From Phytoseiulus persimilis (Eukaryota; Arthropoda; Arachnida; Mesostigmata; Phytoseiidae), in contig CM075104.1 in the NCBI GenBank assembly GCA_037576195.1, positions 192,775 to 256,774 on the forward strand: 64,000 bases of DNA, read 5' to 3'. Below the pieces are notes generated by a model that was not told where the DNA came from, ran no database searches, and was given only the letters and a program-made list of their open reading frames with translations. A program made the translations under genes and the position numbers. Of the stretch, positions 1-64,000 are shown one piece after another. Every line of letters begins with the position of its first letter. Within the stretch, counting starts at the first letter, position 1.

Positions 1-3000
1 TAATGTATGCTCGTGGAATTTAGTCTTGGGCTAAGGTATGCTTGTGGGATTCAGTCTTGGGCTAAGGTATGCTTCTGAAATTTAGTGTTAGCCTTTAGCT
101 AATGTATGCTTGTGGAATTTAGTCTTAAGCTAAGGTATGCTTCTGAAAATTCGCCTTAGGCTAAGGCATGCTTCTGAAAACTCGCCTTAGCCTTGAGCTA
201 ATGTATGCTTGTGGAATTCAGTCTTGGGCTATGGCATGCTTCTGAAATTCAGTCTTAGCCCTGAGCTAATGTATGCTTGTGGAATTTAGTCTTGGGCTAA
301 GGTATGCTTGTGGAATCCAGTCTTGGGCTAAGGCGTGCTTCTGAAATTTAGTGTTAGCCTTTAGCTAATGTATGCTTGTGGAATTTAGTCTTAAGCTAAG
401 GTATGCTTCTGAAAATTCGCCTCAGGCTAAGGCATGCTTCTGAAAACTCGCCTTAGCCTTGAGCTAATGTATGCTCGTGGAATTCAGTCTTGGGCTAAGG
501 CATGCTTCTGGAATTTAGTCTTAGCCTTGAGCTGATTTTTGCTTGTGGAATTCAGTCTTAGGCTAAGGCATGCTTCTGAAAATTCGCCTTAGGCTAAGGC
601 ATGCTTCTGAAATTTAGTCTTAGCCTTGAGCTAATGTATGCTTGTGGAATTCAGTCTTGGGCTGAGGCATGCTTCTGAAATTCAGTCTTAGCCCTGAGCT
701 AATGTATGCTTGTGGAATTTAGTCTTAAGCTAAGGTATGCTTCTGAAAATTCGCCTTAGGCTAAGGCATGCTTCTGAAATTTAGTCTTAGCCTTGAGCTA
801 ATGTATGCTTGTGGAATTCAGTCTTGGGCTAAGGCATGCTTCTGAAATTTAGTCTTAGCCTTGAGCTAATGTATGCTTGTGGAATTTAGTCTTAAGCTAA
901 GGTCTGCTTCTGAAAATTCGCCTTAGGCTAAGGCATGCTTCTGAAAACTCGCCTCAGCCTTGAGCTAATGTATGCTTGTGGAATTCAGTCTTGGGCTGAG
1001 GTATGCTTCTGAAATTTAGTCTTAGCGTTGAGCTAATGTATGCTTGTGGAATTTAGTCTTAGGCTAAGGCATGCTTCTGAAAATTCGCCTTAGGCTAAGG
1101 CATGCTTCTGGAATTTAGTCTTAGCCTTGAGCTAATGTATGCTTGTGGGATTCAGTCTTGGGCTAAGGCATGCTTCTGAAATTCAGTCTTAGCCCTGAGC
1201 TAATGTATGCTTGTGGAATTTAGTCTTGGGCTAAGGTATGCTTGTGAAATTCAGTCTTGGGCTAAGGCGTGCTTCTGAAATTTAGTCTTAGCGTTGAGCT
1301 AATGTATGCTTGTGGAATTTAGTCTTAAGCTAAGGTATGCTTCTGGAAATTCGCCTTAGGCTGAGGCATGCTTCTGAAAACTCGCCTTGGCCTTGAGCTA
1401 ATGTATGCTTGTGAAATTCAGTCTTGGGCTAAGGCATGCTTCTGAAATTTAGTCCTAGCCTTGAGCTGATGTATGCTTGTGGAATTCAGTCTTGGGCTAA
1501 GGCATGCTTCTGAAAATTCGCCTTAGGCTAAGGCATGCTTCTGAAATTTAGTCTTAGCCTTGAGCTAATGTATGCTTGTGGAATTCAGTCTTGGGCTAAG
1601 GCATGCTTCTGAAATTCAGTCTTAGCCCTGAGCTAATGTATGCTTGTGGAATTTAGTCTTGGGCTAAGGTATGCTTGTGGAATTCAGTCTTGGGCTAAGG
1701 CGTGCTTCTGAAATTTAGTCTTAGCGTTGAGCTAATGTATGCTTGTGGAATTTAGTCTTAAGCTAAGGTATGCTTCTGAAAATTCGCCTTAGGCTAAGGC
1801 ATGCTTCTGAAATTTAGTCTTAGCGTTGAGCTAATGTATGCTTGTGGAATTTAGTCTTAAGCTAAGGTATGCTTCTGAAAATTCGCCTTAGGCTAAGGAA
1901 TGCTTCTGAAAACTCGCCTTAGCCTTGAGCTAATGTATGCTTGTGGAATTCAGTCTTGGGCTAAGGCATGCTTCTGAAATTCAGTCTTAGCCCTGAGCTA
2001 ATGTATGCTCGTGGAATTTAGTCTTGGGCTAAGGTATGCTTGTGGAATTCAGTCTTGGGCTAAGGTATGCTTCTGAAATTTAGTGTTAGCCTTTAGCTAA
2101 TGTATGCTTGTGGAATTTAGTCTTAAGCTAAGGTATGCTTCTGAAAATTCGCCTTAGGCCAAGGCATGCTTCTGAAAACTCGCCTTAGCCTTGAGCTAAT
2201 GTATGCTTGTGGAATTCAGTCTTGGGCTGAGGCATGCTTCTGAAATTCAGTCTTAGCCCTGAGCTAATGTATGCTTGTGGAATTTAGTCTTGGGCTAAGG
2301 TATGCTTGTGGAATCCAGTCTTGGGCTAAGGCGTGCTTCTGAAATTTAGTCTTAGCGTTGAGCTAATGTATGCTTGTGGAATTTAGTCTTAAGCTAAGGT
2401 ATGCTCCTGAAAATTCGCCTTAGGCTAAGGCATGCTTCTGAAAACTCGCCTTAGCCTTGAGCTAATGTATGCTTGTGGAATTCAGTCTTGGGTTAAGGCA
2501 TGCTTCTGGAATTTAGTCTTAGCCTTGAGCTGATTTTTGCTTGTGGAATTCAGTCTTGGGCTAAGGCATGCTTCTGAAAATTCGCCTTAGGCTAAGGCAT
2601 GCTTCTGAAATTTAGTCTTAGCCTTGAGCTAATGTATGCTTGTGGAATTCAGTCTTGGGCTGAGGCATGCTTCTGAAATTCAGTCTTAGCCCTGAGCTAA
2701 TGTATGGTTGTGGAATTTAGTCTTAAGCTAAGGTATGCTTCTGAAAATTCGCCTTAGGCTAAGGCATGCTTCTGAAATTTAGTCTTAGCCTTGAGCTAAT
2801 GTATGCTTGTGGAATTCAGTCTTGGGCTGAGGCATGCTTCTGAAATTCAGTCTTAGCCCTGAGCTAATGTATGCTTGTGGAATTTAGTCTTAAGCTAAGG
2901 TATGCTTCTGAAAATTCGCCTTAGGCTAAGGCATGCTTCTGAAATTTAGTCTTAGCCTTGAGCTAATGTATGCTTGTGGAATTCAGTCTTGGGCTAAGGC

Positions 3001-6000
3001 GTGCTTCTGAAATTTAGTCTTAGCGTTGAGCTGATGTATGCTTGTGGAATTTAGTCTTAAGCTAAGGTATGCTTCTGCAAATTCGCCTTAGGCTAAGGCA
3101 TGCTTCTGAAAACTCGCCTTAGCCTTGAGCTAATGTATGCTTGTGGAATTCAGTCTTGGGCCAAGGCATGCTTCTGAAACTTAGTCTTAGCCTTGAGCTA
3201 ATGTGTGATTGTGGAATTTAGTCTTGGGCTAAGGCATGCTTCTGAAAATTCGCCTTAGGCTAAGGCATGCTTCTGAAATTTAGTCTTAGCCTTGAGCTAA
3301 TGTATGCTTGTGGAATTCAGTCTTGGGCTAAGGCATGCTTCTGAAATTCAGTCTTAGCGTTGAGCTAATGTATGCTTGTGGAATTTAGTCTTAAGCTAAG
3401 GTATGCTTCTGGAAATTCGCCTTAGGCTGAGGCATGCTTCTGAAAACTCGCCTTGGCCTTGAGCTAATGTATGCTTGTGAAATTCAGTCTTGGGCTAAGG
3501 CATGCTTCTGAAATTTAGTCCTAGCCTTGAGCTGATGCATGCTTGTGGAATTCAGTCTTGGGCTAAGGCATGCTTCTGAAAATTCGCCTTAGGCTAAGGC
3601 ATGCTTCTGAAATTTAGTCTTAGCCTTGAGCTAATGTATGCTTGTGGAATTCAGTCTTGGGCTAAGGCATGCTTCTGAAATTCAGCCTTAGCCCTGAGCT
3701 AATGTATGCTTGTGGAATTTAGTCTTGGGCTAAGGTATGCTTGTGGAATTCAGTCTTGGGCTAAGGCGTGCTTCTGAAATTTAGTCTTAGCGTTGAGCTA
3801 ATGTGTGCTTGTGGAATTTAGTCTTAAGCTAAGGTATGCTTCTGAAAATTCGCCTTAGGCTAAGGCATGCTTCTGAAAACTCGCCTTAGCCTTGAGCTAA
3901 TGTATGCTTGTGGAATTCAGTCTTGGGCTAAGGCATGCTTCTGAAATTTAGTCTTAGCCTTGAGCTAATGTGTGCTTGTGGAATTTAGTCTTAGGCTAAG
4001 GCATGCTTCTGAAAATTCGCCTTAGGCTAAGGCATGCTTCTGAAAACTCGCCTTAGCCTTGAGCTAATGTATGCTTGTGAAATTCAGTCTTGGGCTAAGG
4101 CGTGCTTCTGAAATTTAGTCTTAGCGTTGAGCTAATGTATGCTTGTGGAATTTAGTCTTGAGCTAAGGTATGCTTCTGAAAATTCGCCTCAGGCTAAGGC
4201 ATGCTTCTGAAAACTCGCCTTAGCCTTGAGCTAATGTATGCTTGTGGAATTCAGTCTTGGGCTAAGGCATGCTTCTGAAATTTAGTCTTAGCCTTGAGCT
4301 GATGTATGCTTGTGGAATTCAGTCTTGGGCTAAGGCATGCTTCTGAAATTCAGTCTTAGCGTTGAGCTAATGTATGCTTGTGGAATTTAGTCTTAAGCTA
4401 AGGTATGCTTCTGGAAATTCGCCTTAGGCTGAGGCATGCTTCTGAAAACTCGCCTTGGCCTTGAGCTAATGTATGCTTGTGAAATTCAGTCTTGGGCTAA
4501 GGCATGCTTCTGAAATTTAGTCCTAGCCTTGAGCTGATGCATGCTTGTGGAATTCAGTCTTGGGCTAAGGCATGCTTCTGAAAATTCGCCTTAGGCTAAG
4601 GCATGCTTCTGAAATTTAGTCTTAGCCTTGAGCTAATGTATGCTTGTGGAATTCAGTCTTGGGCTAAGGCATGCTTCTGAAATTCAGCCTTAGCCCTGAG
4701 CTAATGTATGCTTGTGGAATTTAGTCTTGGGCTAAGGTATGCTTGTGGAATTCAGTCTTGGGCTAAGGCATGCTTCTGAAATTCAGTCTTAGCCCTGAGC
4801 TAATGTGTGCTTGTGGAATTTAGTCTTAAGCTAAGGTATGCTTGTGGAATTCAGTCTTGGGCTAAGGCGTGCTTCTGAAATTTAGTCTTAGCGTTGAGCT
4901 AATGTATGCTTGTGGAATTTAGTCTTAAGCTAAGGCATGCTTCTGAAAATTCGCCTTAGGCTAAGGCATGCTTCTGAAAACTCGCCTTAGCCTTGAGCTA
5001 ATGTATGCTTGTGAAATTCAGTCTTGGGCTAAGGCGTGCTTCTGAAATTTAGTCTTAGCGTTGAGCTAATGTATGCTTGTGGAATTTAGTCTTGAGCTAA
5101 GGTATGCTTCTGAAAATTCGCCTCAGGCTAAGGCATGCTTCTGAAAACTCGCCTTAGCCTTGAGCTAATGTATGCTTGTGGAATTCAGTCATGGGCTAAG
5201 GCATGCTTCTGAAATTTAGTCTTAGCCTTGAGCTGATGTATGCTTGTGGAATTCAGTCTTGGGCTAAGGCATGCTTCTGAAATTTAGTCTTAGCCTTGAG
5301 CTAATGTATGCTTGTGGAATTCAGTCTTGGGCTAAGGCATGCTTCTGAAAATTCGCCTTAGGCTAAGGCATGCTTCTGAAATTTAGTCTTAGCCTTGAGC
5401 TAATGTATGCTTGTGGAATTCAGTCTTGGGCTAAGGCATGCTTCTGAAATTTAGTCTTAGCCTTGAGCTAATGTATGCTTGTGGAATTCAGTCTTGGGCT
5501 AAGGCATGCTTCTGAAATTTAGTCTTAGCCTTGAGCTAATGTGTGCTTGTGGAATTTAGTCTTAGGCTAAGGCATGCTTCTGAAAATTCGCCTTAGGCTA
5601 AGGCATGCTTCTGAAATTTAGTCTTAGCCTTGAGCTAATGTATGCTTGTGGAATTCAGTCTTGGGCTAAGGCATGCTTCTGAAATTTAGTCTTAGCCTTG
5701 AGCTAATGTATGCTTGTGGAATTTAGTCTTGGGCTAAGGCATGCTTCTGAAAATTCGCCTTAGGCTAAGGCATGCTTCTGAAATTTAGTCTTAGCCTTGA
5801 GCTAATGTATGCTTGTGGAATTCAGTCTTGGGCTAAGGCATGCTTCTGAAATTCAGTCTTAGCGTTGAGCTAATGTATGCTTGTGGAATTTAGTCTTAAG
5901 CTAAGGTATGCTTCTGGAAATTCGCCTTAGGCTGAGGCATGCTTCTGAAAACTCGCCTTGGCCTTGAGCTAATGTATGCTTGTGAAATTCAGTCTTGGGC

Positions 6001-9000
6001 TAAGGCATGCTTCTGAAATTTAGTCCTAGCCTTGAGCTGATGCATGCTTGTGGAATTCAGTCTTGGGCTAAGGCATGCTTCTGAAAATTCGCCTTAGGCT
6101 AAGGCATGCTTCTGAAATTTAGTCTTAGCCTTGAGCTAATGTATGCTTGTGGAATTCAGTCTTGGGCTAAGGCATGCTTCTGAAATTCAGCCTTAGCCCT
6201 GAGCTAATGTATGCTTGTGGAATTTAGTCTTGGGCTAAGGTATGCTTGTGGAATTCAGTCTTGGGCTAAGGCATGCTTCTGAAATTCAGTCTTAGCCCTG
6301 AGCTAATGTGTGCTTGTGGAATTTAGTCTTAAGCTAAGGTATGCTTGTGGAATTCAGTCTTGGGCTAAGGCGTGCTTCTGAAATTTAGTCTTAGCGTTGA
6401 GCTAATGTATGCTTGTGGAATTTAGTCTTAAGCTAAGGCATGCTTCTGAAAATTCGCCTTAGGCTAAGGCATGCTTCTGAAAACTCGCCTTAGCCTTGAG
6501 CTAATGTATGCTTGTGAAATTCAGTCTTGGGCTAAGGCGTGCTTCTGAAATTTAGTCTTAGCGTTGAGCTAATGTATGCTTGTGGAATTTAGTCTTGAGC
6601 TAAGGTATGCTTCTGAAAATTCGCCTCAGGCTAAGGCATGCTTCTGAAAACTCGCCTTAGCCTTGAGCTAATGTATGCTTGTGGAATTCAGTCTTGGGCT
6701 AAGGCATGCTTCTGAAATTTAGTCTTAGCCTTGAGCTGATGTATGCTTGTGGAATTCAGTCTTGGGCTAAGGCATGCTTCTGAAATTTAGTCTTAGCCTT
6801 GAGCTAATGTATGCTTGTGGAATTCAGTCTTGGGCTAAGGCATGCTTCTGAAAATTCGCCTTAGGCTAAGGCATGCTTCTGAAATTTAGTCTTAGCCTTG
6901 AGCTAATGTCTGCTTGTGGAATTCAGTCTTGGGCTAAGGCATGCTTCTGAAATTTAGTCTTAGCCTTGAGCTAATGTATGCTTGTGGAATTCAGTCTTGG
7001 GCTAAGGCATGCTTCTGAAATTTAGTCTTAGCCTTGAGCTAATGTGTGCTTGTGGAATTTAGTCTTAGGCTAAGGCATGCTTCTGAAAATTCGCCTTAGG
7101 CTAAGGCATGCTTCTGAAATTTAGTCTTAGCCTTGAGCTAATGTATGCTTGTGGAATTCAGTCTTGGGCTAAGGCATGCTTCTGAAATTTAGTCTTAGCC
7201 TTGAGCTAATGTATGCTTGTGGAATTTAGTCTTGGGCTAAGGCATGCTTCTGAAAATTCGCCTTAGGCTAAGGCATGCTTCTGAAATTTAGTCTTAGCCT
7301 TGAGCTAATGTATGCTTGTGGAATTCAGTCTTGGGCTAAGGCATGCTTCTGAAATTCAGTCTTAGCGTTGAGCTAATGTATGCTTGTGGAATTTAGTCTT
7401 AAGCTAAGGTATGCTTCTGGAAATTCGCCTTAGGCTGAGGCATGCTTCTGAAAACTCGCCTTGGCCTTGAGCTAATGTATGCTTGTGAAATTCAGTCTTG
7501 GGCTAAGGCATGCTTCTGAAATTTAGTCCTAGCCTTGAGCTGATGCATGCTTGTGGAATTCAGTCTTGGGCTAAGGCATGCTTCTGAAAATTCGCCTTAG
7601 GCTAAGGCATGCTTCTGAAATTTAGTCTTAGCCTTGAGCTAATGTATGCTTGTGGAATTCAGTCTTGGGCTAAGGCATGCTTCTGAAATTCAGCCTTAGC
7701 CCTGAGCTAATGTATGCTTGTGGAATTTAGTCTTGGGCTAAGGTATGCTTGTGGAATTCAGTCTTGGGCTAAGGCATGCTTCTGAAATTCAGTCTTAGCC
7801 CTGAGCTAATGTGTGCTTGTGGAATTTAGTCTTAAGCTAAGGTATGCTTGTGGAATTCAGTCTTGGGCTAAGGCGTGCTTCTGAAATTTAGTCTTAGCGT
7901 TGAGCTAATGTATGCTTGTGGAATTTAGTCTTAAGCTAAGGCATGCTTCTGAAAATTCGCCTTAGGCTAAGGCATGCTTCTGAAAACTCGCCTTAGCCTT
8001 GAGCTAATGTATGCTTGTGAAATTCAGTCTTGGGCTAAGGCGTGCTTCTGAAATTTAGTCTTAGCGTTGAGCTAATGTATGCTTGTGGAATTTAGTCTTG
8101 AGCTAAGGTATGCTTCTGAAAATTCGCCTCAGGCTAAGGCATGCTTCTGAAAACTCGCCTTAGCCTTGAGCTAATGTATGCTTGTGGAATTCAGTCTTGG
8201 GCTAAGGCATGCTTCTGAAATTTAGTCTTAGCCTTGAGCTGATGTATGCTTGTGGAATTCAGTCTTGGGCTAAGGCATGCTTCTGAAATTTAGTCTTAGC
8301 CTTGAGCTAATGTATGCTTGTGGAATTCAGTCTTGGGCTAAGGCATGCTTCTGAAATTTAGTCTTAGCCTTGAGCTAATGTGTGCTTGTGGAATTTAGTC
8401 TTAGGCTAAGGCATGCTTCTGAAAATTCGCCTTAGGCCAAGGCATGCTTCTGAAATTTAGTCTTAGCCTTGAGCTGATGTATGCTTGTGGAATTCAGTCT
8501 TGGGCTAAGGCATGCTTCTGAAATTCAGTCTTAGCCCTGAGCTAATGTATGCTTGTGGAATTTAGTCTTAAGCTAAGGTATGCTTGTGGAATTCAGTCTT
8601 GGGCTAAGGCATGCTTCTGAAATTCAGTCTTAGCCCTGAGCTAATGTATGCTTGTGGAATTTAGTCTTGGGCTAAGGTATGCTTGTGGAATTCAGTCTTG
8701 GGCTAAGGCGTGCTTCTGAAATTTAGTCTTAGCGTTGAGCTAATGTATGCTTGTGGAATTTAGTCTTAAGCTAAGGTATGCTTCTGAAAATTCGCCTTAG
8801 GCTAAGGCATGCTTCTGAAAACTCGCCTTAGCCTTGAGCTAATGTATGCTTGTGGAATTCAGTCTTGGGCTAAGGCATGCTTCTGAAATTTAGTCTTAGC
8901 CTTGAGCTAATGTGTGCTTGTGGAATTTAGTCTTAGGCTAAGGCATGCTTCTGAAAATTCGCCTTAGGCTAAGGCATGCTTCTGAAATTTAGTCTTAGCC

Positions 9001-9208
9001 TTGAGCTAATGTATGCTTGTGGAATTCAGTCTTGGGCTAAGGCATGCTTCTGAAATTCAGTCTTAGCCCTGAGCTAATGTGTGTTTGTGGAATTTAGTCT
9101 TAAGCTAAGGTATGCTTGTGGAATTCAGTCTTGGGCTAAGGCGTGCTTCTGAAATTTAGTCTTAGCGTTGAGCTAATGTATGCTTGTGGAATTTAGTCTT
9201 AAGCTAAG
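1..9208. repeat. Satellite array, left block (31/37-bp monomers)
   Basis: The whole stretch is built from two alternating monomer types. One of ~31 bp is centred on ATGCTT(G/C)TG followed by GAATTCAGTCTTGGGC or AAAATTCGCCTTAGGC. The other, of ~37 bp, ends in TTAGCCTTGAGC. Almost every monomer contains the near-palindrome AAGGCATGCTT. Monomers differ by point changes and are shuffled in longer blocks. No ORF beyond 60 codons lies within it and no gene signal is visible. The array is interrupted at 9208 by a LINE and resumes in register at 14391, so both blocks were one array. Pericentromeric or other heterochromatin is likely but is inference. Confidence 0.97.
4262..8343. repeat. Higher-order satellite repeat, period 1503 bp
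   Basis: A diagnostic variant (CTGGAAATTCGCC followed by GGCTGAGG) starts at 4411, 5914 and 7417, exactly 1503 bp apart. Sequence on either side agrees over about 2.7 periods, with only a few single-base differences noticed (for example 5188 versus 6691, 5407 versus 6910, and near 4300 versus 5803). The same variant also occurs at 1343 and 3409. The 3409-4411 spacing is 1002 bp, that is 1503 minus 501, suggesting a shortened unit. Confidence 0.85.
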
Positions 9209-9466
9209 CTCGTTCATTCGTCTGCTACGGTTGTGGACGGTTGACACACGTGCGGGCTCGTGAAAAACGAGTGATTTTTTCTGCGAGTGCAGTGAAAGAC
9301 TGACTGTGTGTGACGGTGAGAGACGTTTCTGGTGCCAGGGAAAAAACTGTGCCAACCGGAACACAAAATCACCGTAAGAACAGCTCGATTGGACACATAC
9401 AAGTGCCAAGCGAGCTAAGCCTAAATAAGTGCGCGCGAATCGAGCGAAAGAATCGAAGCGCTAAAG

Positions 9467-11004
9467 ATGGACCCTGCGAGGAATGAAAAACCCGCAGGGG
9501 CTCTGAAGTCCTTCCTAATAGCCTGTGGACCATGCAGAGAAGCATTGCCCCGGGACATTATGGAAGAAGTGAAGAAATCATGCTGCGTTGTGATGGCGCT
9601 AAAGAACATCAACAAGCAGCACGACGAACAGATCAACCGGCTCAAGGAAGAAAATGCCGTGTGAAGATGAAGATCATGTCCCTGGACAACGAACCGGAGG
9701 CCATGGAGGACGAAGACGCCCTCCTGGATCCATCTCCAATAGCCCGACCCGTGCCAGAAGCGGTTAGGGCTAAACAACAGAGCCACGAGGCGAGCGCGCC
9801 GGGCCGGCACCAGTGGGAGCAGCTGACAGAACAGCTGACCCAACCTGAGATGCGGTCACCGGTCGTGCTGTTCGCAGGGGACCGAACGATGGCCGCCCTG
9901 AAGAATCCCAAGGCCGCAGACAACCTCAGAAGTGTCTTCGGCGGTCCAGAATACACAATCTGGAGGGAGTTCAAGGGCAGGAGCACGGAGGAGATGTGCT
10001 CCGAAATGAAAAAGATAGTGGAGCGGTATGAAAAAGCCGAATTCCACATCCTATGCGTGTCTGGCCAACACGACATCGAAGAAGCGAAGAAGGACCGCAA
10101 GCTCCTCACCGTACATGAACGGATAGTAGGACCCCTCGCGCGGCTGAAGACCACCACAGGACAAATCAAGTCCCTGTCGTGGATGACCATGAGCCAGGAC
10201 CCAGTCTGTGACATCACGCCGAGTGTCAACGAGGCCGTCACCCACTCGAGGGCGGTCAAAACAGGAACAATCCGAGTCCTGGACACCCGACAGATGGAGC
10301 CCGACTGCATGTCCAAGAGGCCCGGAAAAGACAACCAAGAGCTTTTCGGGCTGAATGCCAAGGGGGTGAAGGCCATAGAAGGCCTGATCACCGAACACCT
10401 GAGGACCATCTCCGGTCTCTCATCAGACGAACTAGAGCTGAGGAGAGAAACCGGGTTGGCGGCCCATGAGGCCAAAAAAACAGAACTGCTGCAGAGGTAT
10501 GGACTGAGCATACAAACCCAAACCTCTGAAGCCATGTTCCAATACATGGCCGAGGAAGGAAGACCGGTGGGCATACTCGTAAATCGAAACGAGGTACGCA
10601 CCGAGGTGGGTAACCGAAGAGATGCCGACCGACCTGGGCCATCCAGGGGAGGCGAATCCGGAGATCGGGGAAGGAGGACGGACAGAGCCTACAACCCCGC
10701 GGGAAGAAAACACCCTCGGTCCCGATCAAGAGCCCGAGACGAATACAATCGTCCGAGGAGCCAAAGCAGAGGAGGATCGCCTCAAAATAAGCGAGTCAGA
10801 TTCGGAAGACCGCAAGAGGAGAGAGGACCGAGGAGAGGTCAAGAGGAAGTACCCAGACGGCACAACGAAGCCCGAGGGGAACCTCAACGACAAAGACCGC
10901 AACAGCAGCAACAACAGCGGCAAACTCCGAGAAGGGGCAATGAGGGCCCACCGGGAGGAGGAAAAATCCTCACGGTGAGGAGCAACCCTCAACGTCGATC
11001 CTGA
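9467..11004 (+). CDS. LINE ORF1 protein (gag-like), apparent frameshift near 9655
   Basis: Probable RNA-binding ORF1 protein. The best start is ATG 9467 (MDPARNEKPAG...), followed by a helical, charged segment with heptad-like spacing (residues ~30-60). That frame stops at 9664 while the adjacent frame is open to 11004, so continuity needs a -1 shift around the A-rich GAAGAAAATG (9650-9660). This could be a mutation or a programmed slip. The middle (to ~10600) is globular. The C-terminal ~130 residues are extremely Arg/Ser/Gln-rich with a run of seven Gln. I see no CCHC zinc knuckles, which R1-type ORF1 proteins usually carry; the basic tail may replace them. It ends inside the open frame of ORF2. 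Confidence 0.75.
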
Positions 11005-14000
11005 TCGGAGGAGGAGGGGCCGAGGGAGACCCCGGGCTGACGAAAGAGCAGAAACCGGACTCACCCTACGCATCTCGGCCCTCAACTTGAACGGAGCCAG
11101 GACCCATAGGAAAAAATGGGCAATGGCTATCGAAGAAATCATGGAAGCCCAGCGCTCGGACGTCCTGATGGTAAGTGAATCCAAGCTTATGAATCAGGAG
11201 AAGCCGCCAAGGATGGAAGGCTTTAGATGGTTCGGGAACAACAGATCGGGCCCCACGGGTAGACAAGCCTTTGGGGGCGTAGGGATCCTCGCCGCAGACC
11301 ACCTGAACCTCGAGAGAAGAGGGGAGGGTGAGGACTGGATTGCAGTCGAGCTGAAGACGCTGGGAGTACCATGGATCATGATATCGATCTACTGCGCGCA
11401 CACGGCAGTAGCGTCGAACAGGAAGCAAATGAGAACCGTAACCGAATTCATTGAAAAAGAATGTACCGGGAAAGGATTAATTATAGGGGGAGACTTCAAT
11501 GCCCACACTCACCTATTTGCCGACTACAATAACACAAGAGGGAGAATACTACTGGAGTTCATTGAACACCATAGCTTAGTAATCCTAAACACAGTCGATC
11601 AGTGTGAAGGAAAACACACGAGGAAAGACGCAACAATAGACTATTTCCTCTGCAACGGTGAAATTATTAAATCGTTTCAGAAAATGGTTGTAGATGAAAG
11701 GAGGGAGATGACGCAAATAAGCGACCATAACCTCATCATCATGACGTGCCGGGTTACTGTGGAAAAACCAAGGCCGATCATACCAAGGATCCGCATCACG
11801 AACAAAAAGGCTGCCGCCGACAGAGCAACTGAAACTATCAGGCGTCAGACAAGAGGCGGAGGCAGAGTGGACTACCACTCTTTCACCGAAGCACTGAGAG
11901 CAGGCATCCAGAAAGCAGCCAGAGAAGTCAAAGTAAGGAAAAGAGCAATGTACAACTCACCAGCTACCAGAGAAGCCATGGAAGCCAAGAGAAAGGCGAG
12001 CAGGGAGCTTCGAGAAGCAAGGAAGGGACAGGACCGAGACGAGATAGCTCGAAAAATGGCCAAACTCCACATCAATCAGAAACTCCTTAGTGAAGCATTC
12101 ATCATTGAGGAGAGAGCACGCTACGAGGCCATGAGTAGGAAAATACTCAGCGGCCCAAGGAGCGAGAGAGCAAAGAGATTCTGGAGATACATTGCGAACC
12201 ACAACCGAAAAAACAAGGAGCCAGAAAGGGTGAAAAACCGAGACGGTAACCAAATCGCGGAGGATGACATACAACGGCACCTGACAGAGGTCGGATGTGA
12301 AGTCCTGATGGCAGAACTAGCAGACCACGAGAGAAGCCCACCGGTACTAGGTGGGTGCTCGGGCATGACGACGACGTACACAGAGGTTGACCACATCCTC
12401 TCGCAGATGTCCAGTCGGACCGCGACCGGGGAAGACCAAATCCCGGCAACGGTGCTGAAAGAACTGGATCAGGAGGGCATCAGTAACCTAACGAGGATAT
12501 TCAATGCCATCCTAAACGGAGAAGAACCGTTTCCAGTAGACTGGAGAGACGGCCGAGTGTCCATGATCGAAAAATCGAATTCCAGAAAAGGGGTACTGGA
12601 AACGTACCGCCCTATAACGGTATCGACGGTGCTCTATCGGATATTTACGAAAATAATAGCGGCCAGAATATCCGAATGGATCGAGACGGAAGAAATACTC
12701 GGCGAAATGCAGAACGGGTTCAGACAGGGCAGACGCGGGGAGGACAACCTATTCATCCTCACGTCGGCCATTGAGCTATCCCGAAAAAGAGGAGAAGGGT
12801 TGATCGCATGTTTCCTGGACTGCTCCAAAGCATACGACAGGATAACAAGAGACCAACTATGGATGACATTGACGGACCTTGGCATGGACGAAGGATGGAT
12901 ACAACTCCTTAAGGCCATATACACAGACAATGGTGTCTTAGTCAAACACGGACATTACGCATCGTCAAGACTACGCACAAAAATTGGACTGAGGCAGGGC
13001 TGCCCACTGTCACCAATCCTGTTTGCGCTATATATAGCAGAACTGGAGAACCGACTCCTATGGACTAGGTGTGGTTTCGAACTGACTGTTCGAACAGACG
13101 GCGAAACAGAGAGCTCAAAACTACCGGGACTGCTGTATGCAGACGATCTGGTACTGTTAGGGCGCACCTACGAGGAGATGAACATTCTACTTGCGGTCAC
13201 CACAGAGATGGGAACCGAGAAAGATCTCACGTTCAACCCATCGAAGAGCGCTATCGTCATCTTCAACACAGAGAGACTGGGAGAGCCAAGAGAACTGACG
13301 GTGCAGGGCAAGAGAATCGAATTCCAGGACCACTACAAATACCTGGGAATTAAAATAAGCAACGAAGTAAACTATCTATGCCAGCAAGAACAAGACTGGA
13401 AGAGGGAGGCTCACAATACGTTGCAGAGACTACACGCCCAAGCCATGTGGACTTTCAACCGATTCGAAATCACAAGGATCCAATGGAAAGCCACAGGGGT
13501 GCCCAAACTGACGTACGCCAACGCGGCGTTAGCATCAAGGGCGACGAAGCAGCTGACGGCTATGTTCGACAGAACACAGGTCGCGGCAGGAAAATGGGCT
13601 ATGGGAATCGCAGGACACAAGGTTGCCTCCGACTTCATATTAGGAGAACTCGGATGGTCAACCTTCGAAGCCAGAGAGGCTCAGAGCAAGATTCGCTACT
13701 TCGCACGAATAAGTGCGATGGATCCTGCCAGGTGGCCAAGGATGATTCTATCCATGATGGCAACCGAGAATACCTACACTGAAGCGATTCGTAGACTGAA
13801 GCTCTTGAAAACGAAATACGCATGCTGGGACATTCCTCTTGAATACGGAGAGAATGGGAGACCCAAGCTCGGACTCTTCAACATAGCCGTTAGGAAGCGG
13901 ATAAGAGAGGAGATGGATCAGGCATGGAGGGAGTCGATGAACTCCAAACCAAGTCTAACCCTATATCGAGAGTGGAAAGAACGAGGTGTCACACCATTTG

Positions 14001-14290
14001 GGTTGTATACAAACGACCGCGGAAGCGCACTGATGGCACTGGCTCGGGCAGGAATGCTACCGAGTAGAGTGCACCGTTCAAAATACCAGGAAATCGACAC
14101 CCGATGCACAAGATGCGGACGGGAGCCTGAAACCATCCCCCACATTATAATGAAATGTGTCACCAATCAACCCGAGACGGAAGAACTCGCTAGAAGACTG
14201 GGTCTGACTGAGGAGTGCAGACAGGAGACATGGAGGGATACGAGAATGACCCTGGAAAAATGGGAGAAAGAAACCCGAGAGATCCGCTGA
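10979..14290 (+). CDS. LINE ORF2 polyprotein: endonuclease, reverse transcriptase, CCHC
   Basis: Target-primed reverse transcription enzyme. The N-terminal APE endonuclease shows LNLNGAR at 11081-11101, GGDFNAH (~11488) and a terminal SDHNLI (~11720). The RT follows with RPITV (~12610), FLDCSKAYDRI (~12810), GLRQGCPLSPILF (~12990) and YADDLVLLG (~13138). The C-terminal zinc motif CTRCG...HIIMKC lies near 14105-14160. The frame is open from 10979, overlapping ORF1 by ~26 bp, but has no ATG before the endonuclease motif. The first in-frame ATGs fall inside the endonuclease domain, so translation probably depends on coupling to ORF1 (frameshift or reinitiation). No internal stops: potentially active enzyme. 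Confidence 0.92.
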   Translation, partial: GATLNVDPDRRRRGRGRPRADERAETGLTLRISALNLNGARTHRKKWAMAIEEIMEAQRSDVLMVSESKLMNQEKPPRMEGFRWFGNNRSGPTGRQAFGGVGILAADHLNLERRGEGEDWIAVELKTLGVPWIMISIYCAHTAVASNRKQMRTVTEFIEKECTGKGLIIGGDFNAHTHLFADYNNTRGRILLEFIEHHSLVILNTVDQCEGKHTRKDATIDYFLCNGEIIKSFQKMVVDERREMTQISDHNLIIMTCRVTVEKPRPIIPRIRITNKKAAADRATETIRRQTRGGGRVDYHSFTEALRAGIQKAAREVKVRKRAMYNSPATREAMEAKRKASRELREARKGQDRDEIARKMAKLHINQKLLSEAFIIEERARYEAMSRKILSGPRSERAKRFWRYIANHNRKNKEPERVKNRDGNQIAEDDIQRHLTEVGCEVLMAELADHERSPPVLGGCSGMTTTYTEVDHILSQMSSRTATGEDQIPATVLKELDQEGISNLTRIFNAILNGEEPFPVDWRDGRVSMIEKSNSRKGVLETYRPITVSTVLYRIFTKIIAARISEWIETEEILGEMQNGFRQGRRGEDNLFILTSAIELSRKRGEGLIACFLDCSKAYDRITRDQLWMTLTDLGMDEGWIQLLKAIYTDNGVLVKHGHYASSRLRTKIGLRQGCPLSPILFALYIAELENRLLWTRCGFELTVRTDGETESSKLPGLLYADDLVLLGRTYEEMNILLAVTTEMGTEKDLTFNPSKSAIVIFNTERLGEPRELTVQGKRIEFQDHYKYLGIKISNEVNYLCQQEQDWKREAHNTLQRLHAQAMWTFNRFEITRIQWKATGVPKLTYANAALASRATKQLTAMFDRTQVAAGKWAMGIAGHKVASDFILGELGWSTFEAREAQSKIRYFARISAMDPARWPRMILSMMATENTYTEAIRRLKLLKTKYACWDIPLEYGENGRPKLGLFNIAVRKRIREEMDQAWRESMNSKPSLTLYREWKERGVTPFGLYTNDRGSALMALARAGMLPSRVHRSKYQEIDTRCTRCGREPETIPHIIMKCVTNQPETEELARRLGLTEECRQETWRDTRMTLEKWEKETREIR

Positions 14291-14390
14291 ACGCAATCGC
14301 CCCAGGAACTGGGTCCCATGTGATATGTATATAAAAGAAAATGTAGATATCTCATTGGAGGATCAATAAATAACCATAACCATAACCATA

Positions 14391-16565
14391 AGGTATGCTT
14401 CTGAAAATTCGCCTTAGGCTAAGGCATGCTTCTGAAAACTCGCCTTAGCCTTGAGCTAATGTATGCTTGTGAAATTCAGTCTTGGGCTAAGGCGTGCTTC
14501 TGAAATTTAGTCTTAGCGTTGAGCTAATGTATGCTTGTGGAATTTAGTCTTAAGCTAAGGTATGCTTCTGAAAATTCGCCTCAGGCTAAGGCATGCTTCT
14601 GAAAACTCGCCTTAGCCTTGAGCTAATGTATGCTTGTGGAATTCAGTCTTGGGCTAAGGCATGCTTCTGAAATTTAGTCTTAGCCTTGAGCTGATGTATG
14701 CTTGTAGAATTCAGTCTTGGGCTAAGGCATGCTTCTGAAATTTAGTCTTAGCCTTGAGCTAATGTATGCTTGTGGAATTCAGTCTTGGGCTGAGGCATGC
14801 TTCTGAAATTCAGTCTTAGCCCTGAGCTAATGTATGCTCGTGGAATTTAGTCTTGGGCTAAGGTATGCTTGTGGAATTCAGTCTTGGGCTAAGGTATGCT
14901 TCTGAAATTTAGTGTTAGCCTTTAGCTAATGTATGCTTGTGGAATTTAGTCTTAAGCTAAGGTATGCTTCTGAAAATTCGCCTTAGGCTAAGGCATGCTT
15001 CTGAAAACTCGCCTTAGCCTTGAGCTAATGTATGCTTGTGGAATTCAGTCTTGGGCTAAGGCATGCTTCTGAAATTCAGTCTTAGCCCTGAGCTAATGTA
15101 TGCTTGTGGAATTTAGTCTTGGGCTAAGGTATGCTTGTGGAATCCAGTCTTGGGCTAAGGCGTGCTTCTGAAATTTAGTCTTAGCGTTGAGCTAATGTAT
15201 GCTTGTGGAATTTAGTCTTAAGCTAAGGTATGCTTCTGAAAATTCGCCTTAGGCTAAGGCATGCTTCTGAAAACTCGCCTTAGCCTTGAGCTAATGTATG
15301 CTTGTGGAATTCAGTCTTGGGCTAAGGCATGCTTCTGGAATTTAGTCTTAGCCTTGAGCTGATGTATGCGTGTGGAATTCAGTCTTAGGCTAAGGCATGC
15401 TTCTGAAAATTCGCCTTAGGCTAAGGCATGCTTCTGAAAACTCGCCTTAGCCTTGAGCTAATGTATGCTTGTGGAATTCAGTCTTGGGCTAAGGCATGCT
15501 TCTGAAATTTAGTCTTAGCCTTGAGCTAATGTGTGCTTGTGGAATTTAGTCTTAGGCTAAGGCATGCTTCTGAAAATTCGCCTTAGGCCAAGGCATGCTT
15601 CTGAAATTTAGTCTTAGCCTTGAGCTGATGTATGCTTGTGGAATTCAGTCTTGGGCCAAGGCATGCTTCTGAAATTCAGTCTTAGCCCTGAGCTAATGTA
15701 TGCTTGTGGAATTTAGTCTTAAGCTAAGGTATGCTTGTGGAATTCAGTCTTGGGCTAAGGCATGCTTCTGAAATTCAGTCTTAGCCCTGAGCTGATGTAT
15801 GCTTGTGGAATTTAGTCTTGGGCTAAGGTATGCTTGTGGAATTCAGTCTTGGGCTAAGGCGTGCTTCTGAAATTTAGTCTTAGCGTTGAGCTAATGTATG
15901 CTTGTGGAATTTAGTCTTAAGCTAAGGTATGCTTCTGAAAATTCGCCTTAGGCTAAGGCATGCTTCTGAAAACTCGCCTTAGGCTAAGGCATGCTTCTGA
16001 AAACTCGCCTTAGCCTTGAGCTAATGTATGCTTGTGGAATTCAGTCTTGGGCTAAGGCATGCTTCTGAAATTTAGTCTTAGCCTTGAGCTAATGTGTGCT
16101 TGTGGAATTTAGTCTTAGGCTAAGGCATGCTTCTGAAAATTCGCCTCAGGCTAAGGCATGCTTCTGAAAACTCGCCTTAGCCTTGAGCTAATGTATGCTT
16201 GTGGAATTCAGTCTTGGGCTAAGGCGTGCTTCTGAAATTTAGTCTTAGCGTTGAGCTAATGTATGCTTGTGGAATTTAGTCTTAAGCTAAGGTATGCTTC
16301 TGAAAATTCGCCTTAGGCTAAGTCATGCTTCTGAAAACTCGCCTTAGCCTTGAGCTAATGTATGCTTGTGAAATTCAGTCTTGGGCTAAGGCGTGCTTCT
16401 GAAATTTAATCTTAGCGTTGAGCTAATGTATGCTTGTGGAATTTAGTCTTAAGCTAAGGTATGCTTCTGAAAATTCGCCTCAGGCTAAGGCATGCTTCTG
16501 AAAACTCGCCTTAGCCTTGAGCTAATGTATGCTTGTGGAATTCAGTCTTGGGCTAAGGCATGCTT
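14391..16565. repeat. Satellite array, right block
   Basis: Continuation of the same 31/37-bp satellite. It resumes at exactly the position in the monomer where the LINE interrupted it. It ends abruptly at ~16565, where ...AAGGCATGCTT joins CAAGTGCGCGGCTTC, a point within the gag coding sequence of a Ty3 element. The junction has only about 2 bp of shared sequence, so it looks like an illegitimate breakpoint, not an element end. No genes inside. Confidence 0.96.
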
Positions 16566-19186
16566 CAAGTGCGCGGCTTCGAAAGACTTGGCCGATGTGT
16601 TCAACATTACGAACGAACTGTTGCGAGCGAAAAAAGCTACATCCAAGCTTCGGAGTTCTCACAATGATCCCGCGAAAATGGAGAACGTCAACAGGGTTCA
16701 CGTTGGCTACAAGGCATGCCGACCCATGCCCAAGAATTCCAATGATCGCGGAAATTACCGAAGACCAAACTCGTCCCGAAAATGCTACCGCTGTGGAAAC
16801 CCAAATCACCTCGCTCCGGATTGCCCCCACAAATCTGCTGAGTGTCGTCTATGCAGGAAGAAAGGACATCTCCCATTGGTGTGCCGTTCAGGTCAGACTC
16901 ATCATTTGCTGGAGGAGGTTCCCTTCAATTTCGTCGAAGGACTTGACAAGGCTCCGATGAAATTGAATGTGCGCATCTATGATCGTGAGGTGTCGATAGA
17001 ATTGGACACAGGAAGCGGAATATCTGCCATGGCGCTAAACAAGTTCCGGGAAATGTTCCCCAACGAGGTTCTGCATACAAATGACGTCAGACTTCGAACT
17101 GCCACCGGTGAGAATTTTGAACCACATTCTTACGCCCTGGTTCCAGTGACCCTCGAAAACCGGTCAGAAAACTTGAAACTCTACCTTATCGATCGACTCA
17201 ACTTTCCTACTCTGTTCGGAAGATCATGGCTGCGGAGTATCAAACCGACTTCCTTTGGGTTTGATCAGTGCTACCACAACGGAATCGATTACGAGCAAGA
17301 AGCAAAATCACTTCTTCTCAAGTATCCTAACCTCTCCAAGGAAGGCATCGGGAAGATTCCGACTGTCGAGGCTGCATTGCATCTTAAGGGAAATCCAAAA
17401 CCAGCATACTTCCGCCCTAGACCCGTGCCACACGCTTTGATGCCGCTCGTCGATGAAGAGCTCGATCAACTGGAGAAATTCGACGTCATCGAGAAAATCA
17501 ACGCAAGCGAGTGGGCTCATCCGGTGGTCATCGCGCTCCGAGGTAAAGGAGACAACGTGAAGCGAAGGGCAAGAGTGTGCGGAGACTTCAAGATCGGTCT
17601 AAACCAACATCTCTTGGTGGATGACCACCCGCTGAAAAACATTCGTTATGCTCTTGACAACATTGGAATCGGCAAACGATTCACGAAACTCGACATTTCC
17701 AACGCGTTCTTACACATGCCAATCCGAGAGGAGGACCAGAAATCCGTCACTGTCAACACGCATCGCGGTTTGTACCGTTTCAAACGCATGTGTAACGGCC
17801 TTGCGTCCACGCCGGCTATTTGGCAACGGTTTATGGAAGGCATACCAGCAGGCATCAATGGTGTTGAGGTCGTTATCGACGACATCGTCGTGACTGCGTC
17901 GACTGATGAAGACCACTTGAAGCGCCTGGAGACAGTTCTACAGCAACTGAACACTCATAATATTCGACTAAATCTACAGAAATGCAAGTTTTTCGCGGAG
18001 GAGATACAGTTCTGAGGGCTCCGTTTGAAGCATCAAGAGATTCACAAGTGTGATGACAAGATATTATGTTTCAAGCAAGCTCCAGTTCCCCAGTCTGTCT
18101 CCGAATTGCGAAGTTTTATCGGAATGATCCAGTTCTACTCTTCGTTCGCACCACAACTTGCCGATCTGGCGCATCCGCTCTACAAAGCTTTCCAAGGAGG
18201 TGGCCAGAAACCGTTTGTTTGGTCCCCAGAAATGAAAAAATCGTTCGAAGCTGTGAAATCCGAAATGTGCTCCACAAGAGTTCTCGTGCCATTTGATCCA
18301 GAAAAGACCCTCTTGTTGGCTACGGATGCTTCATCCTATGGAATTTCAGCCGTCCTTTCCCACCGCTACGACGACGAAACGGAGCGTCATATCGCTTACT
18401 ACTCCAGAACCCTGACGGAGGTGGAGAAAAGGTACACTCCACTCGAAGCTCTTGGCATAAAGGAAGGGATGAGTCGATTCTTCTACTACTTGTTTGGGAG
18501 AAGATTCACCTTGATTATAGATAGCAAACCCTTGGTTTCTATATTCTCACCATCGGAAGCGCTCCCGCCGCTCGCTGCAATGCGGATGATGAATTACAGC
18601 ATGTTTCTACACTCGTTCAGTTACGACATAGTCTACCGTAACACGAATGATCACGGGAACGCTAGCATGCTCTCGCGACTGCCGGTGAAGAGTGAGCAGT
18701 TTCTCATCAGGCAAGAGGCTGAAGATGTCTTTCTGATGGAAGTCACCGACAACGTCCCGATCGACCTACTTAGAATCGCAAGAGAAGCTCGGAATTGTGG
18801 AATTCTGAAACCGCTGCTTAAATGCCTTGAAGGTTCAACGGCATCGGCGAAAACGTTTTGGAAACTCGACATCTCCGAGTTCTCAATCATCAACGGTGCG
18901 ATCTTCCGAGGACATCGGGTCGTGATCCCGTCGTCCTGTCGTCCCTAAATCCTGGCGGCCCTGCACGAGGGACACCTCGGCGTCGACAAGATGAAGGAGC
19001 TCGCAAGACGCTATGTGTGGTGGGAGAGCTTAAATTCTGAAATCGAAAAGCTGGTGAAGGAATGCATGGTCTGCGCTGAACTCGCAAGACTACCTCCGAG
19101 ATCGTATCATCCGTGGATGCCCGCTGAGCACCCCATGGATCGGGTGCACATCGACTATGCTGGCCCCGTTGACGGGAAGTACCTTT
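16566..19186 (+). pseudogene. Ty3 gag-pol of copy A: nucleocapsid, protease, RT, RNase H, integrase N-terminus
   Basis: Reading frame of a Mag-like Ty3 polyprotein. Two zinc knuckles (CYRCGNPNHLAPDC and CRLCRKKGHLPLVC) lie at ~16780-16890. The protease has IELDTGSG (~16997). The RT has an unusual VIDDIVV in place of YxDD (~17870), with FTKLDISNAFLHM upstream. The RNase H region (TDASSYGISAV at ~18320) and the integrase zinc finger (HEGHLG ... CMVC, ~18966-19075) follow. A TGA at 18013-18015 interrupts the RT and a TAA at 18946-18948 precedes the integrase. Frame is otherwise kept. After ...GKY at 19181 the reading frame is broken by the LINE and resumes at 20773. Confidence 0.9.
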
Positions 19187-20772
19187 GTTTATGGGTTTAT
19201 GGTTCTATTTGGATCTAAGTGTATACATAGCATGATATATATGCACATCAGCCTTTCACTTCAGGCGCGAGCAAGCTCAGCGGATCCTATGTTCTCACGC
19301 TCCCATTTCTCGAGGAGTCGTTTTGTTGCTTCCACGGCGAATCGATTCATCTCACTGTTCAGTCCCAAGTTGGTCAGGAGGTCCTCCGTCGTGTGGTGTG
19401 CATCGTTACATTGGAATATCACATGTCCTAGTGTTTCCTCGCTGATGCCACATCTGCTGCAAGTCGGTTCCGGGTTGGCGGAGAAACGGGACCGATACTC
19501 CTTCGTAGGGAGACCTCCAGCTCTGGCAAGTGCCAGGAGTGCGGACCCCCTACTATTGTCGTATATGTGAACGGCTGCTGTTCTCGACTCCTTGTGCATT
19601 CGGTACAATTCGAGTGAAGATTTCCTAGCCATCCCGTTTACGCAGTCGTTGTCCTGTGTGGCTTTGATCTTTTCGTTCAGTAAACGATTATAGATGCCGA
19701 GGAGTGCTCTTCCAGTCTCATCTCGTTCTATTTGCAATGTGTCGCATCTGAACTTGACTTTGAGCTCTTCCACCCGTGCACAGGCTTTTGTATCAATGTT
19801 TTGCGCTTTCATCATGTCCAGTATCATTCTCGGCCAGCGAGTGGCTGCCATGCAACTGATTCGAGCAAAATACTTGAGTTTACTCTTGGCCTCCCGCGCT
19901 TCGAAGGATGACCAGTTGAGTTCGGACTCAAGGAGTTCGTTGGCAACATTCCACCCTGTGATGCCGAGTGCCCATCGCGCTGCGCGCCGTTGGGTCCTCT
20001 CCAACCCGTCGCTTGTCTTCTTAGTCATCACCGTTACTGAGTTAGCATAAGTTAGTTTGGGAACAGCCACTGCTTTCCAGAATGTCTTCGACAGCTCAAA
20101 TTTGATCGAGCTCCAGAGTACCTGAGCGTGCATCTGGTTCAGGGCTTTTTTGGACGTGTTGATCCAAATATCTTCCTGTTTCTTGAGATAGTTTGTTCCA
20201 TCACACAATGTTATTCCCAAGTATTTGTATTCCTCAGCCACCGGTATCGGCTCACCTTGAACTTTCAGTCCTGTGCAGTCGCCAACCTGGTGTCGAGAAA
20301 AGATCAAGATGGCACTCTTCTCTGGATTGAAATGCAGTTTCATTTCATCTCCAAATTTAGATGCGACCTGTAAGAGCTTTTTGATGTCTGCGGCGTTTCT
20401 TGCCATGAGCACTGGATCATCGGCGAAGAGCACACCTGGTACATTGGTGTACCTCTTCTCAGTTACGTTCCAGAAGTCGCCCTTCCTCCAAATTTCAAAA
20501 CCGATCCCGGTTTTTATCAGGCGATTTCCTAGTTCTGAGATATAAATGGAAAATAATATACTGCTGAGCGGACAGCCTTGTTTCACACCTTCAGTTGTGT
20601 ACAACCAGTCTGAGTCAGTTCCATCATAGACAAGCTTTATTTTGTTGTCTATGTATAATCGCCTCAGCAGGTCTATCCACGTTGGATTCATTCCAACATC
20701 TGACAGTACTTTCCACAATTTGACTCTGTTGATTTTGTCGAACGCTCGCGAGCAATCGGGAAAGCAGGCAAT
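19187..20772 (-). mobile_element. 5'-truncated LINE (family 2) nested in copy A integrase
   Basis: Antisense insertion flanked by CCTTT on both sides (19182-19186 and 20773-20777). Its 3' end, read on the minus strand, is AAATAGAACCATAAACCCATAAA, an irregular ACCATAA tail like that of the full-length LINE at 14371-14390. This places the two in related families. The 5' end is truncated within the RT, just before motif A. The same insertion is present at the same site in copy B (29560-31153). Confidence 0.9.
19261..20772 (-). pseudogene. LINE family 2 reverse transcriptase fragment (copy in A)
   Basis: C-terminal half of a LINE ORF2, open without stops. It begins at motif A (CFPDCSRAFDKI) and continues with GVKQGCPLSSILFSIYI and the catalytic box. 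The box here is FADDPVLMA, where the duplicate copy has FADDLVLMA. It ends with the CCHC finger CSRCG...GHVIFQC and a Glu/Lys-rich tail, stopping at 19261. It lacks the endonuclease and the N-terminal RT and so cannot act alone. Similar over its length to the full-length LINE ORF2 but clearly a different family. Confidence 0.9.
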
Positions 20773-21694
20773 CCTTTTCCTGCTCGTCGATGTAAATTCT
20801 AAATGGCTAGAAGTCTTCGCATCAACCACGAAAACAACTGATACGACCCTTAAACACCTCAGAGAGGTCATTGCGAGGTTCCGGTTGCCCGAGGTCATCG
20901 TCTCCGATAACGACCCCACATTCGCTTCACAAGATTCCAACAAATTCTGTCGTGGAAACGGCATAATCCATAAAACTTGCCCTCCGTACAGCCCGGCCTC
21001 AAATGGTCAAGTTGAGAAGTACGTACAAACTGTCAAACAGGGATTGAGGAAAGTGAAGAGTGGAGGAGAGAGAGACCTTCATACCGCGCTGCAAAGGTTC
21101 CTGTTTCAATATCGAATGGTAGCGAACTCGACAACAAACAGGACACCAGCCGAGGCCATGATCGGTCGTCAATTCCGCTGTCGCCTGGACCTGCTCAGCG
21201 AACAACCGCAGGCTACGCACCATTCCGAACATGAAACCGAATCCAGGAACAACAAATCGCAGAATACGTCCAGGTTCAGCATCGGCGACAGGGTCATGGC
21301 TCGAGTGTATAACAGAACCCAGAAATGGAGTCTGGGCAAGATCGTCAAACTCTGTGGAAGAAAGGTTGCCATGGTTGCACTGCCGCAAGGAGTTTCCAAG
21401 CGACACCACAATCAGCTCAGGCGATTTAACGGCGGAATTGTGGCCCAATCGCCCGACGATAAGCTCAATCCTGCCCTGCTTTTTGCAGACCCCGAGCCAG
21501 ATAAGAATCCTTCTGAACAGGCGGTACTAGTGCCTTCCCAAAATACTAGTGAAGAAAATCAAGCCGACTCAGCATTGTTTGAGGACGCCTCAGAGACCTT
21601 TGAGGAAGCTCAAGAGGATCTCCCTCAGGAACGGATACGAAAATCCAGTCGAGTTACGGCCGGTGTTCCACCGGACGGATATCGACCGCACTGA
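20773..21694 (+). pseudogene. Ty3 integrase catalytic core and C-terminus (copy A)
   Basis: Continues the integrase after the nested LINE: LLVDVNSKW (first acidic residue), VSDNDPTFAS (second) and NGQVEKYVQTVK (catalytic Glu), then the family C-terminal region with PAEAMIGR and the SIGDRVMARVYN segment. It ends at 21694 with a basic RKSSRV motif close to the polypurine tract. Relative to copy B it keeps the frame around 21585, where B has a single-base indel, so A shows the more ancestral C-terminus. Confidence 0.88.
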
Positions 21695-21738
21695 TTGTGA
21701 TATTCCCAATAATAATAATCTTAAACTGTACATAATTC

Positions 21739-21752
21739 AAGAAGGGGAGAGT
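21739..21752 (+). other. Polypurine tract of Ty3 copy A
   Basis: AAGAAGGGGAGAGT immediately before the LTR start TGTTAG at 21753. An identical tract precedes the second LTR at 32133. Confidence 0.85.
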
Positions 21753-21934
21753 TGTTAGAGTTAGCATCTCCTACACGTTCGAACGCTACCGCCACACAAC
21801 GTGAATAAAAAGAAGTGTCACACCCTTCCCACGTGACACCAGTCTCGTTGTAGCAGCCAACTCAGGCCTCGTGTTGTCCCTGTCGGATTTTTGAATATCT
21901 CGAAAGAACCCACTTAAGTTACAAAAAGTTAACA
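21753..21934 (+). repeat. 182-bp LTR shared by Ty3 copies A (3') and B (5')
   Basis: Runs TGTTAGAG...AGTTAACA. Contains AATAAA (~21805) in GTGAATAAAAAG. The same 182-bp sequence recurs at 32133-32314 with only two differences noticed (TCTCGAAAG versus TCTTGTAAG near the 3' end). Very short for an LTR. Confidence 0.9.
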
Positions 21935-21935
21935 A

Positions 21936-21952
21936 CTGGCGACGAAGACGGT
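21936..21952 (+). other. Primer-binding region of Ty3 copy B
   Basis: CTGGCGACGAAGACGG directly after the LTR end AACA. Starts with TGG as expected for the complement of a tRNA CCA end. I cannot name the tRNA without a search. Confidence 0.7.
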
Positions 21953-22003
21953 TGAATCGAAAGTGTACTTCCGATTCGGCGAACCAAGGTCAGAGATTCC
22001 GTT

Positions 22004-23733
22004 ATGCCTGCATCCAGTGCAACATTCGCGCCGTTTGAGCCGCGAAATGAGCGGTTCTCATTTTGGCTATGTCGTCTCGAGAACTACTTGCTCTACGAAA
22101 AGAAAACTTCGACCGAGGAGAAACACTGCGCCATTCTCGCGTTCATGGGTGCTAAAGCTTCCAAGAGGCTCTACTACAAAGTTCCTTCGGATAAAACGCC
22201 GAATACACTCAAATACGAAGAAATCACCGCACTGCTCAAGAAAATCTACGAGCCGGGCGAGAATATATGGAACGTGCGTCTGGAATTCCGAAGAGTCCGA
22301 CAAAGCTCGGGCGAAACTCTCGACGATTACGAAGCTCGCATCCGCACTGCTGGCCGGAACTGCAAATGGACGGGCGAAGAACTCCAGATGAACCTCATCG
22401 AGCAGTTCATAGGTGGACTCGACGACCATACTACTCAACAAGCGATTCTGGTCAAGTGCGCGGCTTCGAAAGACTTGGCCGATGTGTTCAACATTACGAA
22501 CGAACTGTTGCGAGCAAAAAAAGCTACATCCAAGCTTCGGAGTTCTCACAATGATCCCGCGAAAATGGAGAACGTCAACAGGGTTCACGTTGGCAACAAG
22601 GCATGCCGACCCATGCCCAAGAATTCCAATGATCGCGGAAATACCCGAAGACCAAACTCGTCCCGAAAATGCTACCGCTGTGGAAACCCAAATCACCTCG
22701 CTCCGGATTGCCCCCACAAATCTGCTGAGTGTCGTCTATGCAGGAAGAAAGGACATCTCCCATTGGTGTGCCGTTCAGGTCAGACTCATCATTTGCTGGA
22801 GGAGGTTCCCTTCAATTTCGTCGAAGGACTTGATAAGGCTCCGATGAACTTGAATGTGCGCATCTATGATCGTGAGGTGTCGATAGAATTGGACACAGGA
22901 AGCGGAATATCTGACATGGCGCTAAACAAGTTCCGGGAAATGTTCCCCAACGAGGTTCTGCATACAAATGACATCAGACTTCGAACTGCCACCGGTGAGA
23001 ATTTTGAACCACATTCTTACGCCCTGGTTCCAGTGACCCTCGAGAACCGGTCAGAAAACTTGGAACTCTACCTTATCGATCGACTCAACTTTCCTACTCT
23101 GTTCGGAAGATCATGGCTGCGGAGTATCAAACCGACTTCCTTTGGGTTTGATCAGTGCTACCACAACGGAATCGATTACGAGCAAGAAGCAAAATCACTT
23201 CTTCTCAAGTATCCTAACCTCTCCAAGGAAGGCATCGGGAAGATTCCGACTGTCGAGGCTGCATTGCATCTTAAGGGAAATCCAAAACCAGCATACTTCC
23301 GCCCTCGACCCGTGCCACACGCTTTGATGCCGCTCGTCGATGAAGAGCTCGATCAACTGGAGAAATTCGACGTCATCGAGAAAATCAACGCAAGCGAGTG
23401 GGCTCATCCGGTGGTCATCGCGCTCCGAGGTAAAGGAGACAACGTGAAGCGAAGGGCAAGAGTGTGCGGAGACTTCAAGATCGGTCTAAACCAACATCTC
23501 TTGGTGGATGACCACCCGCTGAAAAACATTCGTTATGCTCTTGACAACATTGGAATCGGCAAACGATTCACGAAACTCGACATTTCCAACGCGTTCTTAC
23601 ACATGCCAATCCGAGAGGAGGACCAGAAATTCGTCACTGTCAACACGCATCGCGGTTTGTACCGTTTCAAACGCATGTGTAACGGCCTTGCGTCCGCGCC
23701 GGCTATTTGGCAACGGTTTATGGAAGGCATACT
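22004..23733 (+). pseudogene. Ty3 gag, protease and RT N-terminal half (copy B)
   Basis: Starts at ATG 22004 (MPASSATFAPFEP), ~70 bp after the LTR. The gag is a small matrix/capsid-like region with FWLCRLENYL and the GEKxDDYxxRI-like segment typical of metazoan Mag-type gag. It is followed by the two zinc knuckles (~22670-22780), the DTGSG protease (~22887) and RT motifs to KFTKLDISNAFLHM-like residues (~23570). It is cut at 23733 by element C. The gag missing from copy A is complete here. From 22455 on it matches copy A with scattered single-base differences. Confidence 0.9.
23729..23733. other. Target-site duplication ATACT (left) of element C
   Basis: ATACT at 23729-23733 and again at 28213-28217 flank TGTTGGG...CCCCAACA. 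Copy A has ATACC at the homologous position, so the duplicated base is specific to copy B. Confidence 0.95.
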
Positions 23734-23864
23734 TGTTGGGTCCTTCTGTTTGGCCCCGAAGAACGACATAGCGGAAGGAATACGAGCCGGCTCGGACAGA
23801 ATCGTTGTCTCCAGGAGAGAGACACCTTATATCGTTTTTTGAGTTAGCGGCAGCGTCCCCAACA
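23734..23864 (-). repeat. 131-bp 3' LTR of element C
   Basis: TGTTGGGTCC...GTCCCCAACA. Identical to 28082-28212 except for one base seen. Contains on the minus strand a GATATAAGG TATA-like box near its start. Confidence 0.95.
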
Positions 23865-25452
23865 TACCTCCCATTTTAAGACATCTACTTTCGGGGACGA
23901 TGTCCTGAGAGAGCGCGATAATCTTTGACCCCTTTGCACGCACGCGGTCGTTGCTGTCTCGGAGCGGGCTGTGTGACGGCCGCTGCTGAGACTCGCATCC
24001 AGCGAAGGAGTCGCTGAGCTTACGACACTAATTGGACTCCGAGTGGCGCCGTCTTGACTAGGCATCGAGCCATCTAGCGCCTCGTCGTTCGGTAGGGAAA
24101 CTGCATCCTCCGGGTCCAGCTCGTCGGGGCACGGAACTGCGGAAGAACGCTTCCAGAGCTGGTTCAAGTGACGCACCAACTTCTCCTGCTGAAACCGGAC
24201 TTCCACCATGGCCTTCCCCAGGAACCTTTCTACCGTGCAGGGCACACGCGTGCCATTTGCCAACTCCGCCGTTACAGCCTCCCCCAACAAGAACTGTCGG
24301 CTGCGGGTCCCATGATGACGATCGAACTGAGTTTTCATCTCTCTCTGCCAGTCTGTGAGCCCCGGCTGAGTTTCGAAAGGCCTATAAACGTCGAAAGGAG
24401 TGCGCACCTTCCTGCCGAAGAAAACTTCTGCTGGCGACCTACCACCGATCGCCTCATTAGGTGTATAATTGTAAGCGGAAACCGCCACGTCCAAAGCTCT
24501 CGGCGAGCTGTCCAAGGAATTCTTCATGGTGTGAACCATCTTTTCTGCTTGCCCATTACTCATCGGCATTCTCGGATCACACCGCAAATGCGTCACGTCG
24601 TGCTCCGCGCAGAAAGTTGCAAAGTCCACTGCTGTAAACTGGCCCCCATTGTCTGAGACCAATGTTCGAGGGGGACCGAAGTGTCGGAAAACCGTGCGCA
24701 AGTAAGCAATCAACGCCTGCGTGGAATTTCCTATCCAGGCCGCGTCGATGTACTTGGAAAAACTGTCCACTAAAATTAGGAACACTTGGCCTTTGCGCGG
24801 CTCCCCGTAGTCCACATGTACACGCTCCGACGGAGCTGACGGAGCTTGCCACGGTTGCAGTGGGACTTTCACTGGACTATCAGCGGTTTGTGCACAGTGA
24901 TCGCAGCTTTTGACCATCTTTTCGACGTCACTGGCCAGTCCAGGCCAGTATACGTGTACTCTAGCGAGAGCTTTCATCCGACGCATCCCCGGATGGGCGG
25001 CGTGCAGCTGCTTCAGAACCAGCGGCCGAAGAGAGGGCGGCACGACAACGCGATCGTCGTATAGGAGAATTCCATTCGTTGCGCTGAGTTTGTCGCGTGG
25101 TTGTGAGTATGGTCGCAGAGCGGCTTCCTGGATGTCCTCTGCTTTCCAGCCTTTCCTGACTCGGTCCATGACTTGACCCAACAGCGCGTCTCTCTGTATA
25201 GCGGCAGCAAGCTCGCGACAGCGCGCCCTGGGGGGCAGCATTTGGAGAGTGGGGCTCAAGATCTCAGCCTCTCCTGCCTCCAAGCTGGCGATGACTTCTT
25301 CCAACTCAGAATCCCCCGCGTCTTGTCTTGCATTCTTGATTAGGCGGGATAGCGCGTCCGCGTGCCCAAACTCCGTCGTGCGAACGTACTCGATGTCAAA
25401 ATCGAAACCTATCAAGCGAAGCGCCCACCGCCGCAACCGTTTGCCGTGCGAT
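23844..25452 (-). CDS. Element C RNase H end and integrase (frameshifted continuation)
   Basis: Resumes the polyprotein in a shifted frame: RLRRWALRL..HADALSRL (end of RNase H). The integrase follows with H-x3-H...C-x2-C zinc finger (HAAHPGMRRM...CDHCAQ, ~24890-24990), VDSFSKYID, VSDNGGQFTA and NGQAEKMVHTMK for the DDE triad, and a C-terminal LGEAV..LANG segment. The open frame runs through the polypurine tract to 23844. Only a single indel separates it from a full-length gag-pol, so decay is very recent or is a sequence error. Confidence 0.92.
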
Positions 25453-28117
25453 CGCTGAGCCCGCGACCTGGCTTGAAGAGAGCGACGAGAGGCTTGTGAT
25501 CGGTCTGAAGGATGAACCGACGGCCCCAAATGAATTTTTTTAGACGTTCCACCGTCGTTATGAGAGCCAGTGCTTCTTTCTCAATCTGCGAATAGTTGCG
25601 CTGCGCCGGTGTCAGAGCTTTCGCGATGTGGAACACTGCCTTCTCTGAACCATCGGAGTATCTTTGCAGAAGAACACCACCGATGCCCGTCTCACACGCA
25701 TCCGCAGCAACAACGAGAGTTTGCCGGGGATCGTAATGCGCCAGTAGTAGAGGACCGGAAAGAATCTCACGAATGGACTTGAAAGCGGCTGCTTCTCGTG
25801 TCGACCACCTGAACGCCACATCCTTGCGTAGCAGAGATTCCAGGGCCGGTTTGAAACGATGCAGCTGATCGATGAATTTTCCATAGTAGTTGACGAGACC
25901 CAAGAACGAGCGAACCTCGGCAACGTTTGTTGGCTCCCGGCGCGGCCGTATCGCCTCGACTCGGGAGGGATCAGCGTGAATTCCATGCTCATCCACGATC
26001 AAACCAAGATATTTGACGGATGAGGCGTTGAAGCGACACTTTGCGAAACGCAAGCGGAAACCCCAGTCTTGCAACCGTCGAAGAACCTCATGAAGGCGCG
26101 TGTCGTGCGTCTGTCGCTCCGGTGCCATCACCGGGATATCATCCAAATAAACTAGAACGCCGTCGATGCCCGCAAGGGCTTGCTCCATCGTACGTTGGAA
26201 AATTGCGGGCGCGGTCTTCAACCCGAAAACCATCCGATTGTATTGGAAAAGGCCGCGATGAGTATTGATCGTTGTCAGGCAGCGGCTAGCTGGTTCCAAC
26301 GGCAGCTGTAAATATGCATCCGACAAGTCTAGTTGCGTGAAACACTTGTTGCCCGTGAATTTCGTCATGATCACCTCCATGTTGGGAATCGGGTAGTCGA
26401 CGTCTTTGAGCGCTTCGTTGAGGCCCGTAGAGAAATCCGCGCACATGCGGATTTGGTTGTTTGGCTTGCGGACAACCACGATGGGAGTCGCCCACTCAGA
26501 GATTTCCAGTGGAGATAGGGTGCCGTTGGCCACCAAGCGATCCAACTCCGTCTCAACGGCTTCCTGAAGCGGGATAGCCACCGGCCTAGCCGGGAGATGC
26601 GTGGGTAAGGTACCGGCTTTTATAGTTAGGCCAACTTCAACTTTCGAACAGGTCTCAAGACCTTCTTTGAATAACTCGGGATACGCGGTCTTCAGGGCAG
26701 CCACTGGATCCACCGCAGCAGACACCTCCGCGATCTCCACGGCTGGAGAAACCGAGAGCAGCCCCAACGCGTAGGGTACTTCTCCCCCCAGTAGAGTGAC
26801 GTTGTCCCGACGGAGAACAATCACCACATCGACCACCGAGACGGCACCGAGCTTGAACTCAGCGCGGAAACAACCGCGGAGGTTTAACGGCCTGCCTTCG
26901 ACGACAGAACGCCTGACGTTGAACTTGGTGAGCGGGGGACGACCCAACTTCCCCCACGTGTCTTCACCAATGACGGACACATCCGCACCGTTGTCGAGCC
27001 GGAAACGCACGGGGATATCGTTCACTTGCACAGTTGCGAACGCCCGGCACCGAGATGCATTGAGATAGTCCACGCGACACGTAATTGCTGTGACGCTTGC
27101 CGAGAAAGACCTGCAGACCCTTTCGATGTGTCCCATCTTGTTACACTTCTTGCACTTCGTCGAAGCGTGCGGGCATGCATACCGGGGGTGTCCTTCACCG
27201 CAACCCAGGCAGCGGGTTGGCCCACGACGCTTGTTGTTCTGCCGACCGCCGCGTCCGTCACGACGGCCTCCCCCACTTTGTCCACCACGAGCATTCCGCT
27301 GGACAAGATTCACGACTTCTGTGGGAAAAGACTCTGCTCGAAGTGCTGAAGTGTTTGAGTCTAGCGCAGCATCTTCACTACGCTGAGCATACTGTTCCAC
27401 GATTTCTCGGAGCTTGTCGACCTTCAAATCGGGTTTTTCGTCCAGCATCTTTAGCACTACCGTACGAAAGCTTTTGAAGGAGGGTCCAGAAGCGAAAATC
27501 AAGCTGAGGAAAACCTTAAACTGATCCAGGGTCAGCTCCTTGAACTCGAATTCGTCTCCCTTGATATTTGCCGAATTGAGAACATCCACGGGACGAGTCG
27601 AGGCGTCCACTCGGAAAGACAAAATGTCATGCCTTCGACGGAATAACGACTTGGAAGAATCAAATGTGGTCTTCAGAAGCTCTAGCAAATCCCTGTAGGG
27701 TTTCGCTTCGGGAAGTTCTGGTGAAATTCGGTAACGAAGACGGCGGTATTCGTTGTCTCTCAGACACTTCAACAGAATCTGAACCCGCAGACGCTCGTCT
27801 GTGATGGATGACTCCAGGATGGGCTGGTTGCGATAGAACCAGTTATCGAAAGTAAGCTCAGCCTCCGGACTGTGCGTGAAGGTACCAAGAAGAGATTGCA
27901 GGTTGAAGAGAACTGAAGCTGAGGGTGCAGGTGCATCCTGCGACGTTGTACCAGCGCCCGTTGACCGTGGCTCAGCCAGCTTCTCCAAGATCGCCGTGAG
28001 TCGAGTGAGAATGGACTTGTCTGAGAGCTCACCTCCAGACTCCGTATTCTCCCGTTCAGATTCAGTGTCGACTGCGCCAATTGTTGGGTCCTTCTGTTTG
28101 GCCCCGAAGAACGACAT
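25412..28117 (-). CDS. Element C gag-protease-RT-RNase H (5' part of the polyprotein)
   Basis: 901 codons. It begins within the LTR (MSFFGAKQKDPT, then PBS-encoded residues). The next in-frame Met is ~200 residues on, which supports this start. Capsid-like helical region to ~residue 260, then an RG-rich linker and two zinc knuckles (CLGCGEGHPRYAC, CKKCNKMGHIERVC). The protease has DNGADVSVI, with Asn in the place of the usual Thr/Ser. RT: FTQLDLSDAYLQL and YLDDIPVMA. RNase H: AADACETGIGGVL and TDHKPL. The frame is lost ~25450 by a one-base indel in the RNase H just after SDRTAN. The remaining pol is in the next ORF. Confidence 0.93.
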   Translation of the reverse strand: MSFFGAKQKDPTIGAVDTESERENTESGGELSDKSILTRLTAILEKLAEPRSTGAGTTSQDAPAPSASVLFNLQSLLGTFTHSPEAELTFDNWFYRNQPILESSITDERLRVQILLKCLRDNEYRRLRYRISPELPEAKPYRDLLELLKTTFDSSKSLFRRRHDILSFRVDASTRPVDVLNSANIKGDEFEFKELTLDQFKVFLSLIFASGPSFKSFRTVVLKMLDEKPDLKVDKLREIVEQYAQRSEDAALDSNTSALRAESFPTEVVNLVQRNARGGQSGGGRRDGRGGRQNNKRRGPTRCLGCGEGHPRYACPHASTKCKKCNKMGHIERVCRSFSASVTAITCRVDYLNASRCRAFATVQVNDIPVRFRLDNGADVSVIGEDTWGKLGRPPLTKFNVRRSVVEGRPLNLRGCFRAEFKLGAVSVVDVVIVLRRDNVTLLGGEVPYALGLLSVSPAVEIAEVSAAVDPVAALKTAYPELFKEGLETCSKVEVGLTIKAGTLPTHLPARPVAIPLQEAVETELDRLVANGTLSPLEISEWATPIVVVRKPNNQIRMCADFSTGLNEALKDVDYPIPNMEVIMTKFTGNKCFTQLDLSDAYLQLPLEPASRCLTTINTHRGLFQYNRMVFGLKTAPAIFQRTMEQALAGIDGVLVYLDDIPVMAPERQTHDTRLHEVLRRLQDWGFRLRFAKCRFNASSVKYLGLIVDEHGIHADPSRVEAIRPRREPTNVAEVRSFLGLVNYYGKFIDQLHRFKPALESLLRKDVAFRWSTREAAAFKSIREILSGPLLLAHYDPRQTLVVAADACETGIGGVLLQRYSDGSEKAVFHIAKALTPAQRNYSQIEKEALALITTVERLKKFIWGRRFILQTDHKPLVALFKPGRGLSDRTANGCGGGRFA

Positions 28118-28212
28118 AGCGGGAGGAATACGAGCCGGCTCGGACAGAATCGTTGTCTCCAGGAGAGAGACACCTTATATCGTTTTTTGAGTTAGCGGCA
28201 GCGTCCCCAACA
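28082..28212 (-). repeat. 131-bp 5' LTR of element C, containing the gag start codon
   Basis: The 5' LTR on the minus strand. The gag ATG lies at 28115-28117, inside the LTR, and exactly 12 codons (36 bp) of LTR are translated before the frame enters the primer-binding site. The TATA-like GATATAAG sits near the LTR 5' edge, upstream of this ATG. Confidence 0.93.
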
Positions 28213-29559
28213 ATACTAGCAGGCATCAATGGTGTTGAGGTCGTTATCGACGACATCGTCGTGACTGCGTCGACTGATGAAGACCACTTGAAGCGCCTGG
28301 AGACAGTTCTACAGCAACTGAACACTCATAATATTCGACTAAATCTACAGAAATGCAAGTTTTTCGCGGAGGAGATACAGTTCTGAGGGCTCCGTTTGAA
28401 GCATCAAGAGATTCACAAGTGTGATGACAAGATATTATGTTTCAAGCAAGCTCCAGTTCCCCAGTCTGTCTCCGAATTGCGAAGACATTTATCGGAATGA
28501 TCCAGTTCTACTCTTCGTTCGCACCACAACTTGCCGATCTGGCGCATCCGCTCTACAAAGCTTTCCAAGGAGGTGGCCAGAAACCGTTTGTTTGGTCCCC
28601 AGAAATGAAAAAATCGTTCGAAGCTGTGAAATCCGAAATGTGCTCCACAAGAGTTCTCGTGCAGTTTGATCCAGAAAAGACCCTCTTGTTGGCTACGGAT
28701 GCTTCATCCTATGGAATTTCAGCCGTCCTTTCCCACCGCTACGACGACGAAACGGAGCGTCATATCGCTTACTACTCCAGAACCCTGACGGAGGTGGAGA
28801 AAAGGTACACTCCACTCGAAGCTCTTGGCATAAAGGAAGGGATGAGTCGATTCTTCTACTACTTGTTTGGGAGAAGATTCACCTTGATTACAGATAGCAA
28901 ACCCTTGGTTTCTATATTCTCACCATCGGAAGCGCTCCCGCCGCTCGCTGCAATGCGGATGATGAATTACAGCATGTTTCTACACTCGTTCAGTTACGAC
29001 ATAGTCTACCGTAACACGAATGATCACGGGAACGCTGACATGCTCTCGCGACCGCCGGTGAAGAGTGAGCAGTTTCTCATCAGGCAAGAGGCTGAAGATG
29101 TCTTTCTGATGGAAGTCACCGACAACGTCCCGATCGACCTACTTAGAATCGCAAGAGAAGCTCGGAATTGTGGAATTCTGAAACCGCTGCTTGAATGCCT
29201 TGAAGGTTCAACGGCATCGGCGAAAACGTTTTGGAAACTCGACATCTCCGAGTTCTCAATCATCAACGGTGCGATCTTCCGAGGACATCGGGTCGTGATC
29301 CCGTCGTCCTGTCGTCCCTAAATCCTGGCGGCCCTGCACGAGGGACACCTCGGCGTCGACAAGATGAAGGAGCTCGCAAGACGCTATGTGTGGTGGGAGA
29401 GCTTAAATTCTGAAATCGAAAAGCTGGTGAAGGAATGCATGGTCTGCGCTGAACACGCAAGACTACCTCCGAGATCGTATCATCCGTGGATGCCCGCTGA
29501 GCACACCTTGGATCGGGTGCACATCGACTATGCTGGCCCCGCTGACGGGAAGTACCTTT
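28213..29559 (+). pseudogene. Ty3 RT C-terminus, RNase H, integrase N-terminus (copy B)
   Basis: Resumes after element C with the VIDDIVV box (~28245). The TGA at 28384-28386 corresponds to 18013-18015 in A and the TAA at 29319-29321 to 18946-18948. At ~28483 it has ACATTT where A has TTTT (a net +2 frameshift), specific to B. RNase H and integrase zinc finger motifs are as in A. It stops at the nested LINE at 29560. Confidence 0.88.
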
Positions 29560-31153
29560 GTTTATGGGTTTATGGTTCTATTTGGATCTAAGTGTATACA
29601 TAGCATAATATATATGCACATCAGCCTTTCACTTCAGGCGCGAGCAAGCTCAGCGGATCCTATGTTCTAACGCTCCCATTTCTCGAGGAGTCGTTTTGTT
29701 GCTTCCACGGCGAATCGATTCATCTCACTGTTCAGTCCCAAGTTGGTCAGGAAGTCCTCCGTCGTGTGGTGTGCATCGTTACATTGGAATATCACATGTC
29801 CTAGTGTTTCCTCGCTGATGCCACATCTGCTGCAAATCGGTTCCGGGTTGGCGGAGAAACGGGACCGATACTCCTTCGTAGGGAGACCTCCAGCTCTGGC
29901 AAGTGCCAGGAGTGCGGACCCCCTACTATTGTCGTATATGTGAACGGCTGCTGTTCTCGACTCCTTGTGCATTCGGTACAAATCGAGTGAAGATTTTCTA
30001 GCCATCCCGTTTACGCAGTCGTTGTCCTGTGTGGCTTTGATCTTTTCGTTCAGTAAAAGATTATAGATGCCGAGGAGTGCTCTTCCAGTCTCATCTCGTT
30101 CTATTTGCAATGTGTCGCATCTGAACTTGACTTTGAGCTCTTCCACCCGTGCACAGGCTTTTGTATCAATGTTTTGCGCTCTCATCATGTCCAGTATCAT
30201 TCTCGGCCAGCGAGTGGCTGCCATGCAACTGATTCGAGCAAAATACTTGAGTTTACTCTTGGCCTCCCGCGCTTCGAAGGATGACCAGTCGAGTTCGGAC
30301 TCAAGGAATTCGTTGGCAACATTCCACCCTGTGATGCCGAGTGCCCATCGCGCTGCGCGCCGTTGGGTCATCTCCAACCCGTCGCTTGTCTTCTTAGTCA
30401 TCACCGTTACTGAGTTAGCATAAGTTAGTTTGGGAACAGCCACTGCTTTCCAGAATGTCTTCGACAGCTCAAATTTGCTAGAGTTCCAGAGTACCTGAGC
30501 GTGCATCTGGTTCAGGGCTTTTTTGGACGTGTTGATCCAAATATCTTCCTGTTTCTTGAGATAGTTTGTTCCATCACACAATGTTATTCCCAAGTATTTG
30601 TATTCCTCAGCCACCGGTATCGGCTCACCTTGAACTTTCAGTCCTGTGCAGTCGCCAACCTGGTGTCGAGAAAAGATCAAGATGGCACTCTTCTTTGGAT
30701 TGAAATGCAGTTTCATTTCATCTCCAAATTTAGATGCGACCTGTAAGAGCTTTTGGATGTCTGCGGCGTTTCTTGCCATGAGCACTAGATCATCGGCGAA
30801 GAGCAGACCTGGTACATTGGTGTACCTCTTCTCAGTTACGTTCCAGAAGTCGCCCTTCCTCCAAATTTCAAAACCGATCCCGGTTTTTATCAGGCGATTT
30901 CCTAGTTCTGAGATATAAATGGAAAATAATATACTGCTGAGCGGACAGCCTTGTTTCACACCTTCAGTTGTGTACAACCAGTCTGAGTCAGTTCCATCAT
31001 AGACAAGCTTTATTTTGTTCTCTATGTATAATCGCCTCAGCAGGTCTATCCACGTTGGATTCATTCCAACATCTGACAGTACTTTCCACAATTTGACTCT
31101 GTTGATTTTGTCGAACGCTCGCGAGCAATCGGGAAAGCAGGCAATCAGGCAAT
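29560..31153 (-). mobile_element. 5'-truncated LINE (family 2) nested in copy B integrase
   Basis: Same insertion, same site and same truncation point as the LINE at 19187-20772. It was therefore inherited by duplication and not inserted independently. It carries an extra 8-bp CAGGCAAT repeat at its 5' end (31141-31152). CCTTT lies on both flanks (29555-29559 and 31154-31158). Confidence 0.9.
29667..31145 (-). pseudogene. LINE family 2 reverse transcriptase fragment (copy in B)
   Basis: Same fragment as at 19261-20772, with the intact catalytic box FADDLVLMA (~30790). The C-terminal CCHC finger (CSRCG...CN) is present. A premature TAA at 29667 removes the last ~7 residues present in the other copy. 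Not autonomous. Confidence 0.88.
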
Positions 31154-32138
31154 CCTTTTCCTGCTCGTCGATGCAAATTCTAAATGGTTAGAAGTCTTCG
31201 CATCAACCACGAAAACAACTGATACGACCCTTAAACACCTCAGAAAGGTCATTGCGAGGTTCCGGTTGCCCGAGGTCATCGTCTCCGATAACGACCCGAC
31301 ATTCGCTTCACAAGATTCCAACAAATTCTGTCGTGGAAACGGCATAATCCATAAAACTTGCCCTCCGTACAGCCCGGCCTCGAATGGTCAAGTTGAGAAG
31401 TACGTACGAACTGTCAAACAGGGATTGAGGAAAGTGAAGAGTGAAGGAGAGAGAGACCTTCATACCGCGCTGCAAAGGTTCCTGTTTCAATATCGAATGG
31501 TAGCGAACTCGACAACAAACAGGACACCAGCCGAGGCCATGATCGGTCGTCAATTCCGCTGTCGCCTGGAACTGCTCAGCGAACAACCGCAGGCTACGCA
31601 CCATTCCGAACATGAAACCGAATCCAGGAACAACAAATCGCAGAATACGTCCAGGTTCAGCATCGGCGACAGGGTCATGGCTCGAGTGTATAACAGAACC
31701 CAGAAATGGAGTCTGGGCAAGATCGTCAAACTCTGTGGAAGAAAGGTTGCCGTGGTTGCACTGCCGCAAGGAGTTTCTAAGCGACACCACAATCAGCTCA
31801 GGCGATTTAACGGCGGAATTGTGGCCGAATCGCCCGACGATAAGCTGAATCCTGCCCTGCTTTTTGCAGACCCCGAGCCAGATAAGAATCCTTCTGAACA
31901 GGCGGTACTAGTGCCTTCCCAAAATACTAGTGAAGAAAATCAAGCCGACTCAGCATTGTTTGAGGCACCTCAGAGACCTCTGAGGAAGCTCAAGAGGATC
32001 TCCCTCAGGAACGGATACGAAGATCCAGTCGAGTTACGGCCGGTGTTCCACCGGACGGATATCGACCGCACTGATTGTGATGTTCCCAATAATAATAATC
32101 TTAAACTGTACATAATTCAAGAAGGGGAGAGTTGTTAG
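31154..32138 (+). pseudogene. Ty3 integrase core and C-terminus (copy B)
   Basis: Contains VSDNDPTFAS, NGQVEKYVRTVK and the PAEAMIGR region as in copy A. A one-base difference near 31965 (GAGGCACC versus GAGGACGCC) shifts the last ~60 codons, so the protein runs on to 32138, overlapping the LTR, in place of the RKSSRV terminus of A. Confidence 0.85.
32119..32132 (+). other. Polypurine tract of Ty3 copy B
   Basis: AAGAAGGGGAGAGT directly before the LTR at 32133, identical to the tract at 21739. Confidence 0.85.
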
Positions 32139-32314
32139 AGTTAGCATCTCCTACACGTTCGAACGCTACCGCCACACAACGTGAATAAAAAGAAGTGTCA
32201 CACCCTTCCCACGTGACACCAGTCTCGTTGTAGCAGCCAACTCAGGCCTCGTGTTGTCCCTGTCGGATTTTTGAATATCTTGTAAGAACCCACTTAAGTT
32301 ACAAAAAGTTAACA
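32133..32314 (+). repeat. 182-bp 3' LTR of Ty3 copy B
   Basis: Matches 21753-21934 with two differences noticed. Its right flank (ACTTGTTCGG at 32315) is the edge of the neighbouring Copia-1 accessory region. The left-hand flank of the original insertion is lost, so the target duplication cannot be checked. Confidence 0.9.
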
Positions 32315-32316
32315 AC

Positions 32317-33738
32317 TTGTTCGGTAAGGTTCATCAGCTGAGTTCTCAGCAAGAGGTTTTCACTGAAAACTACACCAATCTGTTGGCGCAGCTCAACCTC
32401 TTTGCAAAGTCGGTAGTTCAAACTCCCGTGGTCACTGGTGTCATCGAATCTCTGGAATCGATGAAGGCCACTCCGGGGGAACAGAAAAACACCCTTCGTC
32501 TGACTCAGCAAGATCAGGCCGGACTAGGCCTTCGTCAGGATTTCATCGCTGGGAGCATGGTGTCCCATGATCAGGCTAGTCATCTACAGAGTCTCATCTC
32601 TGAGTTACGTCAGGAGGTGACCGAGCTCCAGCTTAAGGTCAGTCACCGAGCGACTGAAGCTCCCAGCTCGGTTCTTTCGACCGAGTACGCACTCTCGGGC
32701 GATATGGACAACATAAAGGATCATGTTCATAAGATCGATGGTAAAGTCCGTCTGCTAGAAGAAACGGTGAAGAAGAACTTCTCCACCACTGCCGAACGCG
32801 CAGTTGACTTGGAGTCAACGTTCAAGTCCTTTGAATCAAACATCAAGGTCTTAACCGACCAACTGGATCTGAAGTTCCAGTTTCAAGACACTTCCAATCA
32901 GGAGTTGAAAGCGAAACTTTCAAGAAAGGCAGCCAACATCAATCATCTCTCACACGAGATTGATATCGTCAAGTCAGATCAAATCAAGATTTCTTCCGTG
33001 GTCTCAAAAGTGAGTTCATCCACCGATCCACCGACAGAGAGTCCACTCCGCTCTCAGGTGGGAGAGTCCACTCCTGGGGACTCAATCCCTTCAGATTCAC
33101 GCGGTGTCCGGGCCGCAATTCAGGCCTTCTTCACTCGGCTGGTGGCTCGGAGTTTTACTGCATCCATTTTCCATCCGTCGTGATACTATCGGAATGATCA
33201 GATGGGGTTAATTTTTTTTCGGATTGTGTCCAGGAGGACTCATCTGGGTACTTGCCTCGAATGGATCTTCAGGATCCCCTACAGCTACCCGTCTCAATCC
33301 TGGGTCTGCAACCGAAACCAATGCCAGTGGTGGGCAGGGCTTTCCCCCTGCTCCTACCACTGCCGCTCCGTCTTCGGAGGATGAAGACTCCACCACTCCA
33401 TCTCCAACAGTCTCATCGACTTCTTCAACCACTCCTCCTCGCTTCATCGTTTCCACCAGAGCATATTGGTGTGCTCGTTTTGATGATGGGTGGTAATGTC
33501 GCCATCGTATTGGCTCGGAGTGCCTGCTTGTTGACGGAAATCATCCGGCTCCATCATAAGTATCTTGTTCTGCCCGAGAGGCATCCAGCGAGTGTGGTGA
33601 TGGAGGGTCAGTTCGTTATTGTAAACGAACTTGATCGATCTGCCGCAGTTTCTGCGCTTCTAGGCATCACAGCCTCTGGAGTCAAATTGTTTTGGCTTTC
33701 TGGGCAATTATTTTGCTTTTCTCTTTTTACAGAATAAA
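32317..33738 (+). pseudogene. Copia-1 antisense accessory gene 1 (truncated; coiled-coil stalk, Cys motif)
   Basis: Unrecognised gene, antisense to Copia-1. An open frame 32317-33183 gives ~288 residues with long heptad-rich helices (residues ~60-230), probably an extracellular stalk. Its 5' end, which would hold the membrane anchor by analogy with its paralogues, is cut off by the Ty3 LTR. A consensus donor GTGAGT is at 33010 and an acceptor (polypyrimidine then GTGTCCAG) ends at 33233. After it one frame is Ser/Thr/Pro/Glu-rich and leads to TRAYWC at 33461-33472, then cysteines at 33497 and 33521: spacing C-x8-C-x7-C, as in the two relatives, but with an in-frame TAA at 33494. A shifted frame stays open to 33737, where the stop lies inside AATAAA (33733-33738). 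Exon joining is uncertain and the gene is probably broken. Confidence 0.5.
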
Positions 33739-33846
33739 GATAAACAATTCGGTTCGTTTGATCATGGTGTTCCTCATTTCTGGGGTCAGAGTGTCAATAC
33801 CCATTTACACTCTCCTACTTAAAGCCGAGATTATGTCCGTAGTGAT

Positions 33847-35378
33847 ATGATCACTTCATTTCACATTCGCAACTGTACGGACATTGTCGCTCTCGTGATG
33901 TTTCCTCGTGTTCTCTACAGTGTCGGGGGTTTCTTTAGTGCCTTGGTGGTTGTGGTCATTTTGACCATTTTAGCCCACGTCTTTCAGGGGCTCTCATTCA
34001 CTTGGTCCTCATCCCACCGGTTTGAGCACTCTCCATGTTTAAGCCATTCAGCAGAGAGCATCCACGGTGCTCAGTCAATGCTGGCTTCATGGGCCGACAT
34101 TCCCCAGCTTGAGACAAGCTATGTCTCACCATCGTTTTCACACCGTCAGGAGTCATCTTCTGTCTCTGACGTGACTCCTGTACTTCTTCCTAGCGAGACC
34201 TTCCTTGAGCTATCATTTGATTCTTCCTCTGTCGTTCAGAGAGTGTTTTTTTCTGGGTTGCCACTCACTCCACTATACGATGCTTCTTCCGAGAATGACG
34301 GTGTTCCGACCCCTGTTCTCATTAGTCCAACTCGAACGTTGCGATCTGTATCCACATCGCTCTCAAGTTCATTCTCTCGTCATGAGTTGGACTCTCTCCA
34401 ATCCTCCCGTGATGCAGCTCTCGAAGCATACATCCGGGATAACGAATTCTTTCTTGGATGGAGTCGGGTCGTGCAGGGGCATATTGATTTCACATCAAGA
34501 CTCCATGCCGACTTAGCCAAATTCCGCTCTGGCACGAATCGATGATCGAACCTGTTGTTCTTCCGACCATCTCCCTCCCTGAGTTGATTTCCTCGTCTCT
34601 TCCAATTTTGAGGTCGTCAAAAAGTTCTTCAATGGGAGAGTCAGTGAGATCTCTTAATAATTTTGAATAGTGAGGTTCTACGTTTTTTTTCTTTGCTATG
34701 TGACTTTTCACGTCTTTGTTTTCCAGAATTCTCCTGCGTTCATCTTGGTTTCCTCAACCGTCGTCCCTGGATCCGTCCTGAGTTCTCAGGTGCTGTTACC
34801 TACTCTCAGTACGGCCGTCATCCCAACGGAGGTATCCGCTGATGATAAGCCTCACTACGAATGGATTGAGCAATCCGTTGCCGAGGAAACCGATCTGGAT
34901 CTGAGTGTCGAGGAATCGAAACCGAAGCGATTCAACTCGAGCACTACACCAGCACCCCCTTCGAGCACCCTCTCGACCTCCACAATTACAGCTCATACCA
35001 CTACTCCAACTCCGACTGACGCCACTGCGTCTCCGACAACAGAGTCAGACAGCAGCAGCTCATCGTCTGACGACCACGGCACCACCGGGTTCAGTGCTCC
35101 GGATGCAGCTACCGACCCACCGATTGATGACGTCACCACCACGGAAGTTTGGTCCATGAGACTTCCCATCCCCACCAGGAGGTACCGATGTGCCATCTTA
35201 GAGTACAATCGACTCTGCAAGTCAGTGCTGGGCAGAAAGTGTATTCTAGAAAGTGTTCTGCGGCTCGAACTTCTCGTATACCAATATGTTGGAAACGAGG
35301 AGTTCGCTGCTGTCTCGGAGCATATGAAATTTCAAGGATCATGCACTGGATTTATATGGTTCTATGCTTAGTAATAAA
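33847..35378 (+). CDS. Copia-1 antisense accessory gene 2 (type II membrane protein, C-x8-C-x7-C)
   Basis: Unrecognised, antisense to Copia-1, 109 bp after gene 1. The first ORF (33847-34545) has a ~26-residue N-terminus, a strong hydrophobic segment (GFFSALVVVVILTILAHVF, ~33935) and a Ser-rich ectodomain. A donor-like GTGAGA (34644) and an acceptor (TTGTTTTCCAG ending 34726) would define an 83-bp intron; reaching that donor in an open frame needs a shift near 34540, so this part is uncertain. The last exon, 34727-35371, is rich in Ser/Thr/Pro/Asp and ends with a ~65-residue domain: cysteines at 35189, 35216 and 35240 (C-x8-C-x7-C), then a hydrophobic, strand-like tail (GSCTGFIWFY). AATAAA overlaps the region just after the stop (35373-35378). 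Convergent with the sense ORF at 35452. Confidence 0.55.
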
Positions 35379-35451
35379 ATCGAATGCCAATACCTCAGGG
35401 GGACCGGATTGGAAGTATTCATTTGGCATTGAAGAGCCAATTCTTAGAGAT

Positions 35452-35946
35452 TCAGATGTTATCAACCGTGGGCTGATATGGTGACTCGATGCCGCTTGGG
35501 CGATCGTCCGCGGTGGGTTGTGTTCTACTCAATTGCTGGTACTGCCTCCGCCGCCATGTTTGGATCAGGCATGTGATGCTGTTAGAGCAGGCATACATCA
35601 CAACAAGTGTAGTGAGTGATGCCGCGTAGTTCAGGAGGAAGTTTGTTCTTTTCGATGGAACGGGTGTAGGTGCTGGGGATTTTTGATGTGTATAGTTATA
35701 GAAGTCAATCCAGATACTGGTTCCGCCAAACGTTGTTCCATTCGGTAACAGGCAGGCTACACCAGGGGAAGCTTTCCCAATGCAGGTCTGGTTGCTTATC
35801 AAGCAGTCACACGGGGAGAATTCGGGACTCATTCCGGATATGGTACAGGGTTGTCTCTCTCGGATGCACTGTGGTGGACAGTTATCCTCGTACTGGAAGT
35901 ACGCGGCCGCTCTTGCCGCTACCATGAGGAGGGCGAACTGTATCAT
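35452..35946 (-). CDS. Copia-1 third ORF: small env-like Cys-rich membrane glycoprotein
   Basis: 164 codons from ATG 35946, in the sense direction of Copia-1 and overlapping the last 65 bp of pol (which ends 35882) in another frame. A signal peptide (MIQFALLMVAARAAA) is followed by an ectodomain with seven cysteines (C-x3-C-x6-C-x11-C-x-C-x6-C-x9-C) and three N-glycosylation sequons (NQT, NGT, NYT). A Pro-rich hinge, a transmembrane segment (~residues 100-126, LLNYAASLTTLVVMYA) and a basic tail (WRRRQ) complete it. This is the plan of a type I membrane glycoprotein, in the position where env sits in retroviruses, but far smaller, with no fusion peptide or furin site seen. The cysteine spacing loosely recalls small cystine-knot proteins such as tick class B evasins; homology is unproven. 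Confidence 0.65.
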   Translation of the reverse strand: MIQFALLMVAARAAAYFQYEDNCPPQCIRERQPCTISGMSPEFSPCDCLISNQTCIGKASPGVACLLPNGTTFGGTSIWIDFYNYTHQKSPAPTPVPSKRTNFLLNYAASLTTLVVMYACSNSITCLIQTWRRRQYQQLSRTQPTADDRPSGIESPYQPTVDNI

Positions 35947-36724
35947 CTGTGATACCTGCAATCGTTCGCAGTCGGATAAACTGAGGTTCTGGTAAGGCTT
36001 TCGTTTCAAGATCTGCCAAGTTTAGTTGCGATGGGCAATGGGTGATTTTGAACTCACCCTCTTCTATTCGTTCCTCCTACCAAAAGTAACGTATGGCAAT
36101 GTGTTTAGAACGCTTTGATACCTGGGCTTCTGTTAGCAGTTGGATGCAACCAGTGTTGTCCACATGAAGTGTCGGAGTGATTTGATATCCGACTTCCTGA
36201 ATCAGTCTGCTAAGCCACGAACAGGTTTTTCCCATTTCGCTGCGAGCCACTATTTCACTTTCAAGGGTGGAAAGAGTGATGCAGTTCTGCCGTCTAGAAG
36301 ACCAGCAAACTGGTGCTCCGCCAAACATCATCACAGCGCCACTGGTACTACACCGAGTACTCCTGCAACCGCCCCAGTCGGCGTCGCAGTAGGCGTCAAT
36401 TTTGGCTTGAACTCCACCAGTATAAGTCGGACCATGGTTCCGGGTCCCTGACAGATACCTCAGTATTTCCAATCCCATGTTCCATAGATGGCGCGTTGGC
36501 TTATCCAAGTATCTGGACATCAGCCCAACCGCATAGGAAATATCTCCTCTCGTTCCCACAGAAACGAACATCGAAGCCCCCACAAGCTCTCTATACTTAG
36601 GAGTAAGATCGATTTCTCCCTCAAATGCAGATTTTGACGTTGCGTCGATTGGTACAGGAGACACTTTGCAATCTGCCATCGGGAATCGATCTAGTAGCTC
36701 GGTGATATATTGGGCTTGATCCAA
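35882..36724 (-). pseudogene. Copia-1 RNase H and pol C-terminus
   Basis: Copia RNase H: YRELVGASMF, YLDKPTRHLWN, AYCDADWGG (~36380) and SSRRQNCITLSTLESE, then KRSKHIAIRY. An in-frame TAG at 36077-36079 interrupts it. The same frame continues with the usual copia C-terminal sequence (HCPSQLNLADLETKALP..QFIRLR) until the stop at 35882-35884. This places the true end of pol inside the start of the small membrane-protein ORF. Confidence 0.88.
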
Positions 36725-36757
36725 GTGGATCCTACCTCCGTCGGGAGAGATCGCAAT

Positions 36758-37734
36758 TCACAATCCCAAGAGAAACTCGAGTGGTCCTGTGGTAAGTTTG
36801 AAGGTTTTCTCTAGTTCCTTCATTATCCTTTGATTCATTTGTTCTGAGTTGGGGCCTATCAGGCAATCATCAACATAGATTAGAACAAATACTCGAGTCG
36901 GAGGGTTGGAAAAGTACAAGCACGGTTCCAACTTGCTTCTGGTCAATCTGACTGTACCAAGGCTCAACAAAGTGTTGCTCAATTTCTGATTGAACATCTT
37001 TGGAGCTTGGACTGTTTCATGGCACGCCTTAAGTAGCTCACAAACCCGGTTTGTGTCATCCTCAAAGCCGGCGGGTTGTTTCATGAAGAGTCTCTTGTCC
37101 AAAGGGGCTGACAAGAAGGCCGTGCATATGTCCGTGTGGTTCAAACGGAGATGCTCCTGGGCGGCAATTGACAGTACTGTCCTAATGGTATCGAACTTCG
37201 CCACAGGGCTGAACAGGCTATCATAGTCAATGCCAGGTCTTTGTTCATATCCTCTTACCACGAGCCTAGCCTTCCTTTCAATTATGTCATTGTTCTTGTC
37301 CGTTTTTAACGAGAAAACCCATTTGTTCGTCAGAACGTTCTGTCCGCGTTCTGGGTCTACCAATTTGTAGACCTGATTGGTTCTGAAGGACTCCAATTCT
37401 AATGCCATTGCCGCAAGCCATTCATTTTTATACTCTGAGCGATACACGTCCGCTAGGTTAAGAGGCACGTCTGCCTGTGAGTTGAACCTGCCTAGGGGGT
37501 CGCTAGTTTCACGATTTGTAGTACTACTTGTTACATTGTAGGCTATCCCTGCCTCAAGTTGGCTCGGCTTCTTTAAGGTACTCCTATCTCTAAGGTTGTA
37601 CCTGCGTCCCTCGGTTTGTGCCTCCATCCGTGCCTGGTTCTGGTCATCGGTGCGTGCGCGCGCTCCTCTGGCCGGAGGGGCTGCTTCGCTGGGTCTCGTG
37701 CCCGGAGCGATGCCTAGCTCATCGTCTACGTTTC
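36758..37734 (-). pseudogene. Copia-1 reverse transcriptase
   Basis: Copia RT beginning at the Copia-2 insertion point (NVDDELG), with YNLRDRS, EWLAAMALELESF, KWVFSLKTDKN, ARLVVRGYEQRPGIDY, LSIAAQEHLRLNHTDICTAF and the catalytic YVDDCLIG (~36870). It ends EFLLGL at 36758. The domain is nearly continuous, but a frame break separates it from the RNase H. The VQAPKMFNQ segment replaces the usual GLxQAxRxWN, a sign of decay. Confidence 0.88.
37730..37734. other. Target-site duplication GTTTC (left) of Copia-2
   Basis: GTTTC at 37730-37734 and at 44176-44180 flank the TG...CA ends of Copia-2. Removing the element and one copy restores the Copia-1 reading frame. Confidence 0.96.
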
Positions 37735-38111
37735 TGATAAGCCTTTTGGGCCTGGCTCTAGCTTCTTTGCGGCTGGATGAGAAGATCGGTGACGCGTACA
37801 AGACTTGCCTGGAGATGACGGCTACTGAATGAAAACGACAATTCTGGTGGACAGAATGTTTGGCTCCCCCAACACACTGAAGTTTTATTCCGGCTTTTAT
37901 AGTCACTGACAGGGAAGAGTTACGCGGCGAACACTGACGTTTGACGTCAGTCTACAGGCGTCCGATTTCTATCTCAGTGATCTACAGTATCGCCTGTGCG
38001 CGGTTGATCATGCTCAAAGTTCACTGACGCTTCGCTTACACGACTGGCGCCTTCCCTGATTACCAAAACTGTGCCGACGACTGCTCTGGGTAAAACATCA
38101 AATACTCAACA
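37735..38111 (-). repeat. 377-bp 3' LTR of Copia-2
   Basis: On the minus strand it runs TGTTGAGTATTTG...AGGCTTATCA. Holds TATAAAAG closely followed by AATAAAAC, a compact promoter plus polyadenylation arrangement. Compared with 43799-44175 I see two substitutions (CTTCTTTG/CTCCTTTG and CAGGGAAG/CAGGGGAG). Confidence 0.95.
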
Positions 38112-38126
38112 GCTCCCTCCTACACA
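38112..38126 (-). other. Polypurine tract of Copia-2
   Basis: Minus strand TGTAGGAGGGAGC directly precedes the 3' LTR start TGTTGAG. It marks the true 3' end of the internal region and so places the plus-strand genes inside the element. Confidence 0.85.
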
Positions 38127-38406
38127 GAACAGTCGCTTGCAGATCATAGCCGGAACCTTCTGATGTGGGGAACATTGCATGTGACATTACTCGGATGCGC
38201 GATGCCGCGATTACAGATCTCTTCAGCGGAAGCATCTATCGAACATGCAATGTGTAGAGACTTCACTAGATACATCATCAGTTCAATGGTTCGAATTCTA
38301 TAGAGAAACTTCAGGCTGATGTCTGTCTAGACATCTTTGTCGCGAAATTTGCTTTCGATTGAAGTGACATACGACCGTATCTTGAGACAAACTCTCGCCA
38401 AAATCG

Positions 38407-38414
38407 TATAAAAG
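38407..38414 (+). promoter_or_regulatory. TATA box of the Copia-2 antisense gene
   Basis: TATAAAAG, 48 bp upstream of the first ATG at 38462, with CTCAATC ~25 bp downstream as a possible initiator. An 11-bp inverted repeat (38172-38182 ACATTGCATGT and 38243-38253) lies further upstream. Points toward the antisense gene, away from gag-pol. Confidence 0.7.
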
Positions 38415-38461
38415 GGGGTGATTCCGAGCACTCAATCGCCAACCCTCCGTAGAGTTGCTCC

Positions 38462-38995
38462 ATGATGCCACCATCTCGTGAACAGCAGCTAGTATCGACC
38501 TCTCTTGACGAGGACGATTTCATTGTCATGACACTGCCGAGGGGAGTCGTTCGCATTCTGCGAGCGTTGCGCAGAATTAGCGGGGTAAGACCCTACCTGA
38601 TTGTGATCGTAGTTGGCATATGCGTGCTGCTCTGGATTATTTTCGGTGAGTAGATTCGAGGGTCATTCCAATGTCGATAATTTTTTTTTTTTTTATCTTT
38701 CTCCCTCCTTTTGGTTTCATCAACCATTAAACTCTTTATTCAGACAATCGCGCGTTGCCGAGGCTAGTGCATCTGGAAGAGGTTCTGAGAGAAAGGGTCG
38801 ATCTTGCTCAGTTCCTCTGCGAAAGGCTCGGACAACACTGGGTGTGCTTATCATCCGCAACCAGGCGATGCCTGGTTCTGCGAACCGAGGTCCCTGTTCC
38901 TGCAGTAGCCGTGTGTCGAATCCAGCGACAGGCGCTACGCATGTTTGTAAATGTGTGTGGCGAGTTTCAGGTTTATTTATGCTTGGAATAATAAA
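38462..38995 (+). CDS. Copia-2 antisense accessory gene: two-exon type II membrane protein
   Basis: Unrecognised protein of 143 residues. Exon 1 38462-38645 and exon 2 38744-38991, joined by a 98-bp phase-1 intron with GTGAGT donor and a long T-tract ending TTTATTCAG. Exon 1 gives a ~43-residue charged N-terminus (MMPPSREQQ..) and one transmembrane segment (PYLIVIVVGICVLLWIIF), with no cleavable signal, so type II. Exon 2 gives a short stalk (LVHLEEVLRERVDLAQF) and a domain with cysteines at 38818, 38845 and 38869 (C-x8-C-x7-C) and a strand-like Cys-containing tail. AATAAA (38990-38995) overlaps the TAA. It lies between pol and the 3' LTR, opposite to gag-pol. Function unknown; the membrane topology and conserved cysteine core suggest a surface protein. 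Confidence 0.75.
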
Positions 38996-39144
38996 CTTTT
39001 CTATACTTTCTCGATAGTAATTCGATGAGTCTTGCTTCTCATGATGATTTCAGCTGGGATTCTTCTCATGACCACAAATCATCTATTTTTCTGAGGCATG
39101 TTTGAAAACATTGGAAAGGGGAGTGGGAGTCTTGACATAACTCG

Positions 39145-39435
39145 ATGAGCACTGATACATCGAGTGCCACTTCCAACCTTTCTTCCGCCTCTAGAGCTAC
39201 TTTCTCTCGATCCGTACTCTCCACGATGGAGCTCCAAGGGATCGACCACGAATGTTTCATTTCTCGTCAAAGTAGCGAGATGAATGTTCGATCATTTGTT
39301 CAGAACTCGCGCGCGGCCCGTGGTGTGGCGAACTATATGTTGTTTGTGATTGCCGTGTTGTCGGTCGTACTTGGAATTCTGGTCTACTCGGGTATGTTTC
39401 AGACGGAAATCGTGCATGGCCAGGTCATCTTCTGA
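39145..39435 (+). CDS. Copia-2 second antisense gene, membrane-anchor exon only
   Basis: ATG 39145, 150 bp after the polyadenylation signal of the previous gene. 96 residues: Ser/Thr-rich N-terminus, then a transmembrane segment (NYMLFVIAVLSVVLGILVYSG, ~residues 63-84). Directly after it is a donor-like GGTATGT (39391), the same place as the intron in the neighbouring gene. No downstream exon fits before the end of pol at 39478, so this looks like a 3'-truncated tandem paralogue. Read without splicing it ends at 39435. Confidence 0.5.
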   Translation: MSTDTSSATSNLSSASRATFSRSVLSTMELQGIDHECFISRQSSEMNVRSFVQNSRAARGVANYMLFVIAVLSVVLGILVYSGMFQTEIVHGQVIF

Positions 39436-39477
39436 CAATCAGTGTCGCAGTCGGAGTATGTGAAGTACCCCAACGCG

Positions 39478-41745
39478 CTACTGGCCATCACGCAAACCAT
39501 GATGAACGCGATCATCATCTTGACGGTTTCCATCTGCAAGTGATCTAAGTCTTTGGAACGTTTCTCTAGGCAGGCACTTCGTCAGAATATCAGCAACGTT
39601 CTGTGCTGTCGGGCAATAGTGGATTGTGACTTCTCCGCGCTGTAGTTTCTCTCGACAGTAGAAATGTCTCACCCCGATGGGCTTTGAGCGCTTGTGGAAA
39701 GAAGGATTCTCAGCAAGAGCGATCGTCGACTGGTTGTCAACGAGCAACTTTGGTACGACTGGATGTCCAAGCTCTGCGAGTAAGCGCGCTGTCCAAATCG
39801 CGGTCTTGAGTGTCTCAGAGAGGGCCACAAGCTCCGCCTCCATTGAAGAGAGCGTCACGGACGCTTGGCGGTTGCTCGCCCAAGAAATGACTCCACCTCC
39901 GAACCGAATCAATGATCCGGTGGTGCTCCGTCTCGTTTGCTCGTCGCCAGCGAAATCTGCATCGCTGAAACACTCGAGCAGCTCTGGACCGCTCCCCGTG
40001 TACCGGAGACCGAAAGTCTTGGTACCTTGGAGGTAGCGCAGCACTTTCAATGCGAGATCCCAAAGACGTCTGGTGGGACGATCCAGGAACCTTGACAGGT
40101 ATCCCACCACGTAACCGAGGTCAAAACGCGTCGCAATCGTGAGGTACATCAAACCACCAACGATTGAACGATACGGCAGATCTGGCTCGACTTCGTCACT
40201 GGGATTCGACTTGTAGCTGTTGTCCATTGGGACTGCTGTTTCCTTGCATTTCGACATCTGGAATCTGTCTAGCAGTTCTTGGATATACTTTGCTTGATGG
40301 ACACGAATGACGGAGTTGTCATCTGATGATTCGACATGTAGACCGAGAAAGAACTCTAACTTCCTGGAAGTGATTTCGAACTCCTTACCGAGGTTCTCGA
40401 GAAACTCCTGCACGACCTTTTGGTCTGATCCCGCTGTCAATCCATCGTCAACGTACAGGGCAACCAAAATTCGTTTTGGGCCAATTGTGAAGTACACGCA
40501 AGGGTCAGCTTGGCTCTGTGTGAGTCCAAGTCCTGTCAGAACCTGGTCGATCTTCAGGTTCCAAGCCCTTGATGCCTGACGAAGCCCGTAGACCGCCTTC
40601 AAGAGTTTGCAGACTCGATTTGTTCCATCTTCGAACCCTTTTGGTTGGTTCGTATAGATTTCTTCCGATAGTTCCGAGTGCAGAATGCTGTCTTAACGTC
40701 GAATTGGTATAGCTTCAATTTCTCCCAGGCAGCTATTGATAGTATTGTTTTGATGGTATCGAACCTAGCTACAGGCGAGTAGAGCTCTGTGAAATCTATA
40801 CCTGGACGTTGGCTGAATCCTTGAATGACCCATCTTGCACGGAACCTCTCGATGTTACCTACGGCGTCTTTCTTCGCTTTGAAGATCCATCGATTCCCAA
40901 CCGTGCGTTTGCCTTTTGGAAGTTCGGTGAGCTCCCAAACCTTGTGGAAATCGAGCGACGCCATCTCCTCTGCCATTGCACTAAGCCACTGTTGGCTGTA
41001 ATTGGACTTGTGAACATCTTCTATACATGTTGGTTCGTCAACCAAATTATTTACACCGGTGCTTACTGTTTCGCTGACACACATCGCAACGTGTGCGCTG
41101 CCGGCCTGGTACCTCTCCGGAGGACGCAACTTGGATCGATCTCGTAGCTCGTATCTCCCGCGCCGTTCGTTGCGTTTTTCACTTGGGGCAGCCGCTCCTG
41201 CGGCGCCATGTCCTTCATTCGAGGATTCTCTTTCCGGCACGGGGCCCGCGGATGCTGCTTCTTCTCTTGCTGATGCGTTCTCTCTGGTATCCGCTGACGG
41301 ATTGGCTTCTTCGATCTGCTCTTCGCCGCTGCCTTCAGGCGCTTCTGCTTCGGCGGCATTCTCTGAGGCGACTCCTCCATCCAGTGGACTGGGAGTGCTC
41401 ACTTTCACGTCTTTCGTCCTGACGATCTGTCTGGTCTCGGGATACCACACACGATAGCTGAGTCCATCTTCGTCGATCCCGACGATGTAGCCTGGGAATC
41501 CTCTGGTGTCCAACTTGTCCTTCTGCGGGGTGCGGTTGTAAAACTTGCACTCGGTGCCAAATGCTCTGATGAGACTGATGTATGGTTTTCTCCTCATGAT
41601 CATCTCGTACGGTGTCTTCCCGGTTGATTCGACAAACTTTACGCACTTCGTCGCGTGGGCGGAAAAGCTCACGGCTTCCGCCCAAAGGTACTTGGGCAGG
41701 CCACTGTCGATGAGCATGGTCCTTGCCAAGTCAAGCAACGATCGA
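39478..41745 (-). CDS. Copia-2 integrase C-terminus, reverse transcriptase, RNase H
   Basis: Second half of the polyprotein. Integrase C-terminus: LLDLARTMLIDSGLPKYLWAEA and RAFGTECKFYN. RT: RYELRDRSKLRPPERY, WIFKAKKDAVGN, FSQRPGIDFTELYSPVARF, VKTAF, GLRQASRAWN and catalytic YVDDGLTAG (~40445). RNase H: CFSDADFAGDEQTRRSTTG and ASVTLSSMEAEL. C-terminus HYCPTAQNVADILTKCLPRETF, stop at 39478. One missing base near 40682 splits the RT into two frames; everything else is open. The antisense genes follow immediately. Confidence 0.93.
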
Positions 41746-43710
41746 TTTAAACGCTCACTTACACCGTTAAGTTGGGGGGGTAAAAAGAGGGGAGTAACTT
41801 ACATCAGCTCCGATGGCACTCATGATCTCCTTCACTCTCTGATTCTTGAACTCAGTCCCTTCATCAGAGTGGAGATGATACACAGTGAAACCGCTTTGAT
41901 TCTGGAACCATTTGACGAACTCCGCGATGTGGTCAGGCACTTGATCCTTTGATTTCAAGAAGTACACTTTTCGAAACCGAGTCATGTCGTCAGTCAGCGT
42001 GAGAAACAGATTCGCTCCTCCAAGAGATCTCTTACGCATAGCGCAGGTGTCCGCGTGTATGTACCCTGGTCTTGGAGCTACCACTTTCCCGGGTTTCGGC
42101 CTGTTGCTCGAACGATGCATCTTGCCTTGGGTACATACGTCACATTTCACGAAGTCATTGATTATCTCGTATCCTTCGCGGTTCAGCATTTTCCTGAGGG
42201 TCTTAACGTTGATGTGAGGGAACATTTCATGTACCGCTTTCAGACTTACTCTCTTCTTCAGTCCCGCAACGTTTCCCTCCACTGGTTCACTTGCATGGAA
42301 CACGAACAGTCCATTTTGTTGCTCAGCTCGAACTTCTTCGTTGTCTCGGAGTATGGTGATGGCTTCTTCAGTTACCAAAATGCGAAACTTCTCGTTTAGT
42401 AGCTTCGAAACTGAGATTAGATTTCTACGAAGCCTGGGTACGTACAGAGCGTCCTTCAGACATAGCGTTGCGGTCTTGTTGTCGTTGTTCACTGGCACGA
42501 TTGCGGTTCCTGACCCCTGTGCACTTAGGGTGTTGGATCCGCCGAGTGCGACCACTTGGTTGTCTTCGAACGGCTTGTAGTCCGTCATCCATTTCAGGCT
42601 GGTTAGCATGTGGTGGGTCGAGCCGCTATCAACAGCAAATAAATCTTCAGCACTTGCCTGATTGACTTCGGCTTGCTGGCATTCCACGATCAGGGCTTCA
42701 GCAATGTTGGCTTGCGGCGGTAGTGTTCTCGATTGTCCTCTGCCTCTTCCTCTGCCTCGAAATCCGCCTCTGCGTTGATTCCCGCCTTGTCGGGGAAGTC
42801 TGCAGGCTGATTGCATGTGCCCTCTTTGATTGCAGTTGTAACATATCACTTCGGATGACTGCACAGATGTTCTTCGGAAGTTTGATCTTCTGGCGAAGTT
42901 TCTTCTCCTGAAGTGTTGATTCCTTGAGGGGTTGAATCGGGAGAACATCGCTGTGATCTCGTTGACGTCACTTTGGTTCCTTCGAGTGGCTTCACCTTCG
43001 ATTAGATCCGTCAGTGTGTCCAGATGTTTGTCAGAGTCCAGTCGGGTGCTCCATCCCTGTCGGAACGGTTCCCATGAACTTGGAAGCGCCTCTAGAAGTT
43101 TGGAGCACCGAACATCGTCTGGTAAGTTGATTCCAACTGTGTTGAGCTCGAAGATGACTTTCTTGTAAGCGAGGAGGTTATCGCCAACGGATAGTCCTGG
43201 CTGGTATTCGAACGTCATGAACTTCGACAGTGCCAGGCCCTTCCTTGTGCCTGTTGCGCGCGTGAACTTGTTCTTGATTCGGCGCCATATCTCCTGTGCT
43301 GCTATGTTATCTGCGTTGTCGAGGAATAATGATGTGGCGAGATTCGGGTGTATCGAGTTGATTAGCACGTACCTCGCAGCTCTGTTTCCGATGGTGTAGT
43401 TCTTCATTTGCGTTTTGCCCTCTGGTGTGTTTGCTTGATCTGGAGCTGGTGGGTTGAGTTTCCCGATGGTTACAGGCCAGGCATACGGTTCTCCATCTAG
43501 TACGGATGGCATGACTGTGCGCCATGGTATGTAGTTCTTGCCGTCTAGTGCTAGTATGATGTTGGTTGCGACTCGTGGTCTTGGTCCACACACGATGGGA
43601 TCTCCGGATGTGCTGGAGCTGGGTTCTGGATCAACTTCGAGACCGTCCAGTCCGTAGTGAACGAAGCCGTGGGGGCCTTGGGCATCTCTGGCGGATTGCT
43701 GTCTTGACAT
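41746..43710 (-). CDS. Copia-2 gag, protease, integrase core
   Basis: ATG 43710 (MSRQQSARDAQ), ~90 bp after the 5' LTR. Copia gag (residues ~50-250, LDGKNYIPWR..., LLEALPSSWEPF), then one zinc knuckle CYNCNQRGHMQSAC in an Arg/Gly-rich context. Protease FAVDSGSTHHM. Integrase HHCC (H..H...CDVCTQGKMH), YIHADTCAM, LTLTDDMTRFRKV and HSDEGTEFKN. The frame breaks at a run of seven G on the plus strand (41774-41780): with six it would continue, so the break may be a homopolymer error or a very recent mutation. Confidence 0.94.
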
Positions 43711-43779
43711 CGTGATGCTGAACTGTGACTTCCTTGATTCACCGATGTATACTTACGTCACCGACCCGCTCAACCTGAG

Positions 43780-43798
43780 TGTGTCGTGCTGATAACGC
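43780..43798 (-). other. Primer-binding region of Copia-2
   Basis: Minus strand GCGTTATCAGCACGACAC directly after the 5' LTR end. Position and the TTATCAG core fit copia elements primed by an internal initiator-tRNA fragment. The tRNA match is not verified. Confidence 0.5.
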
Positions 43799-44175
43799 TG
43801 ATAAGCCTTTTGGGCCTGGCTCTAGCTCCTTTGCGGCTGGATGAGAAGATCGGTGACGCGTACAAGACTTGCCTGGAGATGACGGCTACTGAATGAAAAC
43901 GACAATTCTGGTGGACAGAATGTTTGGCTCCCCCAACACACTGAAGTTTTATTCCGGCTTTTATAGTCACTGACAGGGGAGAGTTACGCGGCGAACACTG
44001 ACGTTTGACGTCAGTCTACAGGCGTCCGATTTCTATCTCAGTGATCTACAGTATCGCCTGTGCGCGGTTGATCATGCTCAAAGTTCACTGACGCTTCGCT
44101 TACACGACTGGCGCCTTCCCTGATTACCAAAACTGTGCCGACGACTGCTCTGGGTAAAACATCAAATACTCAACA
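43799..44175 (-). repeat. 377-bp 5' LTR of Copia-2
   Basis: Same sequence as 37735-38111 apart from two substitutions noticed. Followed outward by the target duplicate GTTTC at 44176-44180. Confidence 0.95.
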
Positions 44176-46714
44176 GTTTCTTTCTCTCTCCCATTTGTCG
44201 TCATCACCAGCGCTGTCTGGCTCGCTGGCGCCGTCGGGTGTTGGCTGAACTTCTTCTTCTTCTTCACCCGTCGGGGATCCGTTGATGTCGGCTCGGGCGG
44301 CATCTCCTGGTGCTGGCGGGAGCTTGTTCTCGTCATCGAACAACGGTGGTGTATCCTTTACCTGGATATCCCGGATCCTGTGTACTCGCGTTGTTCCTAG
44401 CTCCAGGACTCGGTAACTCAGACCGTCCTCGTCTGTTCCGCATACTGCACCAGCGATGGCTCGCGTATCCAGTTTTTCTTTCCCGGGCTGGATGTTGTAG
44501 AACCAACACCTGGTTCCAAATCTCAGGACTCTGTTCAGGTATGGCTTGTGGCCAGTGATCAAATCGAATGGGGACTTCCCAGTTGGCTTATGCTCCCTAG
44601 TGGCGTTGAGACAAAAAGTCCCGAAGTTTATCGCCTCAGCCCAGACTCCTTTTCCGAGGTTGCTGTCAAGGATCATTGTCCTTGCAAGATTGATGCAAAG
44701 AGGGCTTGTAGCCTCTTGTTTTGAAACTCTGAGCCGCCATCCGAGTGAAAATGGTATACCTGCTGTCCTGATCTCAGCCTGAACCACTCGAGGAAGTCCC
44801 GGATCCGATCAAAGACTTCGGCTTTGTTGTGGAGGAAGTAGACCTTTCGGAATCGGCTATAATCGTCAGTCAATGTCAGGAAAGCGTTATGTCTGCCGTA
44901 GGAAGGCGTACTGACGAAGCAGACATCGCTGTTGATCCATCCAATACGAGGGGCGCGTGAGCTGCTGGGTTTCGGCCGAAAGCTAGCTCTTGGCATTTTT
45001 CCTTTTACACAGCTATCACAGCCGAGGAAATCACGTCGTATCCTTGACGCTGCAGCATTGACTTGGGCCATCCGATGTTGATATGAGCGAAATTCCGGTG
45101 CATGTTAGTGAGGCTGATCTTTTTCTTCGGCTTGTTGTTCTCGGCGTTGTTTCCCTCAGCGAAAGCTACGGCATACAGGAGGTAAAGGCCATTCTTTCTT
45201 GTTGCACAAATGGTCACCTCTCCTTGAGTCACACGGACTGTCCTTCTGGAGATCCTGATCTCGAAATCCTCATCAGTAAGTTTCGAGACTGATATGAGGT
45301 TTCGGCGGAGTTTCGGAACGTACAGTACCTCATTCAGTTGGACTGTTATCGGCTTTCCTTCCTGAATGAACGTCACGTGGACGGTTCCGGACCCAGGAGC
45401 GCTCAGGGTTCGGGAACCTCCTAGTCTTACTTGACGTGGTTGTTCAAATGGTACGTAGTCGGACATGTGCTCGCGAGAATTACACATGTGGTAATTTGTT
45501 CCGGAGTCCACCACATACTCGTTGTCAGGTGTCACAATGTGGGACTCTGCACTCCTAGTTTCACAGTTCAGGATCTCGACTACATCAGCTTCTGTGTGAT
45601 GTGCCCTTGCGTGTTGTGAACGTTGGCGGTTGAAGGGTCTCCTTCCACCGCGCCGAGATTGCTGGTTTCGCCTGGGTGGCTGCGAAGATTGTGAGCGATT
45701 CGGGTGTTGCTGTTGGACTCTTCCTTGGTTTTCACTTCCTTGAGGAGTACGGCACTGTGCACGTACATGACCTGGGCGACCACATCCATAGCAGACCTTA
45801 GTTGGTGTGCTAGTCGGCATCCTGCCTCCTCTGGGTCTGTTGTTGAACGTCCTTCGGGTGGGTCGTCTACCTGACGGGCCCCGAAGTCGCGAGAATAGAG
45901 CTGTTACTTCACTAGTATCGAATTTTCCTCTTCGAATTGCTTCCATCTCAATGGCTGATGTTAAGTGGACGAGAGATTGAGCTGTCTCATCTCTGGCAGT
46001 AAAGCTCTGCTTGAACGATTCCCAGTTTGGTGGCAGACTCGAAAGCAGAATCGTGATTTTCAAGTCAGAGGGCAGGGGAACTCCTAGGGCTTCACAGCGG
46101 CTCAATATCTTGTTGAACCTGAGCAGATTTTCGCCAGCGCTTTTATTGGTCAGATACCTGTAGGTGGTGAACTTTGACAGTGCCACTCTCTTCAGACCTC
46201 CATTCGCACTGTTGAATCGTCCGGTGATGTCCCTCCTTATTTCAGGGGCATCAACCGTCTCAGCGTTGGCATGGAAAAGCGAGACCGCTAGATCGGATTG
46301 GAGTGAAGCAAACAGGGTACAGCGTGCAGCACGATTTCCTGCCTCGAATTTTCTTTTCCGGATGTTTGCGGCTGCACTCTTCGCCGTGGCTGGTGGTGGT
46401 ATTAGATTTCCCATTGTCACGTCCAGGGCGAATGGATCAGCGTCCAGTGCTGCAGAAATCATTACTCGCCATTCGGTGTAGTTTGCTCCATCCAGTTTCA
46501 GTTTCACCAGATCTCTTGCTCGGTGTCTTGAGCCCATATCAAAGTCGTTCAAGTCCTTGTCCGTGTCGTCAGTGGTCCCAATGGTCTTCTGGTTGAAGTC
46601 CAACGCCTCATCACCCGTTTTCGAAGAATGACCTGGCATTTCTTCTCCAACCTCACTAAAGCCGTGGGAGCTGCTGGAATCTTCTAGTGTTCGTTGACTC
46701 TCGACTGGATCCAT
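44176..46714 (-). pseudogene. Copia-1 gag, protease, integrase
   Basis: Starts at ATG 46714 (MDPVESQRTLED). Gag with LKLDGANYTEWRVM and LLSSLPPNWESF, zinc knuckle CYGCGRPGHVRAQC, protease YVVDSGTNYHM and PKLRRNLISVSKL. The frame stops at 45005, where the integrase zinc finger (CDSCVKGKM) continues in another frame to 44673 with LTLTDDYSRFRKV and HSDGGSEFQ. A third frame (to 44176) holds NLARTMILDS and FGTRCWFYN. At least two frameshifts, so this older element is dead. Ends at the Copia-2 insertion. Confidence 0.9.
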
Positions 46715-46840
46715 CTTCTTGTCGCATCTCGTAGTACCTTCACCGGCAGGTCACTTTACACGAGAGTCACACACACTCACTTCACAGTGTTCACTTCCAA
46801 ACGACAGTGTCCCCAGAGTCGTATCGTGCGCAATAACGAT
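46715..46840 (-). other. Copia-1 leader between LTR and gag
   Basis: 126 bp between the LTR remnant and gag ATG. It should contain the primer-binding site next to 46840 (minus strand ATCGTTATTGCGCACG). No ORF. Confidence 0.5.
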
Positions 46841-46933
46841 TGTTGGATTTTCGTTCTCTGAAGGCAGTCGGCAGACACTGATCTGGAATGTTCTCTGGAA
46901 GCTGGAAGATCACGGCACCAAATAAACAGACAG
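46841..46933 (-). repeat. Truncated 5' LTR of Copia-1
   Basis: TGTTGGATTTT...GGAAGATCACGGCACCAAATAAACAGACAG. Aligns with the first ~95 bp (plus orientation) of the LTRs at 50499-50862 and 62356-62712. It links Copia-1 to that LTR family. Truncated at ~46933 by Ty3 sequence. Confidence 0.75.
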
Positions 46934-47640
46934 AGTTCCGGTTAGGTCAGAACAACTCCGCGGCGAACAGTTCGCCGGCGGAGCTGATGATCGGCCGTCA
47001 ACTCCGATCCAGGCTGGACATCATCGGCGGAATCACCGAGGTCCGAGAAGGGGATTCGAGTCCGACTGACAAAAACGGCAGGTTCGCCGTCCATGACAAA
47101 GTCGTTGCCAGAAGGTACAGCAGCACCCAGAAATGTTCTCATGGCACGGTTGAGAAGTCGCTTGGTACGAATACTCGCCTAGTGAGAGTCCCACAAGGTT
47201 TGTGGAAGCGACATTTCAACCAGCTCAGGCCCGTGTCGACGTTGGATACACGAAGCATACGTCAACAGGAGCACGCGAATCCAGAGCTGCACGAATACCC
47301 ATGGTACTTGTCAATGCAATGCGACGCAGATAGCGATTGGTCAGTCACGTCCGACGATTCGTTTAGGTCCGTCGAAAAAGGCGCGTCAACGAGCGGGAAT
47401 TCGAAAGATCAACCGCAGGTCACATCGGAAGAGGAAAATCCGAGAATTGTAAATCTAGCTCCCAGTCTCGTAGACAGTGCAGATGAAACGACGAATGAGA
47501 GTTCAAGCGTCGTGGGGATGCAGGCAGTGCAGCGAGGTGAGAATAACGATAATTCTGTACGGAGGTCTACCCGTGATAGGAGAATGCCCGATCGTTTCGG
47601 AGACTGCATTAAGGAAAAAAGAACATAGGGGCAGAGTTGC
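46934..47640 (+). pseudogene. Ty3-type integrase C-terminal fragment and polypurine tract
   Basis: Open to 47628. Shows SPAELMIGRQLRSRLDII, FAVHDKVVARRY, VRVPQGLWKRHFNQLR and a terminal RRSTRDRRMPDRF, all typical of the integrase C-terminus of Mag/gypsy-like elements and similar to, but clearly diverged from, copies A/B. It is followed by a purine-rich AGGGGCAGAG (47627-47636) and a possible LTR start TGCTGGTATCC at 47638. Another Ty3 family; the rest is absent. Confidence 0.82.
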
Positions 47641-47767
47641 TGGTATCCAGGGCGATGGCAATAAAACCCAAACACATCCGTTGAAGGGATCGTTTCTGGA
47701 ATATCACTGAAAGCCGTCTGCCTACAATAAGCGATGACAACTGTTCGCTCACGTCCGGGATTTAGAA
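47641..47767. other. Possible LTR remnant; no gene
   Basis: Sequence after the polypurine tract with a CAATAAAACC signal at ~47662. May be the start of the Ty3 fragment's LTR, cut off where copia RNase H sequence begins. Not confirmed by a second copy. Confidence 0.35.
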
Positions 47768-48014
47768 GTCGCTCATTCAACTCTATCGTAAACCTTACAA
47801 TTCCACTCTCCATGCTACTGAGGGTCGCACAACTTTGGCGTTGTGATGACAGAATTACCACTGCTCCGCCAAAGAGTATGGCTGAGTCGCTTGAACTTCT
47901 ACACGTTGTTTTGCAACCCGCCCAGTCCGCATCACAGAATGCGTCCAGTCGGCCGTGGGCTTCACCAAAATATTGTAACGATACTTCTGGCGACCTCGTG
48001 CTGAGAGCTGTCAC
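47768..48014 (-). pseudogene. Copia RNase H fragment (probably of Copia-3)
   Basis: Minus-strand residues AFCDADWAGCKTTCRSS, FGGAVVILSSQRQSCATLSSMES: the copia RNase H core, parallel to 36230-36400 in Copia-1. It probably continues Copia-3 after an interruption, because the preceding part of RNase H (to HLWN) ends at ~48800. Confidence 0.8.
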
Positions 48015-48790
48015 GATGGAGCCGGGGATGACTACGCTGAGCGGGGCTGAAGACTGCGGAACTCACATAAGCGGAATCGACGATGGATCTTGGCAACTGA
48101 CAGGCGGGCTGGAAACCTCGGGCTGGATGGTCTGGAGCTGGAGTGGGCGGACTGGACCGTAGGCCTACGTAGAGACAACACTGGGATTGACTTCACAACG
48201 GCGTCACAGGGTGCGAGAGCAGTCCCTGCAGCCTCTTTTTATTCAGATCTCATTCTCTACAGTCCTCCTCTCTGCAGTGTTATTCGCCGCGCCGAGACTG
48301 ATACCATTGATCCCTGCCGCGACATGTGTTCGTTCGCTGCCGCTACGCGCTCGTGGGAGACTGACTACGATCGGAAACAAGTTAACAATTAAGACGATCC
48401 GTTCCCGCGGCGCCATTGGAATCTCCGCACTACACATGTGTTGCTGGCTCTCAGGCTCGGTCGAGATTTGAGTTCTGGTTATTCTGGTTTACACAATGTT
48501 TCTCGTCGGCGTTCGATTGATAATTGGATTGTTTGATGGCTATGAGAACGCCGACGGCTACTATTTTTGCCCCATGACAATATGTTGAATCAAAATTCCT
48601 TGTACCGGAAAGATACTTCCGGACCGGTATTCCAAAGAGGATTTCATTTATATCAGAATTAAATCTGAGCCATCTTAAGACCCAAGCTCACCGCCCGCAA
48701 TGGGATCTGCGAGGCGATAGGGAGTGTTACTGAAGCAATACCGAAAGGTGATTCCGGGACACTTCTGAGGGCCGGCTGAGAGGTTCAGTC
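48015..48790. other. Unassigned insertion splitting Copia-3 RNase H
   Basis: About 775 bp separate the two halves of the RNase H. No convincing ORF, no clear terminal repeats and no obvious target duplication. I cannot assign it; an LTR or nonautonomous element is possible. Confidence 0.4.
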
Positions 48791-48934
48791 GGAAAACAAA
48801 GGTATTCCAAAGATGGCGTGTTGGCTTGTCCAAGTATCTTGAAAGGAAACCGACCGCATAGCTGATATCTCCGCGGCTTGCTATAGAGGCAAACATCGAG
48901 GCCCCCACTAGCTCTCGATACTTCAGATTCAAGT

Positions 48935-49832
48935 CTATTTCTCCCTCAAATGCTGACTTGGATGTGGCATCAATTGGGTAAGTGACATCTTACAGTCAGT
49001 CATTTTGAAACGTTCTAGAATCTCAGCTATGTATTGGGCTTGGTTGATTTCGATCCTCCCTCGGTCTGGTGAGATATTAACTCTCGGTCCCAAAAAGAAC
49101 TCCAGAGGCCTGAACATGATTTCGAATGTTTTCTGGAGCTCTTGGAGTATCGCCTTGGTCAGTTGCTCGGTATGTGAGCCGATCAGGCACTCATCCACAT
49201 AGATTAGGATGAAAACTCTTTTTTTAGAACAATTCTACCGTTCTCAAACTCAGCAGAGTGTCGCTCGATTTCTTATTGAAGCATTTGGGAGCTGGGACGG
49301 TCCCGTATATCGCTTCCAAAAGCTCACAAACTCTTCTGCTACCCTCCTCAAAACCGGCTGGCTGCCGCATGTAAAGTTTCCCGTCGGAAGGAGCTGAGAG
49401 GAATGGGGTGCAGACATCTGCCTGAGTGAGAAAGGGACGTTCTCTGGCTGCTACGGAGAGTACGAGTCGTATCGTTTCAAATCTAGCTACAGGGCTGAAC
49501 AAACTCTCATAGTCGAGACCTGGTCGCTGGGGACAGCCTCGAACCAGAAGTCTCGCCCTCCTCTTGATAATGTTCCCATCCTTGTCAGTCTTCAAGGTGA
49601 ACACCCATCGGTTCGGAAGGACATGCTGTCCTGGAGCCGGCTCAACCAGCTCATAAGCCTGGTTGGATCGGAACGATTCGAGTTCCAAAGCCATCGCTGC
49701 TAGCCACTCATTTCTATGTTTTGATCTTTCAATATCTTCTAGGCTAAATGGTACGTCTACCTGTGAGTTGGAACTGCCTAGATGTTGGCTTGTCTGGGAG
49801 GTCGTATGACCACACGAGGCATGGTTGGCCAT
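48935..49832 (-). pseudogene. Copia-3 reverse transcriptase
   Basis: EWLAAMALELESF, RWVFTLKTDKDGN, ARLLVRGCPQRPGLDY and ETIRLVLSVAARERPFLTQADVCTPF up to 49224. Then, in another frame after a small disruption near 49215-49230, DECLIGSHTEQ (the residue after the second catalytic Asp region) and EFFLGPRVNIS. The YVDD box falls at the disruption, so the enzyme is dead. Confidence 0.83.
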
Positions 49833-49891
49833 ACCTGCCCCGTAGCAATTATACTTGCGTCCCTCGACTTTGTCCTCCGTCCCTGCCGGGT

Positions 49892-50488
49892 CTAGATTCC
49901 TCTTGGTCGACTTCCTCCGTAGTCGACAGCGACCCCTGACTCTTCATCCACATTTCTTTCTCCCTTCCATTCTTCGTCTCCTGCAGTACACGAATCGTTC
50001 GAGTCTTCGGGCGTTGGTTCACTGGAGTCTTCTGGTGTGAGATCACTTTCTTCTTCAGACTGCGGCGGTCGGTTGATGTCTGATGATCCTGGAATGTCCG
50101 GAGGTAGTGGTAGTTCGTTGACGTTTTCAGGCAGAGGTGAGGGTTCCCTTACTGTGATGTCACGGATGCAATGGATGTTCCTTGGTCCATGTTCAAGGAC
50201 TCTGTAGCTTAGTCCATCTTCATCGATGCCGACAATTGCTCCAGCAATTGCTCGTTGATATAGCTTGTCCTTTGTTGGTCGGATGTTGTAAAACCAGCAT
50301 CTTGTGCCAAGTCTTTGAATACGTCCGAGGTATGGTTCCTCGCCGGTGATCATCTCAAACGGAGTTTCACAAACCAGATCATTGAACTTCGTTATGTTGA
50401 GGCAGTGCGTCGCAAAGTTCACAGCCTCAGCCCAAACAGGCTTCTGTAACTCACTGTCAATTATCATAGCTCTAGCAAGGTTCAGCAA
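49892..50488 (-). pseudogene. Copia-3 integrase C-terminal region and linker
   Basis: NLARAMIIDSELQKPVWAEAV, PFEMITGEEPYLG, RLGTRCWFYN, DEDGLSYRVLEHG, then an acidic Ser/Pro/Glu linker ending EEWKGERNVDEES. The last motif is useful because it spans the exact position where Copia-2 inserted in Copia-1. Confidence 0.85.
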
Positions 50489-50498
50489 CGTGAGATTC

Positions 50499-50862
50499 TG
50501 TTGGATTTCAGTCTACTGTGCTCTGTCGGTGGACACTCAATCTGTAAGTACAGTCTGTGGTCTGAAAGATCACGGCACGAAATAAAGAGACGGGGGTTCT
50601 GTTACTCTTACTTAGCTCCTCCTGGGCCTTGCCTTCATTGTGTGTATACCATATATACCCAAACAAGAGTGTGGGTTTGCATGAGCCGAAGGCGGGTGGC
50701 CTTCGGCTCAGGGTCACTTGCGATTCGTGAGAGACTGCTGTACTGTATCTCCCAGTAAGGGCTTGTCGCCCACGGTACTGTATTACCGTCCATGTATACA
50801 CTAAGATGATCGTCTGAACTAAGACGTGTTTCAGATACCAGAAACAGAGTGATATTTCAACA
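50499..50862 (-). repeat. Solo LTR (364 bp) of the Copia-1 LTR family, with target duplication
   Basis: TGTTGGATTT...ATATTTCAACA with GATTC duplicated on both sides (50494-50498, 50863-50867) and no internal sequence: a solo LTR inserted into Copia-3 integrase. Minus strand carries TATATATGG-type and AATAAAG-like signals. Contains a perfect 11-bp hairpin at 50683-50709. Confidence 0.92.
50683..50709. other. Hairpin in LTR (11-bp perfect stem, 5-nt loop)
   Basis: GAGCCGAAGGC, loop GGGTG, GCCTTCGGCTC. The stem is identical in the LTR at 62534-62560 while the loop differs by one base (GGATG). May act at the RNA level (polyadenylation or packaging). Confidence 0.75.
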
Positions 50863-51651
50863 GATTCAATCTCTCAGAAATCGAACTGTGCTCTGGGGTT
50901 CTTGGTGCCGAATACGAATAGTCAAAACCGGTCGACCTGAGAAGTGACTGTACCCTGCTGTTCTTGAATTCAGAACCTCCATCTGAGTGGAAATGATGAG
51001 CCTGCTGCCTTGTTCTAAGCTTGAACCATTTGAAAAAATCACGAATGCGTTCGAAGACCTCTGATTTATTACGGAGAAAGTACGTTTTGGAAATGGCTTT
51101 TACTATCGGACAATGTGAGGAAGGCTGTATGTCATCCGTAAGGAGGCGTTCTTACGAAGCGGACATCATTGCTGATCCACCCGATTAGTTAATAAGTTAT
51201 AGGTAATAAGTTACCTGCTAGGCTTGTTTCGGTAGCTAACGCGATGCATCTTTCCTTTCATACAGCTATCACAGCTGAAAAAATCGGGAATCACTCCATA
51301 ACCGTCTCTTCCTAACATTGACTTGAACCATCCCACGTTGATGTGGGCGAAATTCCGGTGAGCTCCTAGTAGGCGGACCTTCGTTTCATCTTCGGCCTGG
51401 TTTCTTTCCGCGATGTAATTTGCGGAAATTATGTAGACCGTTTTTTTGTTCGGCAAAAACGGTGTATCAGTCGCGGGAGATGATGATCTTCTCAGGTTTG
51501 ATGCTGATGTCGAAACCGTCGTCCGCGAGTTTGGAAGCCGACAGGAGGTTGTTGCGGAGTCTTGGAACGTACAGTACCTCCTTCAGAAGTATGGTGCAGG
51601 GTTTCCCATTCACCATGAGACCAAGACTAACAGCTCCATAACGTGGTGGAA

Positions 51652-52238
51652 AGTACTGATCAGATTGGTCTCGGAATCACCCCTCCAGAGTTGGAAAGTA
51701 ATGGTCAGATTGGTCTCAGAATCACCCCTCCAGAGTTGGAAAGTGATGCTCAGATTGGTCCCGGAATCACCCCTCCAGAGTTGGAAAGTAATGCTCAGAT
51801 TCGGCCCGGAATCACCCCTCCAGAGTTGGGAAGTAATACTCAGATTGGTCCCGGAATCACCCCTCCAGAGCTGGAGAGTAATAGTCAAATTGGTCTCGGA
51901 ATCACCCCTCCAGAGTTGGAAAGCCATGCTCAGATTGGTCCCGGAATCACCCCTCCAGAATTGGAAAGGGATGCTCAGATTTGGTCTCGGAATCACCCCT
52001 CCAGAGTTGGAGTGTAATGCTCAGATTGGTCTCGGAATCACCCCTCCAGAGTTGGGAAGTAATGCTCAGATTGGTCTCGGAATCACCTCTCCAGGCTTGG
52101 GAAGTAATGTTCAGATTGGTCCCGGAATCACCCCTCCAGAGTTGGGAAGTAATGGTCAGATTGGTCTCGGAATCACCCCTCCAGAGTTGGAAAGTAATGG
52201 TCATATTTGTCTCGGAATCACCCCTCCAGAGTTGGTCG
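51652..52238 (+). repeat. 45-bp minisatellite array 1 (~13 units)
   Basis: Unit ~AGATTGGTCTCGGAATCACC, then CCTCCAGAGTTGGAAAGTAATGGTC; 45 bp. Because 45 is 15 codons and the unit lacks stops, long repetitive ORFs appear in several frames on both strands; I do not regard them as genes. Opposite orientation to arrays 2 and 3. Begins where Copia-3 is truncated. Confidence 0.93.
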
Positions 52239-52259
52239 AAACGCGCCCCACATGCTGTT

Positions 52260-53890
52260 CAAATACGAAGCCTCCGAAAGATACCATATTCCTGAAACTC
52301 CTCCGGCCTAGTATGAGAATCAGGCTCAATCCGGAATGCAAAATGAATCAGAGGCCCGATCATGGCGATTCTTAGAGATGTTGATCGATTATTGATTTTG
52401 AATAAGAGTCCCAACTGTGAGAGGAGCGAGGACAGTGTGTCATGTTCGGATACTGAGTTTCTGACAGAGAATACGTCTCATGAGATGCCGTCTATGAGTC
52501 TTGGGAGCGGAAATTCGCTGTTTCGGTATGACGTCACGTTCAGGCTATGGCAAGTGTCTAGAGCGAGTTTCGAGATTCGACCTAATATCTTCCACTCCGG
52601 CGTAATGAGTGAGTTTTCGTTGTAGATTAAGGGTCAGCGAATGTCAATTACAAGGAAATACAGCTCAGCTCTCTTGAGGATCCTCGCATGTCAGCTCATG
52701 CTCAGCCGTCGCTGGGCTGGAAGTTGCGGATACCATGCTGTGTCTAACATACCCGCCACTTACCCGCCGCTTATTCGAGCCCAAGCTTCACGTCGATCGA
52801 ACGACATTCCTGTGGGTTGCGTGTTGCGTAACGTCGCCGAGTCGAGGCACAGAAACCGCTCACGGGTCTTCGCCGCCAGGAGGTGTGGGTCGAACAGGGT
52901 TATCGGCCACCCCGAGCGGTATCAAAAACTGAGCCGCTCGGCGAGTGGTTCCTCCGTTTGCCGTTCTGATTCTGTACGTCCGAGCCACTCCACCCCGACC
53001 GGGGTGACGACTCTCTATCCGGACGAGGGGCCATTGGATGCAAGCAACATTTTCTTCTTTCAGGAGATAAACATCGCCGTTTGACATCGCCTCCGCCGCG
53101 GTTCCGCGAACCCGTTGGGCAGAGCGTAGCTGTAGAGTGTATTGGCGACGACAGCGGAACGCCAAGGATTTGGAGAAGTTCGTCCGCGTGGCGACCGAGT
53201 CTCTCAGGGCGTCTCCCGAAACAGCTCCATACGGGCCGAGCCTGTCCAACGGCAAACCTGAAACGAGTGAGCGAACGAATGGTCCCACGTGGATCGGTAG
53301 AGCTGGCGTGTGGGGTGCTGGCGAATCGACACCGGACTCGTCATAACTTATCAGCCTGTCGTTGATGACGGCGGCTAGTTATTCGGCGATCGTTCGTAGC
53401 TCTCCGAACTACATATGAGAGACGGAATTCGCTATGTGTGGATGGAGTCGACCGACAGAGAGCGCAGACAGTAGTTTGACGCGGAGGGGGAAGGGGGGTG
53501 TATCGACAACGAGAGATATAGAAGGGAACGTCGCAGGGAACGAAACGAGAGTGAGTGGAAGAGAGTACAGAGGATAAGGCGGAGCGCCGAGGGTGACCAG
53601 ACTGAATAACTGAGCTATAAATACTATGGGAGTGTATGGGGAGTGAGTGCGCTAGTTTATAAAGGCCCCTCAAACGGTCACATTAGCAGCCGTGGTGAAA
53701 AAGATCAACAGTAATGAAGTTCAGTGAAGAAAGGAGAGAGAAGACAGAGCGACCGTAAACGACGAAGAACGAGATGGGAGAAGAGGCAGCAAAAACACAG
53801 AGGAGGGTCAAGGCGGGAATGAAAATGCTGAAGCAAGTCGGCGACACTCTCACCCATAGCATGGTAATTCCAGTTGAAAATCGTCATCGA
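52260..53890. other. Non-coding part of unit 1
   Basis: ORFs of up to 147 codons exist on both strands here, but the diverged third copy (60690-62240) does not keep any of those frames, so I do not call a gene. No motif recognised. A CTATAAATAC TATA-like sequence is at ~53615 and AATAAAAAT at ~53902. Confidence 0.5.
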
Positions 53891-53894
53891 TCGT

Positions 53895-54010
53895 CTATAT
53901 AAATAAAAATCCAGGGTCTGTTTGTTTGTTTGTCCCCAATAGACTCCTCCGGTTCTGATCGGATCGACCTGGAACAAATTGCGTAATGTAGGGCGGCTCA
54001 CCGGGAAGGA
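53895..54010. mobile_element. TE-like leader with GTTTGTTTGTTTGTCC
   Basis: ATAAATAAAAATCC..GTCTGTTTGTTTGTTTGTCC followed by AATAGACTCCTCCGG and CGGATCGACC. This arrangement resembles ends of widespread arthropod interspersed repeats. Family not identified. Present again at 58405-58520 in unit 2. Confidence 0.4.
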
Positions 54011-55107
54011 CACGGAGGGATGATTCCGAGACCAATCTGACCATACTTTTCAAAAGCTGGAGGGGTGATTCCGGGACCAATCTGACTATCCTCTCTCAAG
54101 TCTGGAGGGGTGATTCCGAGACCAATCTGACCATCCTCCCCAAAGGCTGGGGAGGGGGGGGGGGGAGTGATACCGAGACCAATCTGACCATCCCCTCCTG
54201 AGTCTGGAGAGGTTATTCTGAGACCAGTCTGACCATACTCTTCAAAAGCTGGTGGGGTGATTCCGGGACCAATCTGACCATTCTCTTTCAAGTCTGGAGG
54301 GGCGATTCCGAAACCAATCTGACCATACTCTTCAAAAGCTGGAGGGGTGATTTCAGGACCAATCGGACCATCCTCTCCCAAGTCTGGAGGGGTGATTCCA
54401 GGACCAGTCTGACCACACTCCTCGAAAGCGGGAGGGGAATTCCCAGAACCAGTCTGACCATACTTTCAAAAAGCTGGAGGGTTGATTCCCTGACCTATCT
54501 GACCATACTCTTCTGAGTCTGGAGGGTTGAGTTCGGGATCAATCTAACCATATTTTTCAAAAGCTGGAGGGGTGATTCCGGGACAAATCTGACCATACTC
54601 CTCCAAGCCTGGAGGGGTGATCCCAGAACCAGTCTGACCATACTTTTCAAGACCTGTAGGGGTGATTCCGAGACCAATCTGGCCAAACTTTCCAAAACCT
54701 GGAGAGGTTATTCCGAGACCAATCTGGCCAAACTTTCCAAAACCTGGAGAGGTTATTCCGAGACCAGTCTGACCATACTTTCCAAGAGCTGGAGGGGTGA
54801 TTTCGGGACCAATCTGACCATCATCTCCCAAGTCTGGAGGGGTGATTCCGAGACCAATCTGACCATACTTTTCCAAGTCTGGAGGGCGATTCCGAGACCA
54901 ATCTGACCATACTTTTCCAAGTCTCGAGGGGTGATTCTGAGGCCAATATGACCATACTTTCCCAAGTCGAGAGGGGTGATTCCGAGCCCGATCTGATCAT
55001 TACTTCCCAAGTGTGGAGGGGTGATTCCGAGACAAATCTGACCGCACTTCTCCGAACCTGGGGGGGGGGGGGATGATCACGAGACCAATCTGACCATACT
55101 CCTCAAA
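54011..55107 (-). repeat. 45-bp minisatellite array 2 (~24 units)
   Basis: Units CTGGAGGGGTGATTCCGAGA followed by CCAATCTGACCATACTTTTC, the reverse complement of array 1. Contains poly-G runs (~54149 and ~55060). Repeat ORFs in it encode the same 15-residue motif family (QIGLGITPPxxxxYG and others) and are not called as genes. Confidence 0.92.
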
Positions 55108-55807
55108 ACCATGATGCTGACCCAGTGAAGACAGAGAGAAAAGTGCCCCGATGCCAGGGCAGGATCCTTCCGAGGATCGGTGGCCGCTCCCGAAGGTCTC
55201 ATGACACTACATGTAAGGCAATGTTTGTCTGTCAGCAGTAGACTCCCGGAGCAAGGGACGGGCCGGCCAGCGTAGTCGGCCGAAGGCCGGCTAGTATTCT
55301 ATACGAATGAGGCGTTGTCCTTGCTCATGTCGAATCCCGAGTGCCCGAATTTCTGCCAAGTTTGGGCCGGGTCAAAAATGTTCGGGAACCATTGATCTAG
55401 CCCATCTGATTCGGCCGCAAGGACTTGGGAGATTCTCGTTGCAGCATTGCTCAAAGTCATTCTCGGCTCGACTCAAGCTATTTCCGCGTCTCGAGGGCAT
55501 AGGTATTAAACTTCTTGGCTCGGGTGGATTGTTTACAGCGAATACCAGGCACGAGCTCTTACTATATGACAAAACCTATGAATCCTGCGCTTAAGCTCCC
55601 TTCAATGATTCCGATTCTCGGAGGGAAAGAGCGAGGTACTTCCGACGGGCCGCATATTTAAGGAAGGCCCGAAAAAACTGGGTACCACTGAAGTAAGGAC
55701 TTCTGCACATCGATCGCGGCGCGAATCACTCTCGTAGCACGATCCATCCGACAGGTGCCTATCGCCACGATGGGCGAGGCTACATGGGAGCGATTTTCGT
55801 TTGTGAA
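55108..55807. other. Spacer between minisatellite and secreted-protein gene
   Basis: No gene seen. Holds an imperfect palindrome GGCCGGCCAGCGTAGTCGGC followed by CGAAGGCCGGC near 55260. It is the 3' flank of the minus-strand gene that ends at 55852. Confidence 0.5.
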
Positions 55808-55808
55808 A

Positions 55809-55814
55809 TTTATT
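55809..55814 (-). terminator. Polyadenylation signal of secreted-protein gene copy 1
   Basis: AATAAA on the minus strand (TTTATT on plus), 38 bp beyond the stop codon. The same signal follows copy 2 (~59728-59733). Confidence 0.75.
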
Positions 55815-55851
55815 CAATAAGAACTGGAAAGTCGGTTGCGGAAGCGATCGA

Positions 55852-56502
55852 TCACTGCGTGGCACAGTCCTTCACGGCAGCGATGACGTCCTTTACGAGC
55901 TCGCGTCCTTTCTCTCGGAGATCGTCGAAGTTGCCACGGTTGTCGTCGCGGAATCGGATGGCGATCTCATTGACGGACTCGGCGAGTTCGGAAGTCTTTT
56001 CAGACACAATGGGGATGACTTCGGTGATCAACTCGCGTCCAGTGATCACAACGCACCTAGCCTTATCGAAGAAGCCGCCAGCGTTGTTGACACAATTTTC
56101 GTAATTGGAGCGAGCTTGGTCGAGGCTGGAAATGGATGATTCGTTTCTAACGGGAATCGAGGGGATCCCCAGGCATGCAGGCCAAAACTTACGGCTTGGT
56201 CATGGCCTCTTGGAACTCCTCAGCCTTCCTGTCGAATTCCTCTCTGACCTTGGCGGCGGACTTGTCTCCCTCTTCGGCGATTTTCTTGAGACGGCAATCA
56301 ACCTCCTCTCGGATCTGCTCGACTTGGCCCTTGAGCTCATCAATGACACACTGTCTGACTATGGACAAAACGTAAAGTTCGAGATTGAGCTTCGCCTGCC
56401 CTCTTTCGAAGAAAGCCAAAACGAGTACTCACTGTCCCTCATACTTGCGGCATCAGCCCAGGCGGCGACGAGGCAGAGCGCGACGATGGCGAATGAACGC
56501 AT
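55852..56502 (-). CDS. Secreted five-cysteine helical protein, copy 1 (three exons)
   Basis: Exons on the minus strand: 56433-56502, 56193-56358, 55852-56125 (510 bp, 169 residues). All junctions have consensus GT/AG (GTGAGT, GTCCATAG; GTAAGT, TTTCCAG). Signal peptide MRSFAIVALCLVAAWADA. The mature chain is almost entirely charged amphipathic helix (VEQIREEVDCRLKKI, KVREEFDRKAEEF) with five cysteines (RQC, VDC, ENC, ARC, KDC). No transmembrane segment. AATAAA (minus strand) lies at 55809-55814. I do not recognise the family; a small extracellular helical or lipid/ligand-binding protein is conceivable. Exon structure is fully conserved in the duplicate at 59771. Confidence 0.85.
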
Positions 56503-58520
56503 TTCGTGAAACGGAGAAGTCAAAAAACTGTGATATGCAGGAGCGATCAGTCGTCTCTTATTCGATTCGATCCCAAAACACGACGATGGAAGATCGAGGA
56601 TTAGGATTGCTCGCATGTCGGCACTCGACGATCGGAACAATGGCAGTCGTCCAATCTAAGGACGGAAGCTGTCAAATGTCGGGTGAACTCAAGGACTACA
56701 GAGCGAACCTGTCCGATCTTGAGGGACTTCAAACTGGCAGAGCATACGAAACGCGCCCCACATGCTGTTCAAATACGAAGCCTCCGGAGCGTACTATATT
56801 CCTGAAACTCCTCCAGCCTAGTATGAGAATCAGGCTCAATCAGGAATGCCAAATAAATCAGAGGCCCGATTATGGCGATTCTTACAGATGTGGATCGATT
56901 ATTGATTTTGAATAAGAGTCCCAACTGTGAGAGAAGCGAGGACAGTGTGTCATGTTCGGGTACTGAGTTTCTGACAGAGAATACGTCTCATCAGACGCCG
57001 TCAATGAGTCTTGGGAGCGGAAATTCGCTGTTCCGGTTTGACGTCACGTTCAGGCTATGGCAAGTGTCTAGAGCGAGTTTCGAGATTCGACCTAATATCT
57101 TCCACTCCGGCGTAATGAGTGAGTTTTCGTTGTAGATTAAGGGTCAGCGAATGTCAATTACAAGGAAATACAGCTCAGCTCTCTTGAGGATCCTCGCATG
57201 TCAGCTCATGCTCAGCCGTCGCTGGGCTGGAAGTTGCGGATACCATGCTGTGTCTAACATACCCGCCACTTACCCGCCGCTTATTCGAGCCCAAGCTTCA
57301 CGTCGATCGAACGACATTCCTGTGGGTTGCGTGTTGCGTAACGTCGCCGAGTCGAGGCACAGAAACCGCTCACGGGTCTTCGCCGCCAGGAGGTGTGGGT
57401 CGAACAGGGTTATCGGCCACCCCGAGCGGTATCAAAAACTGAGCCGCTCGGCGAGTGGTTCCTCCGTTTGCCGTTCTGATTCTGTACGTCCGAGCCACTC
57501 CACCCCGACCGGGGTGACGACTCTCTATCCGGACGAGGGGCCATTGGATGCAAGCAACATTTTCTTCTTTCAGGAGATAAACATCGCCGTTTGACATCGC
57601 CTCCGCCGCGGTTCCGCGAACCCGTTGGGCAGAGCGTAGCTGTAGAGTGTATTGGCGACGACAGCGGAACGCCAAGGATTTGGAGAAGTTCGTCCGCGTG
57701 GCGACCGAGTCTCTCAGGGCGTCTCCCGAAACAGCTCCATACGGGCCGAGCCTGTCCAACGGCAAACCTGAAACGAGTGAGCGAACGAATGGTCCCACGT
57801 GGATCGGTAGAGCTGGCGTGTGGGGTGCTGGCGAATCGACACCGGACTCGTCATAACTTATCAGCCTGTCGTTGATGACGGCGGCTAGTTATTCGGCGAT
57901 CGTTCGTAGCTCTCCGAACTACATATGAGAGACGGAATTCGCTATGTGTGGATGGAGTCGACCGACAGAGAGCGCAGACAGTAGTTTGACGCGGAGGGGG
58001 AAGGGGGGTGTATCGACAACGAGAGATATAGAAGGGAACGTCGCAGGGAACGAAACGAGAGTGAGTGGAAGAGAGTACAGAGGATAAGGCGGAGCGCCGA
58101 GGGTGACCAGACTGAATAACTGAGCTATAAATACTATGGGAGTGTATGGGGAGTGAGTGCGCTAGTTTATAAAGGCCCCTCAAACGGTCACATTAGCAGC
58201 CGTGGTGAAAAAGATCAACAGTAATGAAGTTCAGTGAAGAAAGGAGAGAGAAGACAGAGCGACCGTAAACGACGAAGAACGAGATGGGAGAAGAGGCAGC
58301 AAAAACACAGAGGAGGGTCAAGGCGGGAATGAAAATGCTGAAGCAAGTCGGCGACACTCTCACCCATAGCATGGTAATTCCAGTTGAAAATCGTCATCGA
58401 TCGTCTATATAAATAAAAATCCAGGGTCTGTTTGTTTGTTTGTCCCCAATAGACTCCTCCGGTTCTGATCGGATCGACCTGGAACAAATTGCGTAATGTA
58501 GGGCGGCTCACCGGGAAGGA

Positions 58521-59033
58521 CACGGAGGGATGATTCCGAGACCAATCTGACCATACTTTTCAAAAGCTGGAGGGGTGATTCCGGGACCAATCTGACTATC
58601 CTCTCTCAAGTCTGGAGGGGTGATTCCGAGACCAATCTGACCATCCTCCCCAAAGGCTGGGGAGGGGGGGGGGGAGTGATACCGAGACCAATCTGACCAT
58701 CCTCTCCTGAGTCTGGAGAGGTTATTCCGAGACCAGTCTGACCATACTTTTGAAAAGCTGGAGGGGTGATGCCGAGACCAATCTGACCATCATCTCCCAA
58801 GTCTCGAGGGGTGATTCTGAGGCCAATATGACCATACTTTTCCAAGTCGAGAGGGGTGATTACGAGCCTGATCTGATCATTACTTCCCAAGTCTGGAGGG
58901 TTGATCTCGAGACCATTCTGACAATACTTTTCCGAGTCTGGAGGGGTGATTCCGAGACAAATCTGACCGTACTTCTCCGAACCTGGAGGGGTGATCACGA
59001 GACCAATCTGACCATACTTCTCAAAACCATGAT
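58521..59033 (-). repeat. 45-bp minisatellite array 3 (~11 units)
   Basis: Same unit and orientation as array 2. The first ~4 units match array 2 closely (including the poly-G unit at ~58665); then the order of variants diverges, as expected from unequal exchange within the array. Confidence 0.92.
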
Positions 59034-59770
59034 GCTGACCCAGTGAAGAGAGAGAGAGAAAAGTGCCCCGATGCCAGGGCGGGATCCTCCCGAGAATCGT
59101 TGGCCGCTCCCGAAGGTCTCATGACACTACATGCAAGGCAATGTTTGTCTGTCAGCAGTAGACTCCCGAAGCAAGGGACGGGTCGGCCAGCGTAGTCGGC
59201 CGAAGGCCGGCCAGTATTCTATACGAATAAGAAGTTGTCCCTGCTCATGTCGAATCCCGAGTGCCCGAATTTCTGCCAAGTCTGGGCCGGGTCAAAAATG
59301 TTCGGGAACCATTGATTTAGCCCATCTGATTCGGCCGCAAGGACTTGGGAGATTCTCGGTGCCGCATTGCTCACAGTCATTCTCGGCTCGACTCAAGCTA
59401 TTTCCGCGTCTCGAGGGCATAGGTATCGAACTTCTTAGCTCAGGTGGATTGTTTACAGCGAATTACAGGCACGAGCTCTTACTATATGACAAAACCTATG
59501 AATCCTGCGCTTGAGCTCCCTTCAATGAGTTCCGATTCTCGGAGGGAAAGAGCGAGGTACTTCCGACGGGCCGCATATTTAAGGGAGGCCCGAAAACTGG
59601 GTACCACTGGAGTAAGGACTTCTGCACATCGATCGGGTCGCAAATCACTCTCGTAGCACGATCCATCCGACGGGTGCCTATTGCCACGATGAGAGAGGCT
59701 ACATGGGAGCGATTTTCGTTTGTGAAATTTATTCAATAAGAACTGGAAAGTCGGTTGCGGAAGCGATCGA

Positions 59771-60422
59771 TCACTGCGTGGCACAGTCCTTCACGGCAGC
59801 GATGACGTCCTTTACGAGCTCGCGTCCTTTCTCTCGGAGATCGTCGAAGTTACCACGGTTGTCGTCGCGGAATCGGATGGCGATCTCATTGACGGCCTCG
59901 GCGAGTTCGGAAGTCTTTTCAGACACAATGGGGATGACTTCGGTGATAAACTCGCGTCCAGTGATCACAACGCACCTAGCCTTATCAAAGAAGCCGCCAG
60001 AGTTGTTGACACAATTTTCGTAATTGGAGCGAGCTTGGTCGAGGCTGGAAATGGATGATTCGTTTCTAACGGGAATCGAGCGGACCCCCCAGGCATGCAG
60101 GCCAAAACTTACGGCTTGGTCATGGCCTCTTGGAACTCCTCAGCCTTCCTGTCGAATTCCTCTCTGACCTTGGCGGCGGACTTGTCTCCCTCTTCGGCGA
60201 TTTTCTTGAGACGGCAATCAACCTCCTCTCGGATCTGCTCGACTTGGCCCTTGAGCTCATCAATGACACACTGTCTGACTATGGACAAAACGTAGAGTTT
60301 GAGATTGAGCTCCGCCTGCCCTCTTTCGAAGAAAGTCAAAACGAGTACTCACTGTCCCTCATGCTTGCGGCATCAGCCCAGGCGGCGACGAGGCAGAGCG
60401 CGACAATGGCGAATGAACGCAT
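59771..60422 (-). CDS. Secreted five-cysteine helical protein, copy 2 (three exons)
   Basis: Exons 60353-60422, 60113-60278, 59771-60044, with exon lengths identical to copy 1 (70, 166, 274 bp). The predicted 169-residue protein differs from copy 1 at only about three positions (Ala/Ser near NNxGG, Leu/Phe after ITGRE, Ser/Ala after SELAE), all in exon 3. All five cysteines, splice signals and the signal peptide are kept. More silent than replacement change appears between copies, which fits a functional gene. Role unknown, as for copy 1. Confidence 0.85.
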
Positions 60423-60667
60423 TTCGTGAAACAGAGAAGTCAAAAAACTGTGATATGCAGGAGCGATCAGTCGTCTCTTATTCGATTCGATCCCAAACAA
60501 CGACAATGGAGTATTGAGGATTGGGATTGCTCGCATGTCGGCACTTGACGATCGGAACAATGGCAATCGTCCAATCTAAGGACGGAAGCCGTCAAATGTC
60601 GGGTGAACTCAAGGACTACAGAGCGAACCTGTCCGATCTTGAGGGACTTCAAACTGCCAGAGCATAC

Positions 60668-62355
60668 GAAACGCGCCCCACATGCTGTTCAAATACGAAG
60701 CCTCCGAAACGTACTATATTCCTGAAACTCCTCCGGCCTAGTATGAGAACCAGGCTCAATCAGGAATGCAGAATAAATCAGAGGCCCGATCATGGCGATT
60801 CTTACAGATGTGGATCGATTATTGATTTTGAATAAGAGTCCCAACTGTGGGAGGAGCGAGGACTGTGTGTCATGTTCGGGTACTGAGTTTCTGACAGAGA
60901 ATACGTCTCATCAGACGCTGTCTATGAGTCTTAGGAACGGAAGTTCGCTGTCCCGATATGACGTCACGTTCAGGCTATGGCAAGTGTCTAGAGCGAGTTC
61001 CAAGATCCGACCCAATTTCTTCCACTCCGGCGTAGTGAGTGAGTTTTCGTTGTGGGCTAAGGGTCAGCGAATGTCAAATACAAGGAAATCCAGCTCAGTT
61101 CTCTTGAGGAATTTTCGCATGTCCGGCCGTCGCTAGGCTGGAAGTTGCGGGGAACATGCTGTGTCTACCATACCCGCCACTACTTATTCGAGACGAAGCT
61201 TCACTTCGATCGCACGGAATTCATGTGGGTTGCGTGTTGCCTAACGTCGCCGAGTCGAGGCACAGGAACCGCCCACGGGTCTTCGCCGCCAGGAGGTGTG
61301 GGTCGAACAGGGTTGTCGGCCACCTCGAGCGGTTTGAAAACTAAGCCGCTCGGCGTGTGGTTCTTCCATTTGCCGTTCTGATTCTGTTCGTCCGAGCGAC
61401 TCCATCCCGACCGGGGTGACAACTCTCTATTCGGACGAGTGGCATTGAATGCGAGCGACATTTTCTTCCGTCAGGAGACAAACATCGCCGAGTGAAATCG
61501 CCTCCGACGTGGTTCCGCGAACGCATTCGCGATACCAGCGGAGCGACAAAGATTTGGAGTAGTTCGTCCGAGCGGTGACCGAGTCTCTCAGGGCGTCTCC
61601 CGAGACCATTCCATTCGGGCCAAGCCTGTCCTACGGCAACCATGAAACGAGTGAGCGAACGTGTGTTTCCACGAGGATTAGTTGAGCTGGCGGGAGAGGT
61701 GTTGGCGAATCGAGACCGGACTCGACATATCTCATCAGCGTGTCGTTGATAACGGCGGCTAAGTTCTTGACAATTGTCCGTAGCTCTCCGAACTGTGAGA
61801 GACGGAACTCGATATGTGTCGATGCAGTCTGCCGGTAGAGAGCGCAGACAGTAGTTGGACGTGAAGGGGAGAGAGGGATGGGTCGAGAACGAGGGATATA
61901 GAGCGGAACGTCGTAGGTAGAGAAGATAAGAGCGTATGGAAGAGAGCACAGAGAATAAGGCAAAGCGCCGAGGGTGACTAGACTGAATGACTGAGCAATA
62001 AATACTTCGGGAGTGTGAAGAGTGTGGGTGCGCTGGTCCATATCGGCTCCTCACACGCTCACATTAGCAACGGTGGTGAAGAAGAATAACAGTGTCGAAG
62101 TACAGTGGGAAGAAAAGGGAAGACCAAGTGACCGGGAACCACGGGGAACGAATTGGGAAGAGACACCAGGAACACTGAGAATGGTCATGGGGGAGATGAG
62201 AATGCTGAATCAACGATTGGTCGAGCAATGAAGACGGGGGGAAGATGGAGGGGAATACACGAAAAAAGTTGGAAGAAGAGAGCGTCTCGTTGACACCTCC
62301 ACATCGTTGAGAGCATTCTCAGTTGGGACCGTAGCTGTGGGACAGGTGTGGTTAA
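60668..62355. repeat. Segmental tandem duplication, unit 3 (diverged, truncated)
   Basis: Begins with the same GAAACGCGCCCCACATGC and follows units 1/2 up to ~62220, but with many substitutions and indels (for example 61125-61210 and 61790-61800). No minisatellite or secreted-protein gene: it is cut by the LTR at 62356. No gene is supported within it. Confidence 0.88.
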
Positions 62356-62712
62356 TGTTGGATTTTAGTCCACTGTGCTCAGTCGGTGGACACTCGATCT
62401 GGAAGTACGGTCTGTGGTCTGGAAGATCACGGCACGAAATAAACAGACAGGGGTCTGTTGCTCTCACTTAGCTCCTCTAGGGCATTGTCTTTATTGCGTG
62501 TATATATACCCAACAAAGAGTGTGGGTTTGCATGAGCCGAAGGCGGATGGCCTTCGGCTCAGGGTTACATACAATTCTCGGATACTGCTGTACTGTATCT
62601 CCCAGTGAGGGCTTATCGCCCACGGTACTGTATTACCGTTCCCGTATACACTAAACTGACCGTCTGAACTAAGACGTGTTTCAGATACCAGGAACGGAGT
62701 GATATTTCAACA
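62356..62712 (-). repeat. 3' LTR of a minus-strand LTR element entering from the right
   Basis: 357 bp, TGTTGGATTTT...ATATTTCAACA, same family as the solo LTR at 50499-50862. It is not flanked by a target duplicate. To its right lies a purine-rich tract on the minus strand (CTGAGGGAGGA, 62713-62723), so it is a 3' LTR with its internal region at 62713 and beyond. Minus strand has TATATATACAC then AATAAAG. Hairpin at 62534-62560. Confidence 0.88.
62534..62560. other. Hairpin in LTR (11-bp perfect stem, 5-nt loop)
   Basis: GAGCCGAAGGC, loop GGATG, GCCTTCGGCTC. Stem identical to that at 50683-50709. Confidence 0.75.
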
Positions 62713-64000
62713 TCCTCCCTCAGATGGAACTGTCAGTTCAGATATGATTTTGAATTTTACCGATTCTATCCCTACCAAAACCTAGGTCCAGTTTCACCTC
62801 TAACGCTCCTAAGGCGTGAGGTCTGTGGTTCTACATTATTTTGGTTTCACATGCAAAGGGAGTATAGAATCCACTTATGGCCATTAACTATTCTATGTTC
62901 CAAGAAAGAGTTCTTCGTACGAGTTGGCATACGTAAGGTTTCTTTTACTAAATATACCTACTCCCAGAGCTTAAAGGAGTGGTACCTAGGATGGAACTCT
63001 ATTCTTTTACCTAACGGAACAAAATCCTCAGGAAGGATTGTCTTGAACATTTTTCGCCTAATGAAACAACTGAGTAGTTCATTATGGATCTCTTCGTCGA
63101 TCGCCATCATGGTGTTCTCGGTCGAGTGCTCCGTGATGGCTTTCATCACAGCCTGACGATGTCGTGTCAGGATGTGACCTCGGGCAATGAGGTTGAACTG
63201 GAACTTCCAGTAGCCCGAGGTGGCTGCCCAGATCTTCGGGTAGAGATCCTCGGAGAGGCGTGCTCCGTATCTCGTGTGCATCTCGGTGATGATGAGATGC
63301 CTTTGCGGGATACTCCCGCAATCCTGCCGTGATCGGAACTCGGCTTTGCGGTTCAGTCGGCTGCAGTGCTCCCGCACCACTGAGAGCACTGCTGGGTACT
63401 TCCCTTGGTACCCACTTCGGAATGGCATGGCCACCCATGGTCCTCTGAAGATCGATTCCTGATGGTCTAATCCGGACCGTGAGCACCCCTCGTAGTCGCA
63501 CCAACAGGGGATACGTGAGTCATTGTAGTTCTGGATGACTACGTCCCCTGTGTCACTTTCGAGGTTTCAAAAATGGATGGCTTGAGGGTGGTCCATCGTG
63601 AACTTTTGATATGGCTTGGAATGATTCGGACCTTAGCTTGAGTCAAGCTTTTATTCTTTAGCTTTCGGGTGAGAGCTGGTTTAGGCGGAAGACAAGAAAA
63701 GAACCGCCTCCGCATCTCACTTGCTATAGATCGTGGAAGCACGGACGGCTCCCCCTTAGATCATCATCATTTTGGTTGGGAAGAAAGCCTGCTTATGTCC
63801 AAAGTTCGATAGTCGGCTCCGATTTATGCGTTCCCGCTGAGCTGTGTGTCTGTGATCTCAGCCGCATGTTTTGATGTTTATTGGAGCCACTCTGATACAG
63901 CTTCAACTGTATTTTTCCAATTTTTTCTTTGTGTTTTTAGATCTATTGTCGATCCGAGGCAACTTTGTTTATGCGCATCTGGGAGCCATAAACAGTCTAT
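62713..64000 (-). mobile_element. 3' internal region of the right-edge LTR element (partial)
   Basis: Starts with the polypurine tract next to the LTR and runs off the window. No RT, RNase H or integrase motif is present, so at least 1.28 kb of non-pol sequence separates pol from the LTR, again pointing to an accessory region as in Copia-1 and Copia-2. The contents are otherwise unassigned. Confidence 0.65.
62958..63434 (-). CDS. Unrecognised ORF in the right-edge element
   Basis: 158 codons, sense to the element. Charged and largely helical in composition (KAITEHSTENTMMAIDEEIHNE cut short here), with three cysteines, no signal peptide and no transmembrane segment. Overlapping ORFs of 140 (minus) and 101 (plus) codons make the choice of frame uncertain; this one has the most protein-like composition. 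Could also be an internal part of a longer, spliced or broken gene. Confidence 0.35.
   Translation of the reverse strand: MAMPFRSGYQGKYPAVLSVVREHCSRLNRKAEFRSRQDCGSIPQRHLIITEMHTRYGARLSEDLYPKIWAATSGYWKFQFNLIARGHILTRHRQAVMKAITEHSTENTMMAIDEEIHNELLSCFIRRKMFKTILPEDFVPLGKRIEFHPRYHSFKLWE

What the first reader, a model, noticed from the sequence alone, without database searches (positions are those of the whole stretch)
32315..39435. A gene family carried antisense behind pol in two different copia elements, sharing C-x8-C-x7-C
Seen directly: three plus-strand coding regions, two in Copia-1 (ends 33738 and 35378) and one in Copia-2 (38462-38995), end with a domain having exactly the same cysteine spacing: 33470/33497/33521, 35189/35216/35240, 38818/38845/38869. 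In each the third Cys is followed by two aliphatic residues, and the C-terminus is a hydrophobic strand-like stretch. The AATAAA signal overlaps the stop codon in two and starts 2 bases after it in the third. Splice acceptors precede the last exon in all three. The two genes whose 5' parts survive begin with an uncleaved membrane anchor. Inference: a family of type II membrane proteins has been acquired by copia elements in antisense orientation. Antisense extra ORFs are known in plant Tat-lineage Ty3 elements and in deltaretroviruses; I know of no animal copia precedent.
Basis: partly seen in the sequence, partly recalled or inferred. Interest (0 to 1): 0.93.

Follow-up and report, generated by a model that had tools for sequence, protein, structure and literature searches.

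The report
Antisense membrane-protein genes in copia elements
A large and varied group of copia jumping genes in an arthropod genome carries, on the strand opposite its own replication genes, what look like spliced genes for membrane proteins that share one small cysteine domain, and in one family this gene comes in several old, very different versions on otherwise nearly identical elements, as if it were a recognition gene like a virus's surface protein.

Summary
The core observation holds and is larger than reported. In this arthropod genome, copia elements of at least six pol lineages carry, between pol and the 3' LTR and antisense to gag-pol, one or two genes (A, B) ending in a C-x8-C-x7-C domain (x9 or x10 in two genes); beside them lies a sense gene, S, for a type I membrane protein. 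Of 94 B-type hits 74 face an S gene within 312 bp, none the other way. Codon constraint (median dN/dS 0.07-0.49), GT-AG sites, TATA boxes and AATAAA support real spliced genes; profile tests support homology of A and B domains. The spacing alone is at chance. Window copies of Copia-1 A and B are broken, and the stop at 33738 is in another frame. New: Copia-2 A' is a sharply bounded hypervariable cassette: of 21 elements with B' at least 90% identical, 14 have A' at most 65%; A' synonymous change is saturated where pol dS is 0.03. Best reading: an envelope-like membrane module whose antisense member is an old, exchanged recognition allele. Function is inferred; transcription and species are untested.

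The parts
37735..38111 (-). Copia-2 3' LTR (TGATAA...CAACA); 5-bp target duplication GTTTC
   Evidence: 379 bp aligned with the other LTR, 2 mismatches (two of the aligned bases belong to the flanks); flanks read
43799..44175 (-). Copia-2 5' LTR
38407..38413 (+). TATA box TATAAAA of the antisense A' gene, inside the element and outside the LTR
   Evidence: present in 13 of 13 aligned copies, in L012 too, absent in L014 and L015
38462..38645 (+). Copia-2 antisense gene A', exon 1: Arg-rich N-terminus and membrane anchor
   Evidence: open in this copy
38646..38743 (+). A' intron, GT-AG, phase 1
   Evidence: GT in 13 of 13 and AG in 12 of 13 aligned copies
38744..38991 (+). A' exon 2 with the C-x8-C-x7-C-x14-C domain; AATAAA at 38990-38995
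   Evidence: (dN/dS 0.07)
39145..39391 (+). Copia-2 antisense gene B', exon 1 with membrane anchor; exon 2 lost by deletion (junction near 39405)
   Evidence: both exons open in L010, L011 and L013
39478..43752 (-). Copia-2 gag-pol (copia order gag, integrase, RT), as three ORFs
32315..33634 (+). Copia-1 antisense gene A, broken copy: coiled-coil exon, acceptor at 33233, last exon with two in-frame stops; cut at about 32315
   Evidence: last exon open in other copies
33847..35371 (+). Copia-1 antisense gene B, broken by an internal deletion: exon 1 33847-34643, intron 34644-34726, exon 2 34727-35371 with Ser/Thr-rich stalk and domain; AATAAA 35373-35378
35452..35946 (-). Copia-1 sense gene S: type I membrane protein, Cys-rich ectodomain, 164 aa plus stop, open
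35885..37735 (-). Copia-1 pol, 3' part (gag-pol continues at 44176-45757 beyond the Copia-2 insertion)

Best explanation
A clade of Ty1/copia elements in an arthropod carries a three-part membrane-protein module between pol and the 3' LTR. S is encoded in the sense strand and overlaps or abuts the end of pol: a signal-like N-terminus, a Cys-rich ectodomain, one membrane segment, a conserved tail. A and B are encoded antisense; A has its own TATA promoter near the 3' LTR, and A and B have one intron and a poly(A) signal each. They are type II membrane proteins: cytoplasmic N-terminus, membrane anchor, sometimes a Ser/Thr-rich stalk, and a C-terminal Cys domain outside the cell or particle. Introns can persist on this strand because the replicating RNA is the sense strand, where they are not introns. 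The most likely work of the module is at the surface of the particle or the donor cell: passing capsids between cells or out of the soma, with B/S as the constant part and A' as the part that recognises or excludes. In Copia-2 this part exists as several old alleles that are exchanged as a cassette among young, nearly identical elements, as envelope subgroups are exchanged among retroviruses. Shown: gene anatomy, homology, orientation, constraint, old A' alleles on young backbones. Inferred: transcription, membrane topology, surface location, transmission, recognition.
For: Orientation: B-type with S opposite and 3' within 312 bp in 74 of 94, 0 same strand; A-type followed by B-type on the same strand in 71 of 82, 0 opposite; pol followed by S on the same strand in 80 of 99, 0 opposite. 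Further lineages: L044-type 18 of 47 and L043-type 20 of 51 facing S, another 2 and 8 facing an S-less pol. Constraint: median dN/dS A exon 1 0.11, A domain 0.24, B exon 1 0.37, B exon 2 0.28, A' exon 1 0.18, A' exon 2 0.07, B' domain 0.21, S 0.36 and 0.20. In the 13 aligned copies TATA 13, GT donor 13, AG acceptor 12, AATAAA 12, although mean pairwise identity is 46% in A' exon 1 and 62% in exon 2. Homology: a profile of A-type domains alone ranks B-type domains next among 3090 ORFs; hhalign A against B E 1.2e-5. Topology: more K/R before than after the hydrophobic segment in A', B', L044 b, L045 B, L047 A and L048 (for A', B' and L047 A the exon ends soon after the segment, so the count behind it is cut short). 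Cassette: over all elements with both hits, 21 have B' at least 90% identical to one B', and 14 of them have A' at most 65% identical to one A'; 41 of 46 aligned pairs with both flanks at least 92% have cassettes under 65%; dS of A' exon 1 1.74 and exon 2 saturated against 0.03 (pol 3' part) and 0.02 (gag and 5' pol) for L010 against the window copy. Relatives of S exist in other samples, 31-46% identical.
Against: No RNA or protein evidence. No fold match for S (model pLDDT 70.7) and no usable model of the domain (pLDDT 51.6). No Pfam match above its curated cut-off for A, B or S. Exon 1 of A' (cytoplasmic and membrane part) differs more than the outer domain between alleles, which is not what a plain receptor-binding head predicts. 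Eight of the 13 aligned copies were chosen because their A' was divergent; among the five not so chosen, 3 of 6 pairs with like flanks have cassettes under 65% and 5 of 6 under 80%. In Copia-1 no gene is hypervariable, and in the L044 family b is only moderately more variable than S (88% against 98%). L043-type antisense genes also occur beside pols without a detected S (8 cases). In the L043 gene the segment has more K/R after than before it (3 against 1). One L044-type hit has a same-strand S within 4 kb. Profile links of the other lineages to A and B are weak in hhalign (probability 9 and 29). Three copies left out of the 13 are poorer in part: L014 lacks TATA and AG and has lost the second Cys, L015 lacks TATA.
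Confidence: 0.5

Rival explanations
1. The A'/B proteins act in the cell that carries the element, not in transmission: they block re-entry or co-expression of elements of the same type (superinfection exclusion or immunity cassette), which keeps many alleles by frequency-dependent selection.
For: Old alleles on young backbones with sharp borders behind the TATA box and before B' exon 1; the cassette holds the whole A' coding unit; own promoter outside the LTR.
Against: No assay; the same pattern would follow from diversification of a receptor-binding protein; the two other families compared do not show it.
Confidence: 0.2
2. The antisense genes serve against host defence or host physiology (decoy or ligand at the cell surface) and have no part in particle spread.
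For: A type II protein with a small Cys domain, in B-type genes with a Ser/Thr-rich stalk, resembles a surface ligand in build; tandem arrays of a derived antisense gene exist without pol or S in the stretch read.
Against: Linkage to S and pol; no homologue found by protein search, though that search reaches only near relatives.
Confidence: 0.15
3. The antisense transcripts matter as RNA (regulation of the element by antisense or small RNA) and the reading frames are incidental.
For: Antisense transcripts are discussed as regulators in other retroelements (PMC7264820 and PMC10186651, passages read); TATA present. In the short A' exon 2 one sense frame is free of stops in 4 of 6 copies, and the codon-complement sense frame also gives a low ratio, 0.13.
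Against: Strong codon constraint in the antisense frame; in A exon 1 each sense frame has 11-22 stops per copy; splice sites kept while the DNA sequence itself is replaced.
Confidence: 0.06
4. These are host genes into which copia elements happened to insert, or chance frames.
For: The spacing motif alone is common; some hits are not beside a detected partner (20 of 94 B-type without S, 11 of 82 A-type without B).
Against: [quoted passage not shown]); pairing counts with no reversals; some unpaired hits are expected because the S and pol lists are capped.
Confidence: 0.02

Closest known systems
Antisense extra ORFs (aORF-3R) of plant LTR retrotransposons: Grande gene23, RIRE2, Retand (PMC7264820, passages read)
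   Same: Antisense gene between pol and 3' LTR, conserved among copies, own upstream promoter in Grande, origin unknown
   Different: Plants; Retand is a Gypsy (Ty3) lineage (abstract start), the others Ty3 as I recall; products in part nuclear; no membrane anchor, Cys domain or hypervariable cassette in the passages read
Retroviral antisense genes: HIV-1 asp, HTLV-1 HBZ (PMC10186651, passages read)
   Same: Antisense protein gene near the 3' end; ASP is a membrane protein found on the viral envelope
   Different: asp overlaps env and its promoter is in the 3' LTR; here A and B have their own stretch of DNA and A an internal TATA; sequences were not compared
sORF2 of MDG1-group Ty3 elements (PMC11952523, abstract and result sections 8 and 10 read)
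   Same: Accessory membrane protein of an arthropod LTR element, linked there to cell-to-cell transfer
   Different: All candidates of that paper are in forward orientation, 63-107 aa, selected for a myristoylation motif, ectodomain about 30 residues; S is about 165 aa with a longer Cys-rich ectodomain and no MG start
ORF3 genes of bdelloid rotifer LTR elements (PMC5408684, passages read)
   Same: Extra membrane or coiled-coil genes behind pol in animal elements
   Different: Retrovirus-like, not copia; the passages read report no antisense coding gene
Env-like genes of plant copia Sireviruses and subgroup exchange of retroviral env (both recalled, not read)
   Same: Copia elements with a putative env; exchange of surface-protein alleles on like backbones
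   Different: Sense strand; no antisense partner that I recall

Membership tests
Ty1/copia LTR retrotransposon | copia-type gag and RVT_2 reverse transcriptase | tested here: met
   PF14223 1.5e-16 in the Copia-2 gag ORF and PF07727 2.3e-44 in Copia-1 pol; Copia-2 gag-pol is 38-46% identical to the Copia-1 gag-pol of L036
Ty1/copia LTR retrotransposon | Integrase upstream of reverse transcriptase | tested here: met
   rve in the gag-proximal ORF (PF00665 6.7e-06, under its curated cut-off), RT in the later ORFs
Ty1/copia LTR retrotransposon | LTR pair with 5-bp target duplication | tested here: met
   window, L009, L010, L011; L013 aligned only in part
LTR-element antisense extra ORF (aORF-3R) | Antisense coding gene between pol and 3' LTR, kept in most copies | tested here: met
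LTR-element antisense extra ORF (aORF-3R) | Antisense transcription from an upstream promoter | not testable with these tools
   TATA box in 13 of 13 aligned Copia-2 copies, 14 of 16 with L012, L014 and L015, but no RNA data
LTR-element antisense extra ORF (aORF-3R) | Homology to the plant aORFs | not tested
   no plant aORF sequence was compared
Retroviral / errantiviral Env | Sense gene behind pol for a type I protein with signal peptide and anchor | tested here: inconclusive
   S fits position and build; signal peptide judged by eye only
Retroviral / errantiviral Env | Homology to a known viral fusion protein | tested here: not met
   no Pfam match above cut-off, no PDB fold match at E<=0.001 with a model of middling confidence; BFVD search not answered
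FAST/sORF2-like fusogen | N-terminal MGxxxS/T and short ectodomain of about 30 residues | tested here: not met
   the seven S relatives and the window S start M-E, M-I, M-K or M-L and have about 80 residues between start segment and anchor
Type II membrane protein | Single uncleaved anchor, N-terminus inside by charge | tested here: inconclusive
   anchor and charge bias in 6 gene forms, L043 against it; the Copia-1 A segment spans the intron and was judged by eye

The most novel reading that the evidence does not exclude
A whole clade of animal copia elements are, or recently were, complex-retrovirus-like agents that encode surface proteins on the antisense strand as intron-bearing genes, and in one family the antisense protein is a recognition or exclusion determinant kept as many old alleles and exchanged as a promoter-to-stop cassette among young copies, comparable to env subgroups or phage immunity cassettes.
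Probability: 0.35. Interest if true: 0.95.

Novelty: new variant of a known kind. Interest (0 to 1): 0.84.

Why it matters
If the reading holds, intron-bearing protein genes can be stable parts of a retroelement when they sit on the strand that is not packaged, and animal copia elements have membrane modules like those of retroviruses. The A' cassette adds a direct handle on an open question: what keeps allelic diversity in a selfish element, spread between cells and hosts or exclusion of rivals. No paper describing antisense protein genes in an animal copia element was among the rows listed (open-access PMC papers, best-ranked rows only).

Tried and rejected
Chance motif: rejected as the whole explanation, although the spacing alone is at chance. 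Sense-strand reading of the same region: stops in every sense frame of A exon 1; less clear for the short A' exon 2, where one sense frame is open in 4 of 6 copies. Host gene beside elements: disfavoured by orientation counts. Extra intron in Copia-1 A leading to the TAA under the AATAAA: considered because that frame is long; rejected because in L036, L038, L039 and L040 (L037 is nearly identical to L036) the Cys frame ends at one conserved TGA. Known protein families: only matches under the cut-offs. Fold of S: no match. Domain fold: model too weak to use. Viral contigs: one scan with one S relative, none. Homologues of B elsewhere: none.

Rows left out before counts: one search used 49 of 78 A rows, 35 of 53 A' rows, 59 of 89 B rows and 37 of 70 B' rows (the stronger ones; cut between E 3.9e-5 and 9.2e-4) and 150 S rows of 153 matches. 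One search used 32 A' and 35 B' rows. The 13-copy alignment leaves out L012, L014 and L015, and eight of its copies were picked for a divergent A' beside a like B' and pol. My own slips: the A' exon 2 query and two proteins were in a wrong frame (right frames from then on, Pfam redone); B exon 1 was set one base off, so its right value is the row '+1' (0.37).
Full report
What was given. A reader of raw sequence saw three plus-strand genes behind minus-strand copia pol, all ending in C-x8-C-x7-C, and proposed type II membrane proteins carried antisense by copia elements.

The place. The window is G000:C4:192775-256774 of a 181-Mb genome. The host is an arthropod: 112 matches to the cuticle family PF00379 (that this family marks arthropods is my knowledge); the species is not known to me. 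Copia-2 (LTRs 37735-38111 and 43799-44175, 2 mismatches over 379 aligned bases, target duplication GTTTC) lies inside the pol of Copia-1. Gag, integrase and RT are of copia type.

Check of the observation. The motif alone is weak: it occurs 7 times in the window, 5 times free of stops. The window copies are mostly damaged. Copia-1 A has two stops in the Cys frame, no splice donor and no intact membrane segment; Copia-1 B has a frame-breaking deletion of about 90 bp; Copia-2 A' is open; Copia-2 B' has lost exon 2, together with most of S, by a deletion of about 1.5 kb.

Other copies. DNA searches found 7 further places for Copia-2 A' and 7, one of them weak, for Copia-1 B exon 2. Fourteen stretches of about 10 kb were compared. 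The four Copia-2 copies with both LTRs in hand (L009, L010, L011, L013; LTR pairs 97.4-98.2% identical) run 5' LTR, gag-pol, S, then antisense B' and antisense A', then 3' LTR; L013 is interrupted in pol. Copia-1 copies have S, antisense B and antisense A in the same order. S is a sense gene behind pol: seven relatives from other samples are 31-46% identical, with six invariant cysteines in a 13-sequence alignment.

How general. Searches of the own genome with single proteins (the S and pol lists are capped, so counts are lower bounds) were paired by position. B-type domains: 74 of 94 have S on the opposite strand 3' of them within 312 bp, none on the same strand. A-type: 71 of 82 are followed by a B-type domain on the same strand, none on the opposite. 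Pol: 80 of 99 are followed by S on the same strand, none opposite. About half of the S genes (74 of 144) had a B-type partner in those lists. In three lineages without one, read (L043, L044, L048), antisense genes with the same Cys pattern are present. Searches with two of them gave 18 of 47 and 20 of 51 hits facing S, and 2 and 8 more facing a pol without a detected S; one L044-type hit had a same-strand S, and 27 and 23 hits found no partner, several of them in tandem arrays. The pols are 38-48% identical to Copia-2 pol, so the antisense domain is old in the clade. Of the 13 genes aligned, L047 A has x10 and one L044 gene x9 in place of x8 in the first spacer.

Homology of the domains. A profile of A-type domains only, searched against 3090 ORFs from the window and fetched loci, ranks B-type and L043-type ORFs next (E 3e-4 to 0.2), with L048 at 0.8 and the first unrelated ORF at 1.2. 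A profile of B-type domains finds A-type at E 0.001 to 0.15 and an unrelated ORF at 0.46, before L043 at 0.74. A profile of the other lineages finds A' at E 5e-4 and B at 0.004, unrelated ORFs from 0.42. hhalign gives A against B E 1.2e-5, probability 81; A against the others 0.0036, probability 9; B against the others 5.9e-4, probability 29. Single-sequence searches also cross between B' and B at E about 0.002.

Are they genes? Median dN/dS between copies: Copia-1 A exon 1 0.11 (wrong frames 1.39 and 2.80), A last exon 0.49, A domain 0.24, B exon 1 0.37 (wrong frames 1.05 and 1.04), B exon 2 0.28; Copia-2 A' exon 1 0.18, A' exon 2 0.07 (wrong frames 1.86 and 2.83), B' exon 1 0.47, B' exon 2 0.47, B' domain 0.21; S 0.36 and 0.20. 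The sense frame whose third positions coincide also looks low (0.19; 0.13), as it must. In A exon 1 each sense frame has 11-22 stops per copy; in the short A' exon 2 one sense frame is open in 4 of 6 copies. Several single copies carry stops or frameshifts in the antisense frames too (L039, L040, L041, L014 and the window), as dead copies do. Donors, acceptors, stops and AATAAA are aligned. A TATA box precedes A' in 6 of 8 copies, and TATTTAAG precedes A in the 5 Copia-1 copies printed. No TATA was looked for before B.

Topology. A', B', L044 b, L045 B, L047 A and L048 have one hydrophobic segment with more K/R before than after (the count behind is cut by the exon end in A', B' and L047 A); L043 does not follow this; in Copia-1 A the segment is split by the intron and was judged by eye; Copia-1 B has hydrophobic stretches near its start and at the start of exon 2. 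B-type exons are 24-36% Ser+Thr. S has a hydrophobic start, an ectodomain with six to eight cysteines and one anchor.

The hypervariable cassette. Comparing copies gene by gene, L010 and the window are 98.6% identical in gag, 98.5-98.7% in pol and 96% in B' exon 1, but 76% in A' exon 2, and blastn finds no match for A' exon 1 at E 1e-5. Synonymous distance: gag and 5' pol 0.02, 3' pol 0.03, B' exon 1 0.07, A' exon 1 1.74, A' exon 2 saturated. Eight more copies, picked for a divergent A', were fetched and 13 aligned from LTR to B' exon 1. Identity falls sharply just behind the TATA box and returns before B' exon 1. Of 78 pairs, 46 have both flanks at least 92% identical, and 41 of these have a cassette under 65%; among the five copies not picked this way it is 3 of 6, and 5 of 6 under 80%. 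Without any picking, over all elements with both an A' and a B' row, 21 have B' at least 90% identical to L010 B'; their A' is at most 65% identical to the window A' in 14, 75% in 1 and over 80% in 6. By eye there are at least five allele classes: win/L009/L010/L011/L013 (itself diverse), L053/L058, L052/L056/L054/L057, L059, L055. In the 13 copies TATA is kept in 13, GT in 13, AG in 12 (not L013), AATAAA in 12 (not L013); L055 has one stop and L053 lacks the third Cys. Of three copies left out, L012 has TATA and a donor-like site, L014 lacks TATA, AG and the second Cys and has two stops in exon 2, L015 lacks TATA. Such distances are hard to reach on backbones so young, so the cassette must be exchanged between elements, or the flanks homogenised around it. 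Controls: no Copia-1 gene shows it (exon means 90-94%, introns 84-85%); in the L044 family b is 88% where S is 98%. Exon 1 (cytoplasmic and membrane part) differs more than the outer domain, against a simple receptor-head picture.

How it may work. Inference: the sense genome RNA does not contain these introns as introns, so spliced genes can be kept antisense; they need their own promoter, and A and A' have a TATA box; their products would go to the membrane beside S. A transmission or recognition role fits the module and the allele exchange best, exclusion of like elements next. Structure gave no help: S pLDDT 70.7 without a PDB match, domain pLDDT 51.6.

Known relatives. Antisense extra ORFs are known in plant LTR elements (PMC7264820, passages) and retroviruses (PMC10186651, passages); the sORF2-like genes of insect Ty3 elements are all sense (PMC11952523, abstract and sections 8 and 10); extra ORFs occur in bdelloid LTR elements (PMC5408684, passages). 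The rows listed showed no antisense coding gene in an animal copia element; they cover open-access papers only, and subscription papers and Repbase notes were not searched.

Verdict. Observation partly confirmed, interpretation supported and enlarged. New variant of a known kind (antisense extra genes of LTR elements), with a feature, the antisense hypervariable cassette, for which I recall no precedent in LTR retrotransposons; no literature search was made for that feature.

Noticed in passing
L051 (G000:C2:5594000-5600600) and G000:C2:5663986-5678496: Tandem array of a 1389-bp unit (96.5-99% identical between units in L051), with a 322-aa ORF that fuses two antisense proteins (c and b) of the L044 family; neither S nor pol was found in L051. 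Candidate satellite or host-kept gene cluster.
   Followed up: partly
G000:C2:7019383-7023070: Three L043-type antisense domains about 1.72 kb apart in the same direction: another small tandem array.
   Followed up: no
L043:1720-2703, minus strand: Long sense ORF (328 aa) between S and the antisense gene in this lineage; no Pfam match above cut-off.
   Followed up: partly
L044:272-892, minus strand: Third antisense ORF (c) with a Cys-rich N-terminus in the L044 family; open in the C2 copy, not open over its length in the C1 copy.
   Followed up: partly
L036 and L037: Two Copia-1 copies are 98.6% identical in the antisense region but only 80-83% in the gag-pol part, which suggests a mosaic.
   Followed up: partly
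L049 (G000:C2:47294000-47298500): Broken relative of gene A (long N-terminal ORF, anchor, C-x8-C-x7-C-x14-C) without a B-type partner in the lists.
   Followed up: partly
window 48804-51465: A third, much degraded copia pol (53-83% identical to Copia-1 pieces) on the minus strand; no antisense domain seen beside it.
   Followed up: partly
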